Origin: Chloroflexota bacterium | GTDB taxonomy: Bacteria > Chloroflexota > Dehalococcoidia > Lucifugimonadales > UBA3495 | DNA: 34,440 nucleotides | Direction of reading: 5' to 3' | Assembly: GCA_009840135.1 (NCBI GenBank) | Contig: VXOH01000169.1 | Location: 1-34,440, forward strand | In this document: positions 1 to 34,440 of the stretch, one piece after another | How the letters are laid out: the number at the start of each line of letters is the position of its first letter | Numbering within the stretch: position 1 is the first letter of the stretch | The notes under the pieces: generated by a model | Databases searched by the model: none | The model's input: the letters and a program-made list of their open reading frames with translations, nothing else | What the model was told of the DNA's origin: nothing | Translations under genes and position numbers: made by a program

Positions 1-65
1 CCGCCTGCGCGGGAACGACGAAAAGAGAGGCCGGGAGACTTCCACCTTCAATTTGACGACAGCCC
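1..65. other. Non-coding edge, probable fragment of a dispersed repeat
   Basis: The window opens with a GC-rich stretch (CCGCCTGCGCGGGAACGAC at 1-19) in which CCGC and GCGG can pair as a small hairpin. It resembles the short palindromic repeats common between genes of environmental bacteria. It lies just downstream of the minus-strand FAD oxidoreductase, so it could also be its transcription end. Only part is visible. Confidence 0.3.
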
Positions 66-1247
66 CTAGACCATGACCTTGAAGCCGTAGCCGTCGTTAT
101 TCAGGGCGCCCTCGTCGAAACGGGACATGCGAAGCGCAGTTATGTCAATGGTGGAGGCCTGTCCATCCAGGACCAGTTCAGACATCAACACTCCCACCAT
201 GGGGGACAGCTTGAACCCGTGGCCGCTGAAACCGGTACAAAGGTAAAGGCCGTCTATTCCTGTCACTGAATCCATGATGGGATGGGAGTCGGGCGTTGAG
301 GTATAGAGACCGGCGTAACCGGTACTGAACTGGGCGTCGGCCAGGGATGGGACGCGGCGCGCCAGCCGTGTCCAGATATCCTGAATAAACCCGGGGCTGG
401 CGCGCTGGGCATATATCTCCGGGTCTTCGATCACTTCCTCCATGTTGCCGTTGCCTACCAGGGTCAGGTCGCTGCCTTCGGGCCGGAAATATATCTGGTT
501 AATAATATCGCCGCCGCCCAGGTGATATCCGGGACCTTCCGGACCCCGGCGCAGGTGGACAACCTCGTGGCGGGTGGCTTCCAGGGGCAGGTCAATTCCC
601 TGGGCCAGCAGGAACCGCCGGCTCCAGGGGCCGGTGGCGATCACGACTCTGTCGGTGGATACCCTGCCGTAGGCGGTGTGGACGGCTGCAACCCTGCCGC
701 CGGAAACTTCAACCCCGGTCGCGGGAGAGCGCAGAGCAATCCTGGCTCCCCGTTCCCGGGCCCTTTGGGCGAAGGACGCGCAGGTGGCCGAGGCATCGGC
801 ATATCCACACAGAGGCTCGTAGGCGATGATTCCGCAATCTTCCAGGTAGAAGCTGGGGGCCAGCTCCTGGGCTTCCTCCCTGGTTACCAGACGGGTATCA
901 ATGCCCACGGACTGCTGCATGGCCACGTTGGCGCGGAAGGTCTCAGCATCGGACTCACCGCCCAGTATCAGGTGACCCGTCCTGGTGAAGCCGCACTCGC
1001 CGCCCACAGTTTCGCCGAAGTCACGAAAGACCCTGAAGCTTTCCCATGCCATACGGGCATGGACCTCGGTGGAGTAGTGCATTCTGATGGCCGAGGAGGA
1101 GCGTCCCGTAGAACCGGACCCCAGCACATCGCGCTCCAAAAGCAGGGTGTTGGTCATTCCCCGTGCGGCCAGGCTGTGCAGGATGCTGCAGCCCATGACG
1201 CCGCCGCCGATGATTACCGTTTCCGCCGATACTGGTAAGGTGGTCAT
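66..1247 (-). CDS. FAD-dependent oxidoreductase, DAO / sarcosine oxidase beta-like
   Basis: A 393-residue flavoenzyme of the D-amino-acid oxidase (DAO) superfamily. The N-terminus carries a Rossmann dinucleotide motif GGGVMG (residues 14-19). The C-terminus carries GFSGHGFKLSP (about 339-349), a signature of the sarcosine-oxidase-beta/glycine-oxidase branch, where it closes the FAD site. The family oxidises secondary or primary amines of small amino acids in the cytoplasm, or passes electrons to an acceptor. The real substrate cannot be read from sequence. Length is normal for a one-domain member. The ATG at 1247 has only a weak purine-rich leader. It follows the HNH gene by 45 bp on the same strand and may be co-transcribed with it. 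No alpha, gamma or delta subunit of heterotetrameric sarcosine oxidase is nearby, so a monomeric-type enzyme is more likely. Confidence 0.85.
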   Translation of the reverse strand: MTTLPVSAETVIIGGGVMGCSILHSLAARGMTNTLLLERDVLGSGSTGRSSSAIRMHYSTEVHARMAWESFRVFRDFGETVGGECGFTRTGHLILGGESDAETFRANVAMQQSVGIDTRLVTREEAQELAPSFYLEDCGIIAYEPLCGYADASATCASFAQRARERGARIALRSPATGVEVSGGRVAAVHTAYGRVSTDRVVIATGPWSRRFLLAQGIDLPLEATRHEVVHLRRGPEGPGYHLGGGDIINQIYFRPEGSDLTLVGNGNMEEVIEDPEIYAQRASPGFIQDIWTRLARRVPSLADAQFSTGYAGLYTSTPDSHPIMDSVTGIDGLYLCTGFSGHGFKLSPMVGVLMSELVLDGQASTIDITALRMSRFDEGALNNDGYGFKVMV

Positions 1248-1292
1248 GGGCTGTCTCTGCCTTCAGTCCTGGGCCTGCTATCGAACATGGGC

Positions 1293-1628
1293 TTACCGGC
1301 GGTCGTTGGCACGGCGCACCTTGAATCCCCCGGCGCTCTTCTGTTTGCGCACCCACTTGAGGTAGCTGTTAACCCGCGGATTCGACCGGAGCAAGGCGAT
1401 GGAGTTGAGCTCTTCCGCCAGGGTGGCCTCGGAAAAGAGGGCATGAAGCTGGCGGTGGCAGGCAGGACAGAGCCGGGCGGTGGGGCCAAATCGACCTCCT
1501 TTGGCCCTGGGCACCAAGTGGTGGACGGTGTAGCGGTCCACCTCCCGCTGGCAGAGTTCGCACAGGGTGGCCTCATCCCTTGTGGGAAGGGGCTGAGGGT
1601 TGTCGCGCTGGGAGTTTCTTCGGGCCAA
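1293..1628 (-). CDS. Small HNH-family nuclease-like protein
   Basis: A 111-residue protein with an HNH/zinc-ribbon pattern: C23-x2-C26, a His pair H36-H37 in YTVHHLVPR, then C54-x2-C57-H58 and H62 (CPACHRQLH). The four cysteines should bind a structural zinc, and the His residues should form the beta-beta-alpha metal nuclease site. The C-terminal half (about 65-100) is a short helical tail ending in a basic stretch. I chose the TTG at 1628 because a GGAG lies about 8 nt upstream; no in-frame ATG or GTG precedes the first Cys pair. Stand-alone HNH proteins of this size are common in bacterial chromosomes, and their role (repair, restriction, DNA processing) is mostly unknown. The next gene downstream is the FAD oxidoreductase, with no obvious functional link. 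Confidence 0.8.
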   Translation of the reverse strand: MARRNSQRDNPQPLPTRDEATLCELCQREVDRYTVHHLVPRAKGGRFGPTARLCPACHRQLHALFSEATLAEELNSIALLRSNPRVNSYLKWVRKQKSAGGFKVRRANDRR

Positions 1629-1930
1629 TCCAGTTCTCCGGGTAATTCAGCAGGCCGGGTGATTCACGGCGCTCAACTTGCCGCACCGGGTGTTCAACCA
1701 ACCAGGGACCAGAATCGCAGGAAACAAAGGTATTGCCTTTCTGAAAGTCGTCATGGGGGAACCATTCTAGATTCTTCACTCCGTTCAGAATGACGTACTA
1801 ATTTTCCAGAGTGACATGCTAACTGGGCAAGGTCTTTTGCAAATTCATACTTCCGTCAGGCCTGGGAGGAGGGGACACTTTCAGACTCTCCCTGATTTGT
1901 CCGCCTGGCGCGAGTTAATGCCGGGCCAAG
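1629..1930. other. Intergenic region with a dispersed repeat
   Basis: About 300 bp without a convincing gene, upstream of the HNH gene and downstream of the 156-residue gene. It contains the repeat-like segment at 1763-1796 (listed separately). Small open frames here have no family signature; one simply reads through the repeat. Confidence 0.5.
1763..1796. repeat. Short dispersed repeat, GTCATTCTGAAC...GAAGAATCT type
   Basis: Read on the minus strand this begins GTCATTCTGAACGGAGTGAA and continues into GAATCTAGAATGG. From memory, variants of this roughly 30-bp string recur between genes of many environmental bacterial genomes, including Chloroflexota. Only one copy is seen in this window, so the repeat assignment rests on recognition, not on a second copy here. 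Confidence 0.4.
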
Positions 1931-2401
1931 CTACGTTTCCAGGAACCGCCAGCCTGGCAAGTCAACCTGCCACGCCCCGTCCTCCAGCAGCATGGGAATT
2001 ACCAAACCGGACATCATTCGCCGGCGGGTAACGGTGCTTTCGTTGTCGGTTACCCCGAAGGGCAGGAAAGCGAAGGCGTGAGTATCGTCAATGAAGTTGG
2101 TGGGGGCCACGCCCAGGTCGGTGAGGTCTTCCAGGGGCCAGAGGCGCAGGACCGTGTCGCGGAAGTCCTTCATCATGGAAGGCCGGAGGTTGTGGTCCAG
2201 GTCGTAGCCAGCCCGGTAGGCGTTCTGCATGTCGATATTGTTGCGCGTGGCCCACACTCCCATGCGCATTCCACGAGTTTCCTTGGAAAGCATGGACCAG
2301 GCCAGGTTCATATCACCATCGCGCACCGCCTCGGCAAAAATGCCGGCGCGGTTGCCGATATCGTCAGGTTCCTGGCTACGTTTGTGACCGGGGATGCGCA
2401 T
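1931..2401 (-). CDS. Hypothetical protein, possibly NTF2-like fold
   Basis: A 156-residue soluble protein without a recognised family. It has no signal peptide or membrane segment. The N-terminal third holds an amphipathic helix (FAEAVRDGDMNLAWSML) of the type that opens NTF2/SnoaL-like domains. The C-terminus ends with a strand pair (MLLEDGAWQVDLPGWRF), as many such domains do, so an NTF2-like cone fold is possible but not shown. The middle has an unusual run of Met, Arg and Asn residues. The ATG at 2401 has no strong ribosome binding site. The gene stands alone between two non-coding stretches, and coding character (frame-consistent GC-rich third positions) supports it being real. Confidence 0.55.
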   Translation of the reverse strand: MRIPGHKRSQEPDDIGNRAGIFAEAVRDGDMNLAWSMLSKETRGMRMGVWATRNNIDMQNAYRAGYDLDHNLRPSMMKDFRDTVLRLWPLEDLTDLGVAPTNFIDDTHAFAFLPFGVTDNESTVTRRRMMSGLVIPMLLEDGAWQVDLPGWRFLET

Positions 2402-2665
2402 GGTGATTTGTCCCGAATCAATACTTGCGGAAAATGAAGGCTGTAAGAGGCGGATGAAAGCCCGGGCTTCAAGGTCTGGAAACGCTTCTCAATACCAGTC
2501 CAAGAGCGCAACAGATTACGGCCAAGACTGTCAGACCGGGTTCAAAATCATTCAATTATCCTGATGGAATGGCCCTTGCCAGGAATATGGCTGCGGCGCC
2601 CAGGAGGACAGTGCCAATGTCAGTTATTGCGGGCCTTAGCCAAATCGAAAGCCGCCCCTACCAGC

Positions 2666-2893
2666 TCACTGCTCTTGCTTCTCCTTCCTAAGGGAAGCTA
2701 CGAAAGCCGTGACTACTGCACAGATCGAAATACCAGAGATCACATAGGCCAACATAATTGCTGACTCTACGAACTCGTTACCCTTCGGTTGACCCAGCAT
2801 GCCCCATCCAAGCTGGTGCCCTAACACCAGCACCCAGCACACAACCACGAAGGCCAATGCCAGCAATAACCCAACCTGCGCCTGCGCCAACAC
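2666..2893 (-). CDS. Small two-helix membrane protein, unknown function
   Basis: About 75 residues with two hydrophobic segments (roughly 5-25 and 43-65) separated by a short polar loop (LGWGMLGQPKGNE), ending in a charged tail (RKEKQEQ). The open frame extends to a TTG at 2905, but a GGAGG at 2898-2902 lies inside that extension. I therefore place the start at GTG 2893 (spacing 5) or TTG 2890 (spacing 8). An extended -10 promoter sits just upstream at 2936-2944, so it is probably transcribed on its own. It matches no family I recognise; small double-helix proteins of this kind may be accessory subunits or stress peptides. Feature ends are given as start codon first because it is on the minus strand; the span is 2666-2893. 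Confidence 0.55.
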   Translation of the reverse strand: MLAQAQVGLLLALAFVVVCWVLVLGHQLGWGMLGQPKGNEFVESAIMLAYVISGISICAVVTAFVASLRKEKQEQ

Positions 2894-2935
2894 AAGAACC
2901 TCCAAAGCAAGTGGGGCGAAAAGCTACTCAAAAAA

Positions 2936-2944
2936 ATTATAGCA
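2936..2944 (-). promoter_or_regulatory. Extended -10 promoter for the small membrane protein
   Basis: On the minus strand the sequence reads TGCTATAAT, a perfect extended -10 (TGn plus TATAAT). No good -35 is present at 16-18 bp, which is usual for extended -10 promoters. Transcription would start near 2929, giving a leader of about 36 nt before the GTG at 2893. Confidence 0.55.
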
Positions 2945-2946
2945 CG

Positions 2947-3000
2947 ACCCATTTCCCCCTATTTCGGGAACGTCCGACACTCTTCCGGAGGGGAATGGGT
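2947..3000 (-). terminator. Probable transcription end of the TPP-brnTA-ggt operon
   Basis: Immediately after the gamma-glutamyltransferase stop there is an inverted repeat: ACCCATTCCCC (minus strand, 3000-2990) pairs with GGGGAAATGGGT (2958-2947), 11 pairs with one bulge. A run of seven or eight Ts follows at about 2937-2930, but about 10 nt past the stem. The loop is long (about 31 nt), so this is a weak or non-classical terminator. The T-run overlaps the promoter of the next gene. Confidence 0.4.
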
Positions 3001-3001
3001 T

Positions 3002-4720
3002 CTACCACCCGGCCGCGTACCCGTCCCGCCTCGGGTCGGCCCCGCCGTGCAGGGCGCCGTTGTCCGGGTCAACCTGGATCATCATCTCGCTGCCGGTGGC
3101 TTCCCAGCCGCCCAGGACGTTGAGGACGTGGCCCCTCTGCCGCAGGCCTTCCAGCACATCGTCAGAGTAGCGCGACTCGACCAGCAATTCGTCGGCGCAG
3201 GTGTGGGGCACATAAGACTCGGTCGGGTTCTGGGTGTTGCGCCAGCGGGGGGCCTCCACCGCCTCGGCTACCGTCATACCGAAGTCCAGGACGTGGCTGA
3301 TGACCTGCAGGTTGGTCTGCACCTGGGTGTCGGCGCCTGGGGTGCCCAGGACCAGGGAGAGCTGGCGTCGGGCGCCATTGCCGGAGGTGTCAGAGTTGCG
3401 GAAGACCATAACCGGATTCATGGTGTGGCGGACCCGCTTGCCGGGCTCCAGGCAGTCCACATGGTCTTCTTCCAGGTGCCAGTAGGTCATGCGGTTGTTG
3501 AGCAGGATGCCCGTATCGCCGGCGATGAGGCTTGAACCCCAGGCGCTCTGGATGCTCTGCAACTGGCAGATGGCGTTGCCCTGGCCGTCCACCACCACGA
3601 AGCAGGTGGTGTCCTCCTGCTCCTGGCCGGCGCCCACCTTGGCCCGGCGGCCTTGGGGCTGGGCCGCCTGGTAGGCCCAGGGGTTGCCTGCCTTAGGGTC
3701 GTAGGCCGCCCGTTCCGGGTCAATGAGCTTGGCGCGATCCCGGGCGTACTCTTTGGACAGCAGGCCATCGATGGGTACGTCGATATAGTCGGGGTCGGCC
3801 ACGTATGCTTCGCGGTCTATGAAGGCCAGCTTCTTAGCCTCCACCATCAGATGGATGCTCTCGGAAGTGTTGCAGCCCAGGTTCGCCAGGTTGAAACCTT
3901 CCACCAGGTTCAGTTCCTGCAGCAGGATGTGTCCGCTGGAATTGGGGGGAGCTTCGTACACGGTATGGCCGTGGTAGGTCGTCGAGATGGCTTCCTGCCA
4001 GCGGGCGCGGCAGTCGGCCATATCTTGCAGCGACAGTAAACCGCCCTGTTCCTCACTGAACTTGACGATGGCCCGAGCGATTTCGCCCTGGTAGAAGGCG
4101 TCGCGACCGCCGTCAACTATGGACTGGAAGGTGCGGGCCAGGTCTGTCTGGTAGCAGATTTCACCGGGTTGAAGGGGCCGCCCGCCTTTGGGGGCGAAGA
4201 CGGCCTGGGAGGTGGGAAACTGGCAAAGCAGGGGATCGGCGGCAATGGACCTGGACAGGACGTGGGTAACGGGAAAGCCGTTGGAAGCCAGGTCAATGGC
4301 TGGGGCAAAACACTCGGCCAAGGACAGCAGGCCGTGCTTTTCGTGAACGTCCAGCCAGCTATTAACCAGCCCGGGCACCGATACGGACATAATGCCCTTC
4401 ATGGGGATACCGTCGGGTTGGTAGCGCTCCCTGGTGGCCGCGTAAGGAGCGGCGCCGGTGCCGTTGGACACTTCCAGAGTGTCGGTGTCCTTGCGGTACA
4501 CCATGATGAACCCATCGCCACCCACGCCGGACATGAGGGGCTCCACCACGTTGAGGGCGGCGGCCGTGGCAAGGGCCGCGTCGGCAAAGTTGCCGCCCTT
4601 CTGCAGCATGGCAATGCCGGCCTGGGAGGCCAGCGGGTGCCCGGAACAGACCATCCCGTTACGCCCCATGACTACGGGGCGGTAGGAGTCGTAGCTTACG
4701 CCGTGGGGGGAGTTGGGCAT
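3002..4720 (-). CDS. ggt: Gamma-glutamyltransferase family protein
   Basis: A 572-residue N-terminal-nucleophile hydrolase that cleaves or transfers gamma-glutamyl groups, for example from glutathione. The family matures by self-cleavage in front of a conserved Thr. Here that residue is T371 in EDTTCFVVVD, matching the TTHYSVVD context of well-studied members, so the protein should split into a large (1-370) and small (371-572) chain. The SGVGGDGF motif near 64-71 and GILLNNRM after the nucleophile are also typical. No signal peptide is visible, so unlike E. coli Ggt it is probably cytoplasmic. Some cytoplasmic members act on other gamma-glutamyl compounds or as acylases (cephalosporin acylase branch). 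The ATG at 4718-4720 shares one base with the brnA stop (TAATG), with an AAGGAGG 8 nt upstream inside brnA, so translation should be coupled to the antitoxin gene. Confidence 0.88.
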   Translation of the reverse strand: MPNSPHGVSYDSYRPVVMGRNGMVCSGHPLASQAGIAMLQKGGNFADAALATAAALNVVEPLMSGVGGDGFIMVYRKDTDTLEVSNGTGAAPYAATRERYQPDGIPMKGIMSVSVPGLVNSWLDVHEKHGLLSLAECFAPAIDLASNGFPVTHVLSRSIAADPLLCQFPTSQAVFAPKGGRPLQPGEICYQTDLARTFQSIVDGGRDAFYQGEIARAIVKFSEEQGGLLSLQDMADCRARWQEAISTTYHGHTVYEAPPNSSGHILLQELNLVEGFNLANLGCNTSESIHLMVEAKKLAFIDREAYVADPDYIDVPIDGLLSKEYARDRAKLIDPERAAYDPKAGNPWAYQAAQPQGRRAKVGAGQEQEDTTCFVVVDGQGNAICQLQSIQSAWGSSLIAGDTGILLNNRMTYWHLEEDHVDCLEPGKRVRHTMNPVMVFRNSDTSGNGARRQLSLVLGTPGADTQVQTNLQVISHVLDFGMTVAEAVEAPRWRNTQNPTESYVPHTCADELLVESRYSDDVLEGLRQRGHVLNVLGGWEATGSEMMIQVDPDNGALHGGADPRRDGYAAGW

Positions 4721-5070
4721 TACGGGGCCTCCTTCTTGAACTTGTCCCGGCTCGACGGTTCCGTGTGTTCGTTGGCTTCCATGTATTGCCGGAGGATGGC
4801 GCCAATTTGCTGTCGGTAGTCCTCACCCTGCCCTTGGAACCAGGCCAGAATGTCCGGGTTAATGTTCAGTCGGACCAAGCCCCGAGGGTAGAAAAACATG
4901 GCTGCCCTCTGCCAGGTGTCGGGCCGAGTGAAGTCCATCGGCGGATTATCAGGGTCGGACAAGGCGTTGGCTTCGATTTCCTCCTCCGTCATGGCCTTGA
5001 GCCTGGCCCAGTCGGTCTTACCCTTCCTCCTGCCGTGCTGCTTCCGCGTTACGATATCTTTCTCGCTCAT
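4720..5070 (-). CDS. brnA: BrnA-type antitoxin
   Basis: A 116-residue protein matching the BrnA antitoxin family. It has a basic N-terminus (RKQHGRRKGKTDW), a central acidic segment that in known pairs wraps the toxin (MTEEEIEANALSDPDNPPMDFTRPDTW), and a C-terminal ribbon-helix-helix DNA-binding part. In that part the strand is RLNINPDILAWF and the helix is YRQQIGAILRQYME. BrnA neutralises BrnT and with it represses their promoter. It begins 53 bp inside the end of brnT in another frame, a typical arrangement for this pair, with AGGAGGG upstream of the ATG. Its stop overlaps the ggt start by one base. It is somewhat longer than many BrnA proteins because of a charged C-terminal tail (about 97-116). 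Confidence 0.8.
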   Translation of the reverse strand: MSEKDIVTRKQHGRRKGKTDWARLKAMTEEEIEANALSDPDNPPMDFTRPDTWQRAAMFFYPRGLVRLNINPDILAWFQGQGEDYRQQIGAILRQYMEANEHTEPSSRDKFKKEAP

Positions 5071-5335
5071 CGCTCCGGGCCCTCCTGGCGGAAATTATCC
5101 GCCGAACGGTACCTCGCACTGTATATGCTAGTACGATAATTTCATCGTCCAATGTACCATAGCCGATTTGCCTGACTTCGCCATAGTCAAAGCGGTCGTC
5201 AATTTCAGAGTGTACGTACCGGTCAAAAACCTGGCTGGCGTCTTCGAAATCTATGCCATGCTTCGCCATATTGGCCAGAGACTTGGACCAATCCCACTCG
5301 AACCCCTCCGGGTATATGGGCCCGATGGTGGTCAT
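5018..5335 (-). CDS. brnT: BrnT-type ribonuclease toxin
   Basis: A 105-residue RelE-superfamily toxin of the BrnT family, an mRNA-cleaving ribonuclease that slows translation when free. Family signatures are visible: FEWDWSKSLANMAKHGIDFEDA near the N-terminus (the F-EWD-..K...N..KHG-..F pattern), a central acidic loop, and the closing RRIISARRARSDERERY (the R.ISAR.A...E...Y pattern). I place the start at ATG 5333-5335, which overlaps the stop of the preceding gene as ATGA. The frame continues upstream but that part reads across the preceding gene. brnA follows with a 53-bp overlap. Here the pair is not a free-standing module but sits in the middle of a metabolic operon. Confidence 0.85.
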   Translation of the reverse strand: MTTIGPIYPEGFEWDWSKSLANMAKHGIDFEDASQVFDRYVHSEIDDRFDYGEVRQIGYGTLDDEIIVLAYTVRGTVRRIISARRARSDERERYRNAEAARQEEG

Positions 5336-5586
5336 TCCTGGTCGACATGCCCTTCCTTTTGCTGGCGAGCTATTTCCGATTCCATATATTCCCGCAGAAC
5401 TGCGTTGACCAGGTCGTGAATGGGTCGTTCCCGGGATATATACCAACTACCAGATGCGAATCCCATGGGCACCCACACCGACTTGCGGGGCGCGTCGTGA
5501 GGGGCGTCTATGATGTCGTCCTCCCACTCCTTGGGAATGGGGTCATACTTGACACCGGGGATACGGACTATTCTTTCCTCAGCCAT
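5332..5586 (-). CDS. Unknown 84-residue protein, third member of the brnTA group
   Basis: A small charged protein of unknown function between the TPP enzyme and brnT. The start ATG at 5586 lies 9 bp after the TPP gene stop and has a GTAGGAG ribosome site overlapping that stop. Its own stop overlaps the brnT start (ATGA). The C-terminal part, ERPIHDLVNAVLREYMESEIARQQ (about 53-76), resembles the last helix of the neighbouring BrnA (DYRQQIGAILRQYMEAN), including the LR-YME core. It may therefore be a DNA-binding or antitoxin-like relative that has lost the strand region. That is inference from a short stretch. The N-terminal half is rich in Pro, Asp and Glu and could be disordered until bound. 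Confidence 0.6.
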   Translation of the reverse strand: MAEERIVRIPGVKYDPIPKEWEDDIIDAPHDAPRKSVWVPMGFASGSWYISRERPIHDLVNAVLREYMESEIARQQKEGHVDQE

Positions 5587-5595
5587 TTCTGACTC

Positions 5596-7275
5596 CTACT
5601 GCCCCATCACCGCCTGGCGGCGGGCAATGGCCGCTTCAGCGCGGGGGCTTATCGCCCGTTCCACTACGACGTTGACCAGGGCCGGCTTGTTGGCGGCGAA
5701 GGCCCGTTCCAAGGCAGGCTTCAGGTCTTCGGGGCGTTCCACGAACTCGCCGTGGCCGCCCAGGCCCTGGACCACCAGGTCGTAGCGGGTCTGGAGCAGG
5801 TCGGTGGCCACGGGGCGTCCGTACAGGCCCAGCTGAATCTGGCGGTCAATGCCCCAGGCAGAGTCGTTGCCCAGGACGGTTACCACGTTCAGGTTGTGGC
5901 GCACAGCCGTGTCGAACTCCATGCCATTGAAGCCAAAGGCGCCGTCGCCGGTCAGGTTGATGACGCGGGAGTCGGGGTAGGCCACCTGGGCGGCCAGGGC
6001 CGAGGGCAGGGAAGACCCCAGCATGCCCAGGCTGGACACATAGGACCACTTCTTGGGCATCTGGGCTGGCAGCAGGGCGCGCCCGAAGTGGCAATAGTCG
6101 CCGCCGTCGAAGGACAGGAAATCGTCGGGGCGAAGCATGGACTCCAGCGTCTTGTGAACGAACATGGCGTGCATGGGCGTTTCCGAAACGGCGAGGCCCT
6201 CGGCCCATTCGGCCTGGGCGGCCCGGGAGGCCCGCAACTCTTCCAGCCAGGGAAGGTCCTGCCAGGTGTGCTTCGACGCCTCGGCGGTCAACTGCTGCAC
6301 CACGCTGGTAACATCGCCAACCATGCCCACGGACACGCCCCGGTTGCGGCCTATCTCGGCGGGAGATGGGTCGATCTGGATAATCTTCGCGTCGGCGGCC
6401 ACGTTTGGCGGACGGCAGAAGCCGATGGTGTAGTCCTGTTTTCGGCCCAGCAGCACCACCACGTCGGCGTTGCGCAGCATGGTGGCGGCCCGGTTGAGGC
6501 CTCGCTCGAAGAAGCCGAAGCCGTAGGGATGATCGTCTGCCACCAGACCCCGGGCCTGGCCCTCGGTCAGCACTGGAACCTTCAGTGTCTCGGCGAAGTC
6601 CATGAGCGCCTGGCCGTCCTGGGTGTAACCGGCGGCCTCGCCGGCGATGACGAAGGGACGCTGGGCCTGGCGCAAGAGCGCGATGGCCTGCTCCACCTGG
6701 GCCTGGGGGGCGAGGATGGCCTCGCTGGCCCGGTATTCGTCGGGATTGAAGAAGACCACCTCGTCCTCGTCCAGTTCCTGTTCCTGCACGTCGGTGGGAA
6801 TGGTCAGGTGGACGGGGCCACGACGGCCGCTGAAGGCCAGCCGAACCGCCCGGGCGATGGTATCGGGGATGCGGCGGGCATCGTAAATCATCAGGGATTC
6901 CTTGGATGTGGCCGCCGCCATGCCCACCTGGTCAATTTCCTGCATGGCGCCCCGACCCAGCTCCGACAGGTCGGCGGAACCGGCGATGGACAGGAGGGGG
7001 CTTTCGCTGTGCATGGCGTTGGTCAGGCCCGGGATGGCGTTGGCGAAGCCGGGGGTGGTGTACATGCAGACGCCCAATTGGCCGGTGATGCGACCGTAGG
7101 CGTCGGCCATGTGGACGGCCGCCTGCTCGTGGCGGGTATCTATGAAGCGAAAATCGTCGTCGGCCATGACGTCCAGCACCGGCAGCACGTGGTCGCCCGC
7201 CAGGGTAAAGATGTTATAGACGCCCTCCAGCTTCAGGGCCTTGGCAATAAGGTGACTACCGGTGACTCGGGCCAT
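5596..7275 (-). CDS. TPP-dependent enzyme, acetolactate synthase-like
   Basis: A 559-residue thiamine-diphosphate enzyme with the three usual domains: pyrimidine-binding (about 1-170), central (about 190-325) and pyrophosphate-binding (about 370-540). The catalytic Glu that activates the cofactor is E50 in DTRHEQAAVHMADAYGR. The cofactor and Mg site is the GDGAFGFNGMEFDTAVRHNL region ending in ND. Relatives include acetolactate synthase, benzoylformate decarboxylase and oxalyl-CoA decarboxylase. No regulatory small subunit (ilvN) is nearby, so a catabolic lyase or decarboxylase of a 2-oxo acid is at least as likely as valine synthesis. The frame is open to 7467, but ATG 7275 has GGAGG at the right spacing and begins at the conserved N-terminus (VTGSHLIAKAL). 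It is the first gene of the operon with the 84-residue gene, brnT, brnA and ggt. Confidence 0.85.
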   Translation of the reverse strand: MARVTGSHLIAKALKLEGVYNIFTLAGDHVLPVLDVMADDDFRFIDTRHEQAAVHMADAYGRITGQLGVCMYTTPGFANAIPGLTNAMHSESPLLSIAGSADLSELGRGAMQEIDQVGMAAATSKESLMIYDARRIPDTIARAVRLAFSGRRGPVHLTIPTDVQEQELDEDEVVFFNPDEYRASEAILAPQAQVEQAIALLRQAQRPFVIAGEAAGYTQDGQALMDFAETLKVPVLTEGQARGLVADDHPYGFGFFERGLNRAATMLRNADVVVLLGRKQDYTIGFCRPPNVAADAKIIQIDPSPAEIGRNRGVSVGMVGDVTSVVQQLTAEASKHTWQDLPWLEELRASRAAQAEWAEGLAVSETPMHAMFVHKTLESMLRPDDFLSFDGGDYCHFGRALLPAQMPKKWSYVSSLGMLGSSLPSALAAQVAYPDSRVINLTGDGAFGFNGMEFDTAVRHNLNVVTVLGNDSAWGIDRQIQLGLYGRPVATDLLQTRYDLVVQGLGGHGEFVERPEDLKPALERAFAANKPALVNVVVERAISPRAEAAIARRQAVMGQ

Positions 7276-7365
7276 GTTTCCTCCAAAGTTGCGTTGGGTA
7301 TGTGGTGAATATGAAAGAGGGTACCAGACGACGGTAGCGTCCGGCAAAATTGTTTGGGTGGGTTG

Positions 7366-7394
7366 ATTATGGTTGGGGTATGGTGGAGCGTCAA
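7366..7394 (-). promoter_or_regulatory. Sigma-70-type promoter of the TPP-brnTA-ggt operon
   Basis: On the minus strand: -35 TTGACG (7394-7389), a 17-bp spacer, and -10 CATAAT (7371-7366), each five of six to consensus. The predicted transcript starts near 7359, about 84 nt before the TPP enzyme ATG at 7275. No comparable promoter was found between the genes that follow, consistent with one transcript. Confidence 0.6.
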
Positions 7395-7443
7395 GGATGG
7401 AGCGAGTTGTTATGGGGTTAGCTTTTCCCTTGCTCCACCATAC
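7378..7443. repeat. 12-bp inverted repeat around the operon promoter
   Basis: The arms GTATGGTGGAGC (7378-7389) and GCTCCACCATAC (7432-7443) are exact reverse complements separated by 42 bp. One arm lies within the promoter spacer and touches the -35. This could be a two-site operator bound by a looping or dimeric repressor, a long hairpin, or the ends of a tiny mobile element. Confidence 0.6.
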
Positions 7444-7596
7444 TGGTCTAATTACAATAGCTAACAATCAGGCTGAATTGTGGTAGAGCAATCTAACCAT
7501 TGTACTCATTCTGCCGCAAAGTCGAACCTTTAATTTACGGAATAGAGTTGACTAGGCACCGATGCGAGTGGAACTGAAACCTGGGAATATCTCCGT

Positions 7597-7884
7597 TTGC
7601 TGATAGAAGACTATGAGGGTCGCCTAATCCGTTTACCGGACGAACGCTGGCAACACATATGTGATGGTCACCCTGAAATGGGAACAATGATGCCTCATAT
7701 CCTAGAGACTCTCGAACAACCCGAACGACTCATAATACCAGGCGATGAAACTGAAGCGGAGAGACGCTACTATAGGCGATTCACTAACACCATAGTTGGA
7801 GATAAGTGGATTCGCGTTGCGGTCATACATACCTTGGGTGACAACTTTATCACTACCGCTTTTTTCACAGGTCGTGTCAAGTGA
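7597..7884 (+). CDS. PBECR2-like small nuclease-fold protein
   Basis: A 95-residue protein reading D-Y-E-G-R-L-I-R-L-P-D-E-R-W-x-H-I-x-x-x-H-P-E-M, followed by an acidic middle and RVAVIHTLGDNFITTAFFTGRVK. This layout resembles the PBECR2 group of barnase/EndoU/colicin E5/RelE-like folds, small proteins usually found next to a DUF2283 gene as a suspected toxin-antitoxin-like pair. Here the next gene indeed starts with a DUF2283-like domain. H21 and H25, the ERW motif and the C-terminal TAFFTG strand are candidate active-site features. The only canonical start in the frame is TTG 7597, with no good ribosome site (GGGAA about 10 nt upstream); the frame runs open back to 7552. Base composition is lower in GC than the flanking genes, suggesting acquisition. 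The family assignment comes from pattern memory. Confidence 0.6.
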   Translation: MLIEDYEGRLIRLPDERWQHICDGHPEMGTMMPHILETLEQPERLIIPGDETEAERRYYRRFTNTIVGDKWIRVAVIHTLGDNFITTAFFTGRVK

Positions 7885-7895
7885 GGTATCAGACT

Positions 7896-8888
7896 ATGAA
7901 AGAAAATGAAAAGAAGATACAGATATGGCTTGATGAAGAAGGCAACACTCTGACGGTTACTTGGGGTTTCCAGCCAGGCTATTATTCAGATACCGACGAT
8001 GACCGGATAATGGTTCGTCTGGACATGGCGGGAAATGTTCAGGGGGTTCAAGTTGATGACCTAAACAGCATCAGGAATAAATCAATTGGCGTGAAGCACA
8101 CCTTGGAATGGTGGGACCAACTTGGCAAGGACAACCGAGGCAGCCGCCCACGCTGCGCCCTGCTGGTGGACGATAGCAGGGAAGAGGTTGCCAGGCGTTT
8201 GACCCAATTGGTAAATGTTCCCCATGTGGAAGTTAGTGCCGATGACACGTGGATACCTTGGGGAAAGCCCGTAAAGCTCCAAAATGGCCAATGGAACAAA
8301 TCTCCAGCAAATGAAGCAGAACTCGACAAGTCAGACTCTCTGCTAGCCACCAAGACAAGGAACCAACTTCGAGAATGGTGGCTGGCAGTAGGCAGGAATC
8401 CCCGGACACCCAATTGGGACATCGCCAGCACCTGCTCAATTGATGGTGAACAGGGATTGCTACTGGTAGAAGCGAAAGCCCACGCCGCTGAGCTTGCCCC
8501 AAGGTCCGACAGATGCGGTAGCAGCAACGATGAGAATCGAGAACGAATACGTCAAGCCATTGCCGAAGCCGCTGCGGGTCTGCAAGTAGTGACTGAGAGC
8601 CCCTGGAACCTTTCCCGAGACCACCATTATCAACTGTCCAACCGGTTTGCTTGGGCATGGAAGATAGCGTCTTTGGGTGTACCTGTTGTCTTGATGTATC
8701 TGGGATTCCTTGGTGCCCGTGACATGGCTGGGAAAGAACTATTCCACTCCCCCGAAGATTGGGAACAGTGCGTCAAGAAGTATGGCGCAGGGGTGGTAGA
8801 TAATGGTAGCTGGGGGCAAAGGCTGAACATCGGGAACACATCCTTGCTGCCGATAATCCGCACTTATGAACAGCCCTTTTACCCCTGA
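7896..8888 (+). CDS. DUF2283-like domain fused to a PD-(D/E)XK-like nuclease domain
   Basis: A 330-residue protein with two apparent parts. Residues about 5-65 (IQIWLDEEGNTLTVTW..., D-R-I-M-V-R-L-D-x-x-G-N-V-Q-G) look like a DUF2283 domain, usually a small separate antitoxin-like protein. Residues about 150-270 carry a PD-(D/E)XK nuclease pattern: D175 in NWDIAST, then E192-x-K194 in GLLLVEAKAH, and a following ENRERIRQAI helix. The C-terminal part (YQLSNRFAWAWKIASLGVPVVLMYLGF) continues that domain. I chose ATG 7896 because GTGAGG, overlapping the previous stop, gives a ribosome site 9 nt upstream; GTG 7881 is possible (335 residues). Coupling to the PBECR2-like gene is tight. No frameshift joins the two parts in this sequence. 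The role is unknown; a nuclease acting in defence or DNA turnover is inference. Confidence 0.6.
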   Translation: MKENEKKIQIWLDEEGNTLTVTWGFQPGYYSDTDDDRIMVRLDMAGNVQGVQVDDLNSIRNKSIGVKHTLEWWDQLGKDNRGSRPRCALLVDDSREEVARRLTQLVNVPHVEVSADDTWIPWGKPVKLQNGQWNKSPANEAELDKSDSLLATKTRNQLREWWLAVGRNPRTPNWDIASTCSIDGEQGLLLVEAKAHAAELAPRSDRCGSSNDENRERIRQAIAEAAAGLQVVTESPWNLSRDHHYQLSNRFAWAWKIASLGVPVVLMYLGFLGARDMAGKELFHSPEDWEQCVKKYGAGVVDNGSWGQRLNIGNTSLLPIIRTYEQPFYP

Positions 8889-8996
8889 TCGCGACAGTAT
8901 CCAGGTTGCAAGGTAGGAGGTCATAGTTTTCTTGTTGCCACCGATCCCTATCTACAGTGACAGGAGAATTCCTGACCTCAATTAAGGAGCAACACC

Positions 8997-10145
8997 ATGA
9001 AATTCGGCCTGGCTTATGAAATGCAGCGGCCCGTCCTCGACGACCATGCCGTTATCGAGGAAACCATTGAACAGTGCGTTCTGGCGGACGAGATGGGGTT
9101 CGATTACGTGTGGTTCGTTGAGCACCACTTCCTGACCACATTTTCCTCGTCGCCATGTCCCGAGGTAATATTCGGCGCCCTCAGCCGCCTGACCAAGAAT
9201 ATACGGCTGGGGTTTGGCGTGGTTATCCTGCCCTACCACCATCCGGTGCGGGTGGCGGAGCGGGTGGCCATGGTGGACCACCTGTCCAACGGCCGGGTAG
9301 ATTTTGGCACGGGTCGTTCCGCTCCCTACGAGCAGACGGGAATGGGCATTGACCCGCGGAACAGCCGGGATATGTGGGAAGAGTCGCTGTCCATGGTGCC
9401 CAAAATCTGGGAGTCAGACTATTTTGAGTGGGACGGTCGGTTCTGGAACGTGCCGCCCCGGCAGGTGCTGCCAAAACCCTACCAGAAGCCGCACCCGCCC
9501 ATCTGGGTGGCGGCGCTGCAGCCCACCACCTATCAACTGGCCGCCCAGAAGGGTATCGGCGTCATGGCCCTGGGCGTCAGCGCGCCGTCGGTGTTGGAGC
9601 CCCACATCCAGGACTACCGGACCACCATCAAGGAAGCAGACCCGGTGGGAGGGTTCGTCAACAACCAGTGGCTCAGCTCGATATTCGGCTATTGCGGCGA
9701 GGACAATCACGAGGCCCGGGAGCTGTGCGCCAATTCGCTAAAGACCTTTTTCGGCCCGGGCCGTCCCTACGTGCAGGACCAGAAAGACATTTACTCCCGC
9801 CTGCTGGAGCAGTGGGGCGGTATCCCCGAACACCTGGTCCACAATTTCTCCAGATATATTGACGTGAAAGAGGTCACCGACGAGGGAGCGGCCACCCAGT
9901 TCGACCTGTCCGGCGGCAGCGCCCTGGCGCAAAAGATATGGGAGGAGATGGACTCCGATACCCTGGCCGAGCGGGGCGTAATCGTGGCCGGCGACCCGGA
10001 AAGCTGCATCAACGCGGTCAAGCTGCATGAGGCCACCGGGGTGGACCAGGTGCAGTTTTTGATGGCCACCGAGACCATCGGGCACGAGCAGGTGATGAAG
10101 TCCATTGAGCTGTTTGGGAAGCACGTAATACCGGCCTTCAGGTAA
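8997..10145 (+). CDS. LLM-class flavin-dependent oxidoreductase (luciferase-like)
   Basis: A 382-residue member of the bacterial luciferase-like monooxygenase family: a TIM barrel that uses reduced FMN or F420 to oxygenate small organics. The start is MKFGLAYEM (first strand). WFVEHHF (about 39-45) is the EHH signature of the LuxA group, and FGTGRSAPYE (about 101-110) lines the flavin phosphate site. The region after 250 is the usual variable insertion, and the barrel closes with QVQFLMATETIGHEQVMKSIELFG. ATG 8997 has AAGGAG at ideal spacing. It is a single-gene unit, with no flavin reductase beside it. Families like this are numerous in SAR202-type Chloroflexota, where they are proposed to attack recalcitrant organics. 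The substrate is not predictable. Confidence 0.85.
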   Translation: MKFGLAYEMQRPVLDDHAVIEETIEQCVLADEMGFDYVWFVEHHFLTTFSSSPCPEVIFGALSRLTKNIRLGFGVVILPYHHPVRVAERVAMVDHLSNGRVDFGTGRSAPYEQTGMGIDPRNSRDMWEESLSMVPKIWESDYFEWDGRFWNVPPRQVLPKPYQKPHPPIWVAALQPTTYQLAAQKGIGVMALGVSAPSVLEPHIQDYRTTIKEADPVGGFVNNQWLSSIFGYCGEDNHEARELCANSLKTFFGPGRPYVQDQKDIYSRLLEQWGGIPEHLVHNFSRYIDVKEVTDEGAATQFDLSGGSALAQKIWEEMDSDTLAERGVIVAGDPESCINAVKLHEATGVDQVQFLMATETIGHEQVMKSIELFGKHVIPAFR

Positions 10146-10253
10146 CGGGTACTGCGCCGACCAGAGGACTCCAACCCACCAGGCAAATAAACGTAAGAGG
10201 CTCTGGTTAAACCAAAGCCCCACGTTCTTTCCCCAAAAATTCCTTGCCCCCGC

Positions 10254-10772
10254 CTACACGACCTTCGCCCCTAAAATCTTTTCTAGGTGGCCCAGGGCCC
10301 AGGTGTGGGCATCGGGGTCGAAGGTTGCCACACAGTCGGCCGGCACTTCCACCGCGTAGTCCCGGTTGCGGGCGTCGGAGGTGGTGTGGAGGATGCATAT
10401 GTCCGTGCAGACGCCGCAGACGATTACCTTGTCGGGCTGCAGGTCGGCCAGCCGCTGCTCCAGGTCGGTGTTGAAGAAGCCGCTGTACCGGTTCTTGGGC
10501 ACCAGGTTGTCACCGGTCAGGTAGCCGGCCAATTCAGGAATTACTTCCGGTTCCTCCGTTCCTATCACGCAGTGGACGGGGAAAATCTGGAATTCCAGAT
10601 CGTCGGGCAGGTGGTGGTCGGAAATGAACAGGACGCTGGAACCCGCCGCCGTCTCCCGCTCCAGCAGATCCTGAATCCTTGGAATCAGGGGACGGTAACC
10701 TTCGCAGTATAGGTTGTGCCCCGGCTCCAGGAACCCCCGGACCATGTCAATCACCAGCACCACGTTTGCCAT
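10254..10772 (-). CDS. Isochorismatase-family cysteine hydrolase, nicotinamidase-like
   Basis: A 172-residue cytoplasmic hydrolase. The catalytic triad typical of nicotinamidase is visible: D9 (VIDMVRGF), K93 (VPKNRYSGF) and C126 (VCGVCTDICI, with the cis-peptide just before). A metal site like that of nicotinamidases can be formed by D52, H54 and H67 (FPVHCVIGTEE), which favours amide hydrolysis (nicotinamide, N-carbamoyl or similar) over true isochorismatases. Nicotinamidase would feed the NAD salvage pathway. The other close option is a ureidoacrylate or biuret-type amidase. ATG 10772 has GGAGG 8 nt upstream. It lies between the LLM monooxygenase (convergent) and the DUF5671 gene, separated from the latter by a repeat-bearing gap, so it is probably transcribed alone. 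Confidence 0.85.
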   Translation of the reverse strand: MANVVLVIDMVRGFLEPGHNLYCEGYRPLIPRIQDLLERETAAGSSVLFISDHHLPDDLEFQIFPVHCVIGTEEPEVIPELAGYLTGDNLVPKNRYSGFFNTDLEQRLADLQPDKVIVCGVCTDICILHTTSDARNRDYAVEVPADCVATFDPDAHTWALGHLEKILGAKVV

Positions 10773-11010
10773 CTCTGCGCCTCCAGGTCGCTGTTGAGGG
10801 CGTTACATTATAGACCCGGTAGCGTTGTGAAACTTCTGGAAAAGTCCCTTCCCCCTTGACGGGGAAAGGGTAGGTTGGGGGTGATAGCTTGCCAGCGACC
10901 ATTTCCCCCTCACCCTAACTCTCTCCCGCCAGGGGAGAGGGGACTTATTCAGACCTTCCTTGTGACTCCGCCAATCAACCCGCTCCCCGCATCAGGCGCG
11001 CAGGCAGAGG
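10773..11010. repeat. Gap with two hairpin-forming repeat units
   Basis: Two GC-rich inverted repeats lie here. The first, at 10846-10870, has arms CCCTTCCCC and GGGGAAAGGG around a 6-nt loop. The second is in 10920-10941, where CTCTCCC and GGGGAGAG flank GCCA, inside the phrase CCCTCACCCTAACTCTCTCC that I recognise as a common dispersed bacterial repeat. Similar stems appear at 23261-23284 and 23487-23510. They may act as terminators for the DUF5671 gene, but no T-run follows. Confidence 0.5.
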
Positions 11011-12093
11011 TCAGGGCCCCAGTGTTTCCGCCTTGGCCTCCAATTGGAAGCAGGTCAGCCCGACCCCGTGGTCCCACACGGAATCGGAAAAAGACCGGCG
11101 TTCGCCCCGCCTTCCTTCGGTATTGTCGGTGGTAAAGACGGCGCACAACTCGTACCGCGTTCCCTCCATCACCCTGTATTCGTAAAACACGCCCGTCTCC
11201 GGGTCTTCGATGGAATTCACATGGAACCGGGGCCCTTTCATGTCTTCCAGGCTTTCGGGCATCGCCTCATTGAGTTGCAGGAATCTATCAATGTTGCGGG
11301 AGATGTCCCGCAAATCGTCAATCCGCCGTTCGTCCAGCCGTACATCCCGCTGCTGCCCCGGGGTGCCCACCAGGTAAACGGAGTAACCCAGGGTGGCGAT
11401 AACGACCACCACGGCTGCTATCACCAGGCCACGCAATACCGGGGCGGCCCGGGCTGTAGACTGGGCTACCTCTTCCTCCGCCTGACGCATGTCCCAGAGG
11501 TAGTAGCCAAATATTGGCCCGGTGATTACCAGGATGGCCACGACCTTCAGCACAAATCCGGTAGTAGGGTCGCCAGCCAGCAGCCGCGCCAGGAGGGCAA
11601 TAACGTCGCCCAGGATTACGGCGGCGCCCACCACCAGGGTCAGGTAGGTCAGCCACCGGCGTATGAGGGACTGCCGCCGTTCAGGGTCGGCCGTTACCGC
11701 CGCCGCCAGGCGGCGCATGAGGAACAGGTACAGAGGGAAAGCCACGATAACGGCGGCCAATGCGGTAGTCTGGGCCGCCGAAGGGCCGGGGTCGTAACGG
11801 TAAATTGAACTGGAAAAATGGTGGTCAATCAGGCCGAAGAAAACCGCGCCAAGGCTGAAGGCAAATACATAAAGGGAGATGAAGGATACCAGGTATAGAA
11901 AGGCCTCCCGGGCATGGATGTAGGGACGTGGTCGAGGCACAGCTACGGGAAATGTTACGTCGGCAAAGGCTGCCAGGCCACTGCTGACCTCACGCTCCTG
12001 CCAGCCGGCCTCCAGCAACACGTTGCGGATGGCTTCCCGGTCCTGCCCCCGCTCCAGCGACTCTTTGATGAACTGCCGAAGTTCCTCGTTCAT
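11011..12093 (-). CDS. DUF5671-type membrane protein
   Basis: A 360-residue integral membrane protein. After a short soluble N-terminus (MNEELRQFIKESLERGQDRE..., a small helical domain to about residue 35) there are five hydrophobic segments: about 62-92, 108-131, 145-168, 186-206 and 222-245. The second and third are joined by an Arg-rich loop. This matches the DUF5671 layout, whose function is unknown. The C-terminal 110 residues are soluble (LRDISRNIDRFLQLNEAMPESLEDM and a strand-rich end), perhaps a periplasmic or cytoplasmic sensor-like part. The start is ATG 12091-12093, which overlaps the stop of the upstream lyase gene (ATGA). The two are therefore co-translated, although a link between a carbon-carbon lyase and a membrane protein is not obvious. 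Confidence 0.65.
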   Translation of the reverse strand: MNEELRQFIKESLERGQDREAIRNVLLEAGWQEREVSSGLAAFADVTFPVAVPRPRPYIHAREAFLYLVSFISLYVFAFSLGAVFFGLIDHHFSSSIYRYDPGPSAAQTTALAAVIVAFPLYLFLMRRLAAAVTADPERRQSLIRRWLTYLTLVVGAAVILGDVIALLARLLAGDPTTGFVLKVVAILVITGPIFGYYLWDMRQAEEEVAQSTARAAPVLRGLVIAAVVVVIATLGYSVYLVGTPGQQRDVRLDERRIDDLRDISRNIDRFLQLNEAMPESLEDMKGPRFHVNSIEDPETGVFYEYRVMEGTRYELCAVFTTDNTEGRRGERRSFSDSVWDHGVGLTCFQLEAKAETLGP

Positions 12094-12974
12094 GTCAGGG
12101 GCTGCACCGCTTCGGCGGAATAACTTTCGTCCGTGGCCAGCATCTCCGAGAGGCCCATCAATTCGAAACACTGCTGCAGGGTAACCATGTTGTCCACGAG
12201 GTGGCTGGTGGTGCCCTTTTTCTTCAATTCAGCCATGAGGCCCGCGATCACCTTGCTCACGGTCAGCAGGGCGCTGGCGGGATAGATTACGATCTTGAAG
12301 CCCAGTTCTTCCAGTTCCTCCGCCGTGAACAGGGGCGACTTGCCCGTCTCGACAAAGTTGTAAAGGAGGGGCAGTTCCACCGAGGCCACCACCTGTTCCG
12401 CCTCTTCCGCCGAGCGGATGGCTTCCACGAACAAGACGTCGGCGCCGGCCCTGGTAAATGCCTCGCAGCGGCGCATGGTGTCGTCCCAGCCGGTCACAGC
12501 CAGGGCATCGGTGCGGACGATGATTACAAAGTCTTCGTCGGTGCGGGCGTCCACTGCTGCCCGTATCTTGCCCACCATCTCGTCAATTCCGATGACCCGC
12601 TTGTTGTCCAGGTGGCCGCACCGCTTGGGGAACTCCTGGTCCTCGATGTGGACGGCCGCCACGCCGGCCCGCTGGTACTGCCGTATGGTGCGCTGGATGT
12701 TGAGGATACCGCCGTACCCGGTATCGGCGTCGGCGATGACCGGCACGGACACCGTGTCGGCAATATCGGCGGCGTTACCCACCATCTCGCCCATGGTGGC
12801 CAGGGCCAGGTCCGGGTAGCCCAGGGTAGCCACTGACGTACCGGCGCCGGTCATATACACGGCGGGAAAGCCCGCATTCTCGATGATTTTCGCGGTGAGG
12901 CAGTCATAGGACCCGGGGGCCATAATGATGCCCGGCTCCCGGAGCAGTTTTCGGAGTTGGGTGGTGGAGTTCAT
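12090..12974 (-). CDS. Isocitrate lyase / PEP mutase family enzyme
   Basis: A 294-residue member of the isocitrate lyase/phosphoenolpyruvate mutase superfamily (TIM barrel, Mg-dependent). D82 and D84 in ADADTGYG plus E111-D112 form the metal site. K117-R118-C119-G120-H121 is the KKCGH-type loop, whose Cys is the catalytic acid in lyases and is absent from true PEP mutases, so a lyase (2-methylisocitrate lyase or a related 2,3-substituted malate lyase) is favoured. Oxaloacetate decarboxylase-type members cannot be excluded. The frame is open to 12998, but ATG 12974 has a GGAGGAGG ribosome site. No prpC or prpD methylcitrate genes are nearby, so a propionate role is not supported by context. 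Its stop overlaps the DUF5671 start. Confidence 0.82.
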   Translation of the reverse strand: MNSTTQLRKLLREPGIIMAPGSYDCLTAKIIENAGFPAVYMTGAGTSVATLGYPDLALATMGEMVGNAADIADTVSVPVIADADTGYGGILNIQRTIRQYQRAGVAAVHIEDQEFPKRCGHLDNKRVIGIDEMVGKIRAAVDARTDEDFVIIVRTDALAVTGWDDTMRRCEAFTRAGADVLFVEAIRSAEEAEQVVASVELPLLYNFVETGKSPLFTAEELEELGFKIVIYPASALLTVSKVIAGLMAELKKKGTTSHLVDNMVTLQQCFELMGLSEMLATDESYSAEAVQPLT

Positions 12975-13165
12975 GGGCCTCCTCCTTGTTGTCCCCACTT
13001 GAATTGATGTGCAACCGTAAGATTCATCATCAGGATATGGTATTTCCAGTAACTTATAAAGCCCGCCACGAATCGGGTACCGGGATGCATGAGCGAGCAG
13101 TTGACACCATACAGAGTTTGACTCATATTGTAGTACGTATATTTAGTGCCGTACAGGATTAGCAA
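12975..13165. promoter_or_regulatory. Divergent promoter region of the lyase and vapBC
   Basis: A/T-rich gap between two divergent genes. On the plus strand TTGACA (13101-13106), a 17-bp spacer and CATATT (13124-13129) form a plausible promoter for vapB, leaving a leader of about 30 nt. A second TTGACT (13118-13123) and a TATATT (13138-13143) are too close together (14 bp) to pair. VapBC pairs usually repress this region themselves. No clear promoter for the minus-strand lyase was found. Confidence 0.45.
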
Positions 13166-13417
13166 ATGACTAGCAGGCTTGATGTGCGTCTCGAAGTGGA
13201 ACACCGGCGGCGCCTGGAAGAACTGGCCCGTGACAGGGGAGTACCAATTTCAGAAGTTGTTCGGTCTCTTATAGACGGCGCTTATGAAGGGGTACTGCGG
13301 GAACGGAGGAGGCAGGCCGCCGAACATCTCACCCGGATGAACATAGAAGACCCACCCGACCCTGAATCCCTTTCACGCCAGTTGGAGGAAGCCCATGAGC
13401 CCGGCGGCCTTCATTGA
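13166..13417 (+). CDS. vapB: VapB-type ribbon-helix-helix antitoxin
   Basis: An 83-residue antitoxin. The N-terminal 45 residues form a ribbon-helix-helix DNA-binding fold (the strand TSRLDVRLEVEHRRRLEELA, then ISEVVRSLIDGAY as the second helix). The C-terminal half is charged and Pro-rich (EDPPDPESLSRQLEEAHEPGG), the toxin-blocking tail usual for VapB. ATG 13166 follows an AGGA at 7-nt spacing. The end overlaps vapC by 23 bp, as is typical for such pairs. It should bind the VapC toxin and autoregulate the promoter at 13101-13129. Confidence 0.75.
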   Translation: MTSRLDVRLEVEHRRRLEELARDRGVPISEVVRSLIDGAYEGVLRERRRQAAEHLTRMNIEDPPDPESLSRQLEEAHEPGGLH

Positions 13418-13844
13418 CGCGAACGTCCCCATTTATGCCGCAGGCCGGGACCATCCCTACAAAGCGCCATGTGGACGCCTTCTGATCATGGCGGCAGAGA
13501 AGCCTGAGGCCTTTGTCACCAATGCAGAGGTTTTCCAGGAACTGCTGCATCGCTACGTTGCCATAGGACGTTGGCCGCAGGGAAGAAACGTAGTGACCAG
13601 ATTCGCCGACTTAATGGCGGGCCGGATAGAACCCCTCTATTCGCAAGACGTTCTCCTCGCCGCCGACATGGCCAATGAACATCAAAGAGTCAGCCCCCGC
13701 GACCTGGTACATGCGGCGGTTATGTTCCGCATCCAAGTCCACCATATAATTTCGGCAGACCGTGACTTTGACCGGGTGCCCGGAATCGCAAGGCTGGATC
13801 CATTACAATTGGAAGAGTGGCAAAATTCCGTCATGGGCAGTTGA
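13395..13844 (+). CDS. vapC: VapC-type PIN-domain ribonuclease toxin
   Basis: A 149-residue PIN-domain protein, an Mg-dependent RNase whose usual targets are tRNA or rRNA. The four acidic active-site residues are in place: D8 (FIDANVPIY), E45 (NAEVFQELLHRY), D103 (SPRDLVHAAVM) and D122 (IISADRDFDRV). So it is probably active. ATG 13395 has GGAGGAAG upstream, inside the end of vapB. It stands between the catabolic lyase and the fatty acid genes and converges with fabG. No second gene follows, so the unit is a simple two-gene module. Loss of the antitoxin would be toxic, which may stabilise this stretch of chromosome. Confidence 0.83.
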   Translation: MSPAAFIDANVPIYAAGRDHPYKAPCGRLLIMAAEKPEAFVTNAEVFQELLHRYVAIGRWPQGRNVVTRFADLMAGRIEPLYSQDVLLAADMANEHQRVSPRDLVHAAVMFRIQVHHIISADRDFDRVPGIARLDPLQLEEWQNSVMGS

Positions 13845-13942
13845 AGTGAGAATTGCAGTATCCATCCCTCCAAGCGAGACCAGCCTCCCAAAGTAACCCC
13901 GCAATCGATAGTGGGCTGGCTTATTACCAAAGCAGGCCATCG

Positions 13943-14698
13943 TCACCCCACCATTCCCCCATCTATGGTAATTACCTGCCCAGTAATGTACCCGGCTCCG
14001 GCGCCACACAGGAAGGACACCGCCTCGGCCACGTCGTCGGCGCTGCCGAAACGCTCCATGGGGATTCGGCCCAGCACGGTTTTCTTGGCCTCTTCGGTCA
14101 TCTGGTCCACCATGCCGCCGGTGTCAATGAAGCCGGGGGCCAGAGCGTTGACCGTTATGTTACGGGAAGCCACTTCCCGGGCCACCGCCTTGGTAAAGCC
14201 GATAAGGCCGGCCTTGGACGCGGCGTAGTTGGCCTGCCCGGGATTGCCGCCCAAGCCCACCACCGAGGAGATGTTGACAACCCGACCCTGCCGGCGGCGG
14301 ATCAGGTGAGGCATCACGTACTTGGTGCAGAGAAAGGCGCCCCGCAGATTCACCTCCAGGACCCGGTCCCAGTCCTCTGAAGTCATGCGCAAAAGCAAAC
14401 GGTCCCGGGTAATGCCGGCGTTGTTCACCAGGATGTCAATGCGGCCCCAATGCTCAATAACCTGCTTCACCAGGGCGTCGGCTTCATTTTCGCGGGATAC
14501 ATCTCCTGACATTACCACTGCATCGCCGCCGGCTTCCGTAATTCCCTTTACCACCTGGAGAGCCGCTTCTTTCGAAGCCTGGTAATTGACCGCCACTTTT
14601 GCCCCGTCCCGGGCCAGTCGCTGGGCAATGACGGCGCCTATTCCCCGGGATGCGCCGGTTACGAGGGCCACCTGGTCTGCCAGAAGGGGTGCCGCCAT
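13943..14698 (-). CDS. fabG: 3-oxoacyl-[ACP] reductase FabG
   Basis: A 251-residue short-chain dehydrogenase that reduces 3-oxoacyl-ACP with NADPH in type II fatty acid synthesis. Visible elements are TGASRGIG (14-21, cofactor loop), NNAG (92-95), N117, and the catalytic S144/S145, Y158 and K162 (YAASK), with the C-terminal ITGQVITIDGGM typical of FabG. The start overlaps the plsX stop by one base (TAATG), so translation is coupled. The company of plsX and MaoC-like dehydratases strongly supports a fatty acid role over other SDR functions. The usual next gene, acpP, is not found downstream; instead the convergent vapC lies 98 bp away. Confidence 0.9.
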   Translation of the reverse strand: MAAPLLADQVALVTGASRGIGAVIAQRLARDGAKVAVNYQASKEAALQVVKGITEAGGDAVVMSGDVSRENEADALVKQVIEHWGRIDILVNNAGITRDRLLLRMTSEDWDRVLEVNLRGAFLCTKYVMPHLIRRRQGRVVNISSVVGLGGNPGQANYAASKAGLIGFTKAVAREVASRNITVNALAPGFIDTGGMVDQMTEEAKKTVLGRIPMERFGSADDVAEAVSFLCGAGAGYITGQVITIDGGMVG

Positions 14699-15747
14699 TA
14701 CTGGGACTCCCCCGCCAGGCCATTGCGGCTGATTTCAGCCAACTCATCCCGCATGCTCTCCAGCAGTCCCATTTCCACGTACCGGACCGCCGTATTGATG
14801 GCGCCGGCCACTCCGTCGGCCCGGGATGAACCGTGGCCTACTATGACCGCGCCATTAACCCCAAACAAGGGGCCGCCCATGGTGCGGGGCAGGTTGGTGG
14901 TCTGCCACAACCGGTTGAAAACGTCCTTCATCTGTTCTTCAGACATGTAGGGCGCAAGCTGCTTCGACAGGTAACCTCCCAGGGCAGAACCCATTCCCTC
15001 GGTGAATTTAATCAGAATGTTGCCTACAAAACCGTCACATACTATGACGTCCGCCTTGTCGCTGAAAAAGTCCATTCCCTCGACGTTGCCCACGAAATTC
15101 AGGTGGCTCTGCTCGAAGAGTTCGTAGCTGTCCTGCACCTGACGGTTGCCCTTGGACTTTTCCGAGCCAACACTGAGCAGGGCGACCCTGGGATTTTCGG
15201 TGCCCAGGAACCGGTGAGCGAACACCGAACCCAGGGCGGCAAAGTTCAGAAGCTGGGACGGGCGGCAGTCTACGTTGCTGCCCAGGTCCATCAGGACGGT
15301 GCGAGGCGCCAGGCCAAGGAAAGGTCCGCCTATGCAGGGGCGCTCCAGGCCCTCCATCATGCCCAGCACCAGGGCCGCCGTCGCCATGGAGGCCCCGGTA
15401 GAGCCCAGGGATACCATTACGTCGGCCTGCCCCGCCTTCACCAGCTTGGTTCCCACGATAACCGAGGCGTCGGGTTTTTGACGAAAGGCGTGCAAGGGAT
15501 GCTCGTCGTCGCCTATCCTGCCTTCCGATGGCACCACCTTGACTGATTTCCCTTCCAGGTCGTACTTGTCCAGCTCCGCCTGGACGGGGGCGGCATCGCC
15601 CACCAGGAGCAACTCCATGCCCGGTCGTCCCAAGGCTGCCACTGCTCCTTTCACGGTTTCGTGAGGGGCGTAGTCGCCGCCCATAGCATCTAACGCGACT
15701 CTAATGGGCGTCTCCCGTTCTAAAAGTGGCTTATCTGCGCTCTGCAT
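14698..15747 (-). CDS. plsX: Phosphate acyltransferase PlsX
   Basis: A 349-residue peripheral enzyme that converts acyl-ACP to acyl-phosphate for PlsY in phospholipid synthesis. The N-terminal DAMGGDYAPHE (20-30) is the family hallmark, followed by GAVAALGRPG and, later, DLGSNVDCRPSQLLNFAALG and CDGFVGNILIKFTEG. Length is usual (about 330-350). The ATG at 15745-15747 has an AGGGAAGAA upstream, and ten to fifteen residues precede the conserved strand. In many bacteria plsX is followed by fabH or fabD; here it is followed directly by fabG and preceded by two dehydratase halves, forming one minus-strand operon. Confidence 0.95.
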   Translation of the reverse strand: MQSADKPLLERETPIRVALDAMGGDYAPHETVKGAVAALGRPGMELLLVGDAAPVQAELDKYDLEGKSVKVVPSEGRIGDDEHPLHAFRQKPDASVIVGTKLVKAGQADVMVSLGSTGASMATAALVLGMMEGLERPCIGGPFLGLAPRTVLMDLGSNVDCRPSQLLNFAALGSVFAHRFLGTENPRVALLSVGSEKSKGNRQVQDSYELFEQSHLNFVGNVEGMDFFSDKADVIVCDGFVGNILIKFTEGMGSALGGYLSKQLAPYMSEEQMKDVFNRLWQTTNLPRTMGGPLFGVNGAVIVGHGSSRADGVAGAINTAVRYVEMGLLESMRDELAEISRNGLAGESQ

Positions 15748-15812
15748 ATTTTCTTCCCTGACCTCACTTCCCGGGCCCGCCGGGCAGCGACCGCCCAGCC
15801 GACATGATGTGG

Positions 15813-16226
15813 CTACCGCAATTTCACCGTAGCGGCGCCGGTCACCAATTCTTCGTCCGACTCACTGTTGACCACAGCCACCGCACAGGTCAACAGCCTG
15901 TGGTCACCCTTATCTTCTTCCTTCGTAACCCTACCCCGGCTTGTTACTCGATCGCCCAGATAGGCCGCGCCCTTGAACCGCGTTCGCAAGCCGCCGGATT
16001 CCAGCCAGGATTTCCCGTAGGCGGCGGTCATCATTCGGGAAATCAATGCCAGGGTCAACATTCCGTGGGCAATTATGCCCTCAAACTGGGTAGTAACCGC
16101 GAACTCGGCGTCCCAGTGCAGGGGGTTGTGATCGCCCGAAGCGGCGCAGTAGGCGTTCAGCAGTTCCCGGGTTATGTCGAGGGTGAACTCGGGCAGCAGG
16201 GCGCCCGGCTGAATCTCCTCAACCAC
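15813..16226 (-). CDS. MaoC-like (R)-hydroxyacyl dehydratase, catalytic half (HadB-like)
   Basis: A 137-residue hotdog-fold protein with the complete hydratase 2 motif: D32 and H37 in GDHNPLHWD, followed by G50-I-I-A-H-G-M. The Asp/His dyad dehydrates 3-hydroxyacyl thioesters. Together with the overlapping upstream gene it looks like the two-subunit HadA/HadB dehydratase known from mycobacteria, in place of FabZ. The ATG at 16226 lies 8 bp inside the upstream gene. It is followed by plsX after 65 bp. A catabolic enoyl-CoA hydratase role is possible for MaoC proteins in general but less likely in this operon. Confidence 0.82.
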   Translation of the reverse strand: MVEEIQPGALLPEFTLDITRELLNAYCAASGDHNPLHWDAEFAVTTQFEGIIAHGMLTLALISRMMTAAYGKSWLESGGLRTRFKGAAYLGDRVTSRGRVTKEEDKGDHRLLTCAVAVVNSESDEELVTGAATVKLR

Positions 16227-16623
16227 GGCCCGTCTCGCTTTCCGTATCCGGAGCCAGGACCGTGGTCTTGCCGGTCTGAACCGTGTCTCCAGAGTGGTTT
16301 GTTACCGTATAACTCACCGTCAAAAACCGGAGGCCACCCCTGCTTCGTGGCCTTTCAGGCACGGCGGCTCCGTAGAGTGACTCGCCGACTGCCACCGGAG
16401 CCAGGACTTCCATTTCCTGGATGCTGTGAATCGTGCCCGGGGGCAGCGACAGCTTTTCCAGCATGGCTCCCAGGGCATAGGCGCATAACGCGAGGGGCGG
16501 GGCCAAGCCGGACTCACTGTAAATTCCCAGATCGTCGCCGGTGGCATCCAGGTATTCCCTCACCGATTCCTCGGTGAGGCTCCAGCTGCCCAGGTCAATG
16601 GTTGCGCCGGTCTCCCAGTCCAC
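16219..16623 (-). CDS. MaoC N-terminal-type hotdog protein, non-catalytic partner (HadA-like)
   Basis: A 134-residue hotdog domain resembling the FAS1/MaoC N-terminal domain. It begins WSLTEESVREYLDATGDD, has the small LAPPLALCAYALGAML stretch and the later EMEVLAPVAVGESLYG, but lacks the D-x4-H catalytic motif of its downstream neighbour. Such a half normally binds the acyl chain and pairs with the catalytic half. The GTG at 16623 follows CAGGTAA at good spacing, and a perfect TATAAT lies about 50 nt upstream, so it is probably the first gene of the fatty acid operon. The end overlaps the next gene by 8 bp. Confidence 0.72.
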   Translation of the reverse strand: MDWETGATIDLGSWSLTEESVREYLDATGDDLGIYSESGLAPPLALCAYALGAMLEKLSLPPGTIHSIQEMEVLAPVAVGESLYGAAVPERPRSRGGLRFLTVSYTVTNHSGDTVQTGKTTVLAPDTESETGRG

Positions 16624-16673
16624 AAAGATTACCTGAAAAAAGATATGGGCGTATCTGGCAGATGCCCCAAAGG

Positions 16674-16679
16674 ATTATA
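16674..16679 (-). promoter_or_regulatory. -10 element for the fatty acid operon
   Basis: A perfect TATAAT on the minus strand about 50 nt before the GTG at 16623. No good -35 is found at 16-18 bp upstream, and no TGn extension is present, so an activator or another sigma factor may be needed, or the match may be chance. Confidence 0.4.
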
Positions 16680-16765
16680 CCTTAAACGGGGAAATTCGGG
16701 CGAAGGGCAGGGCAGCTGCGGTCCGGTGAAGCATTCAATGGACGGTATCCTCGCCGGCGACCGGT

Positions 16766-16794
16766 TTGACCGTACTCCGTGTCCTTTGTATCAT
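16766..16794 (+). promoter_or_regulatory. Sigma-70-type promoter of the alpha/beta hydrolase gene
   Basis: TTGACC (16766-16771), a 17-bp spacer and TATCAT (16789-16794), each five of six to consensus. Transcription would begin near 16801, about 50 nt before the ATG at 16852, which has AGGAGG at 16840-16845. Confidence 0.55.
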
Positions 16795-16851
16795 CACTCC
16801 AGAATCAGGCAGACAACCTCCAGCCAACGTCCGCCGCCCAAGGAGGCCCCA

Positions 16852-18849
16852 ATGACTCAGGACCAGGCAGGTACGCTTACCGCAACAAGGCAGGGTATCC
16901 AACACATCGAAATAGACCCCGAACGCTCCGAGTCCCCCACTTTTGAGGGCCGTTCCTTCGGCAGCGTCGGACAGTACGAAAAACTGCGGGGAACCGCCTA
17001 CGGGGAACTGGACCCCACCGACCCCCGCAATGCAGTAATCACGGACATCGCCCTGGCTCCGGTGAACGAGCGTGGCATGGTGGAGTATTCCACCGACATC
17101 TTTATCCTGAAGCCCGTAAACATGGCCCTGGGCAACCGGCGGGTTCTGCTGGACTTCAACAACCGGGGCGGCATGCGGGTGGGCCTGCTGAACGGCGCCC
17201 GGGCGATGAACGACCCCACCAGCGCAGCGGATGCCGGAAGCGGCTTCATCATGGAACTGGGTTATGCCGTGGTGGGAAACGGCTGGGACATCAGCGCCAG
17301 CGGCCACGATGCCATGACCATCAAGGTTCCGGTGGCTACCAACAGCGGCGAAACCATTACAGGCCCATCCTACGGGTACATCGTTTTTGATAACGACTCC
17401 TCAACGACCAGCGACCTGGCGTATCCTGCGGCTACCCTGGATCAATCAGGCGCCCGCCTTACCGTGCGGGAGCATCTGGACGACACGCCGGTGGAGATTC
17501 CGGTGACGGAATGGGAATACACCTCCGGAGAAGGCAGGGCCATCCGGCTCTTGCCTGAAGGGACACGCTTCAAGCAAAGCCACATCTACGAGTTTACCTA
17601 CACGGTCAGGGATCCCCTGGTTGCGGGGATAGGGCTGGCCGCGACCCGAGATTTTCTCTCTTTCCTGCGCCATGCCCCCGCATCCGCGAAAAATCCCCTG
17701 GCGGGTTACGTTGACTACACTTACAGCTTCTCCATATCCCAACCTTCCCGCACCTTGAACGACTTTCAATTGCTGGGATTCAACGAGGACGAGTACGGGC
17801 AGCGGGCCCTGGACGGAATTCTGAGCCACACGGGAGGCGGGAACGGCGACCAGATCAATTACCGCTTCGCCCAGACCGACCGCACGGAACGCAACCGCCA
17901 AAACCACCTTTATCCGGAGGCGATATTCCCCTTTGCGCACCAAGTGACCACCGACCACCTCAGCGGCAGGACCGCCGGCAGGAGCCAGCGGGGAGATGCC
18001 ACCAATACCCTGCCCAAGCGCCTGGACATCAATACTGCGAATGAATACTGGGTGAAGGGATGTTCCCAGCTGCACACCGACAGCCAGGGAAGGGACCTCC
18101 CGGACCCGGAGAACGTGCGGTATTACCTGCTTTCCGGCCTTTCCCACGGCGTGGGGGATGTGACCAGGAAGGGAAAGAACCAGCAGTTTACCAACGGCGT
18201 CAGCCCCCATGCCGCCCACCGCGCCCTGCTGGTGGCCCTGGACAAGTGGGTCAGCGAAGGCATTGAACCGCCGGCCAGCCGCGTGCCCCGGGCCTCGGAG
18301 AACGCCGTCTTTGCCTTTACCCGCCCCGGCTACGAGACGGGTTATGTACCCCAGGAAGCGTTGGGCTGGCCCGATATACCCGGCGTGACCTACACCGGGG
18401 TCATTACAACCCACTATAGCCTGGACTATGGCCCCGAATTTGACCGGGGCATCGTGGCCAACCTGCCGCCCTCCCTGGCCGAGCGCCCCGCCTACCCTGT
18501 TTTCGTATCCAGGGTGGACGAGGATGGCAACGAGGTCGCCGGCGTGCGCCTGCCGCCGGTGGCGGCGCCCATCGCCACCACCACGGGCTGGGCACTGCGA
18601 CGGGAAGGATTTGCTGAAAACGATGGCGGCGAGGCCGACGGCCAGCACATTCCCTTCGCGGCTACCAGGGAGGAGCGCCTGGCCTCCGGCGACCCCCGGC
18701 TCTCGCTGGAGGAACGCTACGGCAACCACGAAAGCTACGTGAAAGCGGTGGAGGATGCGGCCCGAAGGCTGGAAGAAGAGGGGTTCCTGCTACCCGAGGA
18801 CGTTCAGGCTTACATTGAGGAAGCCCAGGGGAGCGACGTGCTGCGGTAG
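16852..18849 (+). CDS. Large alpha/beta hydrolase-domain protein
   Basis: A 665-residue protein of the alpha/beta hydrolase-domain family (PF20091-type) seen mostly in environmental bacteria. It has an N-terminal beta-rich half (FEGRSFGSVGQYEKLRGTAYG; LLDFNNRGG), then the hydrolase region. GLAATRDFLSFLRH (about 261-274) and LLGFNEDEYGQRALDG (307-322) are family landmarks. The nucleophile elbow that normally reads G-x-S-Q-S-G-R just before GFN is here SISQPSR (294-300): S296 is kept, but both glycines are replaced. It may be a divergent esterase or inactive. No signal peptide is visible from ATG 16852, chosen for its ribosome site although the frame is open to 16645. A C-terminal helical segment (about 600-660) is acidic. 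The gene is alone, after its own promoter. Confidence 0.72.
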   Translation: MTQDQAGTLTATRQGIQHIEIDPERSESPTFEGRSFGSVGQYEKLRGTAYGELDPTDPRNAVITDIALAPVNERGMVEYSTDIFILKPVNMALGNRRVLLDFNNRGGMRVGLLNGARAMNDPTSAADAGSGFIMELGYAVVGNGWDISASGHDAMTIKVPVATNSGETITGPSYGYIVFDNDSSTTSDLAYPAATLDQSGARLTVREHLDDTPVEIPVTEWEYTSGEGRAIRLLPEGTRFKQSHIYEFTYTVRDPLVAGIGLAATRDFLSFLRHAPASAKNPLAGYVDYTYSFSISQPSRTLNDFQLLGFNEDEYGQRALDGILSHTGGGNGDQINYRFAQTDRTERNRQNHLYPEAIFPFAHQVTTDHLSGRTAGRSQRGDATNTLPKRLDINTANEYWVKGCSQLHTDSQGRDLPDPENVRYYLLSGLSHGVGDVTRKGKNQQFTNGVSPHAAHRALLVALDKWVSEGIEPPASRVPRASENAVFAFTRPGYETGYVPQEALGWPDIPGVTYTGVITTHYSLDYGPEFDRGIVANLPPSLAERPAYPVFVSRVDEDGNEVAGVRLPPVAAPIATTTGWALRREGFAENDGGEADGQHIPFAATREERLASGDPRLSLEERYGNHESYVKAVEDAARRLEEEGFLLPEDVQAYIEEAQGSDVLR

Positions 18850-19191
18850 GGGCGACTATACTTTTCGTATCACTTTATGGAAAGGCAAACCAAATACGCA
18901 GAAGCCGAGGTGAAGACTGCATCGAGGATACCTGGCCTAGAAGTGGCAGCACTTTCCTTTATACCTGAACCGTAGGGGCGCACGGCCGTGCGCCCCTACA
19001 CAGGCGCCAGGCCGAATCCGGCTTAAATGTCATACCCTCGCGGATAGAGCGGGCAGGTATATCCACCCTTGGCCGTAGTCCATCTGATCCAAGATACCTG
19101 GTTAGGTCTGCCCTGGATTGTCCCCTCATTTACTACCGGCTCGAATGCTTAGAGTAGCCATGGCTGACTCGTGGGCTACCTGGCCCGGCCC
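18850..19191. other. Intergenic region between converging genes, with a perfect palindrome
   Basis: About 340 bp between the hydrolase gene and the converging L-2-hydroxyglutarate oxidase. Apart from the 28-bp palindrome at 18972-18999 it holds no gene or clear regulatory site. It likely carries the transcription ends of both flanking genes, but no classical stem plus T-run was found. Confidence 0.5.
18972..18999. repeat. 28-bp perfect palindrome
   Basis: The half site GTAGGGGCGCACGG is followed directly by its exact reverse complement, with no loop. Strings of the form GTAGGGGCG...CGCCCCTAC are, from memory, a widespread intergenic repeat class in several phyla. It could fold as a very stable cruciform or RNA hairpin and serve as a two-way terminator or a REP-like element. 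Confidence 0.7.
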
Positions 19192-20412
19192 TCACTCTTC
19201 CAGTCCGAAACTCTCCACCGCCAGGTTTACGATGTGCTCTCCGATGGCCAGGGAAGAGGTGGCCCCGGGAGACGGGGCGTTCAGAACGTGGACCGCCTGC
19301 CTGCCCTGCAGAATGGAGAAGTCGTCCAGCAGGGCCCCGTCGGTGGCCACGGCCTGGGCCCGGACGCCGGCGCCGCCGGGCGCCAGGTCCTCATCCTTGA
19401 TTTCGGGAATCAGTTTTTGCAGGTCGTGGACGAAGACCGACTTGCTGTACGAACGGTGCATTTCCGACACCCCGGTGCGCCAGTGTTTGGCGGTCATCTT
19501 CCAGAAGCCGGGGTAGGTGAAGGTTCCCAGGGATTCTCCCACGTCCACGTTGCTCTTGCGGTAGCCCTCTCGCGCAAAGGCCAGCACGGCGTTGGGTCCC
19601 GCCTCCACGTAACCGTGAATGTTGCGGGTGTAGTGGACTCCCAGGAAGGGAAAGCGGGGGTCGGGAACCGGATAGATCAACCCTTTCACCAGGTACTGGC
19701 TCTCGGGACGCAGGGTGTAATACTCGCCGCGGAAGGGAATGATGCGGATGTTGGTCCGCTCGCCGGTCATTTCCGCAATTCTGTCGGCGTAAAGGCCGGC
19801 GCAATTGATTATGTGGGCGGCGCGCAAAGTTCCCCGGTTGGTTTCAATGGTCATCGCGCCGGAAACGCCGCCAATATTGCGGACGGCGGCGTCCATGTAA
19901 ACGTCTCCCCCCTGCTCCTGAAAGCGGGAGGCGTAGGCCTCGCAGACTCTCACGTAGTCAATAATTCCGGTGGCCGGGGACCAGAGGGCCCGCAAGCCGA
20001 AGGTATGGGGTTCAATCTCCTTTAACCGTTCCGGCCCGATCATCTCCAGTCCGGGCACGCCATTGGCAACGCCCCGTTCGTAGAGGTTATCCAGGCGAGG
20101 CAGTTCGGACTCCTCGGTGGCAACGATGGTCTTCCCGCACAGCTCGTACTCAATCTCGTTTTCGTCGCAGAACTGCTTGAGGTCCCTGGCTCCGCCCACG
20201 CAGAACTGGGCTTTTTGGGAACCGGGACGGTAGTAGATGCCCGAGTGAATGACGCCGCTGTTGTGCCCGGTCTGGTGGGTTGCCAGTTCTTTCTCCTTTT
20301 CCAGCACGGCAACCCGGCAGCCCTGGGGAAATCGGCGGGCCAACTGCATGGCGGTGGAGAGGCCGATGATTCCTCCCCCAATGATTACTACGTCGTATTC
20401 CCTGGAGTTCAT
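19192..20412 (-). CDS. lhgO: L-2-hydroxyglutarate oxidase/dehydrogenase
   Basis: A 406-residue FAD enzyme of the DAO superfamily that oxidises L-2-hydroxyglutarate to 2-oxoglutarate, passing electrons to quinone or oxygen at the membrane. The FAD motif GGGIIGLSTA is at 12-21, and HQTGHNSGVIHSGIYYRPGS (about 45-64) is the signature stretch of the LhgO/L2HGDH family. LLDDFSILQGRQAVHVLNAPSPGATSSLAIGEHI near the end is also conserved. Length equals the family norm. ATG 20412 has a GGAGG 7 nt upstream. The gene stands alone; no glutarate hydroxylase (CsiD) is nearby, so the likely role is clearing the by-product of malate or lactate dehydrogenase. Electrons could join the quinone pool that the downstream ACIII-like complex would draw on. 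Confidence 0.92.
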   Translation of the reverse strand: MNSREYDVVIIGGGIIGLSTAMQLARRFPQGCRVAVLEKEKELATHQTGHNSGVIHSGIYYRPGSQKAQFCVGGARDLKQFCDENEIEYELCGKTIVATEESELPRLDNLYERGVANGVPGLEMIGPERLKEIEPHTFGLRALWSPATGIIDYVRVCEAYASRFQEQGGDVYMDAAVRNIGGVSGAMTIETNRGTLRAAHIINCAGLYADRIAEMTGERTNIRIIPFRGEYYTLRPESQYLVKGLIYPVPDPRFPFLGVHYTRNIHGYVEAGPNAVLAFAREGYRKSNVDVGESLGTFTYPGFWKMTAKHWRTGVSEMHRSYSKSVFVHDLQKLIPEIKDEDLAPGGAGVRAQAVATDGALLDDFSILQGRQAVHVLNAPSPGATSSLAIGEHIVNLAVESFGLEE

Positions 20413-20570
20413 GAATTACCTCCGGTGGAGGGATGTGCTGTGCATCGCCCTTCTTCAGTCGGGAAGGCCTTTCAAGCTGGCACGAAAGCAGCGTAATGGT
20501 AGCAAAGGCAGGTAGGGGTGTAAATGAGCCGTCCCTGGACCGCCAAGCCGATTGAAAAGTATTCAATGAA

Positions 20571-20639
20571 CCGCTCATGGTGAACGTGTCGAACCATCCA
20601 TCGTTTCGGGAAGTCCTTCGACAAGCTCAGGATGAGCGG
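20571..20639. repeat. Imperfect inverted repeat of REP type
   Basis: Arm one begins CCGCTCATGGTGAACGTGTC (20571-20595) and arm two ends AAGCTCAGGATGAGCGG (20615-20639). They are reverse complements at 19 of 25 positions, with a 19-nt gap. The phrase TCCTTCGACAAGCTCAGGA is one I recognise as a common dispersed repeat in environmental genomes. Confidence 0.6.
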
Positions 20640-20796
20640 ACAGGACGGTCTGCTGCGACTTTGCAATCTTCCTGCCTGGACTGCATGGCAGCAGGATTAG
20701 CGGTCACGGCCGGGATTTGACGGACCGCGAGAAGTGAAACGGAGAAGTTGTTTCCAAATGACATTACGAAATCAGTTGAACGAAGGTTGATTATAT

Positions 20797-20826
20797 TTGA
20801 CAACAGCAAATACATGCTTATATAGT
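20797..20826 (+). promoter_or_regulatory. Promoter of the solute-binding protein gene
   Basis: A perfect -35 TTGACA (20797-20802), an 18-bp spacer and TATAGT (20821-20826, five of six). Transcription from here gives a leader of roughly 395 nt before the ATG at 21229, long enough for leader-level control. The surrounding sequence is markedly A/T-rich. Confidence 0.5.
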
Positions 20827-21228
20827 TACCGAAAACCTATCTCATATACGTTCAGGTACTTGTAAAGTAGTTTTAGTTCTTGCAAGTCCAAGGGGAATCG
20901 GACTTTCCGGGCTATCGAGGCCCTGTTTTCGTTGGGAAGAACCTGCGTCATGCCCAGGAAACATATCATCCGTCGCGAAAGGCATTCCGTCAGTCTTGCC
21001 TGGCTCACCGCTATTAAAACCGGAGATTTTCGTAGGAGGAGGTGAAGAACGAGAAGATAACCTTGCCGAGCCCCCGCAGCCGCGCCTTCAGACATCCCCG
21101 AACGAGCGCCTCGGCAAAGCTCTTTGACTATTTGAGGGCAGGCATCCCGTCGCCCTCAGAGGCCAATTTTCCTGGACCCATCTGGACCCAAGCTCTTGTC
21201 GCCAACCTGCGTTGGAGGAGGATTCAAG

Positions 21229-23211
21229 ATGACCTGGTACAACATTTGGAAACCTTGGCCAATAATATGCGCTTCTATGGTTTTGACTCTCCTGGTGTTT
21301 GTAGCTTGCGGCGCAGCAGAAGAGGCCCCTGCGGAACCGGCAGCGCCAGCTTCTGAACCCGCAGCCGCCCCGGCCGCAGCGCCAGCCGCACAACCAGCGG
21401 CACAGCCAGCCGCAGACCCGGCCTCGCAACCTGCAGCCAAAGCAGCTGAGCCTGCTGCCCCGGCGGCAGCGCCCGCAGCCCAGCCAGAGCAGGCGCCACC
21501 AACACCCACCACCGTAGCCGCGGCTGCAGTTGCGCCAGCGGCAGGCATGGTAGAGGGCCCCCAGGAAGCGCCCGATTTCGCTTCCTACTGGAAACCGCCC
21601 ATTGACTTCTACGGTGAGCCTGTATATGGCGGCACTCTCCGCATCAACTACGAGGACCCCCTGGAGCACGCAAACATCTGGGGCGCTCTCACCGGCGCCG
21701 CCAGGCGCGTCCGGTTGCCCGTCCATGACACCTTGATGCAGGACAATCCTTACAATCCCGGCTCGCCCTATATCCCTGGACTGGCCTACGGCTGGACCGT
21801 TGACGCCGATCTTTCCGGCGTAACCTTCTACCTCAAGGACAACGTGCAGTGGCACAACGGGGCGCCCTTCGTGTGTGAAGACGCCCGGTTCACTTATGAG
21901 ACCATGATCACAGGGGAAGGTATCACCCGTCCCTACATGCAGGTCCGGCTTAAGAATGTTATCCTCGATGAATTGCAGTGCCTGGACGACCACACCCTGA
22001 AGTTCCGGTATGAAGCTCCCGACGCTGTTCCTCTCCTCCACTATGGCAACACCGCCACTGTGATTTTCAACAAGGAGTGGTTCCTTGCCGGTGGGGAGGA
22101 TGCCATGTTCCAGGACGTAAGCCTGGGCACCGGCCCCTTTATGTGGCAAGAGGGACAGACCGTAGGGTTTGACCAGCAGCACTTCGACAAGAACCCCAAT
22201 TATCACGTTGAAGGCGTACCCTACGTGGACCAGGTGACCATTTTTGGCATCCTGGACGAGACGGTCCAGCAGGCGACCATGCTGGCCCACCAGACAGACT
22301 GGCACTGGGTGCGGAACTTCGGCCAGTACGACGAGTACGTGAGCCACGATCAGATTCAGGTGGTTATTCGGGCCACCCGGAGCAGCGAGAATCTCTGGAT
22401 TAACATGCGCAATGCTCCTTTCGACAATGTCCGCATCCGCCAGGCCATCGCCATGGGCATGGACCGGGCGACCGGCATCATCGTCTCCCTGTCCGGCTAC
22501 GGCTCTCAAGGACTGGGGTTGATGCCGCCGGGCAGCGCCTGGGCAGTCAGCGAGGCCGATGGCTGCTCCCTACCCGGCTGGTGTGAACCTGCTGATATGG
22601 AAGCCCAGCGGGCCGAAGCCATCCAGATTCTTAATGAGGAGGGCTTCGACTTCGACAAGACCTATGTCCTGACCGTGGAAAGCGACGCCCAGCGGGTAAA
22701 CCGCGCCACCTTCATGCAGGAACAGCTGCGCCTGCTGGGAATCAAGACCGACTTCGACACGAACGAAACTGTCTCCTACCGCGAAATTAGCCAGAACGGC
22801 AAATGGGGCGACTTCCTGGCTTCCACCGGCGGTGTGGCCGGCATTGACGACCCCTTCATCGGGTTGGGCCACTACCACCGCTGCGACAGCCTGTACAATT
22901 TCCAGACCCCAGGGGCCGAATGCGACGCCACGGCGGAAGGCCTGTTCGAGGAGCTCGGCCAGCTGACAGCTTATGAGGACCAGAAAGCAAAGGGTCAGGA
23001 AATCCAGCTATACCTGATGAGCCAATACTGGAACTTCCCGGCCTTCTGGGAACAGGAGGCTGTTGCCTTCTGGCCGGAAGTTCGCGGCTACGTCCACTTC
23101 CCCGGTCCCACATCCAGCCACCTTCGCTGGGCACACATGTGGATTGACCCGGCTCGCGCGGACGATACTGGGTTCTCCGGTCAGACCACCGGCGTGCCTG
23201 GCGGCGAATAG
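21229..23211 (+). CDS. ABC transporter solute-binding lipoprotein, family 5 (peptide/nickel type)
   Basis: A 660-residue extracytoplasmic binding protein. Residues 1-27 are a lipoprotein signal (hydrophobic 11-26, lipobox ending VAC with C27). Then comes an unusually long Ala/Pro/Glu/Gln-rich linker (about 28-110), a flexible tether often seen in Chloroflexota lipoproteins. The binding domain starts near 118 (GGTLRINYEDP) and has the family 5 traits: DNVQWHNGAPFVCEDARFTYE and, later, VRIRQAIAMGMDRATGI. Ligands of this family include peptides, sugars and nickel; this one cannot be told. The frame is open to 21196, but ATG 21229 has GGAGGAGG at 21214-21221. No permease or ATPase gene is in the window, so it is an orphan or its partners lie elsewhere. 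A perfect hairpin follows 49 nt after the stop. Confidence 0.88.
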   Translation: MTWYNIWKPWPIICASMVLTLLVFVACGAAEEAPAEPAAPASEPAAAPAAAPAAQPAAQPAADPASQPAAKAAEPAAPAAAPAAQPEQAPPTPTTVAAAAVAPAAGMVEGPQEAPDFASYWKPPIDFYGEPVYGGTLRINYEDPLEHANIWGALTGAARRVRLPVHDTLMQDNPYNPGSPYIPGLAYGWTVDADLSGVTFYLKDNVQWHNGAPFVCEDARFTYETMITGEGITRPYMQVRLKNVILDELQCLDDHTLKFRYEAPDAVPLLHYGNTATVIFNKEWFLAGGEDAMFQDVSLGTGPFMWQEGQTVGFDQQHFDKNPNYHVEGVPYVDQVTIFGILDETVQQATMLAHQTDWHWVRNFGQYDEYVSHDQIQVVIRATRSSENLWINMRNAPFDNVRIRQAIAMGMDRATGIIVSLSGYGSQGLGLMPPGSAWAVSEADGCSLPGWCEPADMEAQRAEAIQILNEEGFDFDKTYVLTVESDAQRVNRATFMQEQLRLLGIKTDFDTNETVSYREISQNGKWGDFLASTGGVAGIDDPFIGLGHYHRCDSLYNFQTPGAECDATAEGLFEELGQLTAYEDQKAKGQEIQLYLMSQYWNFPAFWEQEAVAFWPEVRGYVHFPGPTSSHLRWAHMWIDPARADDTGFSGQTTGVPGGE

Positions 23212-23558
23212 CTGACGGGCAAACTCCGGTCAACTCGCAACCAGGAATCAACCAAGAATCGCCCCTCTCCACATGGAGAGGGGCGACTGCTTTCTCGGGT
23301 TATACGAAGCCCGACGCCCGGTGAGGTTCCTTGGTGAGGCGAGTTCTTGGTAAGGGGGACCCTTCACCACGCAATGGCTCCCTGCAACCAGTTTCAAGAA
23401 TCCGGGTGGGAGGTATTTCCTGGTGGAAGGGGAATGAGTCTTAGGGCAGTCACCCCCATCCCGCCAAGGGCAGACGTGGACGCCTGGCCTTCCCCAATCA
23501 AGGGGGAAGGGATTTCGAAATGGCTTCCAGGAGAAGCCTAACCCCCGGCAATCACCGG
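23212..23558. other. Convergent gap with several hairpins
   Basis: About 350 bp between the binding protein gene and converging ccmH. It holds a perfect 10-bp hairpin at 23261-23284, a CCTTCCCC/GGGGGAAGG stem at 23488-23510, and a GGCTTC/GAAGCC stem at 23522-23538 just past ccmH. No gene was found. Confidence 0.5.
23261..23284 (+). terminator. Perfect hairpin after the solute-binding protein gene
   Basis: GCCCCTCTCC, a 4-nt loop ACAT, and GGAGAGGGGC form a perfect 10-bp stem. No T-run follows closely (GACTGCTTTCTC), so termination may be weak or Rho-assisted, or the stem may belong to the same dispersed repeat group as 10920-10941. Confidence 0.5.
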
Positions 23559-24146
23559 CTACTCCTCACCGGATTTTTCGTCCTCACCGTCAATGGCCAG
23601 GGACCGGTCCACGGCCTTCAGGTATGGCTCAAGTTCTCCGTCATCAGTCTGCGTGCCACCGCTGGACAGTTCCGGAGAACCGTCGCCGCGGCCGGTCATG
23701 GCTTTCAGCACGAGAAGCCCTCCCGCCAGGGCGGCGAGGATAATGACCACCGGCAGGGTCCAGGCCAGGAGGTTCAGCCCAGACTTGGGCGGGGAGGCCA
23801 GTACGTTCTGGCCGTAACGGTCGGCGAAGTAGTCCAGGATTTCCTGGCGGCTGGCCCCTTCCGCCAGCATCTCGCGCACCCTCTGCCGCATCTGGCGGGC
23901 CAGAGGGACCTGGGCCTGGTCAATGGACTCAGCAGGACAGACGGGGCACATCAGCATCCGGTCAATGGCCTGAGCCTCAGATTCGTCGTAACCTTGACCT
24001 GGGCCCTGGGCCAGGGATTCCCCAATCCACATCGAGAAGGCCAGGGCAAGAACCAGGGCGATGATGATAAAGGTGGGGCGGGCCCTGAAAAAGACAAAGG
24101 GCAGGCTTGATACCTGCCCCCCGCTGCAATCTTCGTTACTTCTCAA
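23559..24146 (-). CDS. ccmH: Cytochrome c maturation protein CcmH/CycL
   Basis: A 195-residue membrane-anchored thiol protein that handles the apocytochrome CxxCH cysteines during heme attachment. The active-site pair is C67-x2-C70 in LMCPVCPAESIDQ, matching LRCxxCQNQSI. It is followed by the family helix bundle ARQMRQRVREMLAEGASRQEILDYFADRYGQNVLASPP. Hydrophobic segments at about 25-43 (signal/anchor) and 125-147 bracket the domain. The C-terminal tail (about 150-195) is acidic and longer than in short CcmH forms. It lies 21 bp after the cytochrome c lipoprotein gene, at the end of the respiratory operon, which fits a job in maturing the operon's own multiheme and monoheme cytochromes. No other ccm genes are in the window. 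Confidence 0.87.
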   Translation of the reverse strand: MRSNEDCSGGQVSSLPFVFFRARPTFIIIALVLALAFSMWIGESLAQGPGQGYDESEAQAIDRMLMCPVCPAESIDQAQVPLARQMRQRVREMLAEGASRQEILDYFADRYGQNVLASPPKSGLNLLAWTLPVVIILAALAGGLLVLKAMTGRGDGSPELSSGGTQTDDGELEPYLKAVDRSLAIDGEDEKSGEE

Positions 24147-24167
24147 GTCTAATCCAGCCGTCTGAGC

Positions 24168-24710
24168 CTAACATCCCTCCGGATTGGCGCCCTGCAGGCA
24201 ATCAACCACGTAGCGGGCCACCGCGTCTATCTGCTCCGGAGAAAGCAGCTTGGAGAAGCTGGGCATCACCGTTAAACCGCCAACCATGATGTCGGTAACG
24301 CCGGCGGTGTCCTTGGCGATCATCGTCGGGTCGTCCAGGGCGGTCAGGTCAGGATTGAATGACGGCTGATAACCATAGTCGTCAATCATTTTGACCAGCA
24401 CGGGACCATCACCCTTGCCCAGCGGTCCGTGGCACATTGTACAGTTAATCTCGTAAAGCTCGCCGCCATCGTGATTGGAAGCCTGGACCGTGTAGAAGGG
24501 TACAGCGCTGGCGGGCACGCTCAACCGGGGCGGCTCATGCGCCTTGTAGGAAGGCTGGTAATGCATTTCGTAGAAGACATCCAGCGGATAAGAACCCTGG
24601 GAACAACCCAGAGCCACCAGGCCAACCAGCATGGCCAGCGCCCCAAGGCAGGCCCTGTTCCGGCGCCCCTTCGACAAGAGATTCATCAATTTTCCAGAGA
24701 GTTTGCTCAT
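24168..24710 (-). CDS. actE: Monoheme lipoprotein cytochrome c, ActE-like
   Basis: A 180-residue cytochrome c with a lipoprotein signal (hydrophobic 20-35, lipobox VALG before C36). It has one heme site, C90-x2-C93-H94 (CTMCHGPLGKGDGP), with M149 in GGLTVMPSFSKLLSPEQI as the likely sixth ligand. The pre-heme part, YEMHYQPSYKAHEPPR, resembles ActE of alternative complex III, where ActE is a lipid-anchored monoheme cytochrome that passes electrons towards an oxidase or soluble carrier. The frame is open to 24785, but ATG 24710 gives a normal signal peptide. It sits between actD and ccmH, the expected place after actD. Confidence 0.85.
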   Translation of the reverse strand: MSKLSGKLMNLLSKGRRNRACLGALAMLVGLVALGCSQGSYPLDVFYEMHYQPSYKAHEPPRLSVPASAVPFYTVQASNHDGGELYEINCTMCHGPLGKGDGPVLVKMIDDYGYQPSFNPDLTALDDPTMIAKDTAGVTDIMVGGLTVMPSFSKLLSPEQIDAVARYVVDCLQGANPEGC

Positions 24711-24799
24711 TTTTGGCTGCCTTCTACCGGCGCTTACCGGTCTCCGGCCAATTCCGTATCCTGTAGAACTTTTCGCAGCTGCCAATCCGGCTCGCCGAG

Positions 24800-25306
24800 C
24801 TATTGCTTCTTGACGTCCACCGCGCCCGTCTGGCCAAATACGCCTTCCACCTCGCCGTGCTGGGTCTCCTCGGTGTTGACCAGCACCCCGATGTAACCCT
24901 CGGTGATACGGTTGTCATAGAGCCCGGCCTTAAGTTTAGGCAGTCGGGACTCGAAGACGATTCCCAGGACAGTGAAGAGGATGGCGCCCAGCATGGTGCC
25001 CTCGTAGCACACCACGGCCATGGGCGGTATGGACAAAATGGGCTTGCCTCCCGTCACCAATGGGTAGGCCACCTGGGTCATCGAGGTAAGCAGAATGCCC
25101 GAAGTCAGCCCCAACAGGGCGCCAATGAAGGGAAAGATATAGAGCTTGTGGGGCTCCTCCCTTTCTCCGAAGGCGCCTTCCGGATAGGGCGTATCCGTCA
25201 GGAAATCCACATCGGTTTCGGGAATGCCGGCGCGCCTCAGGCCGTCGCCGGCGTCGGCGGCGGAATTGGCGTTGTCGAACAACCCCAATATTGGACGTCT
25301 TGCCAT
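24800..25306 (-). CDS. actD: Alternative complex III membrane subunit ActD (DUF3341)
   Basis: A 168-residue protein of the DUF3341 family, the ActD subunit of ACIII. The soluble N-terminus (GLFDNANSAADAGDGLRRAGIPETDVDFLTDTPY) is followed by two membrane helices: about 54-80 (IFPFIGALLGLTSGIL) and 92-116 (PPMAVVCYEGTMLGAILFTVLGIVF). The C-terminus is soluble and charged. ActD contacts the ActC membrane core and lacks cofactors. ATG 25306 is preferred over the upstream frame because it has AGAGAGG upstream and matches the family start (RPILGLFDN). The order actC-actD-actE is the classical one. Confidence 0.88.
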   Translation of the reverse strand: MARRPILGLFDNANSAADAGDGLRRAGIPETDVDFLTDTPYPEGAFGEREEPHKLYIFPFIGALLGLTSGILLTSMTQVAYPLVTGGKPILSIPPMAVVCYEGTMLGAILFTVLGIVFESRLPKLKAGLYDNRITEGYIGVLVNTEETQHGEVEGVFGQTGAVDVKKQ

Positions 25307-25419
25307 AACTTTTAACCTCTCTGCCTTTACCTCGAAGCCCCTTGCGTCTGCGGCAACGGGGACCAATTCTGTGAGCCTGATTTTCCCTTGTTTAAGACTG
25401 CCGGCCTAATCTTCACGGC

Positions 25420-26796
25420 CTAATCTTCACGGAATGTTGCCGGCACTGTCCTGCGTCCGATCTGAACCTGGGTTTTCAGGACGTCCCCTTCCTTCACGTC
25501 ATAGAGGGGCACGAGGGGGAACACCCTGCTGAATAACAGCATCAGCATCGTCACCAGGGCGAAGGTGGCCGCAACGATAATAATCTCAAATATGCTGGGC
25601 CTGTAGTCCGCCCACACAAAGGTGAACAGCTGCTTGTTGATCAGGCCGGGAACGATGATCAGGAACCTTTCTAGCCACATGCCTATGTTTACGGAAATAC
25701 AGGCGATGGACATTATCCACAGGTTCCGCCGCCACGCCCGGCTAAGCCACAAAATCACCGGAATGAAGTAAGTAGTTATTACGAAAACGATGAACCACGC
25801 ATTGTAGGGCCAGTAAGTAAACTGGGTCTGTCTGACCATCAGTTCGTCCGGCTCCCGACCATACATACCGAACAGTATTTCCATTACCAGGAAGTAGAAC
25901 CAGCCAGTGGCCACCACTATGAGCAACCGCCCCAGCGCGTCAATATGCTCGTGCCGGATATAGTCCTGCCAGCCGTAGCACCAGCGCAGCAGAATCAGGG
26001 CGAAGGCCACGGCGGACACACCGGAGTGGACGGCGCCCACCACGAAGTAGGGAGCGAACACGGTGGAATGCCACGACTTTACCGATGCGGCCATACCGAA
26101 GTCCCAGGACACTATGCTGTGCACCGAAACGAACACCGGCAGAATCAGGGCCGACAGAAGAACTCCAGCCACAATCTGCAGCTTCCACTGCCGGGCGTTG
26201 CCTTCCCAGCCCATGGCGAGAACGCTGTAAACCCGGTGGGCGATACCCGTCGTATGGTCGCGCAGCACCGCGAAATCGGGAATCAACGCGATGATTACAA
26301 ACAGGGTGCTGGAGGTCAGGTAAGTCAAAATTGCGCTGGGGTCCCAGACCAGCGGAGTACGGATGTTGGGCCAGATCCCCCGGGCAAAATCGTAGGGGAA
26401 TACCCAGTACAGTATGCGCCAGGGCCGCCCGGTGTGGACGATGGGCATAATCATCGCCGTCATCAGGGAGAAGAGGGTCAAAACCTCGGCAGCTCTGGTG
26501 GCGGGACGCCGCCATTCGGCCTTGGCCAGGCGCAAAATGGCAGAAAGCATCACGCCGGCGTGGCTGATACCAATCCAGAAAACGAAGTTGGTGATAAAGA
26601 ATCCCCACGCCACCGGGCGATTGAGGCCCGTAACGCCGAGACCCCGGTTGACCATTATGCCGATTGCGATAGCCGCAATCAGCAGGACCAGCCCCAGGAC
26701 AGTCACCACCGGCCAGAACCACCTGGGGGTGTCCAGGATTGACCGGAGCAGATCCCGGTTCATCTCTCTTGTGCTTAGGACTCTGCCTTCCTGCAT
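25420..26796 (-). CDS. actC: NrfD-family quinol-oxidising membrane subunit ActC
   Basis: A 458-residue integral membrane protein with about ten helices, closely matching ActC. Hallmarks are GLGVTGLNRPVAWGFFITNFVFWIGISHAG (about 50-80), EWRRPATRAAEVLTLFSLMTA, the VHTGRPWRILYW loop, and LVWDPSAILTYLTSS. NrfD subunits bind quinol near the periplasmic face and may conduct protons. ATG 26796 has an AGGAG 7 nt upstream. It lies after a second NrfD-family gene with a 175-bp gap that holds a small palindrome. The C-terminal tail (about 430-458) is soluble. Confidence 0.9.
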   Translation of the reverse strand: MQEGRVLSTREMNRDLLRSILDTPRWFWPVVTVLGLVLLIAAIAIGIMVNRGLGVTGLNRPVAWGFFITNFVFWIGISHAGVMLSAILRLAKAEWRRPATRAAEVLTLFSLMTAMIMPIVHTGRPWRILYWVFPYDFARGIWPNIRTPLVWDPSAILTYLTSSTLFVIIALIPDFAVLRDHTTGIAHRVYSVLAMGWEGNARQWKLQIVAGVLLSALILPVFVSVHSIVSWDFGMAASVKSWHSTVFAPYFVVGAVHSGVSAVAFALILLRWCYGWQDYIRHEHIDALGRLLIVVATGWFYFLVMEILFGMYGREPDELMVRQTQFTYWPYNAWFIVFVITTYFIPVILWLSRAWRRNLWIMSIACISVNIGMWLERFLIIVPGLINKQLFTFVWADYRPSIFEIIIVAATFALVTMLMLLFSRVFPLVPLYDVKEGDVLKTQVQIGRRTVPATFRED

Positions 26797-26865
26797 GGAA
26801 GCTCCTGCTTTACCTTCCTTTGCCGGTCATCCCGCCGCAACCGGCAGAGGTGACCTCATCTTGCC

Positions 26866-26908
26866 TTGTAGGTTCTCTTGCGAGGCAGGCCAAGACACCT
26901 GCCTACAA
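26866..26908. repeat. Palindromic element inside the respiratory operon
   Basis: TTGTAGG (26866-26872) is matched by CCTACAA (26902-26908). Inside, AGGCAGG (26883-26889) pairs with CCTGCCT (26898-26904) around an 8-nt loop. The phrase with AAGACACCTGCC resembles a common dispersed repeat. It may attenuate or process the operon transcript between the two NrfD genes. Confidence 0.5.
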
Positions 26909-26971
26909 CGCCTAATTTAAGTAGTCAACCGCGCCAGGCTTACCGCTGCGGCGCCCTCTTCCGCATCTCCG

Positions 26972-28402
26972 TTACTCGGGCTTGGCCAAGACCAGGTATT
27001 CGCCTCGCACGAAGGTATCCATTTTCTGGTACAGCGTTCCTTCCTTGACCTCCCAGATGGAGATCAGGGGAAAGACCTTGGCGGACACCAGGTAAACCAG
27101 CGCAACGATGCCCAGCCCACCCAGAACCATGAAAATGTCCCAGATATCGGGCAGCACGGCGGCGGGCACATGGGAAAGCGCAAACTCGTAATGATTACCG
27201 GTGTTGAACGCCGCGGCGAAGGTCCTCAGGTTGAAGAGCAAAGCTCCCACCAGGGCCGACAGCCCCGCCAGGCTGGGCCCCCAGGCGCTTCGGCGCAGGG
27301 GATTCCAGATAAGCATCAGGAACGGCACCAGGAAGCTGAACAGCATATTGGCCAGGAACAGGGGCAGATAGGGCTGGGTAAACAGGTACTTCAGGATGTT
27401 CTGTTCCACTTCCAGCCGGCCGTACCAATAGGTGATGAAAAATGCGAACAGGTGATAAGTCCAAAGGAGGGTCAGTCCCAGCAGAATCTTGCTGGCCGAC
27501 CAGAAGGGCGCCTTCCCCAGGTAACCTTCATATCCGCCCCATTTCCGCATGATGAACAAGACGATGAGGATCAGACCCAGGGAGGTCTGGAAACTCATTA
27601 CCGTGTACATGGGGGGCAGCACCGAATCCTTCCAGAAGGGAACCATGCTCATGGCGAATTCGGTGATGAAAATGAACTGGACGAAAATTATCAGCATGAA
27701 GTAGAACGCGCCCAGAAGTGCCAACCCGGCCTTCTGATGGTTCCACTGCCGCTTTGTCCCGTACCACCATCCCGCCAGGGCCGTGTACAAGCCCCTTCGG
27801 AATCCCGTTGCCGTCGCCCGCGCCTGGGCCATGTCGGGAGTGGCCGACAACCACAGAATGGCGACGCTGCACAGGGCCAGCCCCACGAAGCACAGCAGGT
27901 CCCAGGTGTAGGGCGCGCCAATGGGCACCTCGAACCAGAGGGTCCGGCGAACCTCAAGGTCCGTACCCTGAGCATCGGGATTCTTGATGGGAGGCATGGC
28001 CAGCAGGAGGGGAATGAACAGGACTATGTTCACCACACCGACGATGGCGAACAGCTCGGACACCCGGGAAAGGGGCCGCCGCCAGTGGCTCTTAGTGAAC
28101 CGGAAAGCGCAGGCCACCAGGGGAGCCGCCCCGGTAACCATGAAGACAAAAGAAAAGATGGCGGCGTAATAGCCCCAGGGACCGGGACTGCCGAAACCAT
28201 CCGAGGATGCACGGATGGCAAACCCGACAACTCCCAAGGCAGCCAGAACAGCCGCTATTCCCAGGGCCAGCTTGTAAACGGAGGGCATGGCAAAGGTCTT
28301 GCCGGATACGTCGGAGGTTACCTCCTCCCTACGGGGAAAAACCCACATTCCAGCGTGTTGCCCGTGCCCACCGCCCTGGTGATGTTCAGCGCTACTAGCC
28401 AT
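26972..28402 (-). CDS. Second NrfD-family membrane subunit, ActF-like
   Basis: A 476-residue integral membrane protein with about ten helices. It is related to the neighbouring ActC in plan but clearly diverged: HWRRPLSRVSELFAIVGVVN corresponds to the EWRRPATRAAEVLTLFS segment of ActC. The N-terminus carries a short His/Gly-rich stretch (EHHQGGGHGQHAG). ACIII of other bacteria contains two NrfD-type subunits, ActC and ActF, but ActF usually follows ActE; here this one precedes ActC and follows the iron-sulfur subunit, so it could be ActF in a new place or a PsrC/QrcD-type anchor. ATG 28402 (8-bp overlap with the ferredoxin gene) was chosen over TTG 28435. Confidence 0.8.
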   Translation of the reverse strand: MASSAEHHQGGGHGQHAGMWVFPRREEVTSDVSGKTFAMPSVYKLALGIAAVLAALGVVGFAIRASSDGFGSPGPWGYYAAIFSFVFMVTGAAPLVACAFRFTKSHWRRPLSRVSELFAIVGVVNIVLFIPLLLAMPPIKNPDAQGTDLEVRRTLWFEVPIGAPYTWDLLCFVGLALCSVAILWLSATPDMAQARATATGFRRGLYTALAGWWYGTKRQWNHQKAGLALLGAFYFMLIIFVQFIFITEFAMSMVPFWKDSVLPPMYTVMSFQTSLGLILIVLFIMRKWGGYEGYLGKAPFWSASKILLGLTLLWTYHLFAFFITYWYGRLEVEQNILKYLFTQPYLPLFLANMLFSFLVPFLMLIWNPLRRSAWGPSLAGLSALVGALLFNLRTFAAAFNTGNHYEFALSHVPAAVLPDIWDIFMVLGGLGIVALVYLVSAKVFPLISIWEVKEGTLYQKMDTFVRGEYLVLAKPE

Positions 28403-29186
28403 GATGCCCGCCGCTGCTTCCCTTGTTGGGATCAACCTTCTTCAGGTATATAACGTTGGGTTTGGTGTTCATATCCTCCAGCATCCGGTATCCGCGGGTC
28501 TGGCGCTCGCTCTCGTGATGGATGTTGTACCGGTTAACGTCGTCGAAATAGGGTTTTATGGGACTCTGAGCGTCGTTCTGGTCGCCGAAGGTCAATGCGT
28601 TGGTGGGGCACGCCTGCACGCATGCCGGCATGTGATTACCCGCCCGCAGGGTGCTGTCTCCCAGTTCGCCGCCGTTGCGCCGTTCCACCTGCAACTGACC
28701 GCGACGAAGGCGCTGGATGCAGAAGGTACACTTTTCGGTGATACCGCGAGTCCGCACCGTTACGTCGGGATTGAGCTGGTTCTGCAGCCGCTCCGGCCAG
28801 TTGGGGTGCCAGTAATTAAAAAATCGCACCTGGTAGGGGCAGTTGTTGATGCAATACCTGGTGCCGACGCACCGGTTGTAAAGCTGGACGTTCAGGCCCT
28901 CGTCGTTGCGGTAGGTGGCGAAAACCGGGCACACCGGCTCGCAGGGGGCATTCTCGCAATGCTGGCAAAGGATGGGGATAAAGCGCGCCTTGATATTGGG
29001 ATAATCCCCTTCCCAGTACCGCTCTATCCGGATCCATTCGTAGGCCCGGTTCTGGAGAAAAGCGTTCTTGTCATTTATGGGAAGGTTGTTTTCCACCTGG
29101 CAGGCAACCACGCAGGCCTGACAGCCGTTGCAGCGGTCCAGGTCAACCACCATTCCCCACTTGTGATCAATTCGACTAGTTACCAT
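28395..29186 (-). CDS. Iron-sulfur electron-transfer subunit, ActB2/QrcC-like
   Basis: A 263-residue soluble ferredoxin-type subunit with four cluster sites: C19/C22/C25/C29, C74/C77/C82/C86, C106/C112/C116 with T109 in place of a Cys, and C153/C156/C189/C193. The missing Cys in site three (CVGTRYC) fits one [3Fe-4S] and three [4Fe-4S] clusters, the set reported for the ActB iron-sulfur domain of ACIII. It should pass electrons between the NrfD subunits and the cytochromes. No export signal is seen, as expected if it is carried by the twin-arginine subunit. In classical ACIII this domain is fused to the molybdopterin-type domain as ActB; here it is a separate gene 81 bp after it. The C-terminus ends in a GSSGGHHG tail. 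Confidence 0.88.
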   Translation of the reverse strand: MVTSRIDHKWGMVVDLDRCNGCQACVVACQVENNLPINDKNAFLQNRAYEWIRIERYWEGDYPNIKARFIPILCQHCENAPCEPVCPVFATYRNDEGLNVQLYNRCVGTRYCINNCPYQVRFFNYWHPNWPERLQNQLNPDVTVRTRGITEKCTFCIQRLRRGQLQVERRNGGELGDSTLRAGNHMPACVQACPTNALTFGDQNDAQSPIKPYFDDVNRYNIHHESERQTRGYRMLEDMNTKPNVIYLKKVDPNKGSSGGHHG

Positions 29187-29267
29187 TCTTCATCCCGTGT
29201 TGGCGCCGTGATTCTCCGGCTGGCACCGGGCGCCAGCTACGCCCCGCTTGTGCCGGTCAATAAAACT

Positions 29268-31568
29268 CTAATGGTCAGTCACCAGGATAACGGCCTCACC
29301 CGGCGTATGCCCGATCTGCCTCGCCGGGAAGATACCCTCAAACTTGGCAATCTTCAGGCTCTCTCCGGTAGGCGCCACCTGGGCCATGTGACCCGCCCAG
29401 GCCAGACCTCCGTTTTCCGTCAGGTGCGCTGCCGAAAGCAGGTCCAGGGCGTTGGAACTCTCCCTGGCATCCCCGCCGGTGGCGTAGTCCGAACCGCTGC
29501 GGCGACCCTGGCCCAGGGGAACGGCCACGACCCTGGGAGGCAACGCCGGATTCGGGTACAACACGCCCCTTATACTGCCGCTGCCGGTGGTAACGCTGAC
29601 GATATCTCCCTCGCGCAACCCCATTGCCTCGGCGGTATGGCTGTTAAGCTCGACCCACGTCTGCCACGCAACCGTAGTGACCGGGTCGGGCAGGCCCTGC
29701 ATCCAGGGGATGTGGGCATTGCGCCCGTCCAGCAACGAATTGTGCAGGAAGGGCTGCAGATAAAAGTCGCCGCTGCCGGCGAAGGAAGGCTGTCCTCCCT
29801 GGGCAGCGATTGTATTCAGCAAGCCCGCAGGAGCCGACGGCGTGGGCCCCGTGGCGCTTTCGTCCCACCAGCCGCCCTGCTGGAGCATCAGGTTCCACAA
29901 CTCACCGGCGGAACCGGCATCCCGGGAAGTGCCCCTGCCGTAGGCAAACAAGGTCTCGGTAGTCTGCTTGAGGGCCGCCTCCACGCTGGCCCAGGGCAAT
30001 GCCTCTTCCTGCCCCATTTCCTGGGCTACGCTCAGAAGCAGGTCGCCAAAGCTGCGCGGGTCCAGGTCGCTCAAAGGATTGACCACCGGCTGTTGAATGC
30101 CCATGGCGGGGTAGCCGGGACCGGGATCAGGTATATCGTCGCCCCAATCTTCGAGGAAAACACGGTCGGGCAAAATCAGGTCGGCCATAACGGTGGTTTC
30201 GTCCATGAAGGAGGAGAAACTGACGATAAACAAATCGTCCCGGTTAAGGGTATTCTCAAAACCCAGGGAAGCGGGCAGGCCATGCACCGGATTGGCTTCA
30301 TGCACCATGACCAACCGAGTGTTGCCGCCGCGAATTTCGCTGGCCACCTTGCTCCAGTCCGCCATGCTGCCCACCGAGGCCGTAGCCGGCAGGCTGTCCA
30401 GGGGCGCGCCGGGATTGAACCGCAGGCCGCCGTTGCTGCCCACACTGCCCACCAGGTAGTTGAGGGCGTAAATTGCCATCAGATTGAACTGGCCGTTGGT
30501 GTGGGCTCCGGCGCTTCCGCCACCCAGAGCGATGCTAGGGCCATGATGGGCGAAATTGTTGGCCAGGTCGCGAATCTTCTCTGCCGCCGTCTTCTCCTCG
30601 TGAAGCTGCTCGGGTATTCCCAGCTGGGACGCAATGTTCTCAGGGGCAAAGGCTGCCAGCGCCGCCGCGCCCTGGCCTCCGGTCAATGCATTCACATCCA
30701 CGCCTTCGGCCTGGTAGCCCTCGCTGATAATCACGTAGGCCAGGCTGAGGGCAAGGTAACCCTCCATGCCCGGAGTTATCGGCAGCCACTCATCAGCATT
30801 GGCCGCCGTCATCGAGAATCGGGGGTCAACGTGGACCAGGTAGCCTCGGCTGCCCCCGGCCTGACGTTCACTACCCTGGCGAAACTCGCCGTAGGCTGTG
30901 GCCAGGCGGGTGGAAGACCCCCAGGTGGAGAGAAAATCAGCGCCGAAGGAGATGACGTAGTTGGCGTTGGCAAGGTCGAAATCGGGCAGGCAGCTCTCTC
31001 CGAAGACGCCGTTGACGGCCGCCCGGTAGGTCGTATCGTCCATGGAGTCGAAGCACAGGTGGCGTCCGCCCACCGATGTGGCGAAACGTTCGGCGATCAT
31101 GCCCAGGTGACCCCGCAGCGGCTCGGTTATCAGAACCATTCCATTGCCGCGGGCCGCCAGTTCCCGCTTAAGAATGTCCAGGGCTTCCGGTTCCCATTGA
31201 ATGGACCGGTATTGCCCGGACCCCCGGGGACCCGTGCGCAACATGGGACCTTCAATCCTGTCGGGATGATACAGGGCCTGCAGCCCCGCCTCGGACCGGG
31301 GGCTCTGCTTGCCCATGTTCACGGGGTACTTGGGGTTTCCCTGGATCTTCTTGGCGCGACCTTCCATAACCCGGACAATCACGCCCTCGCCGTCGGTGGC
31401 ATTCCGACCCAGGGTGGCGTACCAATTATCCCGCCCTTTCACCAGGTCCTCAGGCAGGGACCGGGGGCTCTGGACGCTTAACTCATCATCCTGGATGACG
31501 TCGCAAGCCACCGCTCCTATGGCGGAGAGGCCGGCCCAGGCCAGGAAATTGCGCCGTGTCAGTTTCAT
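29268..31568 (-). CDS. Molybdopterin-oxidoreductase-like subunit, ActB1/QrcB-like
   Basis: A 766-residue protein of the molybdopterin oxidoreductase fold. The N-terminus is a twin-arginine signal (TRRNFLAWAG with R5-R6; C22 in AVAC could be lipidated), so it is exported folded together with its iron-sulfur partner. The mature part begins ENWYATLG-like (DNWYATLGRNATDGEGVIVRV) and contains the fold landmarks ISFGADFLSTWGSSTRLA and VHEANPVHGLP. The usual N-terminal [4Fe-4S] CxxC motif is absent, and no Cys/Sec metal ligand is obvious, in line with ActB/QrcB proteins that carry the fold without molybdenum. It should be a structural partner of the iron-sulfur subunit. Confidence 0.86.
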   Translation of the reverse strand: MKLTRRNFLAWAGLSAIGAVACDVIQDDELSVQSPRSLPEDLVKGRDNWYATLGRNATDGEGVIVRVMEGRAKKIQGNPKYPVNMGKQSPRSEAGLQALYHPDRIEGPMLRTGPRGSGQYRSIQWEPEALDILKRELAARGNGMVLITEPLRGHLGMIAERFATSVGGRHLCFDSMDDTTYRAAVNGVFGESCLPDFDLANANYVISFGADFLSTWGSSTRLATAYGEFRQGSERQAGGSRGYLVHVDPRFSMTAANADEWLPITPGMEGYLALSLAYVIISEGYQAEGVDVNALTGGQGAAALAAFAPENIASQLGIPEQLHEEKTAAEKIRDLANNFAHHGPSIALGGGSAGAHTNGQFNLMAIYALNYLVGSVGSNGGLRFNPGAPLDSLPATASVGSMADWSKVASEIRGGNTRLVMVHEANPVHGLPASLGFENTLNRDDLFIVSFSSFMDETTVMADLILPDRVFLEDWGDDIPDPGPGYPAMGIQQPVVNPLSDLDPRSFGDLLLSVAQEMGQEEALPWASVEAALKQTTETLFAYGRGTSRDAGSAGELWNLMLQQGGWWDESATGPTPSAPAGLLNTIAAQGGQPSFAGSGDFYLQPFLHNSLLDGRNAHIPWMQGLPDPVTTVAWQTWVELNSHTAEAMGLREGDIVSVTTGSGSIRGVLYPNPALPPRVVAVPLGQGRRSGSDYATGGDARESSNALDLLSAAHLTENGGLAWAGHMAQVAPTGESLKIAKFEGIFPARQIGHTPGEAVILVTDH

Positions 31569-31645
31569 ACGTTGATGCCTTCGCTCAAATTCGCTCGTGC
31601 CGATTGTCGTCCCGCTGGTCGCAGTCTTCCCGGTGCCTGTGCTCG

Positions 31646-32308
31646 CTACTTGTGGCAGATGGTGCAGTCGGTGCCAACGTTCAACTCGCGGTGGCAGTCC
31701 ACACAGGTGCCCATTTTAAGTGACTGGCCCTGCGTAGGCTGGACCTCGGTCATGCTGGCCACGTCGCCGTGGCACACGGAACAGGCCTGCTGGGTAGTCA
31801 GGGGCAACTGCCGGGGCTGTCCATCCCCGACGGGCATGGCTACCGTCCGAGCCTGACCTTCGGTCAGGAACCGGATATGGGCTTCGTGGACAAACCGGAC
31901 GTGGTCAGGAATCCGGTGAACGCGCTCCCAGTCAATAGGAGCGTCGTCGTTAAACTTGTCCACCACCAGTTGCATCTGCGCCTGGTTGGCCGTGGACGAA
32001 ACGACCAGATTTTCAGGGTTAATCTGCTTGTGGCAGAAGACGCACTGCTCAACTGCCGGCACCGTTGCCGCCGCACCCTCGGTTACGTTGCGGTGGCAGA
32101 ACTCGCAGGAAATACCAACGCCCCCTTCCTCAACCGTGCCGGCGTGAACCGTATGGGGGAACTCGATGGGCTGGGGAGGGGCATTGCCCAATCCGAAAGG
32201 TGGATTGGAAAACCAGGAAATGGCAATGATAGCAACCAGGAAACCCACAACGCCGGTGACGACCAATCCAACTAAAGCCAGTGGAATTATGTTTGCGCTT
32301 GGCCTCAT
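31646..32308 (-). CDS. actA: Pentaheme cytochrome c, ActA-like
   Basis: A 220-residue cytochrome with five CxxCH sites: C68/C71/H72, C89/C92/H93, C176/C179/H180, C202/C205/H206 and C215/C218/H219. One N-terminal membrane anchor spans about 7-33. Additional His residues (for example H52, H55, H131, H141 and H144) can serve as sixth ligands. Five hemes and a membrane anchor match ActA of ACIII, which takes electrons from the iron-sulfur part. The QrcA type has more hemes, which argues for ActA. ATG 32308 is preferred to TTG 32317. The last heme site ends only one residue before the C-terminus. Confidence 0.88.
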   Translation of the reverse strand: MRPSANIIPLALVGLVVTGVVGFLVAIIAISWFSNPPFGLGNAPPQPIEFPHTVHAGTVEEGGVGISCEFCHRNVTEGAAATVPAVEQCVFCHKQINPENLVVSSTANQAQMQLVVDKFNDDAPIDWERVHRIPDHVRFVHEAHIRFLTEGQARTVAMPVGDGQPRQLPLTTQQACSVCHGDVASMTEVQPTQGQSLKMGTCVDCHRELNVGTDCTICHK

Positions 32309-32456
32309 CGGCGCCAAAACCTGCCTATCTTTTAGTATCCGGCCGGACCTTCAATCCGGCGGGGCCCCGGTGAAAACCGGGAACCCTGTCTTTCAAATCC
32401 AAGCCCCAACAAACAAAAGGGAAGCGCCCGTAAATAGAGCAGCTTCCGTCAATAAC

Positions 32457-32753
32457 CTATACGAGAAACCTGTCGTAAATGTTGCCCAGCATTTCCGGGG
32501 TGAGCAGCATTACGGAAACCCAGAAAATCCAGGCTACCACCCACACCGCCACCGCGAACACCACCATGGGCCAGCGCAGTCGAATAAAGGCCGGTGGAAG
32601 ATGGCCCGTCTGTACCGCCGAAGGAATAAACGCAAGGGCCGTCATGAGGGTAAAGGCGGTGATGATAACCAATGGAAAGGCTATCCAATACATAGTGAGC
32701 CAATTGGAAATATTGACCCAGTCTATGTTGGTTAAAGCGTTCGGATCGCCCAT
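32457..32753 (-). CDS. Small membrane protein, first gene of the respiratory operon
   Basis: A 98-residue protein with two long hydrophobic segments (about 20-46 and 61-85) joined by a short basic-polar loop (HLPPAFIRLRW). It is not a family I can name. ATG 32753 follows GCAGGA, and a promoter lies 80-105 nt upstream, so it is the leading gene of the actA-to-ccmH transcript. This position suggests a small accessory subunit of the complex, as small membrane subunits have been described for ACIII. That link is inference from location only. Confidence 0.65.
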   Translation of the reverse strand: MGDPNALTNIDWVNISNWLTMYWIAFPLVIITAFTLMTALAFIPSAVQTGHLPPAFIRLRWPMVVFAVAVWVVAWIFWVSVMLLTPEMLGNIYDRFLV

Positions 32754-32831
32754 CGGTCCTGCCTTGGATCGGTTACCTGGTCTATTACCGGGGCGTCTCC
32801 CAACCCTCCCCGGTCAGCAAACCTAGTGAAA

Positions 32832-32858
32832 ATTATCACAGTCTAATGGGGGTGTCAA
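32832..32858 (-). promoter_or_regulatory. Promoter of the ACIII-like operon
   Basis: Minus strand: perfect -35 TTGACA (32858-32853), a 15-bp spacer and GATAAT (32837-32832) preceded by TGT, that is an extended -10 (TGn). The short spacer is offset by the extended -10. Transcription would start near 32825, about 70 nt before the ATG at 32753. Confidence 0.5.
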
Positions 32859-33039
32859 GGGTATTTGCCAGATACTAATCTATCCTTCCCGGCAATCTGC
32901 GCTGGCAGGCTCGGCGCCTCACCGCCCTGGGTCTTTTCCATGACGATGCTCGCGCTGTGCTCCGGCAGGGGATATCCGGCACCAAGTACCGTATTTCGTG
33001 GGCCGGCCAATGCTCGTTGCAACACCTGCCGGCGCTCTT

Positions 33040-34218
33040 TCAAGACCGCCTGAGTGGCTGCCACCCTCGATACGTGGCAACCCGCCACAGCCATTCCGCG
33101 GGACCAAAACGAAAGCGGCTCAGCCAGGCCTGGGACCACCAGAGCTGCACTGCCCAGACCCCGACGACAAAGATGAGCAGGCCGCTACGCCCAATGGAGA
33201 AGTCGGCCAGGGCAACGACCAGAATCAATATCCCCATGAGGGACTGGGCAAGGTAATTGGTTAGCGCCATGCGCCCCACGGCGCTGAGACGAGACTTAAG
33301 CCAGGAGTTTTTCCGCTTGTTCCACAGGACTATCAGGCTCATGTAGCCCATGGCGGCGGGTATCGTGCCCAGCGAGTTGGGAATGTTGCCGATGAAGGCC
33401 ACCTCTCTCGAAAAATCGTTCCAGGCAACGAGGACAACTCCCAGGGCGGCCAGCGCCAGGCCAATGGTGGTCCCATACACCGCAAAGAGCGTGTACGCCC
33501 TGCTCGAACACTCCCCCTGGGTGAATCCCAGCCTGAACAAGCCGGCTCCGATCATGATCATGCCCAGCCCCCGGGCGAAGTAGGCGGAGAGCATGAACAG
33601 CCCGATGGGGTCCCTGATCTCCGCACCGGGGTCGGTCCAGATTCCGGTCAGGTCAGAGTTATAACTGTCGGCAATGGTCTGGGCCAACAGGTCACCTGGT
33701 ACGGGCAGGAGAAAAACTATTGCCCCCAAAATTATCAAGGTCCGGGCTGACAGCTTGCGGAAACATATAAGGATGGCGGACGAAACGGCGTACAACATCA
33801 GCACATCCCCTTCCCAAAGCAGGTAGTGCAAAAGGCCGATTCCCAACAGGAGCAGGTTGCGCCACAGGTTCAGCCAAACAGGATGTCGCTCCCGGCGGGA
33901 GGCCCGGTCAATGAACAGCATCACCCCCGCGCCAAAGAGCAGGGAGAAAAGTCCCATGAACTTCTGGTCCACAAAGACCTCGCCGAAAATACCCACGGCC
34001 CAGTCAATCCAGGTCTCGGACCCTCCGGCGCTCAGGTTCCAATACGGAACCTGCCCATACTTGAAGGACACCACATTCATCAGGAGTATGCCGAGAACCG
34101 CAACTCCTCTGATTAGGTCCAGGCTGGTAATCCGGGATGCATCCTCTATGGGGCCGGCCGTAGGACCGGTTATGGGCACGTAAGAGGCCTCGGCTTTATC
34201 GGGCGGGAAGTTCTGCAT
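33040..34218 (-). CDS. DUF418 membrane protein (YeiB-like)
   Basis: A 392-residue multi-spanning membrane protein of the DUF418/YeiB family. The N-terminal RITSLDLIRGVAVLGILLMNVVSF (about 29-52) is the family opening, followed by about nine more helices and the C-terminal DUF418 region with GRMALTNYLAQSLMGILI and a closing WLSRFRFGPAEWLWR. Function is unproven; the family is related to membrane acyltransferase-like proteins and often linked to envelope processes. ATG 34218 is preferred over TTG 34248, which lacks any ribosome site. It is separated from the respiratory operon by a 286-bp gap. Confidence 0.82.
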   Translation of the reverse strand: MQNFPPDKAEASYVPITGPTAGPIEDASRITSLDLIRGVAVLGILLMNVVSFKYGQVPYWNLSAGGSETWIDWAVGIFGEVFVDQKFMGLFSLLFGAGVMLFIDRASRRERHPVWLNLWRNLLLLGIGLLHYLLWEGDVLMLYAVSSAILICFRKLSARTLIILGAIVFLLPVPGDLLAQTIADSYNSDLTGIWTDPGAEIRDPIGLFMLSAYFARGLGMIMIGAGLFRLGFTQGECSSRAYTLFAVYGTTIGLALAALGVVLVAWNDFSREVAFIGNIPNSLGTIPAAMGYMSLIVLWNKRKNSWLKSRLSAVGRMALTNYLAQSLMGILILVVALADFSIGRSGLLIFVVGVWAVQLWWSQAWLSRFRFGPAEWLWRVATYRGWQPLRRS

Positions 34219-34440
34219 GGTTTGAAAAATCCTGTCTGAAGGTGGCAAATTTAACGGAGGGTAATTTTATCGGAGGGTTGTCCAATCTTGCCGAGCAAAG
34301 TATATATCTGCCGGGACTTCTCCGACTCTCCACATTTCAGCTCTTGCGCAAAACCGGAACGGGCCGGCCCAACCGGCCCAAATTTGCAGGGCAATCGCAT
34401 TATGAATGGTATAGTCAGGGAGTAAGGAAAAGGTGGGTTG
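34219..34440. other. Upstream region of the DUF418 gene and window end
   Basis: It contains two near-identical direct repeats, TTTAACGGAGGGT (34250-34262) and TTTATCGGAGGGT (34266-34278), 12 of 13 bases equal with a 16-bp period. Near the end TATAGT (34410-34415) on the plus strand could be the -10 of a gene beyond the window; no good -35 at 17 bp was found. Confidence 0.45.

Follow-up and report, generated by a model that had tools for sequence, protein, structure and literature searches.

The window, as we call the whole stretch of 34,440 nucleotides analysed here, comes from a Chloroflexota bacterium and carries on its minus strand a gene cluster for alternative complex III (ACIII), a respiratory complex. 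The cluster is headed by the gene of a membrane protein that we named P98, a 98-aa protein encoded directly before the ACIII gene actA. The genes of the cluster, the promoter elements in front of it and two further features are listed in Table 1.

Table 1. Features of the P98 locus and of the adjoining ACIII cluster, in the direction of transcription
Feature	Position	Strand	Remarks
-35 element TTGACA	32858-32853	minus	exact in 41/41 loci with the downstream element
TGTGATAATTTTCAC, extended -10 (TGTGATAAT) overlapping a GTGA-N6-TCAC dyad	32840-32826	minus	conserved
GATAAT (-10) inside TGTGATAATTTTCAC	32837-32832	minus	15 bases after TTGACA
P98 gene, predicted two-helix membrane protein, 98 aa	32457-32753	minus	ATG start; first in ACIII cluster
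Weak hairpin and T-run, tail CTTCCCTTTT	32441-32425		between P98 and actA
actA, pentahaem cytochrome c	31646-32317	minus	TTG start as listed; ATG at 32308 possible
actB1, molybdopterin-oxidoreductase-like part of ActB	29268-31568	minus	Pfam
actB2, Fe-S (4Fe-4S) part of ActB, separate gene	28395-29186	minus	Pfam
NrfD1, second NrfD-like membrane subunit	26972-28435	minus	Pfam, PDB, tree; co-occurs with P98
actC orthologue, NrfD-like	25420-26796	minus	E 8.4e-87 to 6lod_C
actD	24800-25366	minus	PF11821, E 3e-29
actE, monohaem cytochrome c	24168-24785	minus	Pfam; named from its place in the cluster
CcmH-like cytochrome c biogenesis gene	23559-24146		Pfam; after actE

Besides the ActC orthologue the cluster encodes a further NrfD-like protein, NrfD1. 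Its best match in the PDB was the ActC chain 6btm_C with an E-value of 1.5e-14, and ActF was matched at 8.3e-6; the ActF chains of 6btm, 6f0k and 8k9e, the last one belonging to a PDB set which we take to be Chloroflexus ACIII, were among the matches. In a tree of 32 NrfD proteins the ten ActC proteins of P98 clusters formed one clade (100/99), and ten NrfD1 proteins (100/100) and three ActF proteins (100/100) each formed a clade of their own. The nine other ActC proteins did not constitute a single clade in the best tree. Judged by these comparisons NrfD1 is a separate NrfD paralogue, which is only distantly related to ActC and ActF. As a minor observation, five genomes of genus g2 (G005, G020, G030, G032 and G034) have two adjoining ActD-like genes in the same cluster.

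P98 occurs once in the window's own genome. A single-sequence search at E<=0.01 in 59 genomes from the window's genus, family and order, its own among them, yielded a P98 match in 51, and reading the sequence upstream of actA with a profile search brought the number to 54; in G040, G045 and G050, the three genomes gained in this way, actA is immediately preceded by a divergent homologue. The divergent P98 sequences of five loci (L051, L054-L057) were matched with E-values of 2.8e-12 to 5.2e-24 by a profile built without these five. As for the non-carriers, the sequence ends at or inside actA in G002 and G004, and G021, G027 and G046 give no ActA match. All 54 order-level genomes with readable sequence at this place had P98 directly before actA, the initial annotation having suggested a check of whether homologues always adjoin actA in related genomes. 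A second P98 match in G023 (34 residues with one internal stop, E 0.007) was not counted; no ActA was found in the stretch that was read of its contig (L060).

Pairwise comparison of the window and three close relatives gave dN/dS values of 0.09 to 0.25 for P98, so that P98 is a protein under purifying selection, and on these sequence data it is confirmed as a real coding gene. The length ranged from 96 to 116 aa in the 52 members of alignment A1, which comprises 52 of the 54 P98 sequences, L039 and L051 being left out because of undetermined bases. In the divergent P98 proteins of L055 and L056, which are 116 and 110 aa long, the helices are separated by a longer stretch.

AlphaFold2, run with 52 sequences, predicted a two-helix hairpin with helices at residues 9-48 and 54-89 and a mean pLDDT of 89.9. 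P44 and S45 were invariant in 47 diverse P98 members, and D3, P4, W12 and R60 were present in at least 90% of them. The loop is basic with a mean of 2.81 K+R and 0.83 D+E, and the N-terminus is acidic with a mean of 0.49 K+R and 2.72 D+E. According to the positive-inside rule, by which basic loops are cytoplasmic, this distribution of charge would place the loop in the cytoplasm and both ends in the periplasm.

P98 of the window lacks a haem-binding CXXCH motif, and no known family was recognised for P98 in Pfam, NCBIfam or the PDB. The window's protein had no NCBIfam match, and its Pfam match to DUF996 (E 0.013; 16.1 bits versus a cut-off of 31.3) was rejected as a generic match of membrane helices. 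With the 52 members of A1 at an E-value of 0.1 no family listed matched more than five sequences, the best E-values being 0.00077 in Pfam and 0.00015 in NCBIfam; these scattered matches of a few members were likewise considered generic. Photosystem I 4.8 kDa protein (E 0.26) and complex I subunit C1 (E 0.6) were dismissed as chance matches. Foldseek found no PDB match for the P98 model at E<=0.001 (best 2.9). VIA-align returned coiled coils, ESCRT-III and designed bundles with Z up to 8.8, as is common for helical hairpins, and no ACIII chain was among the best 50 matches listed. The first description of the frame as an uncharacterised 98-residue membrane protein is borne out by these analyses.

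Directly before the P98 gene the initial annotation had placed a promoter whose -35 is perfect and whose -10 is of the extended type. With its spacer of 15 bases it escaped a standard sigma-70 scan, which requires 16-18 bases. We searched 54 upstream regions, including that of the window, and found TGTGAYANTTTTCAC exactly in 34, with one mismatch in 4 and with two mismatches in 3 of them. The resulting 41 of 54 loci compare with 0.0 per 54 loci, at the same tolerance, in dinucleotide-shuffled sequences (20 rounds); the remaining 13 loci had no copy within two mismatches. Exact TTGACA stands before GATA at all 41 loci with a spacing of 15 (33 loci), 16 (7 loci) or 17 bases (one locus), the shuffle rate for a -35 at 5/6 or better being 3.3%. 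The element was present in 29 of 31 loci of the window's family and in 12 of 23 elsewhere in the order. When the window was aligned with the three relatives closest to it, TTGACACC and TGTGATAATTTTCACTAGGTTTGC stood out as conserved blocks, the last base of TGTGATAATTTTCACTAGGTTTGC being variable. Conservation of this extent indicates that the annotated promoter of P98 is real, its -35 being perfect as described.

The further claim that no other strong promoter precedes actA was upheld as well. The sigma-70 scan of the window found none between the P98 gene and actA, where a transcript start would have refuted the initial annotation by its own account. In addition, the element occurs once per locus, upstream of P98, in the 40 loci holding it in exact form, a number that includes second copies of the window's stretch (L080) and of three others (L031-L033).

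The -10 is overlapped by a dyad that, in the window, matches 9 of 10 positions of TGTGA-N6-TCACA, the consensus of CRP/FNR-type operators. Because the dyad lies over the -10, its conservation may be conservation of the promoter. The own genome (L125-L142) has 19 sites within two mismatches of TGTGATANTTTTCAC, one exact site among them, versus 3 for the reversed pattern. Thus related elements may exist elsewhere in the genome, and the sites may represent a promoter class or a regulon. For these bacteria the conserved promoter provides a handle on the control of respiration.

The gap between P98 and actA is about 140 bases long. In the window it contains the weak hairpin with a T-run of Table 1, which we rejected as a terminator splitting the operon: the fold z-score of the gap was -1.59, and no counterpart of hairpin and T-run was present in an alignment with the three closest relatives. 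A first gene behind a conserved promoter, followed by a gap with a weak hairpin, is reminiscent of a leader peptide gene or a co-transcribed passenger, which would serve another process or solely the regulation of the operon. We regard such a role of P98 as very improbable, because the protein is under purifying selection, because no strong copy without ACIII genes was found in the order, class and phylum searches (see below), and because family f119 has kept P98 as the last gene of its cluster.

The latter is evident from a comparison of gene order in 105 clusters, i.e. the window, 95 fetched stretches and 9 earlier ones. They represent 105 of 129 distinct P98 genomes; those omitted include split or cut clusters and near relatives. 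In all 105 the genes of the cluster share one strand. The order P98-A-B1-B2-NrfD1-C-D-E was found in 102 clusters, one cluster was truncated, and in the remaining two, which belong to one genus of family f119 (L104, L105), the order is A-B1-B2-NrfD1-C-D-E-P98. Here P98 has given up the leading position without being lost from the cluster, which speaks for a tie to the complex, not to the promoter. Coordinates in three genomes (G282, G321, G447) also suggest P98 as the last gene of the cluster.

In the clusters read P98 is next to actA except when it has moved to the far end. One may therefore think of P98 as a subunit whose partner is the anchor helix of ActA together with the ActB arm, in which case the tie to NrfD1 would only mark a clade. 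The conserved ends of P98 are predicted to be periplasmic, and a partner is conceivable since the anchor helix of ActA of Rhodothermus marinus is described as isolated in the membrane (PMC5928083). Yet ActA is also part of ACIII clusters that do not contain P98, and we consider ActA an improbable partner.

The distribution of P98 was determined in genome sets at the level of order (59 genomes), class (197) and phylum (301), which overlap in part and consist of Chloroflexota, mostly with incomplete genomes. At class level 38 genomes had a strong P98 match. ActD was present in 38 and ActA in 37 of them, and in 37 of 37 the P98 gene precedes the ActA match at a distance of 19-351 bases, both lying on the same strand. 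In G069 P98 appears as two overlapping fragments, no ActA was detected and a cut ActD is on another contig. Six class-level genomes have ACIII without P98; in all six the contig stops short of the position where P98 would be expected, and the other contigs of these genomes yielded no P98 match. At phylum level 47 strong P98 matches were obtained; 43 of these genomes have ActD, and the remaining four have ActA beside P98. Weak matches were dropped at class level (G070, G107, G237; E 0.002-0.007) and at phylum level (G107, G345, G378, G516 and second matches in G088 and G290; E 0.005-0.01). Of the genomes with weak matches G378 and G345 have ActD, and G378 has ActF in addition.

Homologues located mainly away from ACIII genes, which the initial annotation had named as refuting its view, were thus absent: 38 of 38 class-level and 47 of 47 phylum-level genomes with P98 have ACIII genes. 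The data support P98 as a protein dedicated to ACIII. The proposal of a small subunit or an assembly factor, which had been derived from the leading position in the operon, is partly supported in this way, the dedication to ACIII resting on more than position.

ActD was found in 94 of the 301 genomes at phylum level, and 51 of these 94 are without P98. Thus P98 is a marker of one ACIII type, not of ACIII in general, and since types without P98 exist the core reaction can do without it. The type is characterised by NrfD1. NrfD1-like proteins, for which the limit was set at the weakest match counted (E<=1.5e-54; next genome 1.8e-40), were present in 46 of 301 genomes, and P98 and NrfD1 occurred together in 44. 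Three genomes had P98 without NrfD1; in two the contig ends in ActA (G303) or ActB1 (G488), and in G416 the contig has 999 bases beyond the part of ActB1 that was read, which is too short for ActB2 and NrfD1. In the two genomes with NrfD1 and without P98 (G412, G506) the contigs end in ActB2. The missing partner was not found on other contigs in these five cut clusters.

Classical ActF was searched with a query from L114 and counted at E<=1e-20, which gave 30 of 301 genomes. No ActF at this limit was detected in any genome with P98 or NrfD1, and P98 occurred in 0 of the 30 ActF genomes. Matches of the ActF search with E-values of 7e-10 to 7e-9 in G282, G321, G356, G364, G391 and G447 were the NrfD1 genes and were not counted. 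None of P98, NrfD1 and ActF was present in 20 of the 94 ActD genomes; six of those 20 were read (L115, L117, L118, L156-L158), and their order is A-B1-B2-C-D-E, only one NrfD being encoded in the stretch. At order and class level the ACIII with P98 and NrfD1 was the only type seen where the cluster was readable that far. In family f146 one genome (G458) has P98 and NrfD1 in a genus otherwise equipped with ActF; this MAG is 8% contaminated, so transfer and contamination are indistinguishable.

Taken together we think it probable, with moderate confidence, that P98 is a dedicated, hitherto undescribed small membrane subunit of the version of ACIII that has NrfD1 instead of ActF. From the gene data we infer its presence in the complex, a contact with NrfD1 and a stabilising role. 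P98 would be made first, from the conserved promoter of the cluster. Its two helices would span the membrane so that both ends face the periplasm and the basic PS...R loop faces the cytoplasm. Most likely P98 would pack against the NrfD1/ActC membrane module, and its conserved termini would come to lie under the periplasmic ActA/ActB arm. In this position it could hold the NrfD1/ActC module together, and it would be present because that pairing needs P98; among the genes, NrfD1 fills the place of the absent ActF. In a wider and more tentative proposal, to which we give somewhat less than even weight, the clusters represent a further ACIII architecture of Chloroflexota in which ActF was replaced by NrfD1 and P98 is the adaptor required by the swap, both having joined once and stayed together since. 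As the clusters with P98 and NrfD1 form one clade, the link between the two could also be due to common descent alone.

Coevolution of P98 with six partners of the cluster (ActB1 was left out) was analysed by mutual information and mean-field DCA in 104 clusters, the effective sequence number for the concatenations being as few as 61-84. Mutual information assigned 11 of the 25 top pairs to NrfD1 (6.8 expected) and 21 of the 100 top pairs to ActE (9.7 expected), and the largest DCA outlier, with a z of 11.1, was with ActC. Of the 10 top pairs in an intra-P98 control 4 agreed with the hairpin register, the base rate being 0.135. However, with each of the six partners the top inter-protein score was higher than the average of the ten strongest intra-P98 scores, which is a sign of noise, and for this reason no partner is claimed.

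Small two-helix membrane proteins often act as assembly or stability factors. P98 might be such a factor for NrfD1-type ACIII and remain outside of the finished complex, assisting e.g. in the insertion of NrfD1 or in its pairing with ActC. Co-occurrence and synteny fit a factor as well as a subunit, and the first position in the operon means early synthesis. On the other hand, the near-universal retention of P98 with this type of ACIII, its narrow size range of 96-116 aa and the conservation of residues at both termini point to a definite position in a structure. We consider an assembly factor the less likely reading, though one that fits nearly as well, and favour P98 as a subunit.

The comparison with known systems is based on PMC8552683, PMC8076601, PMC5928083, PMC9316378, PMC3150298, PMC5826079 and PMC3971608. 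In the listed titles and abstract openings of the literature searched, most of it other than subscription literature, no description of a P98-like protein was found; one Chloroflexi genome paper names ActABCDE. Solved structures of ACIII are those from Flavobacterium (6BTM), Rhodothermus (6F0K) and Roseiflexus (6LOD/6LOE) (PMC8552683). A further PDB set comprises 8k9e and other entries. ActG of Chloroflexus and Rhodothermus ACIII is described as a small accessory membrane protein without redox cofactors (PMC5928083, PMC9316378). P98 is alike in being a small membrane protein without redox cofactors, in being encoded in an act cluster and in not being part of all ACIII. Yet ActG has one predicted transmembrane helix (PMC5928083) as opposed to the two predicted for P98, and it is encoded last in actABCDEFG of Chloroflexus, whereas P98 precedes actA. 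Comparison of the P98 profile with a single sequence, the 112-aa ORF after actF in L114 that was taken as ActG from its position only, gave an hhalign probability of 0.1.

ActD has two transmembrane helices and is reported to be exclusive to ACIII (PMC5928083). In both respects it resembles P98, but the P98 clusters carry their own ActD. The ActD family PF11821 was not among the families listed for the P98 query or among the 25 most matched families of the 52 A1 members, and hhalign detected no similarity between P98 and the ActD of the window. ActH of Rhodothermus marinus, initially listed as a hypothetical protein, is an additional subunit of ACIII (PMC5928083). It is a periplasmic three-helix bundle with a long loop, in contrast to the predicted membrane hairpin of P98. 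For the ACIII structure of Roseiflexus castenholzii (6LOD/6LOE), a search with the P98 profile in a library without chains of unknown residues gave no match to 6LOD at E<=10. This structure reportedly contains an extra subunit, possibly another small membrane subunit of Chloroflexota ACIII.

The membrane module of P98-type ACIII would differ from known ones by another NrfD and by an extra two-helix protein. Proton half-channels have been proposed for ActC and ActF (PMC5928083), and an ACIII with a different second NrfD would thus be a natural test of which parts energy conservation requires. P98 may serve as a short, specific marker for NrfD1-type ACIII and is a concrete target for structure work.

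Upstream of P98 and on the same strand lies a DUF418 gene. In 54 order-level loci, searched mostly over 1.5-3 kb upstream, and in three loci of 20 kb, a DUF418 gene at this place was confined to the window (L001) and one relative (L003/L031, the same contig). At the other end actE is followed by the CcmH-like gene, and in a profile search a CcmH match closed 42 of the 105 P98 clusters.
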